Positions 1 through 64,000 of a stretch of DNA of 64,000 bases are shown piece after piece (position 1 is the first letter of the stretch; each line of letters opens with the position of its first letter). The notes under the pieces are model-generated. The model was not told where the DNA came from, ran no database searches, and was given only the letters and a program-made list of their open reading frames with translations. Source of the stretch: Actinomycetota bacterium. Lineage in GTDB: Bacteria > Actinomycetota > Thermoleophilia > Solirubrobacterales > 70-9. The stretch is taken from positions 1-64,000 of the forward strand of contig JAFDWB010000018.1 in assembly GCA_018268675.1 (NCBI GenBank). The letters are read 5' to 3'. Position numbers and translations under genes: made by a program.

Positions 1-119
1 AGCCGAGCGGGCCCGCTCGATGCCATCCTTCCTGCGCTACTACAACCGGCGCAGGCCCCACAGCTCACTCGGAGACCGGCCGCCGATCAGTCGTGTTCAC
101 AACGTCCGTGGGTAGGACA
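1..119 (+). mobile_element. IS481-family element, 3' end only (cut by window edge)
   Basis: The first 119 bases match, in inverted orientation, the inner end of the complete element at 19630-20686. They carry the transposase C-terminus and then a terminal sequence whose reverse complement begins TGTCCTACCCACGGACG, against TGTCCTGCCCACGGACG in the other copy. It is followed by GCTAGC (120-125), which fits the NCTAGN target seen at the other copy. The rest of the element lies outside the window, so it cannot be said whether it is complete. The two copies face each other across about 19.5 kb. Confidence 0.85.
2..115 (+). CDS. IS481-family transposase, C-terminal fragment (partial)
   Basis: The open frame from the left edge reads through the integrase-core C-terminal motif FLRYYNRRRPHSSLGDRPP, which is identical to the end of the transposase at 19625-20595, and stops at TAG 113-115. 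In the right-hand copy the reading frame continues three codons further and uses the CTAG target site as its stop, so this copy carries a CAG-to-TAG change. Only the last ~37 residues are visible; the DDE catalytic residues lie outside the window. Confidence 0.8.
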   Translation, partial: AERARSMPSFLRYYNRRRPHSSLGDRPPISRVHNVRG

Positions 120-253
120 GCTAGCTCCCCGCGGGGTTGCCACTTGAGCAACAGGCGGGCGGCGCTGAGGGCAGCCTCGGCATCGCCGCGGTCGAGCGCG
201 TGGCGTAGCTGGTTCTCGGTCTGGCCTATCCGGCTGCTCGCGGACACGAACAT
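120..253 (-). pseudogene. Possible small protein truncated by the left IS copy
   Basis: On the minus strand an ATG at 253 opens a frame (MFVSASSRIGQTENQL...) preceded by an in-frame TGA. It has coherent, GC3-rich codons and a predicted helix rich in Ala, Arg and Asp. At 120 the frame runs into the IS terminus, so anything further would be IS sequence. About 44 residues remain. I do not recognise a family. It may be the remnant of a gene interrupted by IS insertion, or a chance open frame; no clear ribosome binding site is visible. Confidence 0.3.
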
Positions 254-871
254 ATGTTCGCATCGCCGTCAAGCATGGGGCGATTCCTGACGCGGGGTAA
301 GACTTGAGGTGAACTGACGACCAACTCGCCCGGGGAACTCATGATCCAAAACCAAGGTCCCCGCGGGGCTTCAGGTCCCACCGCCCCCATCACTCTCTCG
401 TACCGTTCAGGCGGGTCCGCGCCCACGACCGAGACGAAGATTTCACGAAAGGCCTCGTGCCGTCCTTCGGGGCTGCCCGAACACTCCCGTGCTCGACTTC
501 GTCGATCGGTCTCACGCGTGACCGTCACGATTAAAAAATGCACTGCGAGCGGCTGCCCGGAAGAATCGGAACTCCTCCTGACGATCGACGGCGGGAGAAC
601 TGGTCGCCCGTCCCTGGGCGGCACTGGTCTCGCCTCCGGATGATTGGACCCGTCCATAAGTCACGGCCGCCGGATCTCACCGCCCTCAACTGATGAGACA
701 CGTGACTTCAGGGCCGCGATCCTCCATGTCCGCCAGTCGGCGAAGATCCGCGCATCGAGTTCAAGGATCGGCACGCCCGATCGATGCGGCGCCGATGTCG
801 AGGGAAGGCATCCTGCCCGGTCGGGTGAGGGGCCGTGGGGACCAGTTCTCCTCGTCGGCGATCTTGAGGGC
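254..871. other. Long intergenic stretch without a convincing gene
   Basis: Open frames exist on both strands here but none has a ribosome binding site, consistent codon preference or a recognisable motif. The segment is somewhat less GC-biased than its surroundings and contains a CCCCGCGGGG palindrome (359-368) and an A/T-rich patch near 531-538. It precedes the ArsR-type regulator, so it may carry regulatory sequence, but I cannot point to a site. Confidence 0.4.
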
Positions 872-1243
872 ATGAGCGGATCAACCAACACCGTTGTGAG
901 CGAACCCGTACCTACTGGTGAGGTCGCTACCAAAGAGTCACTGTCGGATCAGGCCGTCGAGTCGTTGGCTGCAGCCCTGCGTGTACTGGCCGATCCGACC
1001 AGGATCAGGCTGATCGAGGCCCTCGAGGAGGGCGGACGGCCGACCGTGACCGCCCTCACCGGTCGTCTGCCGATCAGTCAGCAGAGCGTCTCACGTCAGC
1101 TCGGCGTCCTCCACGCCGCCGGCATCGTCGCCCGCCGCCGGGAGGGCGTCTGGGTTCGGTATGAGCTCTGCGACTGGACGGGGCCCTGGGTCCTGCGGCA
1201 GCTCGCTGCGGGTCTCGACGGCGGCACCCAGTCCGCCCGCTGA
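872..1243 (+). CDS. ArsR-family winged-helix transcriptional regulator
   Basis: The protein is 123 aa. After a ~30-residue leader it carries the ArsR winged-helix pattern: LADPTRIRLIEAL (helix 1-2), an HTH with QQSVSRQLGVLHAAGIVARR (recognition helix and wing start), then REGVWVRYEL (wing). The ATG at 872 is chosen because GAGGG lies five bases upstream and because homology begins soon after; the frame is open further upstream, but without a ribosome site. No cysteine or histidine metal-sensing cluster is evident, so the inducer is unknown. It stands alone ahead of the conjugation block and could regulate it, which is inference. Confidence 0.8.
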   Translation: MSGSTNTVVSEPVPTGEVATKESLSDQAVESLAAALRVLADPTRIRLIEALEEGGRPTVTALTGRLPISQQSVSRQLGVLHAAGIVARRREGVWVRYELCDWTGPWVLRQLAAGLDGGTQSAR

Positions 1244-1432
1244 CAGTCTGGGTCGGGCGGCGACGCCGACCGTCGAGGTCCGCGCCGCCGGCTCGGCTTG
1301 CCGGTCGTCAGGCAGGTGAACACACAGCCGTACACGCACACACGAGTGCGCCTGTGACCACTCTCTCCCTCCGCGCCTCTTTCTGCCGAAGCCGCCCAGG
1401 AGGCGGACACGCGGAACGGAGGTGTCGGTCAG

Positions 1433-2290
1433 GTGTCAGCAGGTATCTCTTCAGGAACGGGACGGCGCGGGACGGTCTCGCGCCCGGTCGGTGCCGTCCT
1501 GCGCCCGCTCGGGAGGGCGGCCCTCTGGGTCACGGTCGCGATCCTCCTGGTCCGCGGGGCGGTGGCGCTCGTGGCGGCGCCGGGGCCCGGGTCCACCGCG
1601 GGCCCCGACCGGGTCGGCGGGCCCGGTCGTGCCGCGGAGGCCCTGGCCGTCGGCTTCGCCCGGACCTATCTCGAATCCCCGACCCCCGCCGCGCTGGCGC
1701 CGTTCCTCGCCGAAGGCGCCCACGTCGCGGGCGGCCGCGGCCCGGCGGGCGGCGAGGCGGTGGGTCAGGCCGAGGTCGTCCGCGTCGCCGACGTCGGCGG
1801 CGGGCGCTGGGTCCTCACCGTCCTCTGTGATCTCCGCGACGCGCGCTCCCTCGCGCTGGCCGTCCCGATCGTCCGCCGCGGTGCGGGCGAGGTGGCGGTC
1901 CTGGGTGCGCCCTCGATCGTCGCGGTGCCGGCGCCGGCCGGGGCCGACCCCGAGCGGCCCCGGCCAGTCGCCGGACCCGCGGCGGGCGCGATCGGCGAAC
2001 TGGTCGCGACGTTCGTCCCCGCCTATCTCGCGGCGGTCGACGGCCGGGCGCTCTCATACCTGCTCGCGCCGGGCGCGAGGGTGGTGCCGCTCGGCGGGGC
2101 GCTCGCGGCGGTCTCGGTCGGGCGACCCGAGCAGCTCGGCGAAGGCGAAGGCGCGCGACGTGAGCTGATGGTGGCGGCCCGGCTCCGTGCCCCGACGGGC
2201 GGGGCGACCTATCCGGTCGCCTACCGCCTGCGGGTCCTGCGACTGGCCGGGCGCTGGTATGTCGCCGGGGTCGAGGGGGCGGTCGCGTGA
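1433..2290 (+). CDS. TcpC-like conjugal transfer protein
   Basis: The protein is 285 aa with a cytoplasmic basic N-terminus, one membrane segment (about residues 27-47) and two tandem NTF2-like repeats, each following a pattern like FARTYLESPTPAALAPFL and FVPAYLAAVDGRALSYLL. This is the architecture of TcpC/VirB8-like proteins of Gram-positive conjugation systems, which form part of the channel on the outer face of the membrane. The GTG start is preceded by GGAGG at 1418-1422. It is the first gene of a run of overlapping genes: its stop overlaps the next GTG in a GTGA junction. Confidence 0.8.
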   Translation: MSAGISSGTGRRGTVSRPVGAVLRPLGRAALWVTVAILLVRGAVALVAAPGPGSTAGPDRVGGPGRAAEALAVGFARTYLESPTPAALAPFLAEGAHVAGGRGPAGGEAVGQAEVVRVADVGGGRWVLTVLCDLRDARSLALAVPIVRRGAGEVAVLGAPSIVAVPAPAGADPERPRPVAGPAAGAIGELVATFVPAYLAAVDGRALSYLLAPGARVVPLGGALAAVSVGRPEQLGEGEGARRELMVAARLRAPTGGATYPVAYRLRVLRLAGRWYVAGVEGAVA

Positions 2291-2592
2291 GACGGGTGGG
2301 GCTGGTCGTCGCCGCGGTCCTCGCGACGATCGCACTGCTTCTGTCCCCCGCTGCGGCGTCGGCGGCCACCGGCAACTCGGTCGGCGCGAACCTGGCCGGC
2401 CTGCTGCGCGAATACGCCGGCGAGCTCTACACGGGGATCGTCGCGATCGTCGCGCTGGTTTTCCTGGTCAACCGGCGCTTCACCGACCTGCTCGTCTTCT
2501 TCTGCGCGGCGATCGTCGTCGGATGGCTCGTCTTCGCGCCCGGTCAGGTCGCCGAAGCGGCGAAGGCGATCGCCCACCAGGTGCTGCCGTGA
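2287..2592 (+). CDS. Small two-helix membrane protein of the conjugation operon
   Basis: The protein is 101 aa with a GTG start overlapping the TcpC stop. It has a signal-like N-terminal hydrophobic helix ending in AAASAATGNS, then two membrane segments (about residues 45-62 and 66-84). Size, position between TcpC and TcpE, and two-pass topology fit a small pilus- or channel-like component analogous to TcpD or VirB3, but sequence identity cannot be judged by eye. The next gene again starts in a GTGA overlap. Confidence 0.65.
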   Translation: MRRVGLVVAAVLATIALLLSPAAASAATGNSVGANLAGLLREYAGELYTGIVAIVALVFLVNRRFTDLLVFFCAAIVVGWLVFAPGQVAEAAKAIAHQVLP

Positions 2593-3293
2593 ACGAGGGC
2601 CACGGCAGCGTCCGCTCCTACCAGCGGATCTTCTCGCCGGAGCGGCGCATCCACCAGATCGAGGGCAGGCCGCTGCCGGTCCCCGGCGGGGTGCCGCTGC
2701 GCTGGCTCGGCTGGGCACTCGGATCGCTGGTCGCGGTCCTGGCGCTCGGCTCGGGCTCGCCCCTCGTCCCGGCGCTCGCGGCGGCGGCGGCAGGAGCAGG
2801 CGGCCTCGCGATCGGCGATCGGACCGCGGGACTCCTTGCCGCCGCCGCGGCGGGCGCCGGGACACTCGCCCTGGGCGCCCTGCTCGGGGCGCTCGACTGG
2901 CCGATCGGGCTCGTCCTCGTGCCGGTCGCCTTCGCCACGGTGGCGACCCGGGCGACCCCGGACGGCCGGCGACCGGAGCGCTTCGCGCTCTCCTGGCTCG
3001 CCCTGCGCCTCGCGCCGACCCGGCGCTCGCTCGGCCGGGGCCTGCCGGGGAGCGGAGAACCCCGCAGGCCAGCCGCCGTCCTCTGGGTGGCCCCCGACGA
3101 GCAGGGGCCGCGACTGCGGCGCTCGCGGATCGTCGGGCCGGGGGTCGTCCATCTCGCCGACCCGGTCCGCGTCCGTCGCCGGCTCCTGCGGCGTGGGCTC
3201 CTCGCCCGTCGACCCGGCCCCCTCACCCGGCACGCCTCGCTGCTGTCGAAGGTCGAGTTGGCGAAGGGAGAGACGCTGGAGGTGCGGCCTTGA
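2589..3293 (+). CDS. TcpE-like conjugal transfer membrane protein
   Basis: The protein is 234 aa, with GTG 2589 overlapping the previous stop. The N-terminus reads RSYQRIFSPERRIHQIEG and then PLPVPGGVPLRWL, followed by closely packed hydrophobic helices (about residues 36-110). This is the arrangement of the TcpE family of integrative elements, which supports assembly of the ATPase and channel at the membrane. The C-terminal half is soluble and very Arg-rich. The frame is open upstream, but the start is fixed by the operon overlap. It is followed by the VirB4-like ATPase with a 4-nt overlap. Confidence 0.75.
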   Translation: MNEGHGSVRSYQRIFSPERRIHQIEGRPLPVPGGVPLRWLGWALGSLVAVLALGSGSPLVPALAAAAAGAGGLAIGDRTAGLLAAAAAGAGTLALGALLGALDWPIGLVLVPVAFATVATRATPDGRRPERFALSWLALRLAPTRRSLGRGLPGSGEPRRPAAVLWVAPDEQGPRLRRSRIVGPGVVHLADPVRVRRRLLRRGLLARRPGPLTRHASLLSKVELAKGETLEVRP

Positions 3294-5155
3294 TCCGCTT
3301 CCCGCTGCGCTACGCGCGCTCGAACGTCCTGATTGGCCCCGGCGGGGAGGCGGCCGCGCTCTACCGCGTCGAGACCTCCTCCTATCCCTTCCTCCCCGTC
3401 GCCGAGAAGTGGGCGCTCCTCCACCGCCTCGAGCGGCTCCTCGCCGTGGTCGGCGCCGACATCTCGATCTGGCGGGTCGCCCGCTCCTGGCCGGCCGACC
3501 GCCACGCCGCCGAGCTCGCCTGGCTCGCCGATCCCAGGCACGCCGACGAGGAGCGCTGGCGCGCCTACCTGGAGGACCGGCAACGACGGCTCGCGGAGCT
3601 CGACTCCCACGTCCCGGAGGTGTACCTCGCGATCTCGCTCGGCGAGGGACGGCGGGCGGGCGGTGCGCTCCGCTCGCTGGGACGGGCGCGGCGGCGCCTG
3701 GAGGAGCTCTCCGGGGTCGGCGCGCCGAGGCCGATCCCGGCCTCCGAGCTCCGCGGCCTCGCCGAGGCCGAGCGACGGGCGCTCGAGCGCGCGGCGTCGA
3801 CCCTGCCGCTCCACCGCGCGAGCACCGCGGAGCTGAGATGGCTTCTGTGCCGCGCGGCCTGCCGCGGGCTTGATGAGCCGCCGGTCGAGGAGGGCTGGGA
3901 GCCCGACGCGCTGATCCTCGGCGGAGGCGAGGGCGGGCCGACCTACGAGCCGCTCTCCTCGGACCTCTGGAGCCTCGCCGGCGCGCCGATGTGCGAGCCG
4001 ACGGGACGGCCGCCCTCGCTGGTGGTCGAGTCCGAACGGGGGGACTCCCATCAGGCCTTCCTCTGCCTCGGCCCGCTCGCCGAGGAGGCCCATTTCCCCG
4101 GCGCCGCCGAGCTCCTCTTCGCGCCGCTCGAAGGGGCGGGCCCGGTCGACGCGGTGCTCCACGCCGACCTGGTCGCCAACCGCGAGGCGCTGGGGCAGGT
4201 CCGCCGCCGCGTCCTCGACACCGAGCACGCCTGGCGCGAACAGGCCTCCGGCTCGCCGACCGGCCCCGACGCCCAGGCGGAGGAGGACCGCGAGCTCGCC
4301 CGCGAGTACGAGGCGACCCTCTCCTCCGTCGCCCGCCCGCCGATGCTACGCGGGAGCGTCTCGCTGGCGGTCGGCGCCGCCGACCCCGAGACCCTCGAGG
4401 CGAGGGTGACGGCGCTCCGCGAGCGCTACGGCGAGGTCGAGCTCCACCGGCCGCGCGGCCTCCAGCACGCGCTCTTCCTCGAGCACCTGCCGCGGCCCGA
4501 CGGCGGCGCCGTCCCCGACTACCGGCGCCAGATGACGACCGAGCAGGTGGCGGCGATGGTGCCGACCGCCACCGCGGCGGTCGGCTCGCCCGGGGGCGTC
4601 TATCTGGGCTATGACCCGGTGGCCCTGCGGCCGGTCGGCTTCGACCCGACCGAGGCCCCCCGCGACTCGCGGCCCTCGGCGGTCCTGCTGACCGGGACGC
4701 TCGGATCGGGGAAGACGATCGCGGCCCAGACGATCGCCCACGCGGCGCTGCTGCGCGGGTCGCTGGTGATCGACTTCGACCCCAAGCCCGACCACCGGCT
4801 CGCCGGGCTGCCCGGGCTCGAGGGGGAGGTCGAGGTCCTCGAGCTCTCGGGCGACCCCCGCCACCGGGGCAAGCTCGACCCGCTGCGGATCGGCCTGCCC
4901 GAGCTCCGCGAGGAGCTCGCCTCCTCCTATCTGCTCGAGCTGCTGCCCGACCCGCCGCCCTCCTGGGAGCTGGCGATCGACCGCGCGGTCCGCGACGCCG
5001 TCCGCGCGGGGGAGGAGAGCCTGCGATACGTCGTCGAGCGCCTGCGCCGCTCCGAGGCCGCCGGCGCCCGCGAGGCGGCGGAGGCGCTCGAGGTGGTCTC
5101 GGACTTCGGCCTGGCCCGGCTCGGCTTCTCGGGTCCCGAGGGGGTCGCCGCCTGA
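3290..5155 (+). CDS. VirB4/TcpF-like conjugation ATPase, N-terminal part with Walker A
   Basis: This part is 621 aa. Residues 1-440 form the variable VirB4 N-terminal domain; the P-loop VLLTGTLGSGKTIAAQT lies near residues 462-478 and is followed by LVIDFDPKPDHRLAGL, typical of the VirB4/TraC group that powers type IV secretion. The frame ends after GFSGPEGVAA and the Walker B half is found in the next frame, overlapping in TGATG. Adding one G to the 5-G run at 5140-5144 would join them into one protein of about 804 aa, the usual length of the family. It may therefore be one gene with a frameshift (true or technical), or a genuinely split pair. Confidence 0.85.
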   Translation: MIRFPLRYARSNVLIGPGGEAAALYRVETSSYPFLPVAEKWALLHRLERLLAVVGADISIWRVARSWPADRHAAELAWLADPRHADEERWRAYLEDRQRRLAELDSHVPEVYLAISLGEGRRAGGALRSLGRARRRLEELSGVGAPRPIPASELRGLAEAERRALERAASTLPLHRASTAELRWLLCRAACRGLDEPPVEEGWEPDALILGGGEGGPTYEPLSSDLWSLAGAPMCEPTGRPPSLVVESERGDSHQAFLCLGPLAEEAHFPGAAELLFAPLEGAGPVDAVLHADLVANREALGQVRRRVLDTEHAWREQASGSPTGPDAQAEEDRELAREYEATLSSVARPPMLRGSVSLAVGAADPETLEARVTALRERYGEVELHRPRGLQHALFLEHLPRPDGGAVPDYRRQMTTEQVAAMVPTATAAVGSPGGVYLGYDPVALRPVGFDPTEAPRDSRPSAVLLTGTLGSGKTIAAQTIAHAALLRGSLVIDFDPKPDHRLAGLPGLEGEVEVLELSGDPRHRGKLDPLRIGLPELREELASSYLLELLPDPPPSWELAIDRAVRDAVRAGEESLRYVVERLRRSEAAGAREAAEALEVVSDFGLARLGFSGPEGVAA

Positions 5156-5706
5156 TGGCGGCCGGGCCCAACCTGATCACGATCCGCACGCCGGGCCTGA
5201 ACCTGCCCGAGCCGGGGACCGAGCGCGCCGCCTACACCCGCTCCGAGCGCATCTCGGTGGCGACCCTGGCCCTGGTCGCGGCGCTCACCCTGAAGCTGAT
5301 CTCCGGCGACCGCTCGCGCCACAAGGTGGTGATCCTCGACGAGGCCTGGGCCTTCTTCGCCTCCTCGCAGGGCCGGGCGCTGCTGAACCGGGTGGTGCGG
5401 CTCTGCCGTTCCTTCAACGCGACGATCCTGCTCGTCACCCAGCGGGCCGTCGACCTGGGCGAGCTCTCCGAGCTGGTCGGGACGGCGCTGCGCTTCGGTC
5501 AGGACTCGCCGCGCGCCGCGGCACATGAGGTCATGGAGCTCGGCCTCGACCCCGACGAGGGCGGCCTGGCGCTGCGGGTCCTCGAATTCCGGCGGGGGCG
5601 CTGCCTCCTCCGCGACCTCGACGGCCGGGTCGGCGAGGTGCAGGTCGACCCGGCCCCCGGTCTGCTGGCGGCGCTCGACAACACGCCGTGGGTGGAGGGC
5701 CGATGA
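5155..5706 (+). CDS. VirB4/TcpF-like conjugation ATPase, C-terminal part with Walker B
   Basis: This part is 183 aa. It carries the Walker B strand KVVILDEAWAFF (about residues 57-68), the following motif NATILLVTQRAVDLGELSEL and a C-terminal region of the RecA-like fold, which complete the ATPase begun in the previous frame. The ATG overlaps the preceding TGA (TGATG), so translation re-initiation is possible, but neither half alone could hydrolyse ATP. The stop overlaps the next gene's ATG. The function is energising channel assembly or DNA transport at the membrane. Confidence 0.82.
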   Translation: MAAGPNLITIRTPGLNLPEPGTERAAYTRSERISVATLALVAALTLKLISGDRSRHKVVILDEAWAFFASSQGRALLNRVVRLCRSFNATILLVTQRAVDLGELSELVGTALRFGQDSPRAAAHEVMELGLDPDEGGLALRVLEFRRGRCLLRDLDGRVGEVQVDPAPGLLAALDNTPWVEGR

Positions 5707-7955
5707 GGCCGCGGCTCCACCGGTTCGCCGCGCGCCGGCCGCTCCTCGCCGTGGCCGCGCTCGCCGTCGCGATGCTCCTCGTCGGGGTGCCGCTCGCCCA
5801 TGCCGACGTGTGGTCGAACGTCGGGCCGGGTCCGTCGCTGTCGGGACTCAAGGGCAACTGGCCCCTCGGCCACTACGACCTCGACCAGCAGTTCCCGATG
5901 ATCTCGGTGGGCGTCTTCTCGGGGGTCGACGCCTCCGGCGTCATGCCGATGGTCGCCTACTTCCTCGCCACCGAGCTCTGGCGCCTCACCTCGTGGATGG
6001 CGGACATCCTGATCGAACTGTTCGGCCTCGCCTTCAGCCTCGACCTGATCGACGGCTCCGCGGCGACGAACGGGGTCGGGGCGCTCGGGCCGGTGTCGCG
6101 GGCGATCTCCTCCGTCTACTCGTCGGTCCTCGGAGGGGCGTGGATGGTGCTCGCCTTCACCCTCACCGGCCTCTGGGCGATGTGGAAGGCGCTGGTCCAG
6201 CGCCGCTACGCGGAGACCGCCGGGCAGCTCGCCCTCTCCCTGGCCTACATCGGCATCGCCTTCGCCTTCGTCATCGAGCCGGCGCAGACGATCGGCGTCG
6301 CCTCCCACTGGGACAACGAGATGTCGGCGGCCTTCCTCTCGATCGCCAAGGGCGGCGAACCGACGGGTACGGGCGAGGCCAAGGAAGCGGGGGCCGACCA
6401 GCTCTTCGGCCTGCTCGTGGCCCAGCCGTGGGCCGTGCTCGAGTTCGGTGGCCTCGAGCACTGCGTGAGCACCGGCCCGGCCTCGGGATCGGAACCGAGA
6501 TCGGTGGGGGTCGCGCCACTGCCCGAAGCCGCCGCCCGCCGGCTGGAAGCCGGCGAAGAGGTCACGGCGGGCGGCAAGACCTGCATCAACAACCTGAAGA
6601 AGTACGGGCCCCACCTGCTGCGCTTCGAACAGGGCTCCCCCGAACGCGCGCAGGAGATCGAAGCGCTGATCGCCGGCGACGGCTCCAAGCTCCCCGCCGG
6701 CGATCCCGGCAAGGCGGACGGCTCCTACAAGCTCGGGCCGATCGACAGGCCGGCCGGGGCGGCGATGGAAAAGGGGGGTCAGTACGAACGGGTCGGGATC
6801 GCCTTCCTCGTGCTCGTCGCCGAGCTCGGTGCCTTCCTCCTGCTCGGCGCGCTCTCGGTCGGGGTCATCACCGCACAGGTCCTCCTGCTCCTGCTGCTGG
6901 CCTTCTCGCCGGTGGCGCTGGTCGCCGCGGCGATCCCCGGAAGGGGTCACCGGTTCTTCAAGGGCTGGCTCGCGAAGCTGGCGGGCTACCTGCTGCGCAA
7001 GGCCGCCTACTCGCTGATCCTGGCGATCCTCCTGACGGTCTGCGCGGCGATCTCGACCGCGACCTCCGAGCTCGGCTGGCTCTTCTCCTTCGGCCTGCAG
7101 TGCGCGTTCTTCTGGGCCGTCTTCCTCCAGCGGCACTCGTTGACCGAGGGGCTGGTCGGCGTCGCGACCGGGCCGGGCGTCCCGGCCCGCGACCGGGCGC
7201 TCGACCTGTTGGCGCTCTACTCGGGCGCCCGCCTCCTCGGCGGCGCGACCCGCCCGGCGCGGCGTGCCGCGGTCGGCACCGGCCGGACGGCCCTCCGGGC
7301 GGGAGGCTGGTTCGTGGGACGGGGTCGACCGAATCCGCTCGGGCCGCGCCGCGTGCCGCTCGGCGGGAAGCGGGTCGGCCTCGACCTGCGGGGCCGGGGC
7401 GGAGGGTCCGGGAAGAAGTCGGCCGGGGGTGGCGGCGGGAAGGAGGCCGAATCCGGCGACGCGGGGTCCTCGGCCGACCGATCGGCAGATGAGCGACGGG
7501 ATGTCGACGGCGCGCGGCCGACCGGCGGGGGGGACCGGAACGCCCCCGGAGACCAGGGAGGGGACGGCACCTCGCGCGGGTCGAAGGGAGCCGCTCAGAC
7601 GAGCGACGGCGGGCGCGGCGGGTCCGGGCGGGAGGCGGAGCGTCGTCGGCGCGGCTCCTCATCCTCCGCGGGCCGGCGCGGTGGAGACCGGCGGGACCCC
7701 CCGCCCGGCACCAGGCGCGACCGAGGCGCCCCGGAACCTCCTCCGCCTGACAGGCCTCCGCAGGATGAGGAGGGCGAGGGGCTCGCCGACCGCCTTGATG
7801 GCGACGAGGAGCGTCGGCGCGGTGGGCCCGGCGACCCTCCGGGTGGGGTGGGGCCGCGCCGGGAGGGTGGTGAGGACCGGCCGCCCGAGCGTCCCGGCGA
7901 TCGCGGGCCGGGTGAGGCCGGCGGCGGTCGCGACGAGGAGGAGGAAGGGCGATGA
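5703..7955 (+). CDS. VirB6-like polytopic membrane protein with long disordered tail
   Basis: The protein is 750 aa. It has a signal-type N-terminus (ending GVPLAHADVWSN), then about seven membrane segments spread over residues 70-480. The remainder to the C-terminus is a low-complexity Arg/Gly/Asp/Ser-rich cytoplasmic tail. Size, topology and position after the VirB4 ATPase are those of VirB6/TcpH-like channel proteins. The start at ATG 5703 is preferred over the upstream ATG at 5688 because it makes the standard ATGA overlap. The tail may bind DNA or partner ATPases, which is inference. Confidence 0.75.
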   Translation: MRPRLHRFAARRPLLAVAALAVAMLLVGVPLAHADVWSNVGPGPSLSGLKGNWPLGHYDLDQQFPMISVGVFSGVDASGVMPMVAYFLATELWRLTSWMADILIELFGLAFSLDLIDGSAATNGVGALGPVSRAISSVYSSVLGGAWMVLAFTLTGLWAMWKALVQRRYAETAGQLALSLAYIGIAFAFVIEPAQTIGVASHWDNEMSAAFLSIAKGGEPTGTGEAKEAGADQLFGLLVAQPWAVLEFGGLEHCVSTGPASGSEPRSVGVAPLPEAAARRLEAGEEVTAGGKTCINNLKKYGPHLLRFEQGSPERAQEIEALIAGDGSKLPAGDPGKADGSYKLGPIDRPAGAAMEKGGQYERVGIAFLVLVAELGAFLLLGALSVGVITAQVLLLLLLAFSPVALVAAAIPGRGHRFFKGWLAKLAGYLLRKAAYSLILAILLTVCAAISTATSELGWLFSFGLQCAFFWAVFLQRHSLTEGLVGVATGPGVPARDRALDLLALYSGARLLGGATRPARRAAVGTGRTALRAGGWFVGRGRPNPLGPRRVPLGGKRVGLDLRGRGGGSGKKSAGGGGGKEAESGDAGSSADRSADERRDVDGARPTGGGDRNAPGDQGGDGTSRGSKGAAQTSDGGRGGSGREAERRRRGSSSSAGRRGGDRRDPPPGTRRDRGAPEPPPPDRPPQDEEGEGLADRLDGDEERRRGGPGDPPGGVGPRREGGEDRPPERPGDRGPGEAGGGRDEEEEGR

Positions 7956-9187
7956 GGGGCAGCCGCCGCATGCTCTTGCCGCTCGCCGTCGCCGGCGCGG
8001 TGGCCACGGCCGTCCTCCTCATCATCGCGGCCGTCGTCGCGGCGATCTTCGGCGCGTCGGCCTCCTGTCTCGGCGCCGGTGCAGGACCCGGCGTCACCCG
8101 GCCGGCGCCGGCCGGGAAGGCGGTGCAGGAGATCCCGCCCGCCCGGCTCCGCCTATATGTCGGCGCCGGCGCCCGCTTCGACATCTCCTGGCTGTTCCTC
8201 GCCTCGATCGGCGTGCAGGAGTGCGGCTACGACGGCCACTGCGGGGTGGCGCCCTCGGGCTGCGCCGGGGTGATGGAGATCGCCTACGTGCGGGGCTCGG
8301 CGTGCAGCCCCGACCCCTCGGTGCCGACGATCTGGGAACGCTTCAAGGTCGACGCCGACGGCGGCGGCGCCTCGATCCTCGACCCGGCCGACTCCATCTT
8401 CACCGCCGCCCGCATCCTCCGCCGGTCGATGGGCGCGCCACCTGCCGGCGGTCCGTACCTCGGCTACCGCGAGGCGGCCTGTGACTACTACGGAGCCTGC
8501 TCGTCCCCCGGCGTCCCCTACGCCGACGAGGTCATGGCGCGGGCCGTCGAATTCGGCTTCGGGCACGAAGGCGCGCCCGGTACGGCCGGAGGGAGCGGGG
8601 CGAGGTCCGTCGCCGCCCTCATGCCCGAACAGGGACACGGCCACGGCGTCTCCAAGGCGGCGGCACCGCAGGGCACGGCCTGCGGGCGGTCGACGACTCC
8701 CTCGACCGGGGGCCCGGCGGGCACCGCGATCGTCCGCGTCGCGCGCTCCCAGCTCGGGACGTCGGAGGTGCCGATGGGCTCCAACTGCACCAGGTACGGG
8801 CCGTGCGAGGAGTGGTGCGCGCTCTTCGTCGCCTGGGTCTGGCAGCGCGCCGGCGTCGCGATGGCCGGTGGCACCGCGCCCTACGCCTACTCGGGCACCT
8901 TCTACGGCTGGGTGAAGGAACACGGGGGGCGGGTGCTGCCGCCGGGGGCGACGCCGGCGCCGGGCGACGCGGTCCTCTACGGCTGGGGCCCGACGGCGAG
9001 CGAACACGTCGGCATCGTCGAGGCCGTCCTCGGCGGGGAGATCACGACGATCGAGGGCAACTTCGGCAACCGGGTCTCGAGGGTCGGGCCCTTCCCCCCG
9101 GCCCTCGCCGTCGCCGACGGCGAGCCCGCGCCGATCTACGCCTACGCCGAACCGCCGGCGCTCGCCGGGGGAGGGGGCCGGTCGTGA
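7952..9187 (+). CDS. Bifunctional conjugation cell-wall hydrolase (lytic transglycosylase-like plus CHAP/NlpC-P60)
   Basis: The protein is 411 aa with an N-terminal membrane anchor (about residues 7-35). Residues 70-190 resemble a soluble lytic transglycosylase core, with the probable catalytic Glu in FLASIGVQECGYDG and the motif GVMEI. Residues 255-395 form a CHAP-type amidase/peptidase, with Cys in EEWCALFVAWVWQRAG, His in SEHVGIVEAV and a following IEGNFGNRVS. Such enzymes (TcpG/TcpI, Orf14 of Tn916) open peptidoglycan locally for the conjugation channel. It is flanked on both sides by 4-nt gene overlaps. Confidence 0.85.
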   Translation: MRGSRRMLLPLAVAGAVATAVLLIIAAVVAAIFGASASCLGAGAGPGVTRPAPAGKAVQEIPPARLRLYVGAGARFDISWLFLASIGVQECGYDGHCGVAPSGCAGVMEIAYVRGSACSPDPSVPTIWERFKVDADGGGASILDPADSIFTAARILRRSMGAPPAGGPYLGYREAACDYYGACSSPGVPYADEVMARAVEFGFGHEGAPGTAGGSGARSVAALMPEQGHGHGVSKAAAPQGTACGRSTTPSTGGPAGTAIVRVARSQLGTSEVPMGSNCTRYGPCEEWCALFVAWVWQRAGVAMAGGTAPYAYSGTFYGWVKEHGGRVLPPGATPAPGDAVLYGWGPTASEHVGIVEAVLGGEITTIEGNFGNRVSRVGPFPPALAVADGEPAPIYAYAEPPALAGGGGRS

Positions 9188-9708
9188 ACGGGCGACTGCG
9201 CGATCTCGCCGGGCGCCCGCTCGAGCGCCGGGTCGGGCGGGCGACCCTGGGGGTCGGCCTGGCCGTCACCGTCGGGTTCTGCCTCGTCGTCGCACTCGCC
9301 GGGATCGGGCGGCGGCCCGGTACCGCCCCGCCCGCCCATCCCCGACCGGCCGCGGTCCGCCGTGCGACCCCAGGGCCGTCGTCCCTCGCAACCGGAGCCG
9401 GGCAGGCCTCCCCGGCGACCGGGCCGACCCCGTGGCCGCGACAGGACCCGCAGGACCGGCGCGGGAGCGCGGACCGCCGCCGAGCCGCCGCCGAGCTGGA
9501 ATCCCATCGCGCCCTCCAGCACGTCCCCTGGCGCCACGGCAACATCGTGGTCGCCCTGGTCGGGGCGGAAGGCTTGCGGGCGATCCTTCGGGTGGTCGGG
9601 CCGGACCTCGCCGCCGCGCGCCGCGGCTACCGATCCTTCCTGTACCGCTTCGATGACCGGGGCCGCGCCTACCGGCCGCGCTTCCGCGCGAGCGGAGGGC
9701 CGCGATGA
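9184..9708 (+). CDS. Small membrane-anchored conjugation protein, function unknown
   Basis: The protein is 174 aa with GTG 9184 overlapping the previous stop. A single membrane helix (about residues 22-43) is followed by a Pro/Ala-rich linker and a folded C-terminal segment (ALQHVPWRHGNIVVALVG to RGYRSFLYRFDD). I do not recognise the family. Its position and topology (short inside, long outside) suggest an accessory channel protein. The upstream-open frame is ignored because the operon overlap fixes the start. Confidence 0.65.
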   Translation: MNGRLRDLAGRPLERRVGRATLGVGLAVTVGFCLVVALAGIGRRPGTAPPAHPRPAAVRRATPGPSSLATGAGQASPATGPTPWPRQDPQDRRGSADRRRAAAELESHRALQHVPWRHGNIVVALVGAEGLRAILRVVGPDLAAARRGYRSFLYRFDDRGRAYRPRFRASGGPR

Positions 9709-10544
9709 GCGGCAGGATCGTCGACCTCTTCGCCGGGGCCGGCGGCTGGGACGAGGGCCTGCGGGAGCTGGGCCTCTCGGCCGTAGGCATCGACTGCGAC
9801 CCGTGGGCGTGCGCGACCGCCCGCGCGGCCGGGCACGAGCGGGTCGAGGACGACGTCGCCACCCTCGATCCGCTTGACTTCGCGCCGGTCTGGGGGCTGG
9901 TCGGCTCGCCGCCCTGTCAGGCCTGGTCGCTCGCGGGGCACCGCCTCGGCCGACACGACAAGCCGCTGGTCCTCGCCTGCGCGCACGAGCTCGCCGCCGG
10001 ACACGACTCGCGAGCCGAGCTCCTCGCCCGATGCCGGGACCCGCGCTCGCTGCTGACCGTCGAGCCGCTGCGCTGGGCGCTCGCGCTCCGGCCGCGCTGG
10101 ATCGCGCTCGAGCAGGTGCCGCCGGTGCTGGAGGTCTGGACGCTCTTCTGTGGCCTGCTGGACGGGCACGGGTACTCGGCGACCTGCGGCATCCTCAGCG
10201 CCGAGCGCTACGGGGTGCCGCAGACGCGGAGGCGTGCCTACCTCGTCGCCTCGCTCGACGGTCCTGTCGAGCTGCCGGCGCCGACCCACCGCTCCTACGA
10301 CGCGCGCCGTCCGGGCCTGGTCCGCGAGGAGGAGCTCGACCTCCTGCCCTGGGTCAGCATGGCCGAGGCGCTCGGCTGGGCCCGCGACGCCGTGACCCAC
10401 ACGAACAACCAGACCTCAGGCGGCGACCGTCCGCGAGGTCTGCGGCGCCCCGCAAGCCGGCCTGCGCGGACCCTCGACTCCGCCTCAGGGTCGTGGACCG
10501 TGGAGCCGGCCGAGGCACGCACGGGAGGCGAGGGCGATGGGTGA
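9705..10544 (+). CDS. C5-cytosine DNA methyltransferase, catalytic part (motifs I-VIII)
   Basis: This part is 279 aa. It has the SAM-binding motif I DLFAGAGGWDEGL near the N-terminus, motif IV GSPPCQAWS with the catalytic Cys (about residue 72), a motif VI-like ALEQVPPV, and motif VIII QTRRRAYLVAS, then the start of a target-recognition region (RPARTLDSASGSW). Motifs IX-X lie in the next, overlapping frame (ATGGGTGA junction), so the enzyme is split. Removing one G at 10539-10541 would fuse them. It sits inside the transfer operon and may protect transferred DNA from restriction, which is inference. Confidence 0.85.
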   Translation: MSGRIVDLFAGAGGWDEGLRELGLSAVGIDCDPWACATARAAGHERVEDDVATLDPLDFAPVWGLVGSPPCQAWSLAGHRLGRHDKPLVLACAHELAAGHDSRAELLARCRDPRSLLTVEPLRWALALRPRWIALEQVPPVLEVWTLFCGLLDGHGYSATCGILSAERYGVPQTRRRAYLVASLDGPVELPAPTHRSYDARRPGLVREEELDLLPWVSMAEALGWARDAVTHTNNQTSGGDRPRGLRRPASRPARTLDSASGSWTVEPAEARTGGEGDG

Positions 10545-10878
10545 GCATCGTCCGGCCTGGACCGCCCGCCGCCCGGCGACGACGGTGATGGCGACGGCGC
10601 GGATATCCCAGCCTTCCGCCCGCGACCGCGACCCGGACTGGCGGCCCGGTGACCCTTGGCCACCTCAGTTCAAGAACGCCGTACGGATCGGCGTCGCCGA
10701 GGCCGCGGCCCTCCAGGGGTTCCGTCCCGACTACCCCTGGCAAGGATCGCGGACGCGCTGCTTCCTCCAGATCGGCAACGCGGTCTGCCCGCCGCTCGCC
10801 CGGCTCGTCGCCGCCGCGGCAGCGCGCCACAGCACCGACGGGGAAGCCGGAGGATCGAACCCGAGAAGGTCCTCGTGA
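10537..10878 (+). CDS. C5-cytosine DNA methyltransferase, C-terminal part (motifs IX-X)
   Basis: This part is 113 aa. It contains RRPATTV, the probable end of the target-recognition region, then motif IX-like VAEAAALQGFRPDYPWQG and motif X QIGNAVCPPLARLV, which complete the SAM-dependent methyltransferase fold of the preceding gene. It overlaps that gene by 8 nt and the next by 4 nt. It may be a separate subunit, as in the two-chain enzyme M.AquI, or the product of a frameshift. Neither part should act alone. Confidence 0.82.
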   Translation: MGEHRPAWTARRPATTVMATARISQPSARDRDPDWRPGDPWPPQFKNAVRIGVAEAAALQGFRPDYPWQGSRTRCFLQIGNAVCPPLARLVAAAAARHSTDGEAGGSNPRRSS

Positions 10879-13472
10879 GCGACCCGCGACGGCGGGAAGC
10901 CGCCCTGCTCGTCGCCCTCGTCGCCGCGGCGATCGTCATGGCCGCAGTATCGGGTGCCCGTCGACTGCTCGTCCGGCCGGCGGCGCTCGCCGGCCGCCCC
11001 GTCGCGGTGGGCCTCGTCCTCGCCCTGGCAGGCATCGCGATCGGCCTGCTGGCAGCCCGGATCGTCGTCACCCGACGGGCGCTCGCCCGCCGGGTCGCTG
11101 TGCTGGCCGTTCCCGCCGACTCCTTCGATCCGGGTCAGGAGGCCGTTATCGCCTTCGCCTCGGCGCTCGGGCGCTCCCGGCGGGCGCTGCGCGGCTTCTT
11201 CGACGCCCCGGCGAGCGCCGTGCGACTGCGCCTCGACGCCGACGAGGCCGGACGGCTGCGCTACCTGATCGAGGTCCCCGGACACGCCACCGCGGCGCTC
11301 CGGGTGGCGCTCGCAGCATACGGCGCCGTCGAGCTCCGGCCCCCGCCCGCGCCGATGCCCGAGCCGCGGCGGGCGGAGGTCGCGCGGGCCGAGCTCGTCC
11401 TCGCGCGGCCGAGCAACGAGCCGCTGCGGCGCGCCGGCCTCGACCCAGACCCGTTGGCCGGCCTCGCTCGCGCGATCGACGGACTCGACGCCTCGGCCGG
11501 GGACCGGGTGGCTGTCTGCGTCGACCTCCTCCCGGTGGCGGCCGGGAGGCGTCGACGGATGCGTCGCCGCCTGCTGCGGGAGGCGGGTCGCCGGACGTCG
11601 TCGCCCTCCGCGCAGGACGCGCTCGGCGCGCTCCTCGCCGGCGGCGGCCGGCCACCCGCCGCCGACGCCCCCGAGCTGGTGGCCCGTCGGTTGGATCGAC
11701 ACGCCCTCGCCGGCAAGGTCGCGGCCGACGAGCCGCTCTTCGAGCCCCAGATCCTCGTCCGAGTCGCCTCGCCGGTCGACGGGCGGGCGAGGTCGCGGCT
11801 CGCCGCGATCCTTGCCGCCTTCGACGCCTTCGCCGGGGAGAACCATCTGAGGGTGTCCGGTCTCCGTCTCGCCGGGCTGGCCTTGCTCGGCTCCGACCTT
11901 CCCTGGCGACGCGGCCGCTTCGAGCGTCGCCTCGCGACCGGCCTCTTCCGGCCGGCCCGCCGCCGGTTCGTCACCGCCGGTGAGATCGCGGGCCTGCTGA
12001 AGCCGGCCACCGTCCGGTGCGCCCCGAGCAACGTCCTCCGGGCGGGGGCGGCCGTCGGGCCGCCACCCCGACGGCTGGCGACCTTCCACGGCCAGGCCGG
12101 CCTGATGCCGATCGGCAAGGTGACCGACGAGGACGGCGAGCGCGTCGTCGGCGTCCCCCTCGCCGAGACCTTCTTCTCCTACATCGCCGGGCGAAGCCGG
12201 TTCGGCAAGACCGAGACCGCCCTCGGCCAGTTCGTCCACCTGGCGCGCTCGGGGCAGGGCTGCTTCCTCCTCGACCCCCATCACGACGGGATCGAGCGGG
12301 TCAAGCCCTACCTGACCGAGGAGGGGGTGCGCGAGCGGGTGGTCGAGATCGACCTCACCGACACCCGCCGCCAGCCGGCCTGGAACCTGCTCTCGGCGGC
12401 GGGGCGCTCGCCGGCGCGCGTCGCCGGGCAGGTCGACGCGGTGGTCGACGCCTTCGCCTCGGTCCTGCGCTGGGACGAGCTCAACACCCGCGCGCTCAAC
12501 CTCACCACCCAATCGGTCCAGGCGCTCGTCGACCTCTCCCGTGCCCTGCCGCCCGAGCTGGCGCCGACGATCTTCGAGATCCCCGTTCTGCTGTCCGACG
12601 ACGGCTGGCGCGCGGCGGTGCTGCCCTACGTCTCGCCGCCCGTCCGCCACTTCTTCGAGGACCGCTTCCCGCTGCTGCCCGCCGAGGCGATCACCCCCGT
12701 CACCAACCTGATCGACAGGCTGGGGGCCTCGCCGGTCGCCGCCGCGCTCCTCGGCAACCCGCGCGCCGGGTACGACGTGCGGGCGGCGATGGACTGCGGG
12801 CTGATCGTCCTCTTCTGCTCGGGCTGGGGATCGACCCGCGACCGGCTGATCGCCAACTTCGCCGCCTTCGACGCCCTCCACGCGGCCCACTCGCGGCGCG
12901 AGCTGGCGGTCGGTCGGCGGCGGTCGTTCTCGATGTGGTTCGACGAGGCCCAGATATACGACGGAGGCTCCTCCGGGACGCTGACGGCCCTCCACGAGCA
13001 GATCGCGAAGTCCGGGGTCCGCGGGACGCTCATCAACCAGAGCCCCGGCCGGCTGAGCGCCGCGACGATCGAGGCGATCCTGACCAACCGCTCGCTCCTG
13101 ATCACGACGGGGCAGGACGCCAAGGGCGCGAAGCTCCTCGCCGACGAGCTCGGCCACGGGGTCACCAAGGAGGCGATCGCCGGCCTCTCCCGCTACCACA
13201 GCCTCGCCTCGGTGACGCTCGACGGCGACATCAGCCCGCCGTTCCGGCTCGCCGGGGTCGCGCTCGAGGAGCTCTTCCCAGGTCAGAGGAGGTCCGAGGG
13301 TCTCCCGGCCCTGGAGGCCGCGATCGCGGCGAACGCCCCCCGCTTCCCGGTCGCCCGGACCCTCGCCCGCCTCCACGAGCATCCGCGGGCCATCCTCGGC
13401 CACCTGGCGGACGCGCGTCGGGGCGGCCCGAGGCCGAAGACCGGGAGGCAGAAGGTCGAGGGGCTCCGATGA
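10875..13472 (+). CDS. TraG/VirD4- or HerA-like conjugative coupling ATPase
   Basis: The protein is 865 aa with GTG 10875 overlapping the previous stop. Two N-terminal membrane helices (about residues 10-28 and 38-60) are followed by a long variable domain. The ATPase core has Walker A IAGRSRFGKTETALG (about residues 436-450), then FLLDPHHDGIERVKPYL, Walker B FSMWFDEAQIYDG (about 684-696) and a sensor-like RGTLINQSPGRLS. This is the layout of coupling proteins that pump DNA into the channel. It is immediately followed by the replication-relaxation protein, consistent with a coupling protein next to its DNA-processing partner. Confidence 0.82.
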   Translation: MSDPRRREAALLVALVAAAIVMAAVSGARRLLVRPAALAGRPVAVGLVLALAGIAIGLLAARIVVTRRALARRVAVLAVPADSFDPGQEAVIAFASALGRSRRALRGFFDAPASAVRLRLDADEAGRLRYLIEVPGHATAALRVALAAYGAVELRPPPAPMPEPRRAEVARAELVLARPSNEPLRRAGLDPDPLAGLARAIDGLDASAGDRVAVCVDLLPVAAGRRRRMRRRLLREAGRRTSSPSAQDALGALLAGGGRPPAADAPELVARRLDRHALAGKVAADEPLFEPQILVRVASPVDGRARSRLAAILAAFDAFAGENHLRVSGLRLAGLALLGSDLPWRRGRFERRLATGLFRPARRRFVTAGEIAGLLKPATVRCAPSNVLRAGAAVGPPPRRLATFHGQAGLMPIGKVTDEDGERVVGVPLAETFFSYIAGRSRFGKTETALGQFVHLARSGQGCFLLDPHHDGIERVKPYLTEEGVRERVVEIDLTDTRRQPAWNLLSAAGRSPARVAGQVDAVVDAFASVLRWDELNTRALNLTTQSVQALVDLSRALPPELAPTIFEIPVLLSDDGWRAAVLPYVSPPVRHFFEDRFPLLPAEAITPVTNLIDRLGASPVAAALLGNPRAGYDVRAAMDCGLIVLFCSGWGSTRDRLIANFAAFDALHAAHSRRELAVGRRRSFSMWFDEAQIYDGGSSGTLTALHEQIAKSGVRGTLINQSPGRLSAATIEAILTNRSLLITTGQDAKGAKLLADELGHGVTKEAIAGLSRYHSLASVTLDGDISPPFRLAGVALEELFPGQRRSEGLPALEAAIAANAPRFPVARTLARLHEHPRAILGHLADARRGGPRPKTGRQKVEGLR

Positions 13473-14377
13473 GCCGGCCCCTACCCGAGCCGGTCCCGAG
13501 CCTCGGCCGCGGCGGCGTCGAGATCCTCGAAAGCCTGGGGCAGCACAGGCTCCTCTCGACCCGCCAGGTCCACGACCTCCACACCCCGGCGGCGTCGATC
13601 CAATGGACCCGGCGCCTTCTGGCGCGGCTCCGCGGGGAGGGGCTCGCGATCTGCCTTCGCAGGCCGGGCGGCCTGCTGCTCTGGTATCTGAGCGGGCGGG
13701 GCGCCGACGCGCTCGAGGCGATCCCGAGCCGGGCCGAGCAGCGCCGGGCGGCAGTCACCCCGGAGAAGGCGGCGGGCCCGCTGCAGGAGCACACCCTCGC
13801 CGTCAACGAGGTCGGCCTCTCCTTTGTCCGGGCGGCGCGGGCGCGCGGCGAGGAGTGCGGCCCCTTCGACTGGTTCCACGAGATCGCCCACTCCCTCGGC
13901 CCGCCGCCGGGGCGGCGCGCGCCCGAGCAGCTGATCGCCGACGCGGTCCTCACCTACCAGCTCGCCGAGGAGGCGGGCGGGGCGAGCATCGCCTACCGGT
14001 TCGTCGAGCTCGACCGCGCCAACCGCTCGGCGGCCGAGCTCGCCCGGAGGGTCGGCCGGTACGCGCGGCTCTTCCGCCGTGCGGTCCCCGACGAGGATCC
14101 GGCGATCGGGAGGGTCGCGCTCTGGGAGCGGATCTATCCCGTCTTCCCCGGCCTCCTTGTCGTCCTCGCGGGCCGCGGCCCGCAGCGGCTCGCCGAGCGC
14201 CGGGCGGTCGTGCTGGCGCTCTGCCGCGCGGACCCCGAGCTCGCGGCGACGCCCGAGGTCGAGGTCGCGATCTGCACGCTCGCCGACCTCGTCTCGCACG
14301 GGCCGTTCGCGCCGATCTTCCGCACGACCGCCGAGCCGGCCGCCGACGTCGACTGGCTGGGGGAGGGGGGACGATGA
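13469..14377 (+). CDS. Replication-relaxation family protein
   Basis: The protein is 302 aa, with ATG 13469 in an ATGA overlap. The N-terminal winged helix (EILESLGQHRLLSTRQVHDL) is followed by the family's middle region with HTLAVNEVGLSFVRAARARG and the acidic strand IAYRFVELDRANRSAAEL. This matches the replication-relaxation family found on actinomycete plasmids and integrative elements, implied in plasmid replication or relaxation. No classical relaxase is visible in this element, so it is the best candidate for the DNA-processing role at oriT; that is inference. Confidence 0.78.
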   Translation: MSRPLPEPVPSLGRGGVEILESLGQHRLLSTRQVHDLHTPAASIQWTRRLLARLRGEGLAICLRRPGGLLLWYLSGRGADALEAIPSRAEQRRAAVTPEKAAGPLQEHTLAVNEVGLSFVRAARARGEECGPFDWFHEIAHSLGPPPGRRAPEQLIADAVLTYQLAEEAGGASIAYRFVELDRANRSAAELARRVGRYARLFRRAVPDEDPAIGRVALWERIYPVFPGLLVVLAGRGPQRLAERRAVVLALCRADPELAATPEVEVAICTLADLVSHGPFAPIFRTTAEPAADVDWLGEGGR

Positions 14378-14673
14378 AGGCCGCCCCGCCACGACCGGTC
14401 GGGATGCCTGCGCTGCGGGCGGACGAGCGCTTCGTCGAGGCGCTCGCCGAGCTCGTCGCGGCGCGCGTCGCCGAGCGCCTCGACACCGGTCGGCGCGACG
14501 AGGTCGGTTTCCTCGACACCGACGGGGCCGCCCGGCATCTCGCGACCACGCGGAAGCGCATCCATGAACTGACGAGCACGGGGGCGATCCGGCCCGACGG
14601 ACGCGATGGCCGCCGCCCGCTTTTCCTTCGCTCTTCGCTCGATCTCTATGTCGAGAGCGGGGGACGGCCATGA
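14374..14673 (+). CDS. Small excisionase-like HTH DNA-binding protein
   Basis: The protein is 99 aa, with ATG 14374 overlapping the previous stop. The C-terminal half has the MerR/excisionase-like pattern GFLDTDGAARHLATTRKRIHEL then GAIRPDGRDGRRPLFLRSSL, i.e. a helix-turn-helix followed by a wing that shapes the DNA minor-groove contact. It lies 156 bp upstream of the integrase, the usual place of an excision factor, and would bind attachment sites to favour excision. It could instead regulate transcription. Confidence 0.7.
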   Translation: MKAAPPRPVGMPALRADERFVEALAELVAARVAERLDTGRRDEVGFLDTDGAARHLATTRKRIHELTSTGAIRPDGRDGRRPLFLRSSLDLYVESGGRP

Positions 14674-14829
14674 GAACCGTCTCGGCCGTAGTGCCCTCCC
14701 GGCCCGAATTTGGCTCGGTAGGGCCTTGGGATCGGGCCGAGGTCCGTGTAACGTCTTACGGGACAACTGAAAAATGGCGACGGCGCCGCTGGAACGGCCC
14801 GTCGCCCGGCTCACGAGGAGATCACCCCC

Positions 14830-16170
14830 ATGAGCAACTCTGAGAGTAGGTCGGCGACCGCCGATAGTCCAGCGGCGGATGACGGCGCGCCGTCGAAGAA
14901 GTCAGTGAAACGCCCGGCCGCCCGTGACGGGCGACGGCTGAAGAAGACCAAGACCCCCCGCGTCTACAGGCGGGTCGCCGCCGACGGCAGGACGACGGTC
15001 GGCTACGTCGCGATCGTCGAAGTCGCCGGCAGGCAGCGGAAGCTGAACGCCCGCACCTACGAGGAGGCCAAGAGGAAGAAGCGACAGGACGACACCGACC
15101 ACGACCGGGGCGAGCTCCAGGAGCCGACGGCGATCGGGTTCCTGAAGTTCCTCGACGAATGGGTAGAGCGCTACCGAGGACAGGGTCGCCGCGGCTTCCG
15201 TGACCACACCCGCGACGAATACCGGCGTCTGATCCGCGCCTACGCGCACCCCTACTTCTCCCGCCGCCTGAAGCTGGTCGAGGTCACCCCGTATCTCCTC
15301 GCCCGTTTCGTCGACTGGCTGTGCGACGAGGACGCGCAGGGCAGGCGCCTGAGCGACAAGACGGTCGCCAACATCGTGATCCCGCTGAAGACGGCGCTGC
15401 GGACGGCCGAGCGCGAGGGGCTCAGACGGGACAACCCGTCCCAGGGTCTCGCGCTCCCCCGTCGGGAGGAGGACCCCGACGAGGCCAAGGACGAGGAGGT
15501 CAAGGTTTTCAGCCGCGAGCAGCTGGCGGCGGTCCTCTCGATGGCGCCCACCCAGCACAGGCTCCTTTTGGAGCTTCTCGCGGGCACCGGACTGCGCATC
15601 AGCGAGGCGGCAGGGCTGCAGCGGCTTCACTTCCAGCTCGACGACGGACCGCCGGAGGTCTGCGTGCGCAGGGCCTGGGTCAAGGGGCGGATCGTCCCGC
15701 CGAAGTCCAGGCGCGGACGTCGCGACGTCCGACTCTCCCCCTCGCTTGCGAAGAGGGTGCGGGCGCACCTCGATTCCGAACCGGGAGCAGACTCGACCGA
15801 CTTCTTCTTCAAGTCCCATGAGGTCGGCGGGAATCCCTACGAGGTCGGCGGGGACGTCGGCGCCGGGGGGCCGCTCTGCGCCGACGACCTCAGGAAGCGG
15901 ATGCTGAAGCCCCTGGTCGAGGAGGTCGGTGCCCCCTGGGCCGCGTTCCACACCTTCCGGCACACCTTCGCCTCGATCCACATCAGCGAGGGGACCAACA
16001 TCGTTGCCCTCAGCAAGACGCTCGGCCATCACTCGGCCGCGTTCACGCTCAGCCGCTACACGCATCTCCTCCCCGGCGAGTTCGCGCCGGCGATCGACCT
16101 CACCGTCGTCCTGCCGTTCGAGGGGTCAGCCGCCGCCGAGCCGGCCGAGCTCGAGGAAGCGGCCGCATGA
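14830..16170 (+). CDS. int: Tyrosine recombinase (site-specific integrase)
   Basis: The protein is 446 aa. A basic, disordered N-terminus precedes an arm-binding domain (VYRRVAADGRTTVGYVAIV), a SAM-like core-binding domain (FLDEWVERYRGQG to the DNPSQGLALP linker, residues ~100-215) and the catalytic domain. The active-site set is complete: Arg in GTGLRISEAAG, Lys in VPPKSRRGRRDV, His-x-x-Arg in FHTFRHTFASIH, His in LGHHSAAFT and Tyr in LSRYTHLL. GAGGAG lies upstream of ATG 14830. The enzyme integrates and excises the element; its attachment site could not be located in the window. Confidence 0.93.
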   Translation: MSNSESRSATADSPAADDGAPSKKSVKRPAARDGRRLKKTKTPRVYRRVAADGRTTVGYVAIVEVAGRQRKLNARTYEEAKRKKRQDDTDHDRGELQEPTAIGFLKFLDEWVERYRGQGRRGFRDHTRDEYRRLIRAYAHPYFSRRLKLVEVTPYLLARFVDWLCDEDAQGRRLSDKTVANIVIPLKTALRTAEREGLRRDNPSQGLALPRREEDPDEAKDEEVKVFSREQLAAVLSMAPTQHRLLLELLAGTGLRISEAAGLQRLHFQLDDGPPEVCVRRAWVKGRIVPPKSRRGRRDVRLSPSLAKRVRAHLDSEPGADSTDFFFKSHEVGGNPYEVGGDVGAGGPLCADDLRKRMLKPLVEEVGAPWAAFHTFRHTFASIHISEGTNIVALSKTLGHHSAAFTLSRYTHLLPGEFAPAIDLTVVLPFEGSAAAEPAELEEAAA

Positions 16171-16224
16171 GCCGCCTCACCGGCAGCGAGGTCGTCTCGG
16201 TGCGTCGAGGACCGGGAGCCGGCC

Positions 16225-17124
16225 GTGTCCGGTGCCGATGATCGTCGCCTGGTCCTCGGCGCGATGCGCTCGGGGGAGTGGCTTCGCACCCAGTGGATCG
16301 CCCGGGTCGCGTTCGACCTCGGATGCCGGGGGTGGGCGCCAGCCCAGGCGAGGCGCGTCCTCGCCGCCCTCAAGGAGCTGCACGCGGCCGGTCACGTCGA
16401 GGTGAGAAGGGAAGGGACGATCGAGGGGCTCCCCGTCGCGTTCGAGGTGCCCCGCGACGAGTGGCGGATCACGGAGTCGGGCCGGCGGGCCGACCGGGAC
16501 GGGGCCGAGGAGATCAGCGACGAGACATTCGAGTGGTTCGCGCTGACCTGGCTCGAACTCCACCTGCTGCCGGAGGCCGGCCCTTGCGATCGGGTCCGAT
16601 CGGGGGTTTCGCCTGTGGTCTCGCGTGCGGTTTCGGCCGTGGTTTCGCCTGCGGTCTCCTCGACCGGCGACACCGATCGACGCGGTGCCGCTTCCGATCT
16701 GCCGTTGCCGCCCCGGCGGTCCGCTGACATCAATCCGTCAGTCCGTCCAATCCCGCGATCGTCGTGGCCGTGGACGCCGGTCGGCCCTCGGCTGCCCGAC
16801 TGCGTCGTGCAGCTCGCGGGCCGCCCCGCGACCGTCGGCCTCGCCGTCGCTCTGCCCTGGTTCGCCTCTGCGGCGTTCGCCGCGCGGCTCGTCGGGACTC
16901 GCTGCGCCCTGCTCCGCCGCATCGTCGGACCCGGAGCCCTCCCGTCGGCGACGGGAGGGCTCCGGTGCACCCCGCTGCCCGACGGCTTCGCGAGGACCGG
17001 GAGCCTGGCGATCACGACGAGGACGCGAAGGGCTGCGGACGGGGGCAGCGATCCGGCCGGGGCGGTCGTCGTCGCCCTGCCGCGAGGGCCGTGTCGCCTG
17101 AAAAACTTTGTAAACCATGGTTGA
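16225..17124 (+). CDS. Winged-helix-like protein with repetitive linker; C-terminal half doubtful
   Basis: From GTG 16225 the first ~115 residues (LVLGAMRSGEWLRTQWIARV, ARRVLAALKELHAAGHVEVRR) look like a winged-helix DNA-binding domain with normal codon use. It is followed by a linker of VSPV/VSRA/VSAV/VSPA tetrapeptides coded by a 12-bp tandem repeat. The rest of the frame up to 17124 contains a perfect 16-bp hairpin and has no recognisable fold, so the true gene may end earlier or have shifted frame. It lies 54 bp after the integrase. No family can be named. Confidence 0.5.
   Translation: MSGADDRRLVLGAMRSGEWLRTQWIARVAFDLGCRGWAPAQARRVLAALKELHAAGHVEVRREGTIEGLPVAFEVPRDEWRITESGRRADRDGAEEISDETFEWFALTWLELHLLPEAGPCDRVRSGVSPVVSRAVSAVVSPAVSSTGDTDRRGAASDLPLPPRRSADINPSVRPIPRSSWPWTPVGPRLPDCVVQLAGRPATVGLAVALPWFASAAFAARLVGTRCALLRRIVGPGALPSATGGLRCTPLPDGFARTGSLAITTRTRRAADGGSDPAGAVVVALPRGPCRLKNFVNHG
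16606..16665 (+). repeat. 12-bp tandem repeat, five degenerate units
   Basis: Units read GTTTCGCCTGTG, GTCTCGCGTGCG, GTTTCGGCCGTG, GTTTCGCCTGCG and GTCTCCTCGACC. On the plus frame they code for VSxx tetrapeptides; on the minus strand for ETTxE-type repeats. They lie in the linker of the winged-helix-like protein. Confidence 0.75.
16931..16965. terminator. Perfect 16-bp inverted repeat, possible terminator
   Basis: The arms at 16931-16946 and 16950-16965 are exact reverse complements (core GGAGCCCTCCCGTC) around a GGC loop. Such a stem is among the strongest in the window. There is no U-run on either side, so intrinsic termination is uncertain. It lies inside the open frame that continues to 17124, which casts doubt on that frame's 3' half, and upstream of the palindromic promoter at 17110. 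Confidence 0.5.
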
Positions 17125-17149
17125 CAAATAATGTCAACTATGGTTTACT
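17110..17149 (+). promoter_or_regulatory. Promoter embedded in a 17-bp-arm palindrome (operator)
   Basis: The arms at 17110-17126 and 17132-17148 are reverse complements with one mismatch (GTAAACCATGGTTGACA, then AATAA, then its complement). The palindrome contains a consensus -35 TTGACA (17121-17126), a 17-bp spacer and a -10-like TTTACT (17144-17149). The ATG at 17156 lies six bases after the -10, suggesting a leaderless transcript. A further half-site AAACCAT follows at 17151-17157. The same TTGACA-N17-TTTAC layout with GTAAAC/GGTTTAC elements recurs at 18948-18976. Confidence 0.75.
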
Positions 17150-17155
17150 TAAACC

Positions 17156-17419
17156 ATGAGGTCAGCGACCAACGAAGACCGAAGGGAAGTGAACGACATG
17201 AAGGCGGAAGCAGCCGATGTCGAAGCCGTCACCGTCGGCGACAGCACCTTCTACGAGGTCCCCGAGCTGGGCACCGTCGCGAAGGTCCGGAAAGACATCC
17301 TGATCTACAGAGTGACCCTGATCTGGGGGCCGGAAGAGGGGATGACCGACCGCTACCAGGAGGTCTCGGCCGACAGGGCTCACAACATGGCGCTCCGCCA
17401 CGCGGCGGGGCTGGTGTGA
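17156..17419 (+). CDS. Small hypothetical protein of the element's accessory region
   Basis: The protein is 87 aa, rich in acidic residues and beta-strands (TFYEVPELGTVAKVRKDILIYRVTLI). I recognise no family. The start at 17156 fits a leaderless message from the palindromic promoter; an internal ATG at 17198 has GAAGGGA ten bases upstream and is the alternative. It heads a short run of small genes on the same strand. Confidence 0.6.
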   Translation: MRSATNEDRREVNDMKAEAADVEAVTVGDSTFYEVPELGTVAKVRKDILIYRVTLIWGPEEGMTDRYQEVSADRAHNMALRHAAGLV

Positions 17420-17432
17420 AAGGGAGATGGCG

Positions 17433-17888
17433 ATGGACGACCTACGTAGGACCCCCTACACCGACCGGATCATGGAGTCGACCGGCGCCGACCACCGCGA
17501 GGCCCTGATCGTCGAGACCGCCCTCCGCTGGGGGTTCGACAACGGCTGGGGCGGGAACCCCGGGACCCTCGACCATCTGGGCGCCGCCGAATTCGACGCA
17601 CAGGTACGCGCCGTCTTCCACGTCTTCTTGACGGACCCGGCCGAGCGCGACGAGATCGAAGAGCTGGCCGAGGCGGAAAACCTGATCCCGCCGGCGCCGA
17701 AGCCCGACCGCGCGCCCGCCGTCGGCGACCGGGTCCGGGTGTGGTTCAGCGGGAACGGCGAGGTGGTGGCCGGCACGGACGACCCGAAGATGAGGCCCTA
17801 CAGGGTCCGACTGGACGGCGCCGACGCGGACACCTTCCACAACGCCGACCAGATCCGGCCCGACGACGTCCAGGGGTGGGTCCGATGA
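17433..17888 (+). CDS. Hypothetical protein (151 aa) of the accessory region
   Basis: AGGGAG at 17421-17426 is well spaced for ATG 17433; an in-frame ATG at 17427 is too close to it. The N-terminal half is helical (DRIMESTGADHREALIVETALRW). The C-terminal half contains a small beta-barrel-like pattern, GDRVRVWFSGNGEVV followed by MRPYRVRLDGAD, typical of SH3-like folds. No function can be assigned. The stop overlaps the next ATG. Confidence 0.6.
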   Translation: MDDLRRTPYTDRIMESTGADHREALIVETALRWGFDNGWGGNPGTLDHLGAAEFDAQVRAVFHVFLTDPAERDEIEELAEAENLIPPAPKPDRAPAVGDRVRVWFSGNGEVVAGTDDPKMRPYRVRLDGADADTFHNADQIRPDDVQGWVR

Positions 17889-18076
17889 AGGACGCCCGCC
17901 ATCCCCTCGAACACCTGAGCCTGGACACCATCGAGTACATGGCGGCGCGGCTCGGTTTCGGCGGCGACGACGGGTGGGTCATGTACGACCCGCGGCGCGA
18001 GCGCATCTTCGGAGCGTGTCGCCGCCGCCTTGGCACCGACCGGCTACGCGAAGCAGTCGCCGAGGTCATCGCCTGA
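17885..18076 (+). CDS. Small hypothetical protein (63 aa)
   Basis: ATG 17885 overlaps the previous stop in ATGA, which fixes this start against longer frames. The sequence (HPLEHLSLDTIEYMAARLGF) is mostly helical with a basic C-terminus. I recognise no family. Translational coupling to the gene upstream suggests they are made together. Confidence 0.55.
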   Translation: MKDARHPLEHLSLDTIEYMAARLGFGGDDGWVMYDPRRERIFGACRRRLGTDRLREAVAEVIA

Positions 18077-18161
18077 AGGCCCCGGCCCCCATCTTCAAAA
18101 GACACAAAGCGGCCCGCGGTGTCCTACCACCCGGCCGCCCTACCCAAGGAGGTTGATCCTT

Positions 18162-18854
18162 ATGGGCAGCAAGCAGGAAGTATCGCCCGGTGAGTGCGTG
18201 GCCGTCTGCGCGGCATGTGGCAGACGGGTGATCGTGCCGACGATGGTCGGCGTCCCGCCGTACATCACCCACGAGCCGGACTGTGGGCGGATCGGCTGGC
18301 CGGTCAACGACGCGGTGAAGTACGAAGACGGGTTGACCGCGACGATCAATGACTGGCCCAACGGCATCGACCATGAGACCGGCAGGGACATCGCCGAGCC
18401 CGACGAGACGGACGCCCGCGCCTATGTGACGACCAGCGGCCGGGATCTGATCCGCGAACTGCGGACGCTGGAGCTGCTGACGCAAGGCGGCCGAACGCTT
18501 GACGAGACGCAGATGCTCGATTGCATCGACGTCGAGGGACCCGCCGACGAAGACGAGATTGTCGAGGCGGCGGAGGACCGCCTGTTCTCGATGCCGCTGG
18601 CCGTCGAAGCGACCACGACGTTCGAAGTGGTGCTCGGGTGCGGCGGCCCTGATCGCCGGCTGTGTTTCGAATGCGACGTCGACTCGCGGGTCATCGAGCG
18701 CGGCGAGAACGTCTTGCAGTCGGTCGGCTACGAGGTCCGCCGCGTTCTCTACCGCTACTCATGGGATCGCTCGGCCGAGATCGAGCTCGCCGGGGAGGAT
18801 CGGGAGGTGGCCGAGGCATTCGGGCGCCGTGTCGTGCCTGAGCTGGTCGAGTGA
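18162..18854 (+). CDS. Hypothetical protein with N-terminal zinc-finger-like motif
   Basis: The protein is 230 aa; AAGGAGG lies upstream of ATG 18162. Residues 14-45 contain CAACGRR and HEPDCGRIGW, together a Cys-x2-Cys...His-x3-Cys pattern that could bind zinc. The rest is acidic, with regularly spaced alpha/beta segments and a further CFECDVDSR. I do not recognise a family. Codon use is slightly less GC-biased than in the transfer operon, as in other accessory cargo. Confidence 0.6.
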   Translation: MGSKQEVSPGECVAVCAACGRRVIVPTMVGVPPYITHEPDCGRIGWPVNDAVKYEDGLTATINDWPNGIDHETGRDIAEPDETDARAYVTTSGRDLIRELRTLELLTQGGRTLDETQMLDCIDVEGPADEDEIVEAAEDRLFSMPLAVEATTTFEVVLGCGGPDRRLCFECDVDSRVIERGENVLQSVGYEVRRVLYRYSWDRSAEIELAGEDREVAEAFGRRVVPELVE

Positions 18855-18947
18855 AGCCGAGGGGCCTGGGATCGGCCGGCAGAGACAACAAGTCCCACCC
18901 AAGGGTGGCGGACGCCCTCCCGCCTCTTGGGAACGGTAAAACTGAGG

Positions 18948-18976
18948 TTGACAGCAAACGTAAACAGCGGTTTACG
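18948..18976 (+). promoter_or_regulatory. Second TTGACA-N17-TTTAC promoter/operator
   Basis: A consensus -35 TTGACA (18948-18953), 17-bp spacer and -10-like TTTACG (18971-18976) repeat the layout at 17121-17149. The spacer holds CGTAAAC and the -10 lies in GGTTTACG, forming the inverted pair CGTAAAC-AGC-GGTTTACG. It is 59 bp upstream of the ATG at 19035, so unlike the first promoter it produces a leader. Confidence 0.65.
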
Positions 18977-18986
18977 AGAACGGACC

Positions 18987-19012
18987 GGGGGGACGGCTCT
19001 TCGGAGCCCCCC
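18987..19012 (+). other. Stable UUCG hairpin in the leader of the 19035 gene
   Basis: GGCTC (18995-18999), loop TTCG and GAGCC (19004-19008) form a C(UUCG)G tetraloop stem, extended by flanking G (18989-18992) and C (19009-19012) tracts across a two-base AC bulge. It lies between the promoter and the GGAGGA ribosome site, so it could act as a leader stabiliser or attenuator. Confidence 0.5.
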
Positions 19013-19034
19013 GCGCGATTCGCCGGAGGAAGCA

Positions 19035-19268
19035 ATGACGAGAGGAGAGGAGAGGGCCGCCGCCGAGAAGGTTCTCGCCGCGCTCCGCGCCGAGCGGCAG
19101 CGCAAGAGGCGCGCTCAGGGTGAGATCGACGAGGCCGACGCCGCGATTGCCGATCTGCTGAGGACGGTCCCGACGATGAAAGGGATCACGATGGAGGAGG
19201 CGGCCGAGGAGGCCGGGATCTCGCGGAACATGGCCTACAAGATGGTCGGGAAACGCCGCGCTGTGTGA
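19035..19268 (+). CDS. Small HTH protein, possible element regulator
   Basis: The protein is 77 aa with GGAGGA before ATG 19035. A charged helical N-terminus (EKVLAALRAERQRKRRAQGEIDEADAAIADLL), likely a coiled coil, is followed by an HTH of the form ITMEEAAEEAGISRNMAYKMVGK. Its promoter resembles that of the small-gene cluster at 17156, so it may be a regulator acting at the shared GTAAAC/GGTTTAC sites; that is inference. Confidence 0.65.
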   Translation: MTRGEERAAAEKVLAALRAERQRKRRAQGEIDEADAAIADLLRTVPTMKGITMEEAAEEAGISRNMAYKMVGKRRAV

Positions 19269-19299
19269 CCGGCGCGCAAGGCGGGGGTACGAATCCCAA

Positions 19300-19628
19300 A
19301 TGTCCGAATCGAGATTCGACCCCGAACGCCGCCACAACCCTCCGCCGGGGGGGATCACATCGAGGTCCGCCGCTGGCCGGGCTACTTCCACCACGGGATC
19401 TATGTCAGCGCAGAGCGCGTGATCCAGTTCGGCGGGGGTGTCTGGGAGAAGCCCGGCGCGACGATCGAGGCGGTGTCACTTGACGAATTCCAGCGGGGCG
19501 GCTCGGCTCGCGTGGTCGTCCACGACGGCCGTCTTACCGCGACGGGTCGGCACCCTCGATCCGAATCCCCGGAGCGCACCGTCGAGCGCGCGGAGTGGCT
19601 CCTAGCGAACCATCCGCCAGGTCGCTAG
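19300..19628 (+). pseudogene. LRAT-domain protein, 5' part (frameshifted, then cut by IS)
   Basis: The frame giving DHIEVRRWPGYFHHGIYVS and RVIQFGG is the N-terminal half of an LRAT/NlpC-P60-like domain, with the conserved His in HHGIYV. This frame has no start codon upstream. The ATG at 19300 (MSESRFDPERRHNPPPGG) joins it only if the 7-G run at 19347-19353 is read as 8 G. The frame then meets TAG in the IS target site (19626-19628). The catalytic Cys half continues in frame beyond the IS at 20692. Confidence 0.7.
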
Positions 19629-20595
19629 GTGTCCTGCCCACGGACGTTGTGAACACGGCTGATCGGCGGCCGGTCTCCCAGTGAGCTGTGTGGCCTGCGC
19701 CGGTTGTAGTAGCGCAGGAAGGATGGCATCGATCGGGCCCTCTCGGCCGAGTTGGGCCAGGAGTGGGCATATGCCCACTCCTGCTTCAGCGTCTGGATGA
19801 AGCGCTCGACCTTCCCGTTCCAGCGAGGCGTGTAGGGCGGGATCAGGATGTGCCGGGCGCCGTGGCGCCCGAGGACGGCCCCGAAGGCGCGGCTCCTGCG
19901 ATAGGCGAAGGCGTTGTCGCTCATCACCGCCTCGGGCGGCCCGATCCCGAGGCCGGCGAAGTGCCCGATCGCCCGCTCCAGCACCACCGCGGCGGTCTCG
20001 CCGCCCTGGTCGGGATGCTGCTCGACGTAGGCATAGCGGGAGTGGTCGTCGATCACGCAGTGGAGGTAGACGTAGCCCACAGCGCCCGCTTCTCGGCGCC
20101 GGTCTTGTCGCGCACGCCGGTGACGGCATGCCCGGGGCGCTCGAAGCGCGCCAGGCGGGCGACGTCGACGTGCAGCAACGCGCCCGGGCGGGACCACTCG
20201 TAGCGACGGTAGGTCCCGCGGTCGGCCCTACGTCGCCGCGAGAGACCGTGTCGGTGCAGGACCTTCCATATCGTCGAGCGCGATCGTCGGCAGATCCCGG
20301 CCAACCGGCCGGGGCCAAGGTTCGTCTCCCGTCGGGCCCGCAGGATCGGCTTCTCCTCGGCGGCCGAGAGTCGGCGCGGCTGACGACGCGGGCACGAGGA
20401 GCGATCCTCCAGCCAGAGCCCGCGGCGACGCTCCTCGTGCCCGGCCTCCCGCCAACGGTGCCACCAGCGGTGGGCCGTCGCCGGCGCCACGTTCAGGGCG
20501 GCAGCTGCCGCCCTGAACGTCATCCCCGACTCGATCGCCTCAACCAGCGCGAGCCGTCCCGCCGGTCCGAGAGCGGCGTTACCGTGAACCTTCAT
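19625..20595 (-). pseudogene. IS481-family transposase, one frame break
   Basis: The N-terminal frame (start 20595) has an HTH region (GMTFRAAAAALNVAPATAHR), a second basic HTH and the first catalytic Asp in LLHVDVARL, then runs out near 20088 as EKRALWATS. The other frame resumes with VGYVYLHCVIDDHSRYAYV and includes the second Asp (MSDNAFAY) and Glu (NGKVERFIQTLKQ) of the DDE triad. One added G (on the coding strand) near 20083-20087 joins them into ~320 aa. It may be a decayed gene, programmed frameshifting or a base-call error. The stop codon is supplied by the CTAG target. Confidence 0.82.
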
Positions 20596-20686
20596 CCGGG
20601 TCCTCCTTGCTTGGGCGTCAGAACCACAAGCGTCTTGGAGGGCCCGGATGGCCTTTCAGCTGTTCACAACGTGTGTGGGCGGGTCA
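19630..20686 (-). mobile_element. Complete IS481-family insertion sequence (1,057 bp)
   Basis: The ends are 26-bp imperfect inverted repeats (22/26 identical): TGTCCTGCCCAC... at 19630-19655 and the complement of TGACCCGCCCAC... at 20661-20686. Directly repeated GCTAGG lies outside both ends (19624-19629 and 20687-20692), matching the NCTAGN target preference known for IS481. The element carries one transposase on the minus strand and is inverted relative to the fragment at 1-119. It sits inside the LRAT-domain gene, whose two halves remain in the same frame across it. Confidence 0.92.
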
Positions 20687-20691
20687 GCTAG

Positions 20692-21009
20692 GACCTGATC
20701 GGCAACAACTGCGAGCACTTGGCCAACTTCTGCGTGAACGAATACACCGAGAGCCCGCAGGTCCGCCGCTTCTTCCTGTTGAAGGCCGCGGCGGGAGCCC
20801 TCTTCCTCTGGTGGTACTCAGTTGCCACGCGGTCACGACGTTTGCCCACGGTACCCATCCTCGCCGCGAACGTCGCCAGTCTGCTTGTCACCGCCAGCTA
20901 CAACGTCCACATCGCCCGGTTCTGGAACGACGTGGGGCGGAGGTGGCGAGCCCATGACCGGGCTGGCTGTGACGCCCAGGGCGAGCACTGGCCCGTCGCC
21001 GAAGATTAG
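20692..21009 (+). pseudogene. LRAT-domain protein, 3' part with catalytic Cys motif
   Basis: Directly after the target duplication the frame reads DLIGNNCEHLANFCVNEYTE, the NCEH motif that carries the nucleophilic Cys of the LRAT/H-rev107 family. It is followed by two membrane segments (LLKAAAGALFLWWYSVA and VPILAANVASLLVTA). It is in the same frame as the fragment ending at 19628, so both are halves of one gene. The collapsed target would read CGC TAG GAC, i.e. an in-frame stop where the family usually has Tyr. The end overlaps the next minus-strand gene by 4 nt. Confidence 0.75.
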
Positions 21010-21851
21010 GCTGGCGGGGTCGCCCGCGAGAGCAGTTCAAGGCAGCCGTTCTCAGGGTTGTAGGCGCGGAACTCGTCGCGCGGTCCGTTGAACAGGTCAC
21101 GGGGAACGGGCGGCGCGCTATCCGCGATGTTGTGGGTCTCGAACACCCGCACGAACCGATAACTACCAGGCGTCGCGTCGGCTTCGGCGAAGGCGGGCTC
21201 GCGGGTCGCCTCGTAGGTCAGGATTATCCGTTCCTGGCGGTCCTCGATGTCGGCGAGGCGTTCATTCATGTCCTGATGCCAACGCTTGAGCGCCTCCTCT
21301 CGGTAGGAGCGCTCGTGCAAGGTCATCACCGCGCTCAGGTAGGGATGCAGACCGCCACCAAAGACCCCGTTACGTCCAAGGAACCATTCGGGGTCGTCGG
21401 CAGGCTCCGGGTTCTCCGGCGTCACTATCGACACGCGCACTGCCCGTTCACCATACATCGCGGCGATCATCTCATCTTGGCTCTCGCTCGCGACCATCAG
21501 TCGGCTCGGATTCGCGAGGCAAACGATCAGCGGCTCGGGGCGATCGCGATATGGGCGTAGCTGCTTCAGGGCTTCGCCGATCTTGTTCCGGACCGGCGCG
21601 AGTTCTTGGCTCGCGTCTCGGATCACGACGCCGCGGCCACGCGCGAGCGCGTCTTCGAGCGGGGAGTTCTCGAATCCCTTGAGCTCGATGATTGCCGCGG
21701 CCTCGCCGCGGGTGACCAGGTAGTCAGGCCTGCGCGCGCCGGGGCCGCCCCCTAGGTCTGGCTGGTGATCCTCGTGGCCGTCGACTCCGGACTCACGGAG
21801 ATATGTCTCGAATTGGCGCTCCGCGGGGGTTTTCATTACTGAACCGGACAT
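21006..21851 (-). CDS. PD-(D/E)XK nuclease-like protein
   Basis: The protein is 281 aa. An early core RRPDYLVTRGEAAAIIELKG supplies the Asp and the Glu-x-Lys of a PD-(D/E)XK restriction-endonuclease-like site (about residues 40-59), after FETYLRESGVDGHEDHQPDL. The rest (SYRFVRVFETHNIADSAPPV) is unknown. ATG 21851 and ATG 21836 are both possible starts. It is divergent from the 22114 gene by 262 bp, and convergent with the LRAT fragment. Codons are less GC3-biased than in the conjugation block. The role is unknown; defence or DNA repair are possibilities. Confidence 0.6.
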   Translation of the reverse strand: MSGSVMKTPAERQFETYLRESGVDGHEDHQPDLGGGPGARRPDYLVTRGEAAAIIELKGFENSPLEDALARGRGVVIRDASQELAPVRNKIGEALKQLRPYRDRPEPLIVCLANPSRLMVASESQDEMIAAMYGERAVRVSIVTPENPEPADDPEWFLGRNGVFGGGLHPYLSAVMTLHERSYREEALKRWHQDMNERLADIEDRQERIILTYEATREPAFAEADATPGSYRFVRVFETHNIADSAPPVPRDLFNGPRDEFRAYNPENGCLELLSRATPPA

Positions 21852-22113
21852 CGACCATTGCCAGGGTAGAGAGGCTCGATACAGAGATGTCTGAGGTCGA
21901 GCTCGACCACGAGGTTAAGCAGCTCAGGAGTCGCGTCACATAGGGGAACTACGCGAGCTGGCCGATTCGGTGTGATCGGTCCCGACTTGCGAGGGGTCCT
22001 CGAGCGTCCCGCCGGGTCCCCTCTCGGACATATCCTGCGGGCAGGTGGGGCGGCGCTCTGTCGCGGTGAGGCCAGCCCCTATGCGCGATTCTCAGGGGAG
22101 GGGGTGTCAAAAC

Positions 22114-23682
22114 ATGGGGTCGGAGGAGTCGACCAAGAAGAACTGGTTTCGGCGGTCGACGATCCGATCGCTGAAGCGCGATGCTGAAAGCCGCACGAGT
22201 GAGCCGATTGTCAGAGGTGAGGAACGGGACAATGAGCAGACTCGCCTGCCGGAGGACGAGGAGGTCCATCTCGGCGGGATCGTGTTCTCCGAGGCGTTCA
22301 CCCCCTCCACTGTGACCAGGCTCTACCGGGTGATCGAAAGCTGGCCGACGTCGGGCGTAGGCCAGAAGGACCAATGGCTCGCGCTGCTGGCCGAGAGCCG
22401 CGCCGGGGTGCGCGGCGGCTGGCAGAGCCTCGGGGTGGTTCTGCCACCGGGCAAGATGACCTTGGGCGACGGCTTCAACGACTCCGACCTGCCGGACGGG
22501 GTCGACGCTGTTTGGCTGCACATGGCCTACGTGATGCCGTCGGTGGCGATGTTGGTCGCCACGTTCAGCCTGACGGAGATCGCCGGTGACCTCTCCGAGG
22601 TGCTGCGACGCGACTATGAATCGCGTCGGTTCGACGCCAGCCTGCGGATCGAAGGTCGGTTCGGTCAACTCAGGGCGCGAGTGCCTTGGTCGCGGCCTTC
22701 GCGATATGCGATGAGCACCAGCGTCAAGAGGGCCAGAGACGAGAAGCGGGATGCCTGTCAGGAGATCATCCGGGGTCACGAGGAGGCGTGCGGCGCCTGG
22801 TTCTACTCTCGCTTTGAGGGTCGCTTCGCCGCCGGGACGCCCGAGGAGCGACCGGTGATCCGACTGATCCTCACTAAGGACCAGGCGCCGTATGGGGACG
22901 AGCGTCGGCCTTGGTTCGGACCCGCGGGCCTCGACGCATTCCCTCCGCTTTGGCGCTCGAACGGCGCTGGTGGATGGTGGCTAACGGAAGACGACCCGCC
23001 CTTCCGCCGGCGCGCGCAGACGATGACCCTCGCGGGGAGACGGGCCGAGGTGGCCGAGCGGCCCGGAACCGGCCCTGAGACCGGGGAATCCAACTGGTAT
23101 GTGATGCAGGGAATCGGCAGCGATTACGCAGGGCTGGCCGCCGGCCACGCGCTGAAGGCTCTTCTCTCCCTGTACGCGGATCGACTCGCGAGGCTGCGTG
23201 ACCGAGCCGCCATCAGACGATTCCCGCGAAGGCCTGTCCGCGAAGGCCGGGAGCTCGACCATTACCTGATCTCCGACGGACTTGATGTCTCTACCGTGAC
23301 GTCGGATGTTGGGATCTTCATCGAGGATCCGATGATCTTCGGCTTCGACATTCCAGGGTTCACCGAGAGCTTCGAGGTCTTCCCAGCCGGGAAAAGATCA
23401 CGGCCCCCGATGGACTATCTCGAGTGGCTTCGTGAAGGCATTGGCCGGCAGGCAGCCCGTCTGGGAGGCGACAACGCCACGACGAGCGAGAACATTCGGG
23501 CTTCGGCCGAGCTCCGGCAGGCGATCGCCAACACGCGCCTCCAACGTTTCATCCTCCTGCTCTCCGCCGCCGCGGCCATCATCGCGGTGATCGGAATCCT
23601 GATCGCCTCGAACGACGCCGACCACGACGCGGGGTGGAATGGTGAGGCTGGGCACCACCTCAGCGCCGGTCGGCATCCCTGA
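22114..23682 (+). CDS. Large hypothetical protein with C-terminal membrane anchor
   Basis: The protein is 522 aa from ATG 22114 (GGGGAGGGGG upstream); an open frame from 22045 lacks such support. A basic N-terminus (KKNWFRRSTIRSLKRD) precedes a large soluble region with Trp-rich stretches (PPLWRSNGAGGWWL). A single C-terminal helix (FILLLSAAAAIIAVIGILIA) ends it, so the body is probably cytoplasmic and tail-anchored. I recognise no domain. Divergent to the nuclease-like gene; the pair may be one functional unit. Confidence 0.6.
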   Translation: MGSEESTKKNWFRRSTIRSLKRDAESRTSEPIVRGEERDNEQTRLPEDEEVHLGGIVFSEAFTPSTVTRLYRVIESWPTSGVGQKDQWLALLAESRAGVRGGWQSLGVVLPPGKMTLGDGFNDSDLPDGVDAVWLHMAYVMPSVAMLVATFSLTEIAGDLSEVLRRDYESRRFDASLRIEGRFGQLRARVPWSRPSRYAMSTSVKRARDEKRDACQEIIRGHEEACGAWFYSRFEGRFAAGTPEERPVIRLILTKDQAPYGDERRPWFGPAGLDAFPPLWRSNGAGGWWLTEDDPPFRRRAQTMTLAGRRAEVAERPGTGPETGESNWYVMQGIGSDYAGLAAGHALKALLSLYADRLARLRDRAAIRRFPRRPVREGRELDHYLISDGLDVSTVTSDVGIFIEDPMIFGFDIPGFTESFEVFPAGKRSRPPMDYLEWLREGIGRQAARLGGDNATTSENIRASAELRQAIANTRLQRFILLLSAAAAIIAVIGILIASNDADHDAGWNGEAGHHLSAGRHP

Positions 23683-23894
23683 TCCCATTACACCGTTCGG
23701 CATCGATGTCTTCGTCGGCCTGGCGCTACGAGTCCGGCGGCGAGGGGGGTCTCGGCGCCTGTCGGGGCTCGGGCTAGTCGAGAAGTCGATCTCTCTGTGA
23801 GCCTCAGTGCAACCGAAAGGTCGGCCGGAGCGCTCCGGGCCTTGAGATGGGCCCTTCTTCACCATCCGGGTGCCCGCCGCAGTCTGCCGATCGA

Positions 23895-23924
23895 GGTTGA
23901 TATATCATGTGGCATATATGAACC
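23895..23924. promoter_or_regulatory. Palindromic operator overlapping the start of the 23918 gene
   Basis: GGTTGATATAT (23895-23905) and ATATATGAACC (23914-23924) are inverted repeats matching at 10 of 11 positions; the right arm includes the ATG at 23918. This A/T-rich island contrasts with its GC-rich surroundings and contains TATATC, a possible -10, 11 nt before the ATG. There is no ribosome site, so a leaderless or near-leaderless message under repressor control is likely. Confidence 0.6.
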
Positions 23925-25969
23925 ACGTGCAGAGTAGTGACTTGACGGGGTTGTTCAGCGAGGGGCGTATCGGGCCGCTGACCATGCGGAATCGGCTTCT
24001 GCTCACCTCGATGGACGATGCGATGGCGGGGCGCGACGGGTCCGTCACCCGACAGAAGATCGAGTGGTTTCGTCGCAAGGCGCAGGGGGGGATCGGGTGG
24101 ATCCAGACCGGCTACCTCTATGTGACGCCACGAGGGCGCGGTGCCACGTGGTTCCAGGGCGGCATCGATCGCGACGAGTTGGTCCCGGGGTTGGCGGAGT
24201 TGGTGTCGGCGGTGCGCGAGCACGACGTCCGCATCGGCGCGCAGCTCGTGCATGCGGGTCGCCAGACGAAGAGCGCCTACCTCGACGGCCTCCCGCCCGA
24301 GGGCCCGTCAGCGGTGCCCGATGCCGTGCTCGGCGAGACGCCGGTGGCGATGACCGTCGAGCGGATCTCGGAGGTCGTCGATGCGTTCGCCGCCGCCGCG
24401 GGCCGCGCGCAGGCCGCCGGCTTCGACCTGGTCGAGATCCACGGTGCCCACGGCTACCTCCACCACTCCTTCTTCTCGCCCACCTCGAACCACCGGGAGG
24501 ACGAGTACGGCGGCTCGCTCGAGAACCGCGCGCGGTTCAGCGTCGACACGGTCCGCGCCGTGCGCGAGGCCGTGGGCGAGGATTTCGTGCTGGGGTACAG
24601 GATCTCGGCCGACGAGTTCCGCGAGGACGGGTTCACGCTCGAGGAGGCGCTGCGCGTCGTCCCGATGTTGGAGGACGCCGGCATCTCCTACATCAACGTC
24701 TCGGCGGCCACCTACGAGTCGTCCGGGATGATGGTCGCGCCGATGTTCATCGGCCCGGGGCAGCTCGAGCATCTCGCCGCCGCCGTGCGGAAGATCGCGT
24801 CGGTCCCCGTCGTCACCTGCGGCCGCTACAACACCCCCGAGCTGGCCGAGCGGGCGCTTGCCGCGGGCAGTGCCGACTTCGTGGCCCTCGGGCGCGCGCT
24901 CGTCGCCGACCCGGACTTCCCCGCGAAGGCGCAGGCGGGCCGGTCCGCCGACATCCGACCATGCGTTGCCTGCAACCAGGCGTGTCTGGACCGGTGGACG
25001 AGCGGCCTCGACATCGGCTGCGTCGGCAATCCGGAGGCCGGTCGCGAGTCGCTCGCGGGCTGGGCGACGATCGAGCGGCGGCGGCCGTCCGGCGAATCGA
25101 CGCTCGTCATCGGTGGCGGGCCCGCCGGGCTGGAGGCGGCTCGCACCGCCGCGCTGCTCGGGAACGAGGTGGAGCTGTGGGAGCGGGCCGGCGCGCTCGG
25201 CGGGCAGCTCGCGCTCGCTGCGGAGGCCGACCCGAGCAGCGATTGGGCGCGGTTGATCCAGTGGTTCGAGCGGCAGCTGCGCGACCTCGGCGTCGCCGTC
25301 CGCCTGGGGCGCGAGGCGGGCGCCGAGGATGTGGTCGCGGCGACGGCCGACCACCTTGTCATCGCCACCGGTGCCCGGTCCGTGCCGCCCCTCTGGCCGG
25401 CCGGCTCGCAGGGCCCGAAGGTCATCGACGCATTCGCGGCCCTGGCGCCGACGGCGGAGATCGGGCGGCGGGTCGTGGTCGTCGGCGGGACGACGATCGA
25501 CTGTCGAGTCGCCCTCTCGCTTGCCGGGCGCGGCCACGAGGTGACGATCGTCGCCGGTGGCCACAGCCGGCTCGAGGATCCGGACGATGCTGACCTGGCG
25601 TACGACGTCGTCGGCCCGGTCGTGCGGGCGCACCTGCTCGAAGAACTCGGCGAGCGCGTGACCACGGTCACCCGCCGGCGGGTCAAGCGCATCACCGCTG
25701 ACGGTGTCGTCCTCGATCTGGCCGGGACTGCATCGCCACACCTTGGTGAGGTCCGCGTCGGCGATGTCGACGAGAGCGTCGTCGGCGCGGACACCGTCGT
25801 CGCAGGCGAGCGGGTCCCGGAGCGGGGGCTCTACGACGCGGTGAACTCGTCGGGCGCGATCGTCTCCGTGGTGGGCGACGCGCTGACACCTTGCACCGTG
25901 GCGGAGGCGACCGCGACCGGTGCCGAGGCCGTCCGCCGCCACGCCGGCCTTTTCGTCGTCGGGGCTTAG
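23918..25969 (+). CDS. Old-Yellow-Enzyme-type NADH:flavin/iron-sulfur reductase (2,4-dienoyl-CoA reductase-like)
   Basis: The protein is 683 aa. An N-terminal FMN-binding TIM barrel (residues ~8-335) carries GAQLVHAGRQ, VEIHGAHGYLHHSFFSPTSN and EYGGSLENRARF. It is followed by a 4Fe-4S motif CVACNQACLDRWTSGLDIGC (about 349-368) and a pyridine-nucleotide/FAD domain beginning TLVIGGGPAGLEAARTAALL. This is the three-domain design of 2,4-dienoyl-CoA reductase, trimethylamine dehydrogenase and related 2-enoate reductases, which reduce activated C=C bonds. The substrate is unknown; it opens the catabolic region and converges with the molybdoenzyme gene. Confidence 0.88.
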   Translation: MNHVQSSDLTGLFSEGRIGPLTMRNRLLLTSMDDAMAGRDGSVTRQKIEWFRRKAQGGIGWIQTGYLYVTPRGRGATWFQGGIDRDELVPGLAELVSAVREHDVRIGAQLVHAGRQTKSAYLDGLPPEGPSAVPDAVLGETPVAMTVERISEVVDAFAAAAGRAQAAGFDLVEIHGAHGYLHHSFFSPTSNHREDEYGGSLENRARFSVDTVRAVREAVGEDFVLGYRISADEFREDGFTLEEALRVVPMLEDAGISYINVSAATYESSGMMVAPMFIGPGQLEHLAAAVRKIASVPVVTCGRYNTPELAERALAAGSADFVALGRALVADPDFPAKAQAGRSADIRPCVACNQACLDRWTSGLDIGCVGNPEAGRESLAGWATIERRRPSGESTLVIGGGPAGLEAARTAALLGNEVELWERAGALGGQLALAAEADPSSDWARLIQWFERQLRDLGVAVRLGREAGAEDVVAATADHLVIATGARSVPPLWPAGSQGPKVIDAFAALAPTAEIGRRVVVVGGTTIDCRVALSLAGRGHEVTIVAGGHSRLEDPDDADLAYDVVGPVVRAHLLEELGERVTTVTRRRVKRITADGVVLDLAGTASPHLGEVRVGDVDESVVGADTVVAGERVPERGLYDAVNSSGAIVSVVGDALTPCTVAEATATGAEAVRRHAGLFVVGA

Positions 25970-28137
25970 GGAAGTCGGTCGATGCGGCAGGGGATGCCGC
26001 GGAGGACCCAGGCGCCCATCACCGGCTCGCAGGCTCCGGGGTCGGACACCGTGCACATGTTGACGTTGGTCCGGTGGAACCCGAATGGATCGTCGGGGTC
26101 GTCGGCGCGCTCCGGGTACCACCAGCGGTCGGCGTGCACGACACCCGGCGGCAACTCCTCGGTGAGGCGGGCGATCTGGCTGACCTCCCCGCGCGGCGTC
26201 GAGATCAGGATCCATTCGCCGTCCTCGATCCCGAGCGCGGCAGCCGTCTCGGGGTGGACGGCGGCGAGCGGGTGCGGGTTCTGCTCGCGGAAGGCCGGCA
26301 TCTGCTGGGTGTGTTGGTGGAAGCCCTCGATCACCCGCCCGCCGGTGGTCAGGACGAGGGGGAAGTCGGCGGCCTCGTGGTCCTCGAAGACAGGGGTTTC
26401 ATGGGAGGGGAGGGGATCGAGTCCCCAGCGCTCCAGCAGCGAAGAGCGCAGCTCGACCTTGCCCGAAGGGGTCCCGAATCGGTCGGGGAGCGGGTCGACC
26501 GCCGTTCCCAGCATCGGCCCCTCGTGTTCGCAGACCTCGGCGAAGCTGAGCCCGGCGGGCTCCAACCACTCGTCCCAAAGTTCCTCCACCGAGTCCGGCC
26601 AGCGGTCGGCCTGTCCGAGGCGGCGGCCGAGGTCGCGCCAGAAGTCGTAGTCACTTGGCCGGCCCGCCTCGAGCACGGCGCGCTCGGCGGCGACGAAGTC
26701 TCCGGCGTACCCCACATAGCCGTAGCCGACCGAGTAGTAGGGCTTTTCGAGCCAGTGGGCCGCGGGCAGCAGGTAGTCGGCCAGGCTCGAGGTCTTGTTC
26801 AGGAAGAGGTCGTGCGCGACCAGCAGCTCGAGGTTCTCGCTGCGGAGCGCCCGCTCCACCGCGACCGCGTCGGCGCTCGAGCCGAGGGCGTTGTGGCACT
26901 GCAGGATCAGTGCCTTCACCGGATAGGGATCAGCTTTGGAGATCGCCCGCCAGAGCGAGGGCTCGTGCGCGCTCCCGAACCAGCTCATCGTGTGCCGACC
27001 CGTCGGCCAGCGGCCCGCGACGGCCTCGCCGAGCTCCTCCTGCCCGGCGCCGCTGATCGGGAACTCGCGGGCGCCGAGGCGCTTCGCCCGCTGCTCCGGG
27101 GCCAGCTCCTCGCAGGCGACCGCGTCCCCGTTGGCGACGATCCGCGGCGGCGGCCCCGCGAGCGCGTGGCCCCCTTCGACCCCGAGCGAGCCGCAGATCG
27201 CGATCAGGCAGGCCAGCGCGCGACCGGTCTGCACGGCGCCGCCGCTCTGGCAGAGGGCGTTGCCGCCGCGGACGATCGTCGGGCCGTTCTCACCCAGCAG
27301 GCGCGCGGTCGCGACGACCTGGCCCGCGGGTATCCCGGTGACCCCTTCGACGACGGCGGGCGGATAGTCGCGCGCCCGCGCTGCGAGGTCCTCGAAACCC
27401 ACGGTGGCGCGCTCGACGAACGCCCGGTCGTAGAGTTCCTCATCGATCAACACATGGATCAGCCCCAGCGCCAGGGCCGCGTCGGTGCCGGGGGTGATCT
27501 GCAGGAACGCATCCGCTTTTCGCGTCTCGCGGGTCCGCTGGGGGTCGATCACGACGAGCTTCGCCCCCGCCTTCCGCGAGGCCGCCATCGCCCCCCAGAG
27601 GAGCGGCATCGAGGCGCTCGGGCGAAAGCCCCAGAGCACTTCGCAGCCGGTGACCCCGGGGACGGGACGGCCGAACATCGCCGGCCCCCAGCCGTAGGTC
27701 AGCGCCTCGGCGACCGCGTTGGGGCCGAAGCAGACCTTGTCCTGGCCGACGATGTTGGGGCTGCCGAAGATGTTCATGAAGCGCTCGCCAAGCCCCCAGT
27801 CGGCGGCGTGCAGGGTGCCGATGCCGTGGGCGAGCGTCTCGCGACCGTGCTCCTCGGTCAGCCGCTCGATCGTCGCCGCGATCTCGTCGAGCGCCTTGTC
27901 CCAGTCGATCTCCCGCCACTCGCCGCCACCCCGCGGGCCGACCCGTCTTAGCGGCTTGGAAAGGCGGTCCGGGTGGTGTTGGAGGTGCAGCGCGGCGGCC
28001 CCCTTCTTGCAGATGAATCCGCCGCTGATCGGGTCGGCGCGGTTCCCGGTGAGGCGGACCACCTGCCCATCCTCGACCTCGGCGAGCACCCCGCATTGCT
28101 GCGAGCACCCGGTGCATACGGCCCGCTTTCTACTCAT
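25966..28137 (-). CDS. Molybdopterin oxidoreductase, DMSO reductase family
   Basis: The protein is 723 aa. The N-terminal 4Fe-4S motif uses Cys8, Cys11, Cys15 and Cys43 (CTGCSQQC, FICKKG). A likely Mo-ligand Cys136 lies in GQDKVCFGPNAV. Bis-MGD-binding patterns include VIDPQRTRETRKADAFLQI, TRGGNAL-like IVRGGNALCQ and the C-terminal AAALGIEDGEWILISTPRGE. No Tat signal is seen, so it is cytoplasmic. The family includes formate dehydrogenases, hydroxylating and transhydroxylating enzymes and acetylene hydratase; the substrate cannot be told. It overlaps the 23918 gene's stop by 4 nt and the next minus-strand gene by 8 nt. Confidence 0.88.
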   Translation of the reverse strand: MSRKRAVCTGCSQQCGVLAEVEDGQVVRLTGNRADPISGGFICKKGAAALHLQHHPDRLSKPLRRVGPRGGGEWREIDWDKALDEIAATIERLTEEHGRETLAHGIGTLHAADWGLGERFMNIFGSPNIVGQDKVCFGPNAVAEALTYGWGPAMFGRPVPGVTGCEVLWGFRPSASMPLLWGAMAASRKAGAKLVVIDPQRTRETRKADAFLQITPGTDAALALGLIHVLIDEELYDRAFVERATVGFEDLAARARDYPPAVVEGVTGIPAGQVVATARLLGENGPTIVRGGNALCQSGGAVQTGRALACLIAICGSLGVEGGHALAGPPPRIVANGDAVACEELAPEQRAKRLGAREFPISGAGQEELGEAVAGRWPTGRHTMSWFGSAHEPSLWRAISKADPYPVKALILQCHNALGSSADAVAVERALRSENLELLVAHDLFLNKTSSLADYLLPAAHWLEKPYYSVGYGYVGYAGDFVAAERAVLEAGRPSDYDFWRDLGRRLGQADRWPDSVEELWDEWLEPAGLSFAEVCEHEGPMLGTAVDPLPDRFGTPSGKVELRSSLLERWGLDPLPSHETPVFEDHEAADFPLVLTTGGRVIEGFHQHTQQMPAFREQNPHPLAAVHPETAAALGIEDGEWILISTPRGEVSQIARLTEELPPGVVHADRWWYPERADDPDDPFGFHRTNVNMCTVSDPGACEPVMGAWVLRGIPCRIDRLP

Positions 28138-29053
28138 CCATCCCGGTCGTGCTCGCCGCCAGCGAGCGCGGGTCGCGAGGCGGCCAGCCGCCGAGGTCGA
28201 CGGCGCGGAGGAAGTCCCCGACCAGGCGGTTGAAGAGCTCAGGCTCCTCGAGGTTGCAGGTGTGCCCGGTCCGCGGCAGCATCGCCAGGCCGGCCGCCGG
28301 GATCGTCCGCTTGAGCATCAGGCTCGCCTCCAGGCAGCCCTCGTCTTCGTCCCCGGTCACCAGGAGGGTGGGGACGGGCATTTCGGCGAGCTCGTCCTGG
28401 AGGGCATAGAGCGACGGCCGCCCCGCCTGGACCCCGCGCATCGTCAGCTCGGCGCCGAGCGGGTCGTGTTCGGCGAGCTGGCGGGCGAATTCCTCCCATC
28501 CCGATGGATCCTTGCGCTGGAACTGGACCCGCGTCGGCCCGACCGCGTAGCGCTCGGCGACCGCCGCCGAGCCTTCCGCGGCGAAGGCGTCGGCGATCTT
28601 GCCGGACTCGGCCCGGAAGGCCTCGACGCGCTCCGGCTGGGCGCCGTAGCCGCAGCCGGCGACGACCAGCGAGCGGGCGCGGGAGGGGTGCTCGAGGCCG
28701 AGGTGCAGGGTCGCGAATCCGCCCATCGACACGCCGACCACGTGCGCGGCCGCGAGCTCCAGCGCGTCGAGCACGTCGATCGCGTCGGCGACCGCGCGCT
28801 CCTGCGAGTAGGCGTCGGGATCCCTGGGGACTTCCGAAGGTGGATACCCGCGGGCCGCGTAGGTGATGCAGCGGTAGTTGCGGGAGAAGGCGCGGACCTG
28901 CGGCTGCCAGCTGCGGTGATCCCCGGCGAACTCGTGCAGGAACAGGATCGGGTCGCCCTGTCCGACCTCTTCGACGTGAATTCCCGTCCCATCAGACGCC
29001 CGAATCGGCACGCTCACTCCTCTCGTCGGCAGCATTTCCCTACGTCTTGTCAT
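28130..29053 (-). CDS. Alpha/beta hydrolase (enol-lactonase / N-formylmaleamate deformylase-like)
   Basis: The protein is 307 aa from ATG 29053 (301 from the internal ATG 29035). It has the oxyanion-hole strand PILFLHEFAGDHRSW, the nucleophile elbow GVSMGGFATLHLG with the catalytic Ser, the acidic residue in LLVTGDEDEG and His in LPRTGHTCNLEEP, a complete triad. Its relatives open lactones or hydrolyse C-N and C-C bonds in ring-degradation pathways. Given a NicX-like dioxygenase nearby, a deformylase role is conceivable but not shown. It shares its promoter region with the divergent enoyl-CoA hydratase. Confidence 0.82.
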   Translation of the reverse strand: MTRRREMLPTRGVSVPIRASDGTGIHVEEVGQGDPILFLHEFAGDHRSWQPQVRAFSRNYRCITYAARGYPPSEVPRDPDAYSQERAVADAIDVLDALELAAAHVVGVSMGGFATLHLGLEHPSRARSLVVAGCGYGAQPERVEAFRAESGKIADAFAAEGSAAVAERYAVGPTRVQFQRKDPSGWEEFARQLAEHDPLGAELTMRGVQAGRPSLYALQDELAEMPVPTLLVTGDEDEGCLEASLMLKRTIPAAGLAMLPRTGHTCNLEEPELFNRLVGDFLRAVDLGGWPPRDPRSLAASTTGMDE

Positions 29054-29066
29054 TTGGTATATCAAA
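29053..29066. promoter_or_regulatory. TTTGGTATATCAAA palindrome in a divergent promoter
   Basis: This 14-bp near-perfect palindrome lies exactly between two divergent genes: its last bases form the CAT of the hydrolase start on the minus strand, and the plus-strand ATG is at 29071. TATATC (29058-29063) is a plausible -10 seven bases before that ATG. The TTTGGTA half-site recurs at 29846, 38601 and, in reverse, at 46965-46992. Confidence 0.6.
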
Positions 29067-29070
29067 GCCC

Positions 29071-29841
29071 ATGACGTATGACGGGAAGAATCGGACCGGG
29101 GATCGGGAGCCCGGCGCGCTGCTGGTGTCCTCCGCGGACGGGGTCCTGCACCTCCGCCTGAACAGCCCCGCGCGCCGTAACCCGCTCTCATCGTCGGTCC
29201 TCCGCCGGCTGGTGGCCGAGGTCGCCGGTACCGACGCGGGGGTGATCGTGCTCGAGGGATCGAGGGACTGCTTCAGCGCCGGTGCCGACCTGGCCGAGAT
29301 CGAGGGCTCGCCGCGCGACGATCGGATCGACGACGAGGTCGCCGCCGCGGTCGCGGCGCTGCGCTCGACCGGTGCCGTCGTCATCGGCGCGATCGAGGGT
29401 CCTTGCATCGGCGCCGCCGTCGATCTGGCCTCGGCATTCGACCTGCGGATCGCTTCGGCAAGCGCCTTCTTCGAGGTCCCGGCCGTTCGACTCGGCCTGC
29501 TCTACAACCCCGCCGCCGTCGACGGCATGGTGCGCCGGCTGGGCCGGCCCGCCGTCTGTCGGCTGCTGTTGCTGGGCGAGCGCGTGGGCGCCGAGGAGGC
29601 GTTTCACCTGGGTGTCGTCGATCAGCTCACCGCCGCGGGCGCCGCAGGGGAGGTGGCGGGAAGCCTGGCACGCAAGGTGGCCGTGGCCGAGCTGCGCGAC
29701 GTTCGCGCGGCGACGAAGCGGTTGCTCGACGAGGTCGGTCGAGCCGGTTTCGACCCGACTGCCTGGCAGGCGCTGAGGGATCGGCACGCCGAATCGCCGG
29801 TCCGCCGAGATGCGCTCAGGCGTGTGACTGGGCCCGAGTGA
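29071..29841 (+). CDS. Enoyl-CoA hydratase/isomerase family protein
   Basis: The protein is 256 aa with crotonase motifs: RNPLSSSVLRRLV, the oxyanion-hole strand DCFSAGADLAEIEG, GAIEGPCIGAAVDLASAFDLRIAS (second oxyanion region) and FHLGVVDQL. The usual catalytic acids at the second site are not obvious (EVPAVRLGLLYNPAA), so hydratase, isomerase or hydrolase activity is open. The start at 29071 lies just after the palindrome and has no ribosome site, consistent with a leaderless message. Next on the strand is the acyl-CoA ligase. Confidence 0.82.
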   Translation: MTYDGKNRTGDREPGALLVSSADGVLHLRLNSPARRNPLSSSVLRRLVAEVAGTDAGVIVLEGSRDCFSAGADLAEIEGSPRDDRIDDEVAAAVAALRSTGAVVIGAIEGPCIGAAVDLASAFDLRIASASAFFEVPAVRLGLLYNPAAVDGMVRRLGRPAVCRLLLLGERVGAEEAFHLGVVDQLTAAGAAGEVAGSLARKVAVAELRDVRAATKRLLDEVGRAGFDPTAWQALRDRHAESPVRRDALRRVTGPE

Positions 29842-29845
29842 GATA

Positions 29846-29867
29846 TTTGGTAGATGGTATAACTAAT
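29846..29867 (+). promoter_or_regulatory. TTTGGTA-type promoter giving a leaderless acyl-CoA ligase mRNA
   Basis: The 22-bp site reads TTTGGTAGATGG followed by TATAACTAAT and is identical at 21 of 22 positions to 38601-38622. TATAAC (29858-29863) is a good -10, and the ATG at 29870 begins six bases after it, so the message should start at or next to the ATG. No ribosome site is present. Confidence 0.72.
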
Positions 29868-29869
29868 CC

Positions 29870-31483
29870 ATGACCCACCTGAACACTTCGGTGGTCCAGG
29901 CGGACCGGGACCGGGATCTGTGGCAGGTGCACGCAGGGCCGGGGGTGGACCTGCCGCGGCTGCTCGACGGCCTCCCGCGAGGATCGTTGCCCGAGGCCCT
30001 GCGGGACGGCGCCGAGCGACACCCGGACCTCCCGGCGCTGACCGTCGCCTGCGAGACCCTTACCTTCGGCGAGCTCGCCGGCGCGACGGCGAAGGTCGCC
30101 GGTTGGCTCCGCGGGCGGATCGACTCCCCGGGGCGGCGGCTACTGATCGCCGCGCCGACCTCGACCCGCCAGGTGCTGGCCTACCTCGGCGCGCTCCAGG
30201 CGCAGATGACCGTGGTGCCGGTGGACGCGGGCATCGGCCGGGAAGAGCTCGAGACCATCCTTATGGACGCCGAGCCGACCGTGACCTTCACCGAGGGCCC
30301 GGCCGCCGAGATCCTGGCGTCGATCGACCACCGGCCGGAGCTCGCCCTGAGCATCGACGAGGCGCTGCTGGCGCCCCCCCTGGCGGCGGCGCCACCGGTC
30401 GCGCCGATGATGCTGGCCTACACCTCCGGCTCCACCGGTCGGCCGAAGGGCGTGCTGCTGTCCCACGGGAACGTCCTCAGCTCGATCCGGGCGGCGATGG
30501 CCGCCTGGCGCTGGAGCCCCGACGACGTCCTGGTTCATTGCCTGCCGCTGTCCCACCAGCACGGGCTGAGCGGGGTCCACGCGGCGATCCTCGCCGGCTC
30601 CCACACCGTCGTCCTGCCTGCGTTCGACCCCGACAAGCTCGGCGCGGCGATCGAGGCCGAGCGGGCCACCGTCCTGTTCGGCGTGCCCGCGATCTACGCG
30701 CGGCTCGACGCCTGGGAGGGGGCGTCAGAAACCGACTTCTCCTCCTTGCGGCTGGCGGTGAGCGGTTCGGCCCCTCTCTCGCCCGAGCTGGCGGCGAGCG
30801 TCGAGGGCCGGCTCGGCATCTCGCTGCTCGAGCGCTACGGAAGCACCGAGGCGGGTCTCGATCTTTCAGCCGTGTATGACGGTGAGCGCCCGCCGGGATG
30901 CGTCGGCCTGCCGCTCCCCGGGGTGGAGGCGAAAGTGGTCGGCACCGACGGCGAGGATCTGAGCCACGGGACCGAGGGCGAGCTCGTGGTCAGAGGTCCC
31001 CAGGTCTTCGGTGGCTATTGGCGGCGCCCGGAGGAGGATGCTGCCGCCTTCCTCGGCGACGGCTGGTTCCGCACCGGGGACCTGGCCGAGTTCGACGGCG
31101 CTGAATGGCGGATCACCGGCCGCCTCAAGGAGCTGATCATCACCGGCGGGCTGAACGTGCATCCGGTCGAGGTCGAGCGCGTCCTCGAGCGGCACGACGG
31201 CCTCGCCCGGGTGGCGGTGGCCGGGGTCCCGTCTGAGCGGTGGGGCGAAGAAGTCGTCGCCTTCGTGATCCCGGCGGCGTCCACCGCCCCCGCCGAGAGC
31301 GAGCTGCTCCAGTACTGCCGGGCCCGGCTGGCGGCGTTCAAGTGCCCCAAGCGCGTGATCGTCGTAAGCGAGCTCCCCGTGAACTCGCTCGGAAAGGTCC
31401 AGCGAAGGAAGCTGGGAAAACTCGCCGTTGCCGATGGCGGTGCGGCTCAATCCACAAGGGAGTCAGATGGATCTGCAACTTGA
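29870..31483 (+). CDS. Acyl-CoA synthetase (class I adenylate-forming ligase)
   Basis: The protein is 537 aa. The AMP-binding P-loop MMLAYTSGSTGRPKGVLLSH (about residues 180-199), LERYGSTEAGLDLS (A5 motif), GWFRTGDLAEFDGAEWRITGRLKELIITGG (A7-A8) and the C-terminal catalytic Lys in NSLGKVQRRKLGKL identify a fatty-acid/aryl-CoA ligase. It would activate a carboxylic acid to its CoA thioester for the neighbouring hydratase and SDR. The next gene overlaps its 3' end by 17 nt. Confidence 0.9.
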   Translation: MTHLNTSVVQADRDRDLWQVHAGPGVDLPRLLDGLPRGSLPEALRDGAERHPDLPALTVACETLTFGELAGATAKVAGWLRGRIDSPGRRLLIAAPTSTRQVLAYLGALQAQMTVVPVDAGIGREELETILMDAEPTVTFTEGPAAEILASIDHRPELALSIDEALLAPPLAAAPPVAPMMLAYTSGSTGRPKGVLLSHGNVLSSIRAAMAAWRWSPDDVLVHCLPLSHQHGLSGVHAAILAGSHTVVLPAFDPDKLGAAIEAERATVLFGVPAIYARLDAWEGASETDFSSLRLAVSGSAPLSPELAASVEGRLGISLLERYGSTEAGLDLSAVYDGERPPGCVGLPLPGVEAKVVGTDGEDLSHGTEGELVVRGPQVFGGYWRRPEEDAAAFLGDGWFRTGDLAEFDGAEWRITGRLKELIITGGLNVHPVEVERVLERHDGLARVAVAGVPSERWGEEVVAFVIPAASTAPAESELLQYCRARLAAFKCPKRVIVVSELPVNSLGKVQRRKLGKLAVADGGAAQSTRESDGSAT

Positions 31484-32270
31484 CGGGAAAGTGGTCTTCG
31501 TCACGGGCGCCAGCAAGGGGATCGGGTTCGCGACCGCGAAGACGCTTCTCGGCGAGGGGGCCAAGGTGGCGATTGCCGCCCGCAACCGCGACGGCCTCGA
31601 CCGCGCGGTCGCGGAGTTGGACGGCGGCGAGGATCTGCTGGCGGTGCAGGCCGACATGACCGACCCGGACGACGTGGTGCGCGCGGTCGCGGAGGTGATC
31701 GCCGGGTTCGGCGGCATCGACGTCCTCGTCACCTGCGCGGGATCCTCGCCGGGAGGGCTGCTGGAGGAGCTCACCGAAGAGCAGTGGCTGGCGTCACTTA
31801 ACCTCAAGTTCATGGGCTACGTCCGCAGTTGCCGGGCTGTGCTCCCGCACATGCGCGAGCGGGGCGGCGGCAGCGTCGTGCTGGTGGTCGGCAACGACGG
31901 GCTCAAGCCGAGCTACTGGGAGATGACCGCCGGGGCCGCCAACGCCGCCGACATCAACTTCGCCTCCTCGATCGCCGAACAGTACGGACCCCAGGGGATC
32001 CGCATCAACACGATCAATCCGGGCCCGGTGGACACCGACCGTTGGGACGGTCTCGAGAAGGCTTTCGCGCGGGACAAGAAGGTCTCCCAGGACCGCGCCC
32101 GCGAACTGACCCTCTCGTCCCTGCCACTCGGTCGGATTTGCGGTCCGGAGGAGGTCGCCTCACTCGTCGCCTTCGTCGCCTCGCCGCTGGCGAGCTACCT
32201 GAACGGCGCCCACATCCCGGTCGACGGCGGGCAGCGCAAGGCGCTGATGGACGCGAAGGAGCCCGCATAA
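31467..32270 (+). CDS. SDR-family oxidoreductase with degenerate active site
   Basis: The protein is 267 aa, with ATG 31467 after AAGGGAG. The Rossmann motif FVTGASKGIGFATAK and VTCAGSSPGG (NNAG equivalent) are normal, as is the C-terminal PVDGGQRKAL. At the catalytic position, where SDRs have Tyr-x-x-x-Lys, the sequence reads EMTAGAANAADINFASS, with neither residue aligned; a Tyr lies earlier in SYWEMT. It may belong to a divergent SDR subgroup with altered chemistry, or be non-catalytic. It is translationally coupled to the CoxG-like gene. Confidence 0.83.
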   Translation: MDLQLDGKVVFVTGASKGIGFATAKTLLGEGAKVAIAARNRDGLDRAVAELDGGEDLLAVQADMTDPDDVVRAVAEVIAGFGGIDVLVTCAGSSPGGLLEELTEEQWLASLNLKFMGYVRSCRAVLPHMRERGGGSVVLVVGNDGLKPSYWEMTAGAANAADINFASSIAEQYGPQGIRINTINPGPVDTDRWDGLEKAFARDKKVSQDRARELTLSSLPLGRICGPEEVASLVAFVASPLASYLNGAHIPVDGGQRKALMDAKEPA

Positions 32271-32953
32271 ACTTCCGCAACGAAATATCGCTGGACCTCC
32301 CGCCGGACGACCTCTTCGAGGCCCTGTCGGACATCGAACGGGTGGCGCCGTGCCTTCCGGGCGCCTCGATCGAGGGCAAGGACGGTGACGTCTACACCGG
32401 CGCGATGCGGACCAAGGTCGGGCCGATCGTCGCCAGCTACCGCGGGACCCTCAAGTTCGACGAACTGGACAAGGAAAAGCGGCGGGCGGTGATCAGCGCC
32501 CGGGCCGAGGAGGTCTCGGGACAGGGCGGTGCCGAGGCGCAGATCGTCACCTCGGTGATCGAGGGCGAGGACGGCAGCCTGGTCGTGATCGAGACCGACG
32601 TCCAGATCCGCGGGCGCGTCGCCCAGTTCGGCCGCGGGGCACTGGAGAAGATCTCGCAGAAGATGTTCGCCGACTTCGCCAAGAACCTCGAGCGTCAACT
32701 GAGCGGTGAATCGGAGGCGGCGCCCGAGGAGGCGGCGCGCGAAGGGGGCGGAGCGCGGGAGGCCACCGCAGCCCCACCGTCGCCGACCGCCGCGGACGGG
32801 ACCGCCGAGCAGGCGTCGCTCGACGTGCTCGGGCTGGTGGGCGAACAGATCGGACCGCTCGCGCGACGGGTCGGCGCCCCCCTCCTGGTCGGTCTCGTCG
32901 TGGGATTCGTCGTCGGACGATCGGGCCGCCGGGGTGAGCGCGGGCCGGGATGA
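32267..32953 (+). CDS. coxG: CoxG-like SRPBCC protein with C-terminal membrane anchor, ATA start
   Basis: The protein is 228 aa. The CoxG pattern is clear: NFRNEISLDLPPDDLFEALSD, CLPGASIEG, GRVAQFGRGALEKISQKM. A disordered linker leads to a C-terminal hydrophobic helix (PLLVGLVVGFVVG). CoxG-type proteins assist membrane association or maturation of carbon-monoxide-dehydrogenase-type molybdoenzymes. No ATG/GTG/TTG exists at the right place; AAGGAG is followed five bases later by ATA (32267), overlapping the SDR stop as ATAA. The paralogue at 38650 aligns its TTG with this ATA, so an ATA start is proposed. Confidence 0.8.
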   Translation: MNFRNEISLDLPPDDLFEALSDIERVAPCLPGASIEGKDGDVYTGAMRTKVGPIVASYRGTLKFDELDKEKRRAVISARAEEVSGQGGAEAQIVTSVIEGEDGSLVVIETDVQIRGRVAQFGRGALEKISQKMFADFAKNLERQLSGESEAAPEEAAREGGGAREATAAPPSPTAADGTAEQASLDVLGLVGEQIGPLARRVGAPLLVGLVVGFVVGRSGRRGERGPG

Positions 32954-33813
32954 AACCGGCGCCGTTCGCCTACCACCGCGTCCACAGCGTCGAGGCGGCC
33001 CTGGAGCGCCTGCACGAGCTCGGCGAGGAGGCGAAGCCGATCGCGGGCGGCCAGAGCCTCGCCCCCCTGATGGCGTTCCGGCTCGCCCGACCGACTGCCC
33101 TGGTCGACATCTCGCGGCTCGCCGAGCTGGCGCACCTCGCGCGCGTCGGGGACGAGCTGCGGGTCGGGGCCCTCACCCGTCACGCCACCGTCGAGAGCGG
33201 GGCGGCGCAGTGCGGCGAGGGCTTCGAGGTTCTCTCCCGCTCGGCCCGCTTCATCGGCCACGGCCCGATCCGGCGGCGGGGCACCTTCGGCGGCAGCCTG
33301 GCCCACGGCGACCCCAGCGCCGAGTGGTGCCTCCTCGCCCTCGCCCTCGACGCGGTAGTCATCGCCCGCGATCGGGCCGGGGAGCGGGCGATCGATGCCG
33401 GCGACTTCTTCACCGGCTACTTCTCGACCGCGCTCGCCCCCGACGAGCTGCTGGTCGAGGTGCGCTTCCCGCGACCGCGGCCGCACAGCTCTCTGAAGGA
33501 GTTCTCACGGCGGCGCGGCGATTTCGCCCTGGTCGGAGTCGCGGTCGCGCTCGACCTCGACCGGGCCGGCAGGTGTGAGGACGTGCGGATCGCCTTCGGG
33601 GGAGTCGACGACGTGCCGGTCAGGGTGGCCGCCGCCGAGCGGCTGCTCGAGGGCGAGCCCGCCGAGGCCGATGCCTTCCGCGCAGCAGCCGAGCTCTGCG
33701 GCGCCGAGCTCGGGCGGGGGCTCGGCGACGAGGACGGGCGGCTGAAACGGAGGCTCATGGTCGAGCTGTCGGTCGAGGCGCTGGGAGAGGCGAGCGCCGG
33801 GGTGCCCGGGTGA
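32950..33813 (+). CDS. coxM: Molybdenum hydroxylase FAD-binding subunit (CoxM-like), set 1
   Basis: The protein is 287 aa in an ATGA overlap with CoxG. The FAD motifs AGGQSLAPLMAFRLARP and RRGTFGGSLAHGDPSAEW, and the C-terminal domain starting RRRGDFALVGVAVAL, define the medium subunit of xanthine-dehydrogenase/CO-dehydrogenase-type enzymes. It passes electrons from the iron-sulfur subunit to FAD. Its partner is the fused small-large subunit that follows with a 4-nt overlap. Confidence 0.92.
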   Translation: MKPAPFAYHRVHSVEAALERLHELGEEAKPIAGGQSLAPLMAFRLARPTALVDISRLAELAHLARVGDELRVGALTRHATVESGAAQCGEGFEVLSRSARFIGHGPIRRRGTFGGSLAHGDPSAEWCLLALALDAVVIARDRAGERAIDAGDFFTGYFSTALAPDELLVEVRFPRPRPHSSLKEFSRRRGDFALVGVAVALDLDRAGRCEDVRIAFGGVDDVPVRVAAAERLLEGEPAEADAFRAAAELCGAELGRGLGDEDGRLKRRLMVELSVEALGEASAGVPG

Positions 33814-36551
33814 GCGACCTCCACCTGATCGCCATCACGGTCAACGGGGAGGCGCACGAAGTCGCCGTCGACTCGCGCCGGACCCTCGCCGACGTCCTCC
33901 GGCACGATCTGCGCCTCACCGGAACGCACCTCGGGTGCGAGCACGGCGTCTGCGGGGCGTGCACGGTGCTGCTCGACGGCTCGCCGGTGCGCTCCTGCCT
34001 CGTCTTCGGGGTGCAGGCCGACGGGATGGAGGTGGAGACGGTCGAGGGCCTCGCCGACGACGGGACGCTCGGCCCCCTGCAGCAGGCATTCTCGGAGGAG
34101 GGAGGGCTCCAGTGCGGCTTCTGCACGCCGGGGTTCCTGATGCTGGGCACCGCCCTGCTTCGCGAGCACCCCGATCCCACCGAGGAGGAGATCGACGACC
34201 TCGTCGCGGCGAACCTCTGCCGGTGCACGGGCTACGCCGGCATCCGCCGGGCATTGCTGAAGGCTGCGCGCGGAGGCGCGACCGAGGGATGGCCGGAGCC
34301 CGCCCGGGTCGAGGACCCGCGCCTGCTGACCGGCGGCGGGCGCTTCGTCGACGACGTCGACCGGGCCGGCCAGCTCTGGATGCGGGTCGTGCGCGCCGAC
34401 CTCGCGGCGGCAGAGATCGTCGAGATCGACGCCGAGGCTGCGCGCCAGATGGAGGGCGTGGTGGCGGTCCTCGACGCGACCTCGCTCCCCGACGGGTTCG
34501 TGATCCCGATCCGCCTCGGGCCCTACGAAGGCGACCTGACCCCGTTCCTCCAACCGGTCCTGGCGGGCGCCGAGGTGCGCTATGTCGGCGAGCCGGTCGC
34601 CGTCGTGGTGGCGGAGGATCCCTACGTCGCCGAGGACGCGGCGGAGCGTGTGGTGACGCGGTATGCGCCGCGAGAGCCGCTGCTCGACTCGGCCCAGCAT
34701 GGAGCCGAGCCTGCGGTCACCCTGCGGCGCGGATTCGGTGACGCCGACGCGGCGTTCGCCGCGGCGGACCTGGTGGTCGAGGTGGACGTGCGAGTGGGCC
34801 GGCACAGCGCCGTGCCGCTCGAGACCCGCGGGCTCGTCGCCGACTGGGACACACAGGCCCGGCACCTGACGGTCTGGGGTGCGACGAAGGTGCCGCATTT
34901 CAACCGTGGCGCCCTCGCCCGGCTGCTGGGGCTGGGGGCGGAGGAGATCACGATCCGCGCCTCCGACGCGGGCGGCGGGTTCGGCGTGCGCGGCGAGCTC
35001 TATCCGGAGGACGTCCTCGTCACCTGGCTGGCGATGCGGTTCGAGCGGCCCGTGAAGTGGATCGAGGATCGCTCCGAGCACCTGGTCGCGACCAACCACT
35101 CGCGGGAGCAGTCGCGGCGCCTCGAGGGAGCCTTCAGGGAGGACGGCTCGCTGCTCGCCGTTCGCGACCGGGTTCGCCACGACAACGGCGCCTACCTGCG
35201 CACCCACGGCCTGCTGGTGCCGGAGATGACCCTGGGGATGCTGCTCGGCCCCTACCGGGTCGACGGCTACGACGGCGAGGCCCAGGTCTTCCTCACCAAC
35301 AAGACGCCGGCCGGGACCTACCGCGCGCCGGGGCGCTACGAGGCGACGTTCGCCCGCGAGCGGCTGCTCGACAAGGCCGCGGCGGCGCTCGGCATGGACC
35401 CGATCGCGCTCCGCCGGCGCAACCTGCTGAAAGCCCGCGAGCTGCCCCACCACCGCCCGGTCCCGGTGCTGGGGCACGAGGTGGTCATCGACGACGCCGA
35501 TTTCGCCGGCCTGCTCGCCGAGACGCTCAAAGAGTCGAATTGGAGTGGCTGGAAGAAGGAGGCCGCGAAGCTCCGGGGAGAGGGGCGCGCGATCGGAGTC
35601 GGCTTCGCTTACTTCCTCGAGAAGAGCGGCGGCGGCGGTTTCGAGACGGCGCGCATCGATGTCCTCGCCGACGGGCGGCTGCGCGTCTCCAGCGGGGCGA
35701 CCTCGCTCGGGCAGGGGGTCGAGACCGTGCTCGCCGAGGTGGTGTGCCGGGAGCTCGACGTCGCCCGGGCCGATGTCGCGGTCGTCGCGGGCGACACCGA
35801 CCTGGTCGAAGCCGGCGGCGGCAGCTGGGCAAGCCGCTCGACCGTCTACGCGGGCTCGGCGGCGCAGAAGGCGGCGCAGGAGCTCCGGGCGCTGCTGCTC
35901 GAGGTGGCGTCGGAGCTGCTCGAGGCCGACGCCCGGGACCTCGAGCTCGGCGCCGGCGCGGTCGAGGTGCGCGGCTCGCCGTCCTCACGGATCTCCTTCG
36001 CCGAGCTGGCCGCGCGGAGCGACGCGCTGGCGAATGGGCGGCATGGACGCCCGCCGGGCCTCTCGGTCACCGCGACCTTCACCGACGCGCCGATGACCTA
36101 CCCCTACGGAGTGCATCTGGCGCAGGTCGAGGTCGACCGCCGCAGCGGCGCCGTGTCGGTGCTCCGCTACCACGTCGGCTACGACGTCGGCACGGCGATC
36201 AGCCCGCGCCAGGTCGAAGGCCAGCTCGTCGGCGGCGCGGCCCAGGGCATCGGCGGGGCGCTGCTGGAGGAGTTCACCTACGACGAGCTCGGGCAGCCGC
36301 AGTCGACCACCTTCATCGACTACCTTCTGCCGACCGCCGCCGAGGTCCCGGACGTGACCCTGACGTTGCTGGAGCGCGGTCGGGCGAAGGGGAATCCGCT
36401 GGGCGCCAAAGGCGCCGGCGAGGGAGGGACGACCGCCTGCGGCGCGGCGATCGCGGCCGCGGTCGACGACGCCCTGCAGCGGCCGGGGGCGATCCTCGAG
36501 TTGCCGATCACCCCGACTCGCGTGATGCGTCTACTGGCCGGCGAGGAGTAG
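33810..36551 (+). CDS. Fused iron-sulfur and molybdenum subunits of a xanthine-dehydrogenase-family hydroxylase, set 1
   Basis: The protein is 913 aa. Residues 1-150 form a CoxS-type double 2Fe-2S subunit (GCEHGVCGACTVLLDG, GLQCGFCTPGFL, NLCRCTGYAGI). From about residue 165 it continues as the Mo-cofactor subunit: RVEDPRLLTGGGRFVDD, YVGEPVAVVVAEDPY, SDAGGGFGVRGELYPE, PAGTYRAPGRYE, SLGQGVETVLAE and the catalytic Glu in GAKGAGEGGTT. In sets 2 and 3 of this window these are separate proteins. The reaction is water-derived hydroxylation of a C-H next to ring nitrogen in most relatives. The 3' end overlaps the GntR gene by 44 nt. Confidence 0.92.
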   Translation: MSDLHLIAITVNGEAHEVAVDSRRTLADVLRHDLRLTGTHLGCEHGVCGACTVLLDGSPVRSCLVFGVQADGMEVETVEGLADDGTLGPLQQAFSEEGGLQCGFCTPGFLMLGTALLREHPDPTEEEIDDLVAANLCRCTGYAGIRRALLKAARGGATEGWPEPARVEDPRLLTGGGRFVDDVDRAGQLWMRVVRADLAAAEIVEIDAEAARQMEGVVAVLDATSLPDGFVIPIRLGPYEGDLTPFLQPVLAGAEVRYVGEPVAVVVAEDPYVAEDAAERVVTRYAPREPLLDSAQHGAEPAVTLRRGFGDADAAFAAADLVVEVDVRVGRHSAVPLETRGLVADWDTQARHLTVWGATKVPHFNRGALARLLGLGAEEITIRASDAGGGFGVRGELYPEDVLVTWLAMRFERPVKWIEDRSEHLVATNHSREQSRRLEGAFREDGSLLAVRDRVRHDNGAYLRTHGLLVPEMTLGMLLGPYRVDGYDGEAQVFLTNKTPAGTYRAPGRYEATFARERLLDKAAAALGMDPIALRRRNLLKARELPHHRPVPVLGHEVVIDDADFAGLLAETLKESNWSGWKKEAAKLRGEGRAIGVGFAYFLEKSGGGGFETARIDVLADGRLRVSSGATSLGQGVETVLAEVVCRELDVARADVAVVAGDTDLVEAGGGSWASRSTVYAGSAAQKAAQELRALLLEVASELLEADARDLELGAGAVEVRGSPSSRISFAELAARSDALANGRHGRPPGLSVTATFTDAPMTYPYGVHLAQVEVDRRSGAVSVLRYHVGYDVGTAISPRQVEGQLVGGAAQGIGGALLEEFTYDELGQPQSTTFIDYLLPTAAEVPDVTLTLLERGRAKGNPLGAKGAGEGGTTACGAAIAAAVDDALQRPGAILELPITPTRVMRLLAGEE

Positions 36552-37212
36552 CGGCGCCATCGCCTGCCTTGACCGCCAGCGCCCGCAGCACGTGCTCCTC
36601 CGCGAGCCTGGCCGCGCGGGTGCCGTCGCGCTCCCTGAGGGCCAGGATGAGGTCGGCGTGCTCGGTGGCCGAGCTGTCGCTCGGTTGCGGCGTCCGCGGA
36701 GATCGCGGCGAGGCCCGGACAAGCAGGCTGACGAGCGAGACGAGCGTCGGCGAGTCCGCCGCGCCGATCACGGTGGAGTGGAAGCGGGAGTTGAGCTCGG
36801 CCCGCTCCTCGGCGTCGGCGGTCCCGGTCGCGGCGAACTGCCGGTTGATCTCTTCGAGCTCGGCCAGCGTCTCCTCGTCGATCTTCTCCGCGGCCTTCTC
36901 CGCCGCGAGCGATTCGAGTCGCGCCCGGATCCTGGCGCGGTCTTCGACCGACCAGCTGGTGACCACGGTGGAGCCTCGGTGCGGATCGGACTCCAGCAGC
37001 CCCTCGGCCTCGAGCCTGCGGATCGCCTCCCGCACCGGCGTCGGACTGACTCCGAGCTGCGCGGCGAGGTCCCGCTGGCGCATCTGGGTCCCGTCCTCCA
37101 CCGCCCCGGTCAGGATCATTTCGCGGAGGATCGCGGTGATCATGTCGCTTTTGCTCGAGTAGACAACCGTCGGCGGCAGGCCCGGCGGGTTGTCACTGTT
37201 CGGTGACACCAT
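36508..37212 (-). CDS. GntR-family regulator, FCD (FadR/VanR-like) subclass
   Basis: The protein is 234 aa. The winged helix is typical (AAQLGVSPTPVREAIRRLEAEGLLESD) and is followed by an all-helical FCD ligand-binding domain with metal-site-like residues (NRQFAATG, NSRFHSTVIGAADSP, EHADLILALRERD). ATG 37212 is six bases after a TATAAC -10 on the minus strand, so a leaderless message is probable. Its start codon overlaps that of the divergent amidase, placing it to control the divergent promoter. Ligand unknown; probably a pathway acid. Confidence 0.88.
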   Translation of the reverse strand: MVSPNSDNPPGLPPTVVYSSKSDMITAILREMILTGAVEDGTQMRQRDLAAQLGVSPTPVREAIRRLEAEGLLESDPHRGSTVVTSWSVEDRARIRARLESLAAEKAAEKIDEETLAELEEINRQFAATGTADAEERAELNSRFHSTVIGAADSPTLVSLVSLLVRASPRSPRTPQPSDSSATEHADLILALRERDGTRAARLAEEHVLRALAVKAGDGAATPRRPVDASRESG

Positions 37213-37225
37213 GAGCGGGTTATAC
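37190..37225 (-). promoter_or_regulatory. Divergent GntR/amidase control region
   Basis: On the minus strand TATAAC (complement of 37220-37225) stands six bases before the GntR ATG, the same spacing as at 29858. The inverted repeat TGTCAC-N6-GTGACA (37191-37208 region) lies between the two starts and is a candidate operator for the adjacent regulator. No separate -10 for the amidase could be fixed. Confidence 0.5.
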
Positions 37226-38617
37226 AGCGTGCCCGAGCGGACGCCACCGTTCTGGGGGATCGAGGAGCTGCGGGACGCGTACCGACGCCGCCGCCTCTCA
37301 CCGCTCGAGATCGCCGAGGAAGCACTCGCGCGAATCGATCGCGTCGACCCGGCCCTCCACGCGTTCATCGCGCTCGACGCCGCGCTCACGCGGAGCCAGG
37401 CCAGACTTGCCGAGCGGGACCTGAACCGCGGGGAGGGCGGACGGCTCGTCGGCATCCCGATCTCGATCAAGGATCTATTCGACGTCGCGAGGATGCCGAC
37501 CACCTTCGGCTCGAAGGCGGTGCCGGCCCGAGTGGCTCGACGGGACTCGGCGGTCGTGGCTCGGTTGCGGGCCGCGGGCGCGGTCTTCACCGGGAAGAGC
37601 AACACGGCGGAGTTCGGCCAGTCAGCGACGACCGAGAACCTGCTGCTGCCGCCGTGCCGGAACCCCTGGGATCTCGGTCGCACGGCGGGCGGATCGAGCG
37701 GCGGGGCCGCGGCGTCGGTAGCGGCCGGGATGTCGACGGCGGCGCTCGGCTCCGACGGGGGTGGGTCGATCCGGATCCCCGCCGCCTTCACCGGCCTGGT
37801 CGGGTTGAAGCCGACGCACGGCTTCTGCCCGGGAGGCGATCGCCTGCGGGCGATGACCCAGTTCAGCTGCCCGGGCCCGCTCGCCCGTACGGTCGCCGAC
37901 GCGCGCCTGGTGGCGGAGGTCCTGGTCGGGTGCGACCTTTCCCCACCGCCGGGGCGCCCGCTGCGCGTCGGTTGGTGCCCACGCCCGGAGGGCCGGCCGG
38001 TCGATCCCGTCGTGGGCGGCGCCCTCGCATCGGTGCCGGCCCTGCTCGAGCGACTCGGCCATGGTGTCGAGGAGGTCGACGTACCGGTCGCCGGCTGGGA
38101 GTCGATCTTCGGTCCCCTGGTCCTCGCCGAGGAGTGGGCGGAGCGGGGGGATCTGCTCGCGAAGGCCTGGGACCTGACCGACTACGAGCGTCGCACCCTG
38201 GAGGCCGGACGGCGGTTGGCGCCCGCCGATCTGCGTCGCGCGCAGGAGCGGCTGCCGCGCTTCCGGGCGGCGGTGGCCGCAGTCTTCGATTCCGTCGACG
38301 TCGTGGCGACGCCCGCCACCGCGGTCCCGGCCTTCCCCCTCGGGCGCCGCCCGAAGCGGATCGACGGCGCCCCGGTCGACGCGCTCTGGGGAGCCTTTCC
38401 GTTCACCGCGCCGTTCAACGTCGCCGGGCTGCCGGCGCTTTCGCAACCGTGCGCCTGGGTCGACGGGCTCCCGGTGGGTCTGCAGCTGGTCGGTCCACGG
38501 CACGCCGAGGCGGTCCTGCTCGGCCTGGCGGGGCAATTGGAGGAGGCGATCGGATTGCCATCCGCCGCGCTTTCCGAGCGGTGGCACGGCTCACCTGCGC
38601 TTTGGTACATGGTATAA
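37211..38617 (+). CDS. Amidase (amidase-signature family)
   Basis: The protein is 468 aa from ATG 37211; TTG 37190 and GTG 37229 are in frame and cannot be excluded. The Ser-cisSer-Lys triad is complete: Lys in GIPISIKDLFDVA, cis-Ser in LGRTAGGSSGGAAAS and the nucleophilic Ser in LGSDGGGSIRIPAAF. The family hydrolyses amides to acid plus ammonia; in this context the substrate could be a ring-derived or side-chain amide. Its last codons, LWYMV-stop, lie within the promoter/operator of the next operon at 38601-38622. Confidence 0.88.
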   Translation: MSGLYSVPERTPPFWGIEELRDAYRRRRLSPLEIAEEALARIDRVDPALHAFIALDAALTRSQARLAERDLNRGEGGRLVGIPISIKDLFDVARMPTTFGSKAVPARVARRDSAVVARLRAAGAVFTGKSNTAEFGQSATTENLLLPPCRNPWDLGRTAGGSSGGAAASVAAGMSTAALGSDGGGSIRIPAAFTGLVGLKPTHGFCPGGDRLRAMTQFSCPGPLARTVADARLVAEVLVGCDLSPPPGRPLRVGWCPRPEGRPVDPVVGGALASVPALLERLGHGVEEVDVPVAGWESIFGPLVLAEEWAERGDLLAKAWDLTDYERRTLEAGRRLAPADLRRAQERLPRFRAAVAAVFDSVDVVATPATAVPAFPLGRRPKRIDGAPVDALWGAFPFTAPFNVAGLPALSQPCAWVDGLPVGLQLVGPRHAEAVLLGLAGQLEEAIGLPSAALSERWHGSPALWYMV

Positions 38618-38622
38618 CTAAT
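38601..38622 (+). promoter_or_regulatory. TTTGGTA-type promoter of the NicX/HpaB operon
   Basis: The site reads TTTGGTACATGG followed by TATAACTAAT and matches 29846-29867 at 21 of 22 positions. It lies across the amidase stop codon (TAA within TATAAC). Unlike the first copy, it is followed by a ~27-nt leader with GAGGAGAG and a TTG start at 38650. Confidence 0.7.
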
Positions 38623-38649
38623 ACGCAACGACTACGAGGAGAGGTTCCA

Positions 38650-39098
38650 TTGCTTTTCGCGAACGAGATCGCTCTCAGGCAGCCCGCGGACGCGGTATTC
38701 GCGGCGGTTTCCGATGTGCCCGAGGTCGCGGGGTGCCTGCCCGGCGCCCGCCTCGAGGGTCGCGACGGCGAGTCCTACCTCGGCCGGATGCGGATGAAGG
38801 TCGGCCCGATCACGATCGAGTACGAGGGCAACCTCCGGTTCGAGTCGTTCGACACCGACGCGCGGCGGGCGACGATGCGCGCGGTGGCGAAGGAGACCAA
38901 CGGCCAAGGCGGGGTCGACGCGACGATCACCTTCGCTGTCAGCCCGGGGGCGATGGATCGCGCATCGATCTCGAGACCGACCTCGACGTTCGCGGGCGCG
39001 TCGCCCAGTTCGGACGCGGCGCGTTGGAGAAGATCTCACAGCGGCTGATGACGCAGTTCGTGACCAGCCTCGAGCAGCACCTGCGGGATCGTGCCTAG
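38650..39098 (+). pseudogene. coxG: Second CoxG-like protein, frame broken in a G run
   Basis: From TTG 38650 (GAGGAGAG upstream) the frame reads LFANEIALRQPADAVFAAVSD, CLPGARLEG and GQGGVDATITFAVSPG. It then loses homology; the correct continuation GSRIDLETDLDVRGRVAQFG is one frame over and ends at 39098. Adding one G to the 5-G run at 38946-38950 restores a ~149-aa protein. This paralogue lacks the membrane tail of the one at 32267. Pseudogene and sequencing error are both possible. It heads the NicX-HpaB-molybdenum hydroxylase operon. Confidence 0.75.
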
Positions 39099-39134
39099 CC
39101 CGCCGCCGGCGTTCCAGACCAGGGAGGACCCCAG

Positions 39135-40184
39135 ATGATCGAAATGAACGCAAGCCTCGTCCCGATGTTCCAGCGTGAGCTCGAACTCTGCAAGGTGACA
39201 GCCGGCGAGCGGATCGGGATCATCACCCAGAACCGGGTGCGGGCGGCCTACGCCGATGCCTTCGCGACCGCGGCGCGGAGCCTCGGGGCGAAGCCGTTCC
39301 ACGTCGACATGCAGGCCCCGCGCGTCGGCCCGCCGATGGAGGTCGCCGGGCCGCTGAGTGTCAACGCCCTGGCCGACAACGAACTGGTCGCCGAGATGCT
39401 CAAGCGCTGCGGGATGGTCATCGACCTCATCTTCCTGCTCTGGTCGAAGCAACAGCACGAAATCCTCGACGCCGGCTCGCGCATCCTCACCTGTGTCGAT
39501 CCCCCCGACGTGCTCGAGCGCCTCTTCCCGACCGAGGAGGTCGCGACGCGGGTGAAAGCCGACGCCGAGCTGCTTCGCCGGGCGCGGACGATGCGCATCT
39601 TCAACGACCGCGGAACCGACGTCACCTACGAGCTCGGTCAGTACCGGGTGAACCACCAGGTCGGGTTCTCCGACGCGCCCGGGCGCTGGGACCTCTTCGC
39701 GAGCGCGCTCGCTGCGACCTACGGCAACGACGGCGGGGTTGAGGGAACCATCGCCCTCGGCCCAGGCGACCTGATCCTGCCGTTCCGCCGCTATGTGACC
39801 ACCGAGGTGAAGTTCACGATCCGCCGCGGCCGAATCACTGCGATCGACGGTGGCGCCGACGCGAAGATCATCCGCGACTACATGGAGTGGTTCGACGACG
39901 ACCGCGCCTATGGCATGTCTCACGCCGGCTGGTCACAGCACCCAGAGGGCCGCTGGGAGGTCCACTGGCTCGGCTCGGACGGGATCGGGATGGACGGCCG
40001 CAGCCTCGCGGGTGGGGTGATGATCTCGACCGGGCCGAACGTCGAGGGCGGCGGCGACAACGACACCTTCGCCCACCTCGACATCCCGATGCGCGACTGC
40101 TCGGTGGCGCTGGACGGGCAGCTGATCGTCGACGCCGGCCGCCTGCTCGATGTCGGGGTCGCCGACCGGATCACCACGACTTGA
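39135..40184 (+). CDS. nicX: 2,5-dihydroxypyridine 5,6-dioxygenase (NicX-like)
   Basis: The protein is 349 aa, the length of NicX and shorter than M29 aminopeptidases that share the fold. It shows the NicX pattern throughout: CVDPPDVLERLFPTEE, LGQYRVN, APGRWDLF, GDLILPFRRYV, AKIIRDYMEWFDD, STGPNVEGGG and AHLDIPMRDC. The Fe(II)-binding set H...HxD is seen as His263 (GMSHAGW), His314 and Asp316 (HLD). NicX opens 2,5-dihydroxypyridine to N-formylmaleamate, the central step of the maleamate pathway. GGGAGG precedes ATG 39135. Confidence 0.85.
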   Translation: MIEMNASLVPMFQRELELCKVTAGERIGIITQNRVRAAYADAFATAARSLGAKPFHVDMQAPRVGPPMEVAGPLSVNALADNELVAEMLKRCGMVIDLIFLLWSKQQHEILDAGSRILTCVDPPDVLERLFPTEEVATRVKADAELLRRARTMRIFNDRGTDVTYELGQYRVNHQVGFSDAPGRWDLFASALAATYGNDGGVEGTIALGPGDLILPFRRYVTTEVKFTIRRGRITAIDGGADAKIIRDYMEWFDDDRAYGMSHAGWSQHPEGRWEVHWLGSDGIGMDGRSLAGGVMISTGPNVEGGGDNDTFAHLDIPMRDCSVALDGQLIVDAGRLLDVGVADRITTT

Positions 40185-40217
40185 ACGCTTCACGGTCCAA
40201 TCAGAAGGAGACAGAGT

Positions 40218-41714
40218 ATGAGTTCGAGTGATGTCGCCGTGCCGACCGCGCAGAAGGCCGAGCCCTTCCTCCTGACCGGGGATGAGTACCGCGCCTCCAT
40301 CAGGGATGGCCGCCAGGTCTACTACCGCGGCGAGCGGATCGACGACGTCACCGTTCACCCGGTCACCCGTGGGGCGGTCTCCCAGTTGGCCGCCGTCTAC
40401 GACGCCCAGCACGCGCCGGAGACGCAGGACATCCTCACCTACGTCGGCGAGGACGGCAAGCGGCTCAGCAAGGCCTGGATGCTGCCGCGCTCACCGGACG
40501 ACCTGGTCGGCCGCCGCGAGTGCGCCGAATGGATCGCTAGGCAGAACTTCGGCACCTTCGGTCGCCATCTCGACATGGCGCCGCTGACCCAGGTAGGCGC
40601 TCTGGCGAACATCGGCATCTTCCGCGAGGAGGTGCCGAGATACGCCGACAACATCGCTCCCTACATCAAGGAGGCCCACGAGAGCAACCGGATGATCGCG
40701 GGCTGTTTCGTCGATCCCCAGGGGAAGCGCGCGAAGCGGCGCAGCAAGGAGTCGACGTTCGAGGAGATCCAGCCGGAGACGGGGTTCCCCTCGACCCTGC
40801 GGGTCACGCGCGAAGACAGCAGCGGGTTCTGGGTCAACGGCCCGAAGGCGGTCGGTACCGCGCTGCCGTACTCGCAGGATTGCTACGTCGCCAGCGTCCC
40901 CGGCAAGGCGCCGGAGGAGAGCTTTTGGTTCATCATCCCGGTCGCCAGCGAAGGGCTCAAATTCATCTGCCGCAAGACCGTCGCCGATCTGAACGAATCG
41001 CGGTTCGAGCACCCGCTCGCCGCCCGCGGCGACGAGATCGACGCGATGGTGTTGTTCGAAGATGTGTTCGTCCCCTGGGAGCGGGTCTTCGCCCTCGGCA
41101 CCGGCGCGGTGATGCAGCGCTTCGGCCAGCTCGGGGTGCTCGAGTACTGGTACACGATGATCCGCGTCACGATCAAGGCGGAGATGATCGCCGCGGTGGT
41201 GCGGATGGTGGTCGACACGCTCGACACCCGCGGAATCCAGCTCGTCCGGCAGACGGCCTCCGAGGTGAACCACTGGGCGATCATGCTCCGGTCCCTGATC
41301 GATGCCGCCGAGGCGAAGGGGTCGCTGAACGCGGAGGGCGTCTTCGTGCCCTCGTCGCTGCCGATCACCGCCGGTCGCGCCTACCACATCGAGATGTACC
41401 CGCGGATCCAGCACATCCTGCAGGAGCTCTGCGGGCAGGGCTCGATGATGCGGCTGAGCGAGGCCGACTACCGGGACCCGGAGATCGGCGCGCGCCTCGA
41501 CTGGTTCCTCGAGGGCGAGGGGATGAGCGCCGAGGAAAAGGCGCGGCTGTTCAACCTGGTCTGGGACCTCTCCGGCGACGGTTACGCGGCCCGCACGGCG
41601 CTGTTCGAGAAGCTCAACGGCTTCCCCCTGTTCATCCTCAAGGAATGGCTCTTCAACGAGTACTCCAGCCCGACCGCCGAGAGTGACGTGAGGAAATTCC
41701 TGGAGGGCGTGTGA
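40218..41714 (+). CDS. FADH2-dependent monooxygenase, HpaB (4-hydroxyphenylacetate 3-hydroxylase) family
   Basis: The protein is 498 aa with GAAGGAGA before ATG 40218. HpaB-type motifs include LTGDEYRASIRDGRQVYYRGERIDDV, HLDMAPLTQVGA (cf. flavin pocket), the beta-barrel with SFWFIIPVASEGLKFICR, NESRFEHPLAARGDEIDAMVLFEDVFVPWERVF and helical C-terminus with AGRAYHIEMYPRI. The enzyme needs reduced flavin from a partner, probably the flavin reductase domain at 50757. Placed directly after NicX, it may produce the dihydroxypyridine from a hydroxylated precursor; that is inference. Confidence 0.88.
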   Translation: MSSSDVAVPTAQKAEPFLLTGDEYRASIRDGRQVYYRGERIDDVTVHPVTRGAVSQLAAVYDAQHAPETQDILTYVGEDGKRLSKAWMLPRSPDDLVGRRECAEWIARQNFGTFGRHLDMAPLTQVGALANIGIFREEVPRYADNIAPYIKEAHESNRMIAGCFVDPQGKRAKRRSKESTFEEIQPETGFPSTLRVTREDSSGFWVNGPKAVGTALPYSQDCYVASVPGKAPEESFWFIIPVASEGLKFICRKTVADLNESRFEHPLAARGDEIDAMVLFEDVFVPWERVFALGTGAVMQRFGQLGVLEYWYTMIRVTIKAEMIAAVVRMVVDTLDTRGIQLVRQTASEVNHWAIMLRSLIDAAEAKGSLNAEGVFVPSSLPITAGRAYHIEMYPRIQHILQELCGQGSMMRLSEADYRDPEIGARLDWFLEGEGMSAEEKARLFNLVWDLSGDGYAARTALFEKLNGFPLFILKEWLFNEYSSPTAESDVRKFLEGV

Positions 41715-42487
41715 TGGGGGGGTCGGTGAGGCTCGCCGACCACTCGGCGGCCGCGCTGCGCGAGCTCGCCGCGGGCGGGGCGACCGTCCTGGTCCCGGTC
41801 GGGGCCACCGAGCAGCACGGACCGCACCTGCCGATCGACACCGACACCTACCTCGCCGAGCACTTCTCCCTGCGATGCGCCGAGGAGGTCGACGGGGTGC
41901 TGGTCGCGCCGGCGATCCCGTGGGGACTCTCGGGGAACCATGTACCGCTGGGCGGGACGATCACGCTCCGCCCGACGACCTACCTCGAGCTCCTCCTCGA
42001 TGTCGCCAAGGGGCTGATCGACAGCGGCTTCGAGGATCAGGTGTGGGTGAACGGTCACAACGGCAACAAGCCGACCCTTTCCTTGCTGGTGCAGGAGTGT
42101 CAGTACCGGTGGGGCGCGACGATCGCCACCGTCAGCTACTACGACTTCGGCGGGCAGCGCTACGGCGAAGTGCGGCGCAGCGAGCGGGGCGGCGAGTTCC
42201 ACGCCGGCGAGCTGGAGACGTCGCTGATGCAGATGCTGACCCCGGATCGTGTCGGTCCCACCGACGGGGTCGGCGGTCTGGTCGAGGGGCTCACCGAGTT
42301 CGACCCGGTCGACGTCTCGGGGCCGTTCGCCGCGCACATCGGGGTCGACTACGCGGCCCGGTTCCCCGACGGCGTGGCCGGCGACCCTACCGTCGCATCG
42401 GTGGAGACTGCGGCCGAGGTCGCCGAGGCCGACCTGCGGGGCCTGATCCAGTTCGTCGGCGAATACCGAGATCGGGAGGGATCGTGA
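41714..42487 (+). CDS. Creatininase-family metal-dependent amidohydrolase
   Basis: The protein is 257 aa from ATG 41714 (TGATG junction; GTG 41711 is also possible). Metal ligands of the creatininase fold are present: GATEQHGPHLPIDTDTYLAEH (Glu, His, Asp), VNGHNGNKPTL (His) and EFHAGELETSL (Glu). Members include creatinine amidohydrolase, FAPy deformylase-like enzymes and MftE. Between HpaB and a molybdenum hydroxylase, a C-N bond hydrolysis in the same pathway is likely but the substrate is unknown. Confidence 0.85.
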   Translation: MGGSVRLADHSAAALRELAAGGATVLVPVGATEQHGPHLPIDTDTYLAEHFSLRCAEEVDGVLVAPAIPWGLSGNHVPLGGTITLRPTTYLELLLDVAKGLIDSGFEDQVWVNGHNGNKPTLSLLVQECQYRWGATIATVSYYDFGGQRYGEVRRSERGGEFHAGELETSLMQMLTPDRVGPTDGVGGLVEGLTEFDPVDVSGPFAAHIGVDYAARFPDGVAGDPTVASVETAAEVAEADLRGLIQFVGEYRDREGS

Positions 42488-44865
42488 CCGAGTCAGGTGG
42501 TTTCCCCTATCCGGGCGGCGGCCGATTCGTCGGCGCGCGGGTCAAGCGGGCCGAGGACCCGCGCCTGCTCACCGGCGAGGCCAGGTACGCGGCCGACATC
42601 CAGCTCCCTGGCATGCTCGCCGTCGCCTTCGTGCGGGCGACCGAGGCACACGCGCGGATCGAGTCGATCGACGTCACCGAGGCGCTGTCGCTGCCGGGCG
42701 CGGTGGCGGTGCTGACCGCGGCCGACCTCGACGTGGCCCCTGTCCCGTTGCCGTTCGAGTTCGACGGTCTCGCGGCGCCGCCGCAGCCGGCCCTGGCGCG
42801 GAACAAGGTCAGGTTCCTCGGCGAGCCCGTCGCCGTGGTCGTGGCCGAGAATCGCTATCAGGCCGAGGACATCGCCGACCGCGTCCGGGTGAGGTACGAC
42901 CGGCTCGGCGTGGTGGTCAGTCCGGAGGCGGCCCGCGCGGCGGACGCGCCGCTCTTGTTCGAGGATCTGGGGACGAACGTGCTGTTCGAGCGCACCGAGT
43001 CCGCCGGCGATGTCGAGGGCGCGTTCGCCGAGGCCGCCCACGTGTTTCGCAAGACCTTCCACACCAATCGCTTCGTCGCCTGCCCGATGGAGGGCCGGGG
43101 CGTCGTCGCCCACTACGAGCCGCGGGCCGACCACCTGAAAGTGTGGTCCTCGACCCAAACCCCGTTCCTTCTCCGCACCACGCTCGCGGCGGTGCTCCCC
43201 TACCCCGAGCACCGTCTGCAGGTGATAGTGCCCGAGGTCGGCGGCGGGTTCGGGGCGAAGATGTCGACCTACCCGGAGGAGGTCGCCGTCGCGGCCGCCT
43301 CGCTGAAGCTGGGGCGGCCGCTCTCCTGGATCGAGGATCGGCGCGAGAACCTGCTCGCGGCCAACCACGCCAAGGAGCAGCAGATCACGCTCGAGCTGGC
43401 GCTCGACACCGAGGGGCAGATCCTTGCCCTGCGTGCCGAGCACGTCGGCGACGCCGGCGCCTACAACTTCAACTCGACCAGCTGCCTGATCGAGCCGTTC
43501 ATCGGGGCGCGCAACCTGCCGGGCGTCCTGCGCCTCCGCAACTACGAATGGACGGTGGTCTCGGTGGCCACGAACCGGAGCCCGGTCGGCGCCTTCCGCG
43601 CGGTCGGCTCCACCCCCGGGTCCACCACCAGGGACGCCTTTCTGGACGAGATCGCGCGCCAGCTCGGCATCGACGTGGTCAAGTTCTTCCGCAAGAACAT
43701 GATCCGCGCCGACGAGATGCCCTACCACCAGGCGACCGGCCAGGTCTACGACAGCGGTGACTACATCGGGTCGCTGGACCAGGCGGTCGAGCTTGTCGAC
43801 TACGCCGGCTTCCGGCGGCGACAGGAGGAGGCGCGGAGCGAGGGACGCTATCTCGGCATCGGCTTCTCGCCCTTCGTCGAGGCGACCGGTTGGGGATCGG
43901 AGATCGCGAAATCCCAGGGCCTGCCGTTCTCCTCGCACGACAACGCCTCGGTCTCCGTCGACCCGAGCGGGATGGTCACGGTAGCGACCAGCATGGCCTC
44001 GCAGGGCCAGGGACACGAGACGTCGTTCGCCCAGGTCGCCGCCGACGTGCTGGGCGTCGACGTCGCCACGGTGAGGGTCACCCAGGGAGACACCGATGTC
44101 TCGCCGTACGGCATGGGCACCTTCGCCAGCCGCAGCGCGATCATCGGCGGCGGCAGCGTCCTGCTCGCCGCCGAGGAGGTGCGCAAGAAGGTGCTCGCGA
44201 TCGCGGCGAAGACGCTCGAGGCGTCCGCCGAGGACCTGGAGATCGCCGACGGCCGGGTGGCGGTGAAAGGTGCCCCCCAGCGCGGGCTGAGCTACCCCGA
44301 GGTCGCCGCGATCGCGCACTGGGATCTCGGCGTGCGCTCCGATGACGACGGCCACCGGCTGGCGGCGACCCGCTTCTACGATCCGCCCGCGACCTTCTCC
44401 AACGGCTGCTTCGTCGCCCTGGTCGAGGTGGACCCGGAGCTGGGCACGGTGAAGCTGGAGAAGATCGTCGGGGTCGAGGACTGCGGCCGGGTGATCAACC
44501 CGATGATCGTCGAGGGCCAGAGCCACGGCGCCGTCGCCCAGGCGGTGGGCGGCGCGCTGCTCGAGCACATGGTCTACGACGAGAACGGCGGCCTGATCAC
44601 CTCGACCTTCATGGACTACCTGCTGCCGACCGCGTTGGATGTCCCGCCGATCGAGATCGCCCACATGGAAACCCTCGCGCCGCACACCGCGGGTGGTTTC
44701 AAGGGCATGGGGGAGGGCGGCCTGATGTCGGCGCCGGGGGCGATCGTGTGCGCCGTGGTCGACGCGCTTTCGCCCTTCGGCGCGGTGCTCGAGGAGCTGC
44801 CGCTGGGGCCGGAGCAGGTGGCGAGGATGGCCGGCTCGCTCGCGACCGAGGGAGGGCATTCGTGA
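42484..44865 (+). CDS. coxL: Molybdenum hydroxylase large subunit (CoxL-like), set 2
   Basis: The protein is 793 aa from GTG 42484 in a GTGA overlap. Mo-cofactor subunit motifs: KRAEDPRLLTGEARYAADI, FLGEPVAVVVAENRYQ, VPEVGGGFGAKMSTYPEE, VGAFRAVGSTPGSTTRD, SQGQGHETSFAQVAADVLG and catalytic Glu in GFKGMGEGGLM. The order L-M-S in this operon differs from M-S-L of set 3. It lacks the AYRCSFR loop typical of true aerobic CO dehydrogenases, so it is a hydroxylase of an organic, probably heterocyclic, substrate. Confidence 0.92.
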   Translation: MTESGGFPYPGGGRFVGARVKRAEDPRLLTGEARYAADIQLPGMLAVAFVRATEAHARIESIDVTEALSLPGAVAVLTAADLDVAPVPLPFEFDGLAAPPQPALARNKVRFLGEPVAVVVAENRYQAEDIADRVRVRYDRLGVVVSPEAARAADAPLLFEDLGTNVLFERTESAGDVEGAFAEAAHVFRKTFHTNRFVACPMEGRGVVAHYEPRADHLKVWSSTQTPFLLRTTLAAVLPYPEHRLQVIVPEVGGGFGAKMSTYPEEVAVAAASLKLGRPLSWIEDRRENLLAANHAKEQQITLELALDTEGQILALRAEHVGDAGAYNFNSTSCLIEPFIGARNLPGVLRLRNYEWTVVSVATNRSPVGAFRAVGSTPGSTTRDAFLDEIARQLGIDVVKFFRKNMIRADEMPYHQATGQVYDSGDYIGSLDQAVELVDYAGFRRRQEEARSEGRYLGIGFSPFVEATGWGSEIAKSQGLPFSSHDNASVSVDPSGMVTVATSMASQGQGHETSFAQVAADVLGVDVATVRVTQGDTDVSPYGMGTFASRSAIIGGGSVLLAAEEVRKKVLAIAAKTLEASAEDLEIADGRVAVKGAPQRGLSYPEVAAIAHWDLGVRSDDDGHRLAATRFYDPPATFSNGCFVALVEVDPELGTVKLEKIVGVEDCGRVINPMIVEGQSHGAVAQAVGGALLEHMVYDENGGLITSTFMDYLLPTALDVPPIEIAHMETLAPHTAGGFKGMGEGGLMSAPGAIVCAVVDALSPFGAVLEELPLGPEQVARMAGSLATEGGHS

Positions 44866-45728
44866 AACCGACCCCGTTCGAATATCACCGCGCCGAGACC
44901 ACCGAGGAGGCGGTGCGCCTGCTGGTCGAGTGCGGCGAGGAAGCCAAGGTCCTGGCCGGCGGTCAGAGCCTGGTCCCGACGATGAACCTGCGGCTGGCGC
45001 AGCCCAGCGCCCTGATTGACATCGCGGGCATCGGCGGCCTCGCCGGAATCGCCCGCGAGGGAGGCAGCCTGCGGGTCGGCGCAACGACCCGGCAGAGCGC
45101 CGTCCTGGCCGATCCCGAGATCGCTGTGGATGCACCGATGGTGGCCGAGGCGCTGCGTTGGGTCGGCCATGAGGCGAACCGCAACCGCGGCACCTTCGGC
45201 GGCAGCGCCGCCCACGCCGATCCGGCTGCGGAGATCCCGGCGGTCCTGGTCGCGCTCGGGGCGGACCTGGAGATCACCGGGCCGCGAGGCTTCCGCACCG
45301 TCCCTGCGGCGGACTTCTTCGTCAGCTTCTTCACCACCTCGATCGAGCCCGACGAGCTGCTGACCGCGGTGCGGCTGCCGTCGCGGCACGGTCCCTGGGC
45401 CTTCGAAGAGATCGCCCGGCGCCACGGTGACTTCGCCTTGGTCGGCGTGGCCGCCGCGCTCGTGGTCGACGAGCAGGGCATCGTCGGTGCCTGCGACCTG
45501 GTCCTGATGGGCGTGGACGACGTACCGTGGTCCGCGCAGGCGGCCCAGGAGGTGGTGGTCGGCAACCGGGTGACGCCCGAGCTGGCGCGCGAGGCTCGCG
45601 CCGTGATCGAGTCGACCGTCGAACCATCGTCGGACGTGCACGCCTCCTCGTGCTACCGGTCCCACGCCGCCGGCGTCCTCGTGGAGAGAGCTTTGCTGAA
45701 GGCGACCGGCAGGAAGGAGCAAGGATGA
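44862..45728 (+). CDS. coxM: Molybdenum hydroxylase FAD-binding subunit (CoxM-like), set 2
   Basis: The protein is 288 aa from GTG 44862 in a GTGA overlap with the large subunit. FAD-binding motifs AGGQSLVPTMNLRLAQP and NRGTFGGSAAHADPAAE are intact, followed by the CO-dehydrogenase flavoprotein C-terminal domain (RRHGDFALVGVAAAL). It links the iron-sulfur chain to the electron acceptor. Confidence 0.92.
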   Translation: MKPTPFEYHRAETTEEAVRLLVECGEEAKVLAGGQSLVPTMNLRLAQPSALIDIAGIGGLAGIAREGGSLRVGATTRQSAVLADPEIAVDAPMVAEALRWVGHEANRNRGTFGGSAAHADPAAEIPAVLVALGADLEITGPRGFRTVPAADFFVSFFTTSIEPDELLTAVRLPSRHGPWAFEEIARRHGDFALVGVAAALVVDEQGIVGACDLVLMGVDDVPWSAQAAQEVVVGNRVTPELAREARAVIESTVEPSSDVHASSCYRSHAAGVLVERALLKATGRKEQG

Positions 45729-46219
45729 CGCCCCCGGAAGAGCGGATCGTGCGGATCGAGGTGAACGGCCGGCCTACCAGTGCCCTGGTCGAACCGCGCA
45801 CCCTGCTGTGCGACTACATCAGGAACCACGTCGGGCTCACCGGCACCAACGTAGGCTGCGAGCACGGGGTCTGCGGGGCCTGCACGGTCCGGATCGACGG
45901 AGACATCGCCCGCTCCTGCATCACCTTTGCCGCCCAGGTCGACGGCGGCAAGGTCGAGACGGTCGAGTCGATCGCGCCGAGCACCGACGAACTGCACCCG
46001 ATCCAGCGGGCCTTCGAGGCCGAGCACGGCCTCCAGTGCGGTTTCTGCACCCCTGGCTTCCTGATCACCACGCAGGCGCTGCTGGAGCGGAATCCCGACC
46101 CCAGCGAAACAGAGATCCGCGAGTTCCTCTCCGGCAACATCTGTCGCTGCACCGGCTATGTGGGGATCGTCAACGCGGTGAAGCGGGCGGCCCGGGATCT
46201 GCGCGATCGAGGTACTTGA
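45725..46219 (+). CDS. coxS: Molybdenum hydroxylase iron-sulfur subunit (CoxS-like), set 2
   Basis: The protein is 164 aa in an ATGA overlap. The plant-type 2Fe-2S cluster motif GCEHGVCGACTVRIDG and the second cluster motifs LQCGFCTPGFL and NICRCTGYVGI supply all eight cysteines. It completes the second L-M-S hydroxylase. Its 3' end overlaps the convergent GntR gene by 50 nt. Confidence 0.93.
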   Translation: MTPPEERIVRIEVNGRPTSALVEPRTLLCDYIRNHVGLTGTNVGCEHGVCGACTVRIDGDIARSCITFAAQVDGGKVETVESIAPSTDELHPIQRAFEAEHGLQCGFCTPGFLITTQALLERNPDPSETEIREFLSGNICRCTGYVGIVNAVKRAARDLRDRGT

Positions 46220-46934
46220 TCGCGCCGAGGATGTGGTCGTTGGCGACCTGTTCCGCGCGGTCGGGGTCCCGATCGCGAAGCGCCTGCAGCAGCTCGTCGT
46301 GTTCGCGACACGACTCCGCCGCGGGACGAAGCGCCTGCGGACCGCCCGGGAAGGCCCGCCAGAGGAGGCGTAGCAGCGCCAGCAGCGAGGGTGACTGCGC
46401 GGCGACGTACATCTGGAAGTGGAAGTCGGCGTTCAGCGCCTGCCGTTCGCCGCCCTCGTCGCCGAGCTCCTTGAGGCGGTCGTTGATCTCTTCGAGGCGA
46501 TCGAGCTCCTCGTCGGTGATCCGTTCGGCGGCGAGGCTGGCGCCAAGGCTCTCGAGGCCGGCCCGAATCCGGTAGTTCTCCTCGACGGCGCCGAATTCGG
46601 CGTTGACGACGGTCGAGGTCCGGTGCTGGCCGGAGACGACCAGGCCCTCGGACTCGAGCCGGCGCAGCGCCTCGCGCACCGGCGTCGGGCTCACGCCCAG
46701 CTGCGCCGCCAAATCTCGCTGCCGCAGCTGGACCCCGCCCTCGATCTCGCCGGTCAGGATCATCTCGCGGATCGAGGCGGTGACCATGTCGCCCTTGCTC
46801 GAGTACACGTTCACGCCGGTGGGTGACAGCCCCGCTGGGTTCACGCCGAGGCCGGCAGGGCGTAGCTGCTCGATGACCTTCGCGGTCGGGCCGTCCGGCC
46901 CCCTCTTTTCGCGTTTGCTCTCCTCCGAGCTCAT
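46170..46934 (-). CDS. GntR-family regulator, FCD subclass, second copy
   Basis: The protein is 254 aa. The winged helix AAQLGVSPTPVREALRRLESEGLV is nearly the same as in the regulator at 36508, as is the upstream YSSKGDMVTASIREMILTGEI, so the two are close paralogues. The FCD domain has NADFHFQMYVAAQSPSLL and EHDELLQALRDRDPDRAEQVANDH. ATG 46934 is divergent from the third hydroxylase operon. Near-identical recognition helices suggest that both regulators bind the same DNA motif. Confidence 0.88.
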   Translation of the reverse strand: MSSEESKREKRGPDGPTAKVIEQLRPAGLGVNPAGLSPTGVNVYSSKGDMVTASIREMILTGEIEGGVQLRQRDLAAQLGVSPTPVREALRRLESEGLVVSGQHRTSTVVNAEFGAVEENYRIRAGLESLGASLAAERITDEELDRLEEINDRLKELGDEGGERQALNADFHFQMYVAAQSPSLLALLRLLWRAFPGGPQALRPAAESCREHDELLQALRDRDPDRAEQVANDHILGAIKYLDRADPGPPASPR

Positions 46935-46964
46935 GGAGTCCCCATCGATGACCTCAGTATAAAG

Positions 46965-46992
46965 ACCAAATCGGGTGTAACATATACCAAAT
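46965..46992. promoter_or_regulatory. Repeated ACCAAAT sites between GntR and hydroxylase set 3
   Basis: ACCAAAT occurs at 46965-46971 and 46986-46992, i.e. two TTTGGT half-sites on the minus strand 21 bp (two helical turns) apart. The second is part of TTTGGTATATGTTACA, close to the TTTGGTANAT core at 29846 and 38601. The pair lies between the divergent GntR and CoxM genes and is a good operator candidate. TATACT on the minus strand could be the GntR -10. Confidence 0.6.
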
Positions 46993-47013
46993 GACCAGAG
47001 AAGAAGAAGAGTC

Positions 47014-47886
47014 GTGAAGCCTGCGCCGTTCGCCTATTACGCCCCCGAGACCGCAGCCGAGGCGGTGTCCCTCCTCCAGGAACACGCGGTCGACGGAAAG
47101 GTCATCGCCGGCGGCCAAAGCCTGGTGCCGATGATGAACATGCGGCTCGCCCGCCCGACCGCGCTGATCGATGTGGGGCGGGTCGCCGAGCTTGCCGGGA
47201 TCGCCGTCGAGGGTGGGGTCGCGATCGGCGCCGCCGCCAAGCAGGCGCGGGTGCTGAGGGAGGACGCGGTGGCGGAGCGCCTGCCGCTGCTCGTCGCCGC
47301 CCTCCGCCACGTCGGCCATCCGGCGAACCGGGCGCGGGGGACGATCGGAGGCAGCATCGCCCACGCCGACCCTGCCGCCGAGCTGCCCGCGGTCGCGATC
47401 GCGCTCGGCGCCGAGCTCGTCGCGGTGGGGCCGGACGGCACCCGGACCATCCCCGCCGACGAGTTCTTCCTCACCTATTACACGACCGCGCTGGGGCCGG
47501 ACGAGCTCTTGGTCGAGGTCCGGTTCCCAGACCCGGGCGGCTCCCGGGCCTGGGGCTTCCGCGAGGTCGCCCGTCGTCACGGCGACTTCGCGATGGCCGG
47601 GGTGGCGGTGACGGCGAGCTGCGGCGCCGGGGGGACCGTCGAGTCGGCGCGGGTCGTCCTCTTCGGCATCGCCGACGCACCGCAGCGGGCCGCCGCCGCG
47701 GAGCAGCGGATGGTCGGGGCCTCGCCCGCCGACCCCGCGCTCGCGGCCGAGGTGGCGGCCGCGGCGACCGCGGGCGTCGAATTCGCGTCGGACCCCTACG
47801 TATCGGCGGCGTATCGCGAAGACGCGGTCGCCGCCCTGGTCGAACGAGCCGTGCAGGAAAGCGCCAAGACGATGGAGGAAGCATGA
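47014..47886 (+). CDS. coxM: Molybdenum hydroxylase FAD-binding subunit (CoxM-like), set 3
   Basis: The protein is 290 aa from GTG 47014 preceded by AGAAGAAGAAGAG. FAD motifs AGGQSLVPMMNMRLARP and RARGTIGGSIAHADPAAE, and the C-terminal domain starting RRHGDFAMAGVAVTA, are intact. It heads the M-S-L operon that ends with the flavin reductase-GntR fusion. Confidence 0.92.
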   Translation: MKPAPFAYYAPETAAEAVSLLQEHAVDGKVIAGGQSLVPMMNMRLARPTALIDVGRVAELAGIAVEGGVAIGAAAKQARVLREDAVAERLPLLVAALRHVGHPANRARGTIGGSIAHADPAAELPAVAIALGAELVAVGPDGTRTIPADEFFLTYYTTALGPDELLVEVRFPDPGGSRAWGFREVARRHGDFAMAGVAVTASCGAGGTVESARVVLFGIADAPQRAAAAEQRMVGASPADPALAAEVAAAATAGVEFASDPYVSAAYREDAVAALVERAVQESAKTMEEA

Positions 47887-48392
47887 GCGAGACTGCAACC
47901 GCCGGGCGTCGGCTAGTCGAATTGAACGTGAACGGCATGAGCCACGTTGGGCTGGCGGAGCCGAGGACGCTGCTGAGCGACTTTCTCCGCCACGACCTCG
48001 AGCTGACGGGCACCCACGTCGGGTGCGAGCAGGGCGTCTGCGGAGCCTGCACCGTCCTCGTCGATGGCGAGCCCGTCCGCTCCTGCTTGACCTTCGCGGT
48101 CCAGATGGAGGGGGCGCGGATCGAAACGGTGGAGGCGCTCAGCGCCGACGGTGCCCTGCACCCGATCCAGGAGGCCTTCCGCAACACGCACGGGCTCCAG
48201 TGCGGGTTCTGCACGCCCGGTTTCCTGCTGACCGCGAAGGCGCTGCTGGAGGAGAACCCTTCGCCGAGCGAAGCGGAGATACGTGAGCACCTCTCGGGCA
48301 ACGTCTGCCGCTGCACCGGCTACCAGGGCATCGTCGACGCCGTCCTCGAGGCCGCCGCGAACGGGAAGGACCAGGCCGATGAGCCCCGGTAG
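47883..48392 (+). CDS. coxS: Molybdenum hydroxylase iron-sulfur subunit (CoxS-like), set 3
   Basis: The protein is 169 aa in an ATGA overlap with CoxM. Cluster motifs GCEQGVCGACTVLVDG, LQCGFCTPGFL and NVCRCTGYQGI provide the eight cysteines of two 2Fe-2S centres. The large subunit begins 14 nt before its stop. Confidence 0.93.
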   Translation: MSETATAGRRLVELNVNGMSHVGLAEPRTLLSDFLRHDLELTGTHVGCEQGVCGACTVLVDGEPVRSCLTFAVQMEGARIETVEALSADGALHPIQEAFRNTHGLQCGFCTPGFLLTAKALLEENPSPSEAEIREHLSGNVCRCTGYQGIVDAVLEAAANGKDQADEPR

Positions 48393-50760
48393 CGGAACCG
48401 CGGACGTCAACCAGCAGGCCCGCCCGGCGCGCTACACCGGCGAGCGGATCAAACGACTCGAGGACCCGCGCCTGCTGATGGGCCGGGCGCGCTTCATCGA
48501 TGATCTCGGCGTCCCCGGGATGGTCCACGCCGCCTTCGTCCGCAGCCCCCACCCGCACGCGCGGATCGTCTCGATCGACAACCGCGCCGCGCTCGCGCTC
48601 GACGGCGTGGTCGCCGTGGTCACAGGAGCAGACCTTGCCGCCGAAACGGCGGAGATGGAGGTCGGCGCGATGCTGAACGGGGTCGAGGCGACAAGTCGTC
48701 CCGCGATCGCGATCAGCAAGGTCCGACACGTCGGCGACCCGGTCGCCGTGGTGGTGGCGAGGAGCCCCTACCTGGCCGAGGACGGCCGCGACCTGGTCCG
48801 GGTCGAGTGGGAGCCGCTGCCGCCGGTCCCCGACGTCGGGACGGCACTGGCCGACGGCGCGCCGCTGATCGACGAGGCGCTGGAGACGAACCACGTCGCC
48901 CACGGGAAGATCGAGATCGGCGATCCCGACGGTCAGTTCGAGACGGCCGCGCACGTGTGCCGCAAGACGTTCAAGGTCGGACGATCGACCGGCGCGCCGG
49001 TGGAGACCCGCGGTCTGCTGGCGGAGTGCGACGCCGGCTCCGGAGCGATCACGCTTTGGACCTCCACCCAGATGCCGCATCTGACGCGGACGCTGCTGGC
49101 GCCGATGCTCCGCGTTCCCGAGAACAAGCTGAGCGTCCACTCACCCGAGGTCGGCGGCGGCTTCGGCCTCAAGTGCCACATCTTTCCCGAGGACGTGGCA
49201 GTCCCCGCCGTCGCGCGGCGGATCGGCAGGCCGGTGAAGTGGATCGAGGACCGGTGGGAGAACCTCTCCGGCGGCGTCCACTCGAAGGAGATGGACTGCG
49301 AGGTCGAGGTCGCGCTCGACGCCGACGGCAAGATGCTGGCGATACGCGGGGCCTTCGTCACCGACGGCGGCGCGTACTCCTCGATCCCGTACACGCCGCT
49401 GATCGACTCGGGCTGCGCCGCCGGGATGCTCCCAAGCATGTACGACGTCGGCCATGTCGCCGCGCAGTTCGACGCCGCCTACACGAACAAGGCGAGCGTC
49501 GGCGCGATCCGCGGCGTCGGCTGGGCCTCGGGGCAGCTCGCCCGCGAGACGCTGCTGGACGACGCGGCGCGGCAGGTCGGGATCGATCCGGTCGAGCTGC
49601 GCCTGCGCAACATGCTCAGCTCGGAGCCGCAGAAGAACATCATGGGCCTCAGCCTGGATGGCGGGAGCTACGCGGAGTCGCTGGCGATGGCGCGTGACGC
49701 GATCGGCTACGAGGAGTTCCGGCGGCGCCAGGACGAGCTCCGGGCCGGCGGCCGATATCTTGGGATCGGCTTCAGCCCGTTCATCGAGCCGACCGGGATG
49801 GCGACCGCCTCGGCCCGGGCGGCGGGCTTCGACATCGCCTACTTCGACTCGGCGACGGTTACGGTGGATCCCGACGGCACGGCGACCGTGAGCACCGGAC
49901 TGCACTCGCACGGCCAGGGCCACGAGACGACGCTCGCCCAGGTGGCGGCCGACGCGCTCGGTTTCGCGATCGAGGACATCCGCGTCGTGTTCGGCAGCAG
50001 CGACAGCCAGTCCTACGGGATGGGCACGTACGCCAGCCGCAGCGCGGTGGTCGGCTCCGGCACGATCATGGCCGCGGCGGCCCAGGTGCGGGCGCGGCTG
50101 CTTGAGCTGGCGGCGACGCTGCTCGAGGCCGATGCCCGGGATATCGACCTGGCGCACGGGGTGGCCCACGTCAAGGGCGCGCCCGCGCGGGGGGTGACCG
50201 TCGCCGAGCTCGCCGGCTTCGGCTACTTCGGCTACGACGCGCGGCCGGATGACGTGCAGGAGTCCGGTCTGACCGCGACGGCCGCCTACGATCCGCCCGA
50301 GACCTACGCGAACGGCACCACGGCGGCGGTCGTCGAGGTCGATCCGGCGCTCGGCACGGTCGACCTGCAGCGGCTCGTGGCGGTCGAGGACTGCGGCCGG
50401 ATGCTGAACCCCTTCATCGTTGACGGCCAGGTGGCGGGCGCGGTCGCCCAGGGGGTCGGCATCGCCCTGCTCGAGGATCTCGCCTACGGGGAGGACGGGG
50501 AGTTCCTGGCCGGCAGCCTGATGCACTACCTCTATCCCTCCACCACCGAGCTCCCGCGCTACGACCTGCTCCACATCGAAACGCCGTCGAGCGCCAGCAC
50601 CGGGGGCGTCAAAGGCGTCGGCGAGGCGGGCACCATCGCCGCGCCGGCCGCGGTCGTCAACGCGATCTCCGACGCGATCAGCCCGTTCGGCGTGTCGATC
50701 GACCGGGTTCCGGTGACGCCGGTCTACCTCCGCGACCTCCTGCGGGGGGCGGGCCGATGA
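48379..50760 (+). CDS. coxL: Molybdenum hydroxylase large subunit (CoxL-like), set 3
   Basis: The protein is 793 aa from ATG 48379. Motifs: KRLEDPRLLMGRARFIDDL, HVGDPVAVVVARSPYLAED, SPEVGGGFGLKCHIFPED, VGAIRGVGWASGQLARE, SHGQGHETTLAQVAADALG and catalytic Glu in GVKGVGEAGTI. Some pocket positions differ from set 2 (GEAG instead of GEGG; GAIRG instead of GAFRA), so the two probably act on different intermediates. ATGA overlap with the next gene. Confidence 0.92.
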   Translation: MSPGSGTADVNQQARPARYTGERIKRLEDPRLLMGRARFIDDLGVPGMVHAAFVRSPHPHARIVSIDNRAALALDGVVAVVTGADLAAETAEMEVGAMLNGVEATSRPAIAISKVRHVGDPVAVVVARSPYLAEDGRDLVRVEWEPLPPVPDVGTALADGAPLIDEALETNHVAHGKIEIGDPDGQFETAAHVCRKTFKVGRSTGAPVETRGLLAECDAGSGAITLWTSTQMPHLTRTLLAPMLRVPENKLSVHSPEVGGGFGLKCHIFPEDVAVPAVARRIGRPVKWIEDRWENLSGGVHSKEMDCEVEVALDADGKMLAIRGAFVTDGGAYSSIPYTPLIDSGCAAGMLPSMYDVGHVAAQFDAAYTNKASVGAIRGVGWASGQLARETLLDDAARQVGIDPVELRLRNMLSSEPQKNIMGLSLDGGSYAESLAMARDAIGYEEFRRRQDELRAGGRYLGIGFSPFIEPTGMATASARAAGFDIAYFDSATVTVDPDGTATVSTGLHSHGQGHETTLAQVAADALGFAIEDIRVVFGSSDSQSYGMGTYASRSAVVGSGTIMAAAAQVRARLLELAATLLEADARDIDLAHGVAHVKGAPARGVTVAELAGFGYFGYDARPDDVQESGLTATAAYDPPETYANGTTAAVVEVDPALGTVDLQRLVAVEDCGRMLNPFIVDGQVAGAVAQGVGIALLEDLAYGEDGEFLAGSLMHYLYPSTTELPRYDLLHIETPSSASTGGVKGVGEAGTIAAPAAVVNAISDAISPFGVSIDRVPVTPVYLRDLLRGAGR

Positions 50761-51887
50761 GCGACTTCGCGCTCGAGCCGGGCACCTTCCGCGACGTCGT
50801 CGGGCGCTTCGCCAGCGGGGTCACCGTGATCACGGCAAGGGACGGTGACGTCGACGCCGGGATGACCGCGAGCGCCGTCACCTCGCTGTCGCTCGAGCCG
50901 CCGATGATGCTCGTCTGCATCAACCGGTCGGCGCCGACCGGCGAGTCCGTCGCCCGCGCCGGCCATTTTGCGGTCAACATCCTGCGCGGCGACCAAGGCG
51001 AGGTGGCCCTCGCGTTCGCCGCCCCCTCCGAGGACAAGTTCAAAGGCATCCCGATCTCCCGCGGGACCTGGGGCGAGCCGCTGATCGACGGGGCGCTGGC
51101 GACGATCGAGTGCGAGGTCGTCGAGGAAGTGTCGGGAGGTACCCACACCGTCTTCCTCGGTCGGGCTCATGTTGCCGAGGCCCAGCCGGGCTCGCCGCTC
51201 GCCTACTTCCGCGGCGGATTCGGGCGACTCGAGCTGGAGCCGGACGAGGCCGTCTACGGCGACGTCCGCGAGCGGGTCCTGTCGCGCGAGATACCGCTCG
51301 GGGTCGCCTTCGATCTGGACGATCTGGCGGACCAGATCGGGGCTGAGCGCCAGGCTGTGTTCCACGCGATCTCGCGGCTGCGGGCGGAGGGGATCGTGAT
51401 GCGCGAGGGGATCGGTCGCTATCTGGTGACGCCGCTCGATGAAACCGTCGTCGTGGGAGCCTTTCGCGCCCGCACGATCATCGAGCGCGGCGCTGCCGAG
51501 GCTGCGGTCGGCCGACTCGACGCAGACGAGATGGCGGGGCTGCGCGAGAGCCTGGAGGCGACCGCACCCGGGGCCGATCCCCTCACCGCCCAGTGGTTCT
51601 TCGAGGTGAACCAGCGCTTCCACGAGGACCTCGTCTCACTTGGCGGCGGCCCTCTCCTCATCCGTGCCCATCGCCAGCTCACCTTCGAGGGTGTCCTGGC
51701 CCGCACGCTCCACGGCACCGAGTTCCGCGCCGACCTGGTCGCCCGCGATTATGAGGACCACCGGGCCATCGTCGCCGCCTACGAAGCAGGCGACGTCGAC
51801 GCCGCCAAGTCGGCGATCAGCGCCCATTCCGCCCACGCCGAGCGTGATGTCGTCGCAGCGCTCGCGGAGGCTGGGGGGCATGCGTAG
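50757..51887 (+). CDS. Flavin reductase fused to a GntR/FCD-type regulator
   Basis: The protein is 376 aa. Residues 1-160 are an HpaC-type flavin reductase (FRDVVGRFASGVTVITA, MTASAVTSLSLEPPMMLVCINR, HFAVNILRGDQ). Residues ~165-235 are a winged helix (IPLGVAFDLDDLADQIGAERQAVFHAISRLRAEGIVMREG). Residues 240-370 are an FCD-like helical domain (RTIIERGAAEAAVGRL, NQRFHEDLVSLGGGPLL, EDHRAIVAAYEAGD). It would supply reduced flavin to the HpaB-type enzyme at 40218 and may sense flavin, substrate or DNA. No frame break is seen, so the fusion is genuine in this sequence. Confidence 0.85.
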   Translation: MSDFALEPGTFRDVVGRFASGVTVITARDGDVDAGMTASAVTSLSLEPPMMLVCINRSAPTGESVARAGHFAVNILRGDQGEVALAFAAPSEDKFKGIPISRGTWGEPLIDGALATIECEVVEEVSGGTHTVFLGRAHVAEAQPGSPLAYFRGGFGRLELEPDEAVYGDVRERVLSREIPLGVAFDLDDLADQIGAERQAVFHAISRLRAEGIVMREGIGRYLVTPLDETVVVGAFRARTIIERGAAEAAVGRLDADEMAGLRESLEATAPGADPLTAQWFFEVNQRFHEDLVSLGGGPLLIRAHRQLTFEGVLARTLHGTEFRADLVARDYEDHRAIVAAYEAGDVDAAKSAISAHSAHAERDVVAALAEAGGHA

Positions 51888-52185
51888 AAGGTCGTCCGGC
51901 CCGGCCTGACCGATCCGCTCCCGGGACATCCCCGCGACGCTTCCTCCACGCGCACCGTCCCGCACTCACCCGGGGCGCCGACGAGTCCTGCTTCTCTCCC
52001 CGTCCCTTGCCCGCTCGGCCGCCAGCTTCTCCGCGCTCCGCGGTGAGTTCTGGGCGGCGGCGCTTGCCGGAATCCCGGTGTTCGCAGGCGTCGATCGCCG
52101 TGCTTATGACAGTTCTGCAACTTGACATATGCTATTTCATGTGCCAGGGTCCCAAATGGGTATTCACGGAACAAGGAGGAGAGAT
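51888..52185. other. Intergenic region with promoter-like sites before the importer operon
   Basis: Most of this ~300-bp stretch is GC-rich with no coding signal. Near its end an A/T-rich patch (52104-52141) contains TTATGA and, 18 bp on, TATGCT, a possible -35/-10 pair, plus TTGACA at 52122-52127. The sequence CATATGCTATTTCATGTG resembles the palindromic region at 23901-23917. The operon's promoter is probably here, but the exact hexamers are uncertain. Confidence 0.4.
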
Positions 52186-53400
52186 TTGCTGGGCAATGGA
52201 ACCGCGGTGACCGGCAAGCGACGGTGGCGTCTCTTGGCACCGGTCTCGCTGGCGGTCGTGGCCGCCTTGTCACTCAGCGCCTGCGGAAGTTCGAGCAGTT
52301 CGAGCTCGACCTCGTCGTCCGGCAATCAGTCCTCGGGCGAAGGAAAGACGGCTTCTGGGGGCAGGGAAGCCCTCGAATCGATCAACGTCACCGCCGTCTT
52401 CCCGAACTCGCTCAAAGGAAATCTCTACAACGAAATCCACAACGGTGCGCTGGAAGCGGCCGCGAAGTCGATCGGTGAAAACAAAGTTCACTACAAAAGC
52501 GTTTTCGGGATCGAATACAACCAGCAGATGACCCACACCACGGAACAGTTGTTCCAGCAGAACCAGAACCTGGTCATCGACGATCTCTCCGCCGGACAGC
52601 TATTCAGCGAAGCGTGCAAGAAAAACCCGGAAAAAATGTGCGCGGGGCTGTACTCCTACATCGGCGAAACCTCAGAACCGCCGGCGCCGAACCTGGCCTC
52701 CTTCTACCAGGACGACGCGCCGATGTGGTACGTCGAGGGCCTTGCCGCGGGCGAACTGACGAAATCCGGGACGGTGGGCTTCGTCAGCACGTTCAAACAG
52801 GCGTTCGACACGGCGGTGGTCAACGCGTTCGCGCTGGGTTGCCAGAAAACCCACCCTGGCTGTCAGGTCCGCAACGTCTACATCAATTCGTTCTACGACC
52901 CGCCGAAATCGGTCGAAGCGGCGAACGCCCTGATCAACTCGGGCGCCGACGTCATCAACTCGTTCCTCGACGATCCGTCGGCGTTGAAGGTCGCCGGTGA
53001 ACACGGTGTCTGGGGCTTCGGCGTCTACGCCGACCAAAGTCAGGAAGCACCCCAAACCTGGGTGACCGGCGTCGAATTCGAAAAAGGCCTGACCAAGACC
53101 TACGAAGAAATCTTCAACGCCGCTCTCGACGGGAGCTTCAAAGGCGGCCAGATGTTCTGGGGCACGCCCAAACCGCCGAACCTCAACCTCGCCCCATTCG
53201 GTCCGAAGGTCCCGGCCGCCGTGAAAACCAACACCGAAAAAGCCCTGAAGGAAATCGAAGGCGGCAAAAACCCCTTCGTCGGCCCGATCGAAGACACGAC
53301 CGGGAAGGTCCGGATCCCGAAGGGCAAGGAAATCGAAATCCGCGGCTCGTACCTGTACACCAAGTGGCTCTGGCCGGTGAAGGGTGTGATCGGGCTCTGA
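52186..53400 (+). CDS. BMP-family ABC transporter substrate-binding lipoprotein
   Basis: The protein is 404 aa. AAGGAGGA at 52173-52180 selects the TTG at 52186; longer frames from 52129 lack such a site. A signal peptide ends in the lipobox LSLSACGSSS, followed by a Ser linker. The mature part (INVTAVFPNSLKGNLYNEIHN, GLAAGELTKSGTVGFVS, GVWGFGVYADQSQ) is of the BMP/PnrA type, which binds nucleosides and related heterocycles. Codons use GAA and AAA far more than neighbouring genes. It is followed by matching ATPase and permeases. Confidence 0.88.
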   Translation: MLGNGTAVTGKRRWRLLAPVSLAVVAALSLSACGSSSSSSSTSSSGNQSSGEGKTASGGREALESINVTAVFPNSLKGNLYNEIHNGALEAAAKSIGENKVHYKSVFGIEYNQQMTHTTEQLFQQNQNLVIDDLSAGQLFSEACKKNPEKMCAGLYSYIGETSEPPAPNLASFYQDDAPMWYVEGLAAGELTKSGTVGFVSTFKQAFDTAVVNAFALGCQKTHPGCQVRNVYINSFYDPPKSVEAANALINSGADVINSFLDDPSALKVAGEHGVWGFGVYADQSQEAPQTWVTGVEFEKGLTKTYEEIFNAALDGSFKGGQMFWGTPKPPNLNLAPFGPKVPAAVKTNTEKALKEIEGGKNPFVGPIEDTTGKVRIPKGKEIEIRGSYLYTKWLWPVKGVIGL

Positions 53401-53431
53401 TCCCCGCTCGCGCGCCTCGAGCTCGGTTCCT

Positions 53432-54994
53432 GTGACAGTCGATTCCCCCAGTAGCGACCGCGAGCGATGCCCTGCACTTCAGCTGCAGGGCATCGCCAAG
53501 CGGTTCGGCCCCCAACTCGCGCTCGACGCCGTCGACTTCGAGGTGGGGCAGGCCGAGGTACACGGTCTTCTCGGCGAGAACGGCGCCGGGAAGACCACGC
53601 TGATGAACATCGCGAGCGGCCTCCTGCGGATGGACGAAGGGACGATCTCGGTCCAGGGTCAGCAGGTCAACCTGTCCTCGCCGGCGGATGCGTTCGCGGT
53701 CGGGATCGGGATGGTTCACCAGAACTACCGCCTGGTCGAGCGCATGACGGTCGCGCAGAACCTGCACATCGGTTGGTCGGAGACGCCGCGGCTGGCGTCG
53801 TCCAAGGCACTCCAGCGTCACGCCGCCGAGCTGGGCGAGCGCTTCGAACTTGCGGTCGATCCCGCCGCGCGGATCTCCGACCTGTCGATCGGCGAGCGCC
53901 AGCGGGTCGCGATCCTCCGCACGGTCGCGCGCGGCGCGCGGCTCCTGATCCTCGACGAGCCCACCGCGGTCCTCACTCCGCAGGAGGCGGCGTCCCTCTT
54001 CAAGATCATCCGCGCGATGGCCGCGGACGGCCGCTCCGTCGTCCTCATCTCCCACAAGCTGAACGAGGTCATGCAGGTCGCCGACCGCGTCACCGTGCTG
54101 CGCCACGGGAAGCGGATCGCCTCGCTCCCCCGCGGCGAGTGCGACGTCGCCAAGCTGGCGCGGCTGATGATCGGCCACGACATCGTCCCCGAGCGGTACC
54201 TGGCCGGGGAGCCGACCGACACGGTGTTGGACGTCGAGAGCCTCGTCGCCCTGAGCGATGACGGCAGGCGGCTGCTCGACAACCTCTCGTTCTCGGTCCG
54301 CCGCGGCGAGATCGTCGGGGTCGCCGGGGTGTCAGGCAACGGGCAGAGCGAGCTCGCACAGGTCCTCACCGGACTGCAGGCGCCGGCGGAGGGAGTCATC
54401 TCCGTGGCGGGCGCCGATCTCACCGGATCCGCGCCGGTCGAGTTCATCAAGGCCGGGGTCGGCCACATCGCCGAGCACCACCGGCGCGGGCTGGCGACCA
54501 CCGAGACGGCGCAGATGAACGCCGTGATCAAGGACGTGCACGTGCCGCCGATCCGCCGCGGCCCCTTCCTCAACCGGCGCTCGATCCGCACCGTTGCCGA
54601 GGGGATCCTCGACGCGGCGAACCTGAGCGGCCGCGCCGGCGTCCGCGTGGCGACCTTCTCGGGCGGGCAGATGCAGCGGCTGATGGTCCATCGCGAGGTG
54701 GCGGCGACCTCCTCGCTGCTCGTCGCGATGTATCCGACCAGGGGGCTGGACGTCGCTGCGACGGAGCATGTGCACGACCTGCTGCGCGACGTGCGGGCCC
54801 GCGGCGCCGGGGTTCTGCTCGTCTCCGAGGACCTCAACGAGCTGCTCGTCGTCTCCGACCGCATCCTGGTCATCTACGACGGCCAGATCGTCGGCCAGTT
54901 CGCCCGCGACCAGGTCGACCGCGACGAGCTCGGCCTGCTGATGGGCGGCGCCAAGGTCGGCGCGGACCGGGGGGGAGGGGAGGCGGTCTCGTGA
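53432..54994 (+). CDS. ABC transporter ATPase with two nucleotide-binding domains (BMP-type system)
   Basis: The protein is 520 aa from GTG 53432. Domain 1 has Walker A LLGENGAGKTTLMNI, signature LSIGERQRVAILR and Walker B LLILDEPTAVLTPQE. Domain 2 has the degenerate P-loop GVSGNGQSELAQVL and FSGGQMQRLMVHRE, with MYPTRGLDV at Walker B. This is the standard two-domain layout of nucleoside/sugar importers such as the PnrA and Rbs types. It energises the permeases that follow with a GTGA overlap. Confidence 0.92.
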   Translation: MTVDSPSSDRERCPALQLQGIAKRFGPQLALDAVDFEVGQAEVHGLLGENGAGKTTLMNIASGLLRMDEGTISVQGQQVNLSSPADAFAVGIGMVHQNYRLVERMTVAQNLHIGWSETPRLASSKALQRHAAELGERFELAVDPAARISDLSIGERQRVAILRTVARGARLLILDEPTAVLTPQEAASLFKIIRAMAADGRSVVLISHKLNEVMQVADRVTVLRHGKRIASLPRGECDVAKLARLMIGHDIVPERYLAGEPTDTVLDVESLVALSDDGRRLLDNLSFSVRRGEIVGVAGVSGNGQSELAQVLTGLQAPAEGVISVAGADLTGSAPVEFIKAGVGHIAEHHRRGLATTETAQMNAVIKDVHVPPIRRGPFLNRRSIRTVAEGILDAANLSGRAGVRVATFSGGQMQRLMVHREVAATSSLLVAMYPTRGLDVAATEHVHDLLRDVRARGAGVLLVSEDLNELLVVSDRILVIYDGQIVGQFARDQVDRDELGLLMGGAKVGADRGGGEAVS

Positions 54995-56148
54995 CCGCGG
55001 CGACCGTAGATCGCGACCCCGCCTCGGAGCCCACCGCGCGGAGGCGCTTCACCCTCGACCTCAGGGACCCGGCGACCGTCATCCCCAAGGGCCGCCACCG
55101 CGTCGGCGCGATCGTGATCGGCCTGATCGTCAGCGCGATCTACCTGAGCCGCCAGCCGGGTGTCGGCGGCACCCTCGGGCAGACCGCCTGGAACTCCACC
55201 TTCGGCAACGAACTCGGGTTCTCCCAGGTGCTGGAAATCACCATGCCCCTGCTGGTCGCCGGCTGCGCCGCGGCGCTGGCGCAGGGGGTCGGGATGTGGA
55301 ACCTCGGCATCCAGGGCCAGCTGATCTTCGGCGCCTGGGTGACGACGCTGGTCGCCTACACCGTGCCGAACCTCCCCGGCGAGGTGCTGATCCCGATCCT
55401 GCTGCTCGCCGGCTGCCTCGGCGGCGCGGTCTGGATGCTGGTCCCGGCCTTCGCTCGCGCGTTCCTCAAGGTCGACGAGATCATCACCACGCTGATGCTC
55501 AACTTCGTCGCCGCCCTCTGGCTCGCCTACTGGGCGACCGGGCCGTGGGCGCAGACCAACCTGTCGTCGGGAGCGGCGACCGGGGCGCTGTTCAGCCGCG
55601 AACTCACCTCCAACGCCTTCCTGCCGCAGTTCGAAATCAGCGGCGTCACCTTCGGCCTCGCGCTGCCGATCGCGCTGGCGCTCGCGGTGTGCCTCTGGGC
55701 TGCGATGCGCTGGTCGCATTTCGGCCTCAACGCCCAGCTCACCGGCTCCGGCGACGAGCTCGGCCGTTACGCCGGCGTGCGCACGAGGACGACCCGCTTC
55801 TCGATCCTGTTGCTGAGCGGCGCTGTCGCCGGGCTGTGCGGCGCCTTGGTCGAGCTCGACAAGGTGCACAGCTTCTCGACCCCGATCACCGCCAACGACC
55901 CCGGGTACATCGGCGTCGTGGTCGCGCTCCTGGCCGGGAACTACCTCCTCGCCGCGATCCCGTCGGCCGTCCTGATCGCGGTGATCGTCGTCGTCGGCAC
56001 CGCCCTGCAGCTCTCCGGGATCGACCCGAGCGTGATCTACCTGATGACCGGCCTTCTGCTCCTCTTCGCGGCCTGCTCGAACCTGGTCGGTCGGATCGAC
56101 ATCCACCGCCGCGGCGCCGAGACGAAACCGGTGGAGGAGGGGTCGTGA
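54991..56148 (+). CDS. ABC transporter permease 1 (BMP-type nucleoside/heterocycle importer)
   Basis: The protein is 385 aa from GTG 54991. About nine to ten membrane helices are present, with the BPD_transp_2 signatures GMWNLGIQGQLIFGAW, ALPIALALAVCLWAAMRWSHFG and LNAQLTGSGDELGRYAGV. It is the larger of the permease pair. A GTGA overlap leads to the second permease. Confidence 0.9.
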   Translation: MTAATVDRDPASEPTARRRFTLDLRDPATVIPKGRHRVGAIVIGLIVSAIYLSRQPGVGGTLGQTAWNSTFGNELGFSQVLEITMPLLVAGCAAALAQGVGMWNLGIQGQLIFGAWVTTLVAYTVPNLPGEVLIPILLLAGCLGGAVWMLVPAFARAFLKVDEIITTLMLNFVAALWLAYWATGPWAQTNLSSGAATGALFSRELTSNAFLPQFEISGVTFGLALPIALALAVCLWAAMRWSHFGLNAQLTGSGDELGRYAGVRTRTTRFSILLLSGAVAGLCGALVELDKVHSFSTPITANDPGYIGVVVALLAGNYLLAAIPSAVLIAVIVVVGTALQLSGIDPSVIYLMTGLLLLFAACSNLVGRIDIHRRGAETKPVEEGS

Positions 56149-57080
56149 GCACCCTCCAGGCGTCCCTGGCCGCGGCCGTGGTGGCGGCGACGCCGCTCCT
56201 CTACGCGGCGCTGGGCGAGATCCTCAACGAGCGCGTCGGCGTCATCGACATCGGCCTCGAGGGAATCATGCTGATGGGGGCGGTGGGCGGCTTCATCTTC
56301 GCGGTCAAAAGCAACAGCGCCCCGGTGGCGCTCTTGGCCGGTGGCGGGGCGGGCGCGCTCTTCACCCTGATCGCCTTCACGCTGCCGGCGGTGGTGATGG
56401 GCGCCTCTCAGGTCCTCGTCGGGTTCGCGCTCTGGTTCCTCGGCATCGGGTTGTCGGCGCAGGTCGGCAGCTCCTACGCGGGCCTACCGCTCCAGCTCCA
56501 CATCGGCGTGGTCAAGGTCCCCCTGTTGCATTCGCTGCCCTGGATCGGCCCGATCTTCTTCGAACAGATCTGGCCCGTCTACCTCGGCGTCGCGATCTGC
56601 CTGGCCGCCGCCTTCGTCTGCGCGCGCACCCGGCACGGGCTCAACATGAAAGCGATCGGCGACGACCCGGCCTCGGCCTTCGCGGCCGGCGTGGCGGTGA
56701 AGCGCTGGCAGGCGTTCTACTCGGTCCTCGGCGGCTTCCTCGCCGGGATCGGGGGCGCGATCCTCAGCGTCGCCGTCCTCCACCACTGGGGCGACCAGCT
56801 GACGGCGGGGCGCGGCTTCATCGCCCTGGCGCTGGTGATCTTCGCCGCCTGGCGACCGCTGTCGCTGCTCTGGACCTCCTACCTCTTCGGCGTCTGCCTG
56901 GTCCTCTCCAGCCTCGGCCAGGCGCAGGGCTGGAGCATCCCCTCGCCGATCCTCTCGATGGCCCCCTATCTCTTCACCGTGCTGATCCTCGTGCTGCGGG
57001 GCTGGCGGGCGCTGTACTCGAACCGGGGAGGCCTGGCGCCCGCCGCCCTCGGCGTCCCCTTCATCCGGGGGCAACGGTGA
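56145..57080 (+). CDS. ABC transporter permease 2 (BMP-type nucleoside/heterocycle importer)
   Basis: The protein is 311 aa from GTG 56145; the long open frame upstream is ignored because of the operon overlap. The family pattern LYAALGEILNERVGVIDIGLEGIMLMGAV opens the protein, and ARTRHGLNMKAIGDDPASAFAAGV is the conserved cytoplasmic loop that contacts the ATPase. It forms the channel together with permease 1. The stop overlaps the GTG of the amidohydrolase fusion, which ties import to that enzyme. Confidence 0.9.
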   Translation: MSTLQASLAAAVVAATPLLYAALGEILNERVGVIDIGLEGIMLMGAVGGFIFAVKSNSAPVALLAGGGAGALFTLIAFTLPAVVMGASQVLVGFALWFLGIGLSAQVGSSYAGLPLQLHIGVVKVPLLHSLPWIGPIFFEQIWPVYLGVAICLAAAFVCARTRHGLNMKAIGDDPASAFAAGVAVKRWQAFYSVLGGFLAGIGGAILSVAVLHHWGDQLTAGRGFIALALVIFAAWRPLSLLWTSYLFGVCLVLSSLGQAQGWSIPSPILSMAPYLFTVLILVLRGWRALYSNRGGLAPAALGVPFIRGQR

Positions 57081-58219
57081 GCGAGCGCGCCGGCTCCGAG
57101 GACGTGGAGGCGATCTACGCGACCGCCGGCTGGGGGCAGAGGGTGCCGCGCGGCCGGCGACCCGCGGTCCTCGTCGTCGACCTGAGCCGCGGCTTCACCG
57201 ACGAGCGGTACCCGACCGGCGCCGATCTGACCTCGGCGGTCGAGTCCACCGCGCGGCTGATCGGGGTCGCGCGGGCAGCCGGGGCGCCGACGATCTTCAC
57301 GACGATCGCCTACGAGCCGGCCGATGTGGAGGGCGAGGCGAGCGGGTGGCTCCGGAAGGCGGCCGGCCTGGCGATCCTGCGGGCGGGCTCACCCCTCGCC
57401 GAAATCGATCCGCGGCTCCCGCGCGAGCCGACCGACCCGCTGGTCGTGAAGAAGGGCGCGTCTGCCTTCTTCGGCACCGAGCTGGCCGCGACGCTCGTCT
57501 CCCTTGGTGTCGACACGCTGCTGATCTGCGGCGCCACGACCAGCGGGTGCGTGCGGGCCAGCGCGGTCGATGCCGCCCAATACGGCTTCGCCGTGCTCGT
57601 GCCCGAGGCGTGCGTCGGCGACCGGGCGAGCGCCCCGCACGAGGCGAACCTGTTCGACATCGATGCCAAGTACGGGGACGTGATCGGACTCGACGACGCA
57701 CTCGAGTTCCTGCTCTCCACCGCCCCCCCGCAGCCCGATGGCGACGATGCGCCCGCCCTCACCTTCGCCGATCTGGACGCGCTGACCGCAGAGCTGGCCG
57801 CTCCCGGCGGCGGCCAAGGTCCGGTGGCGGACCGGTTCAATCGCTCCTTCATCGACGCCTTCCGCCGGCACGACGGCCACGTTCCCGGCGAGGTGGGGAC
57901 GCTCGACGTGCTCCTGCTGACGACGAAGGGTGCGAAGACCGGCAAGGACCGGACGACCCCCGTCGTCTACGTCGAGATCGACGGCCGCATCCTCGTCGTC
58001 GCCTCGATGGGCGGCTCGGACCGGCACCCGTCCTGGTACCACAACGTCCGCACGAATCCGGAGCTCACGGTCGAGCTCGGCGAGGAGACCTTCGCCGCTC
58101 GCGCGGTGGCGGTCGAGGGCCCGCTGCGGGACCGGCTCTTCGCGGCGAGCCCGGTGTTCACCGAATACCAGGCGCGCACCAGTCGGGTCCTGCCGGTGCT
58201 GGAGCTGCAGCGCCGCTGA
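57077..58219 (+). CDS. Isochorismatase-fold amidohydrolase fused to an F420-type oxidoreductase domain
   Basis: The protein is 380 aa. Residues 1-215 are a cysteine hydrolase of the N-carbamoylsarcosine/maleamate amidohydrolase group, with Asp in VLVVDLSRGFTDE, Lys in LVVKKGASAFFGTEL and nucleophilic Cys in ICGATTSGCVRASAVDA. Residues ~240-380 resemble deazaflavin (F420)-dependent nitroreductases: LLTTKGAKTGKDRTTPVVYV, VVASMGGSDRHPSWYHNVRTNP. In a pathway with NicX the first domain could release ammonia from maleamate (NicF role). The reason for the redox domain is unknown. Confidence 0.85.
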   Translation: MSERAGSEDVEAIYATAGWGQRVPRGRRPAVLVVDLSRGFTDERYPTGADLTSAVESTARLIGVARAAGAPTIFTTIAYEPADVEGEASGWLRKAAGLAILRAGSPLAEIDPRLPREPTDPLVVKKGASAFFGTELAATLVSLGVDTLLICGATTSGCVRASAVDAAQYGFAVLVPEACVGDRASAPHEANLFDIDAKYGDVIGLDDALEFLLSTAPPQPDGDDAPALTFADLDALTAELAAPGGGQGPVADRFNRSFIDAFRRHDGHVPGEVGTLDVLLLTTKGAKTGKDRTTPVVYVEIDGRILVVASMGGSDRHPSWYHNVRTNPELTVELGEETFAARAVAVEGPLRDRLFAASPVFTEYQARTSRVLPVLELQRR

Positions 58220-58279
58220 AGGCGCGCGGGACGTTCGGAATCCGTCAAAGAGCCGGCGGCGGCTGTCGGAACCGGGACA

Positions 58280-59611
58280 ATGCGGGCGGCGCATGATCTT
58301 CCGATACTGCTCGCAGTGGCCCACGACGCGATCATCATCGGCGGCGGCGTCTCCGGGCTGATCGCCGCCCGCGATCTGGCCGAGCGCGGTCACGACGTGG
58401 TGTTGCTGGAGGCGGGCGACCGGCTTGGCGGCAGGCTCTACTACCGGCCGTTCAGCGCCGACCCCGAGGTGATGGTAGAGATGGGCGGGGCCTACATCGA
58501 CTCGAAGTTCCACCACCGGGTCTTCGCGGAGCTGGGGCGATACGACATCGCCACCACCAAGCCCGGCGAGTCGATCACGAACTACCGGCACGCGCTCGCC
58601 GGCGAGGCGAGCACCCGGGGCCTGCCGGTCCCCGAGGAGGAGTTCCTCCAGGCGGAGCAGGTGTGGTTCGGGATCCTCGCCGCCGCGCGTCGGATCGAGC
58701 TCGGGGTCGGCCTCGACAACCAGGGCCTGGACGACCTCGATATCTCGGTCGAGGACTTCCTCGCGAGCTTCGATCCGCCCCCGCACATGCGGGACCTCTT
58801 GCGGGCGTGGGCCTGGAACATGATGGGGATGCCGCCCGACAAGGCCTCGGCGCTCTGGATCCTGCAGTTCATCGCCGCCCACGGTCACAGCGTGCTCGGG
58901 GTCGTCCTCTCGGTCGACGAGGTGTTCGCCGACGGAAGCGCCGCCCTGATCGACGCGCTCGCCGCCGAGCTGCCTGACGTCCGGCTGGGAAGCCGCGTCG
59001 TCGCGATCGAGCAGAGCGGCGGCGAGGTGAGCGTGGAGCTGGAGGGCGGCGAGCGCCTCGCCGCGCCCGCGGCGGTGCTGGCGACGCCGCTCAACACCTG
59101 GCGCGGGATCCGCTTCGAGCCCGCCCTGACCGGGGTCCGCCAAGAAGTCGTCGAGGAAGGGCAGGGGTGCCGCGGGGTGAAGCTCCTGATCCTTGCCGAG
59201 AACGTCCCGGAGGGCGTCTACGGAGCGGGCTTCCGCGGCTCCCTGGCCACCGTCTACGAATACATGCCGGTCGGCGACCGGCGCCTGCTCGTCTCCTTCA
59301 CCGACGTCGACTCCGTCGACCCGACCGACCTCGACGCGATCGAGCGGGGGTTGCGCCAGTTCGTCCCCGAGGCCAAGGTCGTGGCGGCGGATGCGCACGA
59401 CTGGACCGCGGACCCGCTCTTCGACGGCGGCTGGATGTCGCCGCGCATCGGCCAGATCAGCCGCGTCCACTCGAAGCTGGGCGAACCGAGTGGCAGGCTG
59501 TTCTTCGCCGGCTCCGACGTCTCGATGCAGTGGCCGAGCTACATCGAGGGGGCGATCGAGACCGGCGCGCGGGCCGCGGTCGAGGTCGAGGAGCGGCTCA
59601 GCGGTCGCTAG
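58280..59611 (+). CDS. Flavin-containing amine oxidase (monoamine oxidase / 6-hydroxynicotine oxidase-like)
   Basis: The protein is 443 aa from ATG 58280; GTG 58316 is an equally plausible start just before AHDAIIIGGGVSGLIAARDLAERGHDVVLLEAGDRLGGRL, the FAD motif. The C-terminus has the second FAD contact GRLFFAGSDVSMQWPSYIEGAIETGARAA, typical of monoamine oxidases. Substrate-side Cys flavin attachment is not evident at the usual place, so FAD is probably non-covalent. Relatives oxidise amines including nicotine derivatives. The end overlaps the convergent XdhC gene by 14 nt. Confidence 0.87.
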   Translation: MRAAHDLPILLAVAHDAIIIGGGVSGLIAARDLAERGHDVVLLEAGDRLGGRLYYRPFSADPEVMVEMGGAYIDSKFHHRVFAELGRYDIATTKPGESITNYRHALAGEASTRGLPVPEEEFLQAEQVWFGILAAARRIELGVGLDNQGLDDLDISVEDFLASFDPPPHMRDLLRAWAWNMMGMPPDKASALWILQFIAAHGHSVLGVVLSVDEVFADGSAALIDALAAELPDVRLGSRVVAIEQSGGEVSVELEGGERLAAPAAVLATPLNTWRGIRFEPALTGVRQEVVEEGQGCRGVKLLILAENVPEGVYGAGFRGSLATVYEYMPVGDRRLLVSFTDVDSVDPTDLDAIERGLRQFVPEAKVVAADAHDWTADPLFDGGWMSPRIGQISRVHSKLGEPSGRLFFAGSDVSMQWPSYIEGAIETGARAAVEVEERLSGR

Positions 59612-60713
59612 CGTGGATCGGCAGCGCGTGGGCGCGGAGCGAGACACCGCTCCGCCCGTGGCGCTCGGCGATGATCTCGCCGAGGATCGAGATCGCCGTC
59701 TCCTCCGGGGTGGCGGCGCCGAGATCGAGGCCACAGGGCGAGTGGATCCGCGCCAGGTCGGCCTCGCCGACGCCGGCCTCGCGCAGGCGCCGCTCGCGGT
59801 CGGCCGCCGTCCGGCGGCTGCCGAGCGCGCCGACGTATCCGGCCCCCGACCCCAGGGCGCCGATCAGCGCCGGCTCGTCGAACTTCGGGTCGTGGGTGAA
59901 GACGAGGACGGCGTCGCGCTCGCCCAGCGCGGTCTCGGCGAGGAGCTCCTGCGGCCAGCCGACGACCACCTCGGCGGCCTCGCGGAAGCGCGGGGAGCGG
60001 GCGAACGCCTCGCGGGCGTCGCAGATCGTCACCCGGTAGCCGAGTCGCGCGGCCGGCGGGGCCACCGCGGCGGAGAAGTCGACCGCGCCGAAGATGAGCA
60101 GCCGCGGCGCGGCGGCGCGCACCTCGAAGAAGACGCCGATCTCGGAGCCGAGCTGGGCGCCGTCGGTGCCGTAGCGGCGCACGCCGCTGGTACCGCGCTC
60201 GATCATCCCGCGCAGGTCGGTGAGCAGGTGGCGGCGGAGGAGCTCGGGAGCCGGGCTCTCGTTCAGCTCGCGATCGCCCGCCACGGCCTGCAGGGCGCCC
60301 GCGTCGGGCCCGTCGAGCACGGTCGCCGTCCCGGACGGGACCTTGTCCCGCGCCGCGTCGACGAGCGCGGCGAGGATTCGTTCCTCGGCGGGGGGGACCT
60401 CGCGCAGGGCGATGTGGACGATGCCGCCGCACATCAGCCCGACCGTGCCGGCGAGCTCGTCGGAGATCCCGTAGCGCAGGAGCTTGGTCCGTTCCCCGCT
60501 CTCCAGCAGCCCGAGCGCCTCCTGGGTCACCGCGGCCTCGACGCAGCCGCCGGTCACCGAGCCCTCGATCTCGCCGTCGGCCGAGATCACCATCTTGGCC
60601 CCGGGCCGGAAGGGCGAGGAGCCCTCGGTCTCGAACAGCGTGGCGGTGACCACGCGCCTTCCCGCGCGCAGCCAGGCGAGGGTCTGGGTCAGGGTGGTCT
60701 CGGCGACGGTCAT
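59598..60713 (-). CDS. xdhC: XdhC/CoxI-family molybdenum cofactor insertion protein
   Basis: The protein is 371 aa. The N-terminal XdhC domain has TEGSSPFRPGAKMVIS, GSVTGGCVEAAV and GLMCGGIVHI (conserved Cys positions). The C-terminal Rossmann domain has LLIFGAVDFSAAV, VFTHDPKFDEPALIGAL and YVGALGSRRT followed by GLDLGAATPEETAISILGEI. The protein binds and sulfurates the Mo cofactor for xanthine-dehydrogenase-type enzymes, so it probably serves the three hydroxylases here. ATGA overlap with the aminotransferase upstream. Confidence 0.92.
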   Translation of the reverse strand: MTVAETTLTQTLAWLRAGRRVVTATLFETEGSSPFRPGAKMVISADGEIEGSVTGGCVEAAVTQEALGLLESGERTKLLRYGISDELAGTVGLMCGGIVHIALREVPPAEERILAALVDAARDKVPSGTATVLDGPDAGALQAVAGDRELNESPAPELLRRHLLTDLRGMIERGTSGVRRYGTDGAQLGSEIGVFFEVRAAAPRLLIFGAVDFSAAVAPPAARLGYRVTICDAREAFARSPRFREAAEVVVGWPQELLAETALGERDAVLVFTHDPKFDEPALIGALGSGAGYVGALGSRRTAADRERRLREAGVGEADLARIHSPCGLDLGAATPEETAISILGEIIAERHGRSGVSLRAHALPIHASDR

Positions 60714-62011
60714 CCGGGCACCCCCTGCCGGTCGAGGGCCCGCAGGCCCGCGGCGATTCCATCTCCCAGCTCGCCGAGCTGGTCGGCGGTGATGGTCAGC
60801 GGCGGCGAGACGGCGATCCCGGTGCCGAGGGGCCGCACGAGCACCCCCGCCTCGCGGCAGGCCAGCTGCAGTCTCGCCGGTGCCGCGGGGTCGGCCACGA
60901 GCGCCTCGGCGCTCAGCTCGATGCCGGCGAGCAGCCCGAGGCCGGCTCGCACCTCGGCGACCAGATCGCTGCCGGCGGTGGCGGCGGCAAGCTTCTCGGC
61001 GAGCGCGCCCTCGAGCTCGCGGCCGCGGGGGATCAGCCCCTCGGCCTCGTAGAGGTCGAGCGCCGCGAGCGCCGCCGCGCAGCAGGCCGGGTGGCCGGCG
61101 TAGGTCGCGCCGTGCCGGAACACCGGCGCCGCCGAGTCGGCGAAGAAGGGAGCCGCCACGCTCGGCGCGGCGATCACCGCCCCCACCGGCAGGGCGCCGT
61201 TGCTGAGCCCCTTGGCGAGGGTGATCAGGTCAGGCCGGACCGGCCAGCGGTCGATCCCGAGCCAGGTGCCGAGCCGGCCGAAGCCGCAGATCACGCAGTC
61301 GGCGACGAAGAGGACGCCGTGGCGGGCGCAGATCTCGGCCACCGCCTCGATGTAGCCGTCGGCGGGCAGCCGCACGCCGCCGGCGCCGATCACCGGCTCG
61401 CAGAAGAAGGCGGCGACCCGGTCCGCGCCGAGCCGCGCGAGCTCCAGCTCCAGCGCGCCCGGGTCGTCGTACGCGACGACCGAGGTGTCGGCGATCAGCG
61501 GCCCCCAGCCCTCGGCGTTCGACTCGATCCCGGCGAGGCTGGTGCCGAAGCCGTGGGTGCCGTGGTACCCGTGGCGGCGGTAGATCAGATGGGCCCGCTC
61601 GGGTTCGCCGCGGTGGTGGAAGTGGGCGCGGGCGATCTTCGCCGCGGTGTCGATCGCGTCGCCGCCCCCCGATCCGAGGAAGACCTTGGAGCCGGGCGCG
61701 GGCGCCAGGGCGGCGAGGCGCTCGGCGAGCCGGTTCGACGGCTCGTTGGCGTAGTCGCCGAAGATGCTGTAGGCGTCGAGGCTCCGCAGTTGGGCGGAGA
61801 CGGCGTCGGCGATCTCGGTCCGGCCGTGCCCGAGGTTCGAGTACCAGAGGGCCGCGGTCGCGTCGAGATAGCGTCGCCCCGCCGCGTCCTCGACGTAGCA
61901 GCCCTCCGCGCTCGCGATCAGGAACTCGGAGCGGGAGACCGCGCCCATGTCGGAGAAGGGGTGCCAAAGGGCGGGGGTGGACGATCGGTGAGGCGTCTGC
62001 TGCTCTGCCAT
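60710..62011 (-). CDS. Class III pyridoxal-phosphate aminotransferase
   Basis: The protein is 433 aa; AGGAGG lies six bases before ATG 62011, against a longer frame from 62044. The motifs YVEDAAGRRYLDATAALWYSN, FLGSGGGDAIDTAAKIA, LFVADCVICGFGRLG and the PLP-lysine motif LITLAKGLSNGALPVGAVI (Lys about residue 274) identify an omega-amino-acid:pyruvate type aminotransferase. It would deaminate an amine or omega-amino acid, perhaps a side chain released by the neighbouring hydrolase. Confidence 0.9.
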   Translation of the reverse strand: MAEQQTPHRSSTPALWHPFSDMGAVSRSEFLIASAEGCYVEDAAGRRYLDATAALWYSNLGHGRTEIADAVSAQLRSLDAYSIFGDYANEPSNRLAERLAALAPAPGSKVFLGSGGGDAIDTAAKIARAHFHHRGEPERAHLIYRRHGYHGTHGFGTSLAGIESNAEGWGPLIADTSVVAYDDPGALELELARLGADRVAAFFCEPVIGAGGVRLPADGYIEAVAEICARHGVLFVADCVICGFGRLGTWLGIDRWPVRPDLITLAKGLSNGALPVGAVIAAPSVAAPFFADSAAPVFRHGATYAGHPACCAAALAALDLYEAEGLIPRGRELEGALAEKLAAATAGSDLVAEVRAGLGLLAGIELSAEALVADPAAPARLQLACREAGVLVRPLGTGIAVSPPLTITADQLGELGDGIAAGLRALDRQGVPG

Positions 62012-62048
62012 CGGGCCTCCTACGGTGAGGTGGTTGTCGTTCAACGGG

Positions 62049-63470
62049 CTAGCCGACGAAGTCGGTCGGATCGAGGTCGGCCAGGCGGCGCATGGCCCAG
62101 GGCGCGCGGGCGCCTTCGTCCTCGCGCCGCTCCGCGGCGGTCAGCGCCGGCAGGACCAGCCGGCTGCCGAGCCACCGCAGCGGCTCCGGCGGCAGCGCTC
62201 CCTCGGGCACCCGCGTCAGGGCGGACCGCTCGAACTCGTCCGGCTCACCGAGGAGGTGGGCGGCGAGGATCCGCGCCATCAGCTTCGAGGGTCCCACCCC
62301 GTCCCCCGAGTACCCGGTGACGAACCAGGTCGAGGGTAGGTCCTGGACCTGGGCGCAGAAGGGCAGGGAGCTGACCGAGTACTCGACCGGGGCCCGCCAC
62401 GAGTGGGCCACCGGCGGGGCGGCGAGGTGCGGGAAGGAGTGCTTCAAGGCCCGCCCGATCCCGGCCATGTCGGGGGCCTCCGCCCAGAGCCGGTCGGCGC
62501 CGCGGGCGCCGTAGCCGACCTCGACCCCGCCCTTGCCGAAGAGGAGCCGCCCGTCCGCCGTCGTGCGGAAGTAATTGAGCCGCCGGCGCGAGTCGGAGAT
62601 CGTCGTCGCGCCCTGCCAGCCCATCTCCGCCAGGGTCTCGGGGATCGGCTCGGTCACCGCCGTGTCGCTGGCGACCATCACCATCTTCCGCCCCAGGCCG
62701 GGGAGTTGCGCCGCCCAGGCGTTGATCGCCAGCACGACGTTCTCGGCGGCGACGCTGCCGCCGGCGGCGTGCACGGTGGTCCGCGCCCCCGCCTCGATCC
62801 TGGTGACCGGGCTGTGCTCGCAGATCTCGACCCCCGCCGCGATCGCCGCCGCCGCCAGGGCGCGGCAGAGCGCCGCCGGCTGGAGCGCGGCACAGCCGTC
62901 GTCGACGACGCCGCCGAACTCGATCTCGGCGCCGGTGGTCGCCTTGATCTCGGCCGCCGACACCGGGCGCAGCACTTCGTGCCCGGCCGCCCGGATCGCC
63001 GCCGCAGTCTCCTCCCACGCCCCGGCCTGGGCCGCGTTGGTCGCCGCCCAGAGCCACGGGCCCGGCCTGCACTCGACCTCGTGCGCGCGGGCGAAGGCGA
63101 GCACCTCGTCCACCGCCGCCGCCGAGGCGGCCGCGATCGCCGCCGCCTCCTCGCTCGGGGCGATCTTCTGCAGTGCCTGGAGCTTCGGCCAGAGGTTCAT
63201 CAGATAGCCGGCGTTGGCCCCGCTGGCCCCGGCTCCACAGACGTCGGCCTCGAGCAGGCGCACGCTCGTCCCCGGGGCGCGGGACACCAGCTCGAGGGCC
63301 GTCCAGAGCCCGGTGAAGCCGCCGCCGACGATGCAGACGTCGGCCCGGTGGTGGCCCTGCAGGGCGGCGATCGCCGGCGGGTCGGTGGCGATCGCCTGCG
63401 CCAGCCAGAAGCTGCGCCGCGACGTCTCGCCGTGCTGCCAGGGCGGGTTCAGGGCAAGGGCGCTCGGCAT
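62049..63470 (-). CDS. FAD-dependent amine/amino-acid oxidase (DadA/PuuB-like)
   Basis: The protein is 473 aa from ATG 63470; a longer frame to 63536 has no support. NPPWQHGETSRRSFWLAQA precedes the FAD motif ADVCIVGGGFTGLWTALEL and SGANAGYLMNLWPKL. The C-terminal FAD contact TWFVTGYSGDGVGPSKLMARILAAHL is typical of gamma-glutamylputrescine oxidoreductase and N-methyl-amino-acid oxidases. It lies 37 bp from the aminotransferase on the same strand, suggesting successive steps on an amine side chain. Confidence 0.88.
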   Translation of the reverse strand: MPSALALNPPWQHGETSRRSFWLAQAIATDPPAIAALQGHHRADVCIVGGGFTGLWTALELVSRAPGTSVRLLEADVCGAGASGANAGYLMNLWPKLQALQKIAPSEEAAAIAAASAAAVDEVLAFARAHEVECRPGPWLWAATNAAQAGAWEETAAAIRAAGHEVLRPVSAAEIKATTGAEIEFGGVVDDGCAALQPAALCRALAAAAIAAGVEICEHSPVTRIEAGARTTVHAAGGSVAAENVVLAINAWAAQLPGLGRKMVMVASDTAVTEPIPETLAEMGWQGATTISDSRRRLNYFRTTADGRLLFGKGGVEVGYGARGADRLWAEAPDMAGIGRALKHSFPHLAAPPVAHSWRAPVEYSVSSLPFCAQVQDLPSTWFVTGYSGDGVGPSKLMARILAAHLLGEPDEFERSALTRVPEGALPPEPLRWLGSRLVLPALTAAERREDEGARAPWAMRRLADLDPTDFVG

Positions 63471-63620
63471 GGACGAAGTCTCGTCTCTCGACCGCGAGCG
63501 CGAACGCTGGAGTCCGAGCAAGTCGCGCCCGCGCATTTCCGGTCTCTGTCAAACGCGGCCCGCGGCCAGCCGCTGATACTCGAAGCCGCAGGCAGAACCA
63601 ACGAGACGAGGAGTCGACGC

Positions 63621-64000
63621 GTGTCAGTCCCAACCTTCAATACCGCGATGCTGAACTGGGGGCGCCTGATCCTTGACGGCATACCCTTCGTCGACCTCAG
63701 CGAGGCCTCGACGGCGCTGGAGGCGAACGTCAGTTGGCTTGAATTCTGGTCCGCCAAGGCCGACCACTACGAGGAGCTGGGGACGCGGGCGCTCGCCGAC
63801 GGGCTCGAGCTCAGCGGCGGCTACTGGCTCTGGCTCGCCTCGCTCTGCTGTCAGTACGCGCAGTTCCTCTGGTTCGACGACCGTCGCGAGGAGGTCCAGC
63901 AGCGGAAGGTGGACCTCTACGACCGCGCCGCGCCGCACCTGTCGCCCCCCGCTCTGCGGGTGGAGCTGCCGATCGACGACACGTTCATCGCCGGCTACCT
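63621..64000 (+). CDS. Alpha/beta hydrolase, 2,6-dihydroxypseudooxynicotine hydrolase-like (partial)
   Basis: From GTG 63621 (GAGGAG upstream) the frame runs off the window after ~126 codons: FNTAMLNWGRLILDGIPFVD, WSAKADHYEELGTRALADG, SLCCQYAQFLWFDDRREEVQ, KVDLYDRAAPHLSPPALRVE. This is the helical N-terminal region of the C-C bond hydrolase family that includes 2,6-dihydroxypseudooxynicotine hydrolase of nicotine degradation, among other members. The Ser nucleophile lies outside the window. It is divergent from the DadA-like gene. Confidence 0.75.
   Translation, partial: MSVPTFNTAMLNWGRLILDGIPFVDLSEASTALEANVSWLEFWSAKADHYEELGTRALADGLELSGGYWLWLASLCCQYAQFLWFDDRREEVQQRKVDLYDRAAPHLSPPALRVELPIDDTFIAGY

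What the first reader, a model, noticed from the sequence alone, without database searches (positions are those of the whole stretch)
57077..58219. Amidohydrolase fused to an F420-type oxidoreductase
An isochorismatase-fold hydrolase with full Asp-Lys-Cys triad is joined to a Ddn-like deazaflavin-binding domain and coupled to an importer operon. Hydrolysing an amide and reducing (or oxidising) a product in one protein is unusual and may mark a new pathway step.
Basis: partly seen in the sequence, partly recalled or inferred. Interest (0 to 1): 0.6.

Follow-up and report, generated by a model that had tools for sequence, protein, structure and literature searches.

The report
Maleamate amidohydrolase fused to F420 reductase
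In one uncultured actinobacterium, the enzyme that makes maleate near the end of nicotine-type pyridine-ring breakdown is fused to a small reductase domain that should use the rare cofactor F420; no other genome searched has this fusion, and what the reductase half does there is untested.

Summary
The ORF at 57077-58219 is real and joins two intact domains in one frame: an isochorismatase-fold hydrolase and a Ddn/FDOR-A deazaflavin reductase. The hydrolase half belongs to the maleamate amidohydrolase (NicF/Ami/NdpG) clade: 55% to NdpG, model matches Ami-maleate at TM 0.96 and 1.2 A, triad D35-K125-C158 invariant. Neighbours agree: the next gene is a 49% homologue of 6-hydroxy-L-nicotine oxidase, and the contig carries two NicX-like dioxygenases, a 2,6-dihydroxypyridine hydroxylase-like gene, NicD, maleate isomerase, many molybdenum hydroxylases and a second, stand-alone NicF. 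The reductase half keeps five published F420 contacts (T288, R292, P295, W320, N323) but not four others; the genome has cofH. No second fusion appeared in surveys of the order, class and phylum (about 800 genomes), 153 relatives across GTDB, or plasmids; NicF and FDOR are otherwise separate. A homopolymer frameshift artefact was tested and is disfavoured. Best mechanism: maleamate to maleate and ammonia, plus F420H2 reduction of azaquinones formed by autoxidised hydroxypyridines (inferred). New variant of a known kind, seen once.

The parts
57077..58219 (+). fused gene: maleamate amidohydrolase (NicF-like) + FDOR-A deazaflavin reductase, 380 aa
57077..57715 (+). N-terminal NicF-like amidohydrolase domain (res 1-213; triad D35, K125, C158)
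   Evidence: Ami 4L07 E 9e-60; Foldseek 4L08 TM 0.96, 1.2 A; invariant triad; 55% to NdpG
57716..57823 (+). linker (res 214-249), low-confidence, partly Gly/Pro rich; contains C7 homopolymer at 57723
   Evidence: pLDDT<50 for 219-254; coding score
57824..58216 (+). C-terminal FDOR-A (Ddn-like) domain (res 250-380); possible internal GTG start at 57824
   Evidence: PF04075 2.5e-32; 8D4W MSMEG_2850 7.7e-27; Foldseek 3R5Z/7KL8/8D4W
52129..53400 (+). BMP/PnrA-type substrate-binding protein of ABC importer
   Evidence: PF02608
53432..54994 (+). importer ATPase
   Evidence: PF00005, two stretches
54991..56148 (+). importer permease 1
   Evidence: PF02653
56145..57080 (+). importer permease 2; its stop overlaps the start of the fused gene
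   Evidence: NF047928-like, below its cut-off; sequence
58280..59611 (+). 6-hydroxy-L-nicotine oxidase-like flavin amine oxidase, 49% identity; N166, K287, Y311, F326, W371, Y407 positions conserved
39135..40184 (+). NicX/NdpE-like 2,5-dihydroxypyridine 5,6-dioxygenase (41% to NdpE)
   Evidence: 7CN3 1e-70
40218..41714 (+). HpaB-type flavin-dependent monooxygenase, oxygenase component
   Evidence: PF11794/PF03241
47014..50760 (+). molybdenum hydroxylase (FAD, 2Fe-2S and Mo subunits) upstream of the importer
50757..51887 (+). flavin reductase fused to GntR/FCD regulator
   Evidence: PF01613 + PF00392 + PF07729

Best explanation
The protein is a two-domain enzyme of a pyridine-ring (nicotine-type) catabolic island. 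The N-domain hydrolyses maleamate, produced by NicX-type ring cleavage, to maleate and ammonia through a Cys158 thioester with Asp35 as general base and Lys125 as its helper. The C-domain binds F420H2 in an FDOR-A groove and transfers hydride to an electrophilic by-product of the same pathway, most likely quinone forms (azaquinones, nicotine-blue-type dimers) of autoxidised di- and trihydroxypyridines, as nicotine blue oxidoreductase does with NAD(P)H in Paenarthrobacter. Shown by sequence and structure comparison: domain identities, triad, most of the F420-site motif, operon and island context, an F420 biosynthesis gene. Inferred: the substrates of both domains, and any benefit from fusing them (co-expression at a fixed ratio rather than channelling).
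For: N-domain: best solved relatives by sequence are Ami (9e-60) and an N-carbamoylsarcosine amidohydrolase (4e-59); by fold Ami-maleate 4L08 (TM 0.96, 1.2 A, 50%), then NicF 3UAO/3OT4, with CSHase 1NBA lower; 55% to NdpG in an annotated nicotine cluster; the tree places it with NicFs that lie next to nicD/nicX and Mo hydroxylases; invariant triad matching NicF Asp29-Lys117-Cys150 (PMC5806882). Island: 6HLNO-like next gene with six checked active-site positions kept, NicX1, NicX2 53%, maleate isomerase 53%, NicD 38%, 2,6-dihydroxypyridine hydroxylase-like 3.5e-95. C-domain: nearest solved relative 8D4W MSMEG_2850, an FDOR-A1 whose strongest listed substrates are quinones; published Ddn contacts T56, R60, P63, W88, N91 (PMC3267046) map at exact spacing to T288, R292, P295, W320, N323; cofH above cut-off in the genome. 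Precedent: nicotine blue oxidoreductase (PMC6214936).
Against: No FDOR lies near any other NicF fetched and no second fusion exists in the sets searched, so the role of the C-domain rests on one gene. Ddn K79, R54, Y65 and Y133 positions are M311, A286, V297 and F361 (these positions vary in stand-alone relatives, but Y65, K79 and Y133 mattered in Ddn). A stand-alone NicF already exists on the contig. The 13 codons before the C-domain are not coding-like and an internal GTG start is well placed. The C-domain model is of low confidence (pLDDT 61 alone). The genome is a draft with about 3% estimated contamination.
Confidence: 0.5

Rival explanations
1. Same amidase, but the FDOR domain is an ene-reductase that reduces the C=C bond of maleamate or maleate, giving succinamate/succinate and bypassing the maleate isomerase.
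For: The nearest solved FDOR (8D4W) is titled for asymmetric ene-reduction of alpha,beta-unsaturated compounds; FDOR-A enzymes reduce enones; the substrate would be the substrate or product of the fused domain, which explains the fusion directly.
Against: A maleate isomerase gene is on the same contig (53% to NdpH), so no bypass is needed; listed enone activity of MSMEG_2850 is weak next to quinones; anionic maleate is a poor electrophile (general chemistry).
Confidence: 0.2
2. Adjacent genes only recently run together by stop loss; the FDOR part is a passenger that may also be made alone from the internal GTG, and the two activities are unrelated.
For: Fusion seen once; GTG at codon 250 at the start position of stand-alone homologues; non-coding-like 237-249.
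Against: Residues 218-235 are coding-like in the fused frame; no relative fetched has an FDOR gene beside nicF from which to derive it.
Confidence: 0.2
3. Assembly or sequencing artefact: a one-base error in the C7 run at 57723 joins two separate genes.
For: With C6 the amidase ends at residue 235, near normal NicF length; C7 lies at the end of the NicF homology.
Against: Codon scores after C7 favour the observed frame by about 10 nats over 18 codons; 28 conserved genes containing 4 C/G7 runs are intact.
Confidence: 0.07
4. The N-domain is an N-carbamoylsarcosine-type or other ureido amidohydrolase rather than a maleamate amidase.
For: An N-carbamoylsarcosine amidohydrolase in the PDB (26ST) scores almost as well by sequence as Ami (4e-59 against 9e-60).
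Against: Fold ranking favours Ami and NicF over CSHase 1NBA; the tree groups it with NicFs next to nicD/nicX; island content is pyridine catabolism.
Confidence: 0.1

Closest known systems
Maleamate amidohydrolase: Ami (P. putida S16, 4L07/4L08), NicF (Bordetella, 3UAO), NdpG (sphingomonads)
   Same: fold, Asp-Lys-Cys triad, 50-55% identity to Ami (structural alignment) and NdpG, NicX/NicD/maleate isomerase on the same contig
   Different: known ones are about 205-235 aa stand-alone proteins with no reductase domain
FDOR-A reductases (MSMEG_2850 8D4W; Ddn Rv3547; nfa33440)
   Same: split-barrel domain, GAKTG...R..P and HPSWYHN motifs, 36-40% identity
   Different: known ones are stand-alone, about 130-150 aa; here the domain follows a ~36-aa linker after an amidohydrolase; Ddn K79 and Y133 replaced by Met and Phe
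Nicotine catabolic clusters (pAO1 of Paenarthrobacter; ndp of sphingomonads)
   Same: 6HLNO-like oxidase, Mo hydroxylases, 2,6-DHP hydroxylase-like gene, NicX/NicD/NicF/maleate isomerase set
   Different: here spread over about 60 kb with duplicated NicX and NicF and BMP-type importers; nicotine dehydrogenase, KDH/DHPONH or HSP hydroxylase not assigned
[quoted passage not shown]
   Same: proposed job: reduce quinone by-products of trihydroxypyridine
   Different: different protein and cofactor; similarity is functional and inferred only

Membership tests
maleamate amidohydrolase (NicF/Ami) | isochorismatase fold with Asp-Lys-Cys triad | tested here: met
   PF00857; D35/K125/C158 invariant; Foldseek 4L08 TM 0.96
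maleamate amidohydrolase (NicF/Ami) | closest relatives are maleamate amidases linked to nicX/nicD | tested here: met
maleamate amidohydrolase (NicF/Ami) | hydrolyses maleamate to maleate and ammonia | not testable with these tools
   needs an enzyme assay
maleamate amidohydrolase (NicF/Ami) | single-domain architecture (usual, not catalytic) | tested here: not met
   fused to PF04075; hence filed as a variant
FDOR-A (Ddn-like F420H2-dependent reductase) | PF04075 and TIGR00026 above cut-off | tested here: met
   112 bits against 22; 90 bits against 46
FDOR-A (Ddn-like F420H2-dependent reductase) | F420-contact residues | tested here: inconclusive
   T56, R60, P63, W88, N91 kept at exact spacing; R54, Y65, K79, Y133 replaced
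FDOR-A (Ddn-like F420H2-dependent reductase) | host makes F420 | tested here: met
   cofH 423 bits against cut-off 374; other F420 genes not checked
FDOR-A (Ddn-like F420H2-dependent reductase) | binds and oxidises F420H2 | not testable with these tools
   needs an assay
nicotine degradation locus | 6-hydroxynicotine oxidase and lower pathway genes | tested here: met
nicotine degradation locus | nicotine dehydrogenase and the middle steps identified | tested here: inconclusive
   several Mo hydroxylases, but large subunits only about 25% identical to the annotated nicotine dehydrogenase

The most novel reading that the evidence does not exclude
A bifunctional enzyme in which maleamate hydrolysis is physically coupled to F420H2-dependent reduction of a pathway intermediate, i.e. 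an F420-dependent step in nicotine/pyridine catabolism, where none was found described in the papers searched.
Probability: 0.25. Interest if true: 0.65.

Novelty: new variant of a known kind. Interest (0 to 1): 0.42.

Why it matters
If the C-domain works on a hydroxypyridine-derived compound, F420 would enter pyridine-alkaloid catabolism, where the known quinone-reducing step uses NAD(P)H. The fusion names a concrete candidate substrate set for an FDOR-A enzyme, a family whose physiological substrates are mostly unknown. The contig also shows a large nicotine-type catabolic island in an uncultured lineage related to Solirubrobacterales.

Tried and rejected
Maleate-isomerase bypass as the main idea: weakened when a PF17645 maleate isomerase was found on the same contig. 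C7 frameshift artefact: tested by codon scores and disfavoured. G027:C4 match spanning 155-367 looked like a second fusion but reads through a TAG, and the FDOR there is a separate 171-aa ORF. Viral contigs gave no relative. Rfam found nothing at 50-64 kb. A literature search for an isochorismatase-deazaflavin fusion found none: none of the listed F420 papers contained the word isochorismatase. Orthologous importer operon: the same-genus operon G037:C146 (permease 2, 56%) carries no NicF or FDOR beside it.

Full report
Observation. The reported ORF is there: 57077-58219 on the + strand, 380 aa, GTG start, no internal stop. Pfam gives Isochorismatase at residues 30-206 (7e-35) and F420H2_quin_red at 256-375 (2.5e-32); NCBIfam's deazaflavin-dependent oxidoreductase model TIGR00026 is above its cut-off. 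The gene starts inside the stop of the upstream permease, so it is the last member of a BMP/ATPase/permease/permease importer operon (52129-57080). A flavin amine oxidase gene follows 60 bp downstream.

Is it one gene? A run of seven C lies at 57723, codon 216, where NicF homology ends. With one C fewer the amidase would stop at residue 235. I therefore scored codon usage by frame. The 18 codons after the run score +7.4 nats in the fused frame and -2.8 in the alternative; residues 237-249 score slightly negative; the C-domain scores 0.40 nats/codon. Twenty-eight conserved genes on the same contig (34.5 kb, with four C/G runs of seven in them) are intact. I conclude that the fusion is probably genuine, and note that GTG at codon 250 sits where stand-alone FDORs begin, so a separate C-terminal product is possible.

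Amidase half. The best PDB sequence matches are the maleamate amidase Ami (9e-60) and an N-carbamoylsarcosine amidohydrolase (4e-59); sequence score alone does not separate the two functions. The predicted N-domain (pLDDT mostly above 85) superposes best on Ami C149A with maleate (4L08, TM 0.96 on the target, 1.2 A, 50% identity), then NicF, with CSHase lower. D35, K125 and C158 are invariant in 40 relatives and correspond to NicF Asp29, Lys117 and Cys150 (PMC5806882). It is 55% identical to NdpG of an annotated nicotine cluster on a Sphingobium plasmid. In a quick tree of 140 sequences it falls inside a clade whose members lie next to NicD, NicX and molybdenum hydroxylases, apart from the 68%-identical stand-alone paralogue at contig position 88218-88901, which groups with same-genus orthologues. 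The tree is the quick version; the careful search did not finish.

Island. The next gene, 58280-59611, is 49% identical to 6-hydroxy-L-nicotine oxidase, with positions N166, K287, Y311, F326, W371 and Y407 conserved (I chose these residues from knowledge of the 6HLNO/MAO family). The contig (124.5 kb) carries NicX-like genes at 39135 (7CN3, 1e-70; 41% to NdpE) and 90786 (53% to NdpE), NicD at 89898 (38% to NdpF) and maleate isomerase at about 79.4-80.1 kb (53% to NdpH), the only PF17645 member found in the genome. It also has a 2,6-dihydroxypyridine hydroxylase-like gene at 80114 (2VOU, 3.5e-95), an HpaB-type monooxygenase and several molybdenum hydroxylases. In nicotine catabolism maleamate is reached from 2,5-dihydroxypyridine via N-formylmaleamate, and has been proposed for the 2,3,6-trihydroxypyridine branch, whose details are unclear (PMC6122326). 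Two NicX and two NicF but one NicD would fit two branches, the second needing no deformylase; this is inference.

Reductase half. The nearest solved relatives are FDOR-A proteins: 8D4W (MSMEG_2850, 7.7e-27), 3R5Z, 4Y9I/6WTA, 7KL8 and Ddn. A single-sequence model (pLDDT 61) still finds the same set by fold. Published Ddn contacts (PMC3267046) fall at exact spacing on T288 (T56), R292 (R60), P295 (P63), W320 (W88) and N323 (N91), with the catalytic-site S78 at S310; R54, Y65, K79 and Y133 become A286, V297, M311 and F361. Those four positions also vary among stand-alone relatives, and 3R5Z, with Leu at the K79 position, was solved with F420. cofH is present above cut-off. F420 binding is thus likely but untested. 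MSMEG_2850 is listed as FDOR-A1 with quinones as strongest substrates, coumarins next and enones weak (PMC8498797; see also PMC5449967).

Rarity. The fused protein was searched in 232 genomes of the order, 399 drawn from the class and 396 drawn from the phylum; these sets overlap and hold about 800 genomes in all. It was also searched in 84,980 GTDB species by pattern scan (153 relatives, best 80 kept) and in plasmids (546 records, none covering 80%). No match spans both domains; every NicF and FDOR found is separate, and no FDOR lies near the NicFs fetched. The scans are pattern- or candidate-limited, so absence elsewhere is well supported but not complete. The importer operon of the nearest same-genus genome lacks the gene.

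Mechanism. Shown: domain content, catalytic triad, F420-site motif in part, operon and island. Inferred: the N-domain makes maleate and ammonia from maleamate; the C-domain uses F420H2 to reduce an electrophilic compound of the same pathway. I rate azaquinones from autoxidised hydroxypyridines first, by analogy with nicotine blue oxidoreductase (whose protective role has been questioned, PMC6214936) and with FDOR-A1 substrate preference; ene-reduction of maleamate or maleate comes second. The fusion would give fixed co-expression; channelling has no support.

Verdict. The amidase half is a known step, not a new one; the reductase half is a sound but single-case pointer to F420 in pyridine catabolism.

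Noticed in passing
window 50757-51887: A second unusual fusion near the importer operon: flavin reductase domain (PF01613) joined to a GntR/FCD transcription regulator (PF00392, PF07729); could be a flavin- or substrate-sensing regulator.
   Followed up: partly
own contig C9 32-98 kb (window 32950 onward, and L118, L119): Large pyridine/nicotine-type catabolic island with at least five molybdenum hydroxylase sets, two NicX, two NicF, NicD, maleate isomerase and a 2,6-dihydroxypyridine hydroxylase-like gene.
   Followed up: partly
window 41711-42487: Creatininase-family protein (MftE-like, below cut-off) between the HpaB-type monooxygenase and a molybdenum hydroxylase; role unclear.
   Followed up: no
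L009 8648-9646 (between nicF and nicD): An isocitrate/isopropylmalate-dehydrogenase-like ORF, judged by eye from its start sequence, sits between nicF and nicD; possibly a D-malate dehydrogenase.
   Followed up: no
L119 14457-15137: A RibB-like (DHBP synthase) ORF, judged by eye from its start sequence, lies in the island after a molybdenum hydroxylase.
   Followed up: no
L120 9090-12939 and L124 (contig 109-114 kb): A second BMP-type ABC importer operon, 43-55% identical to the one upstream of the fused gene.
   Followed up: partly
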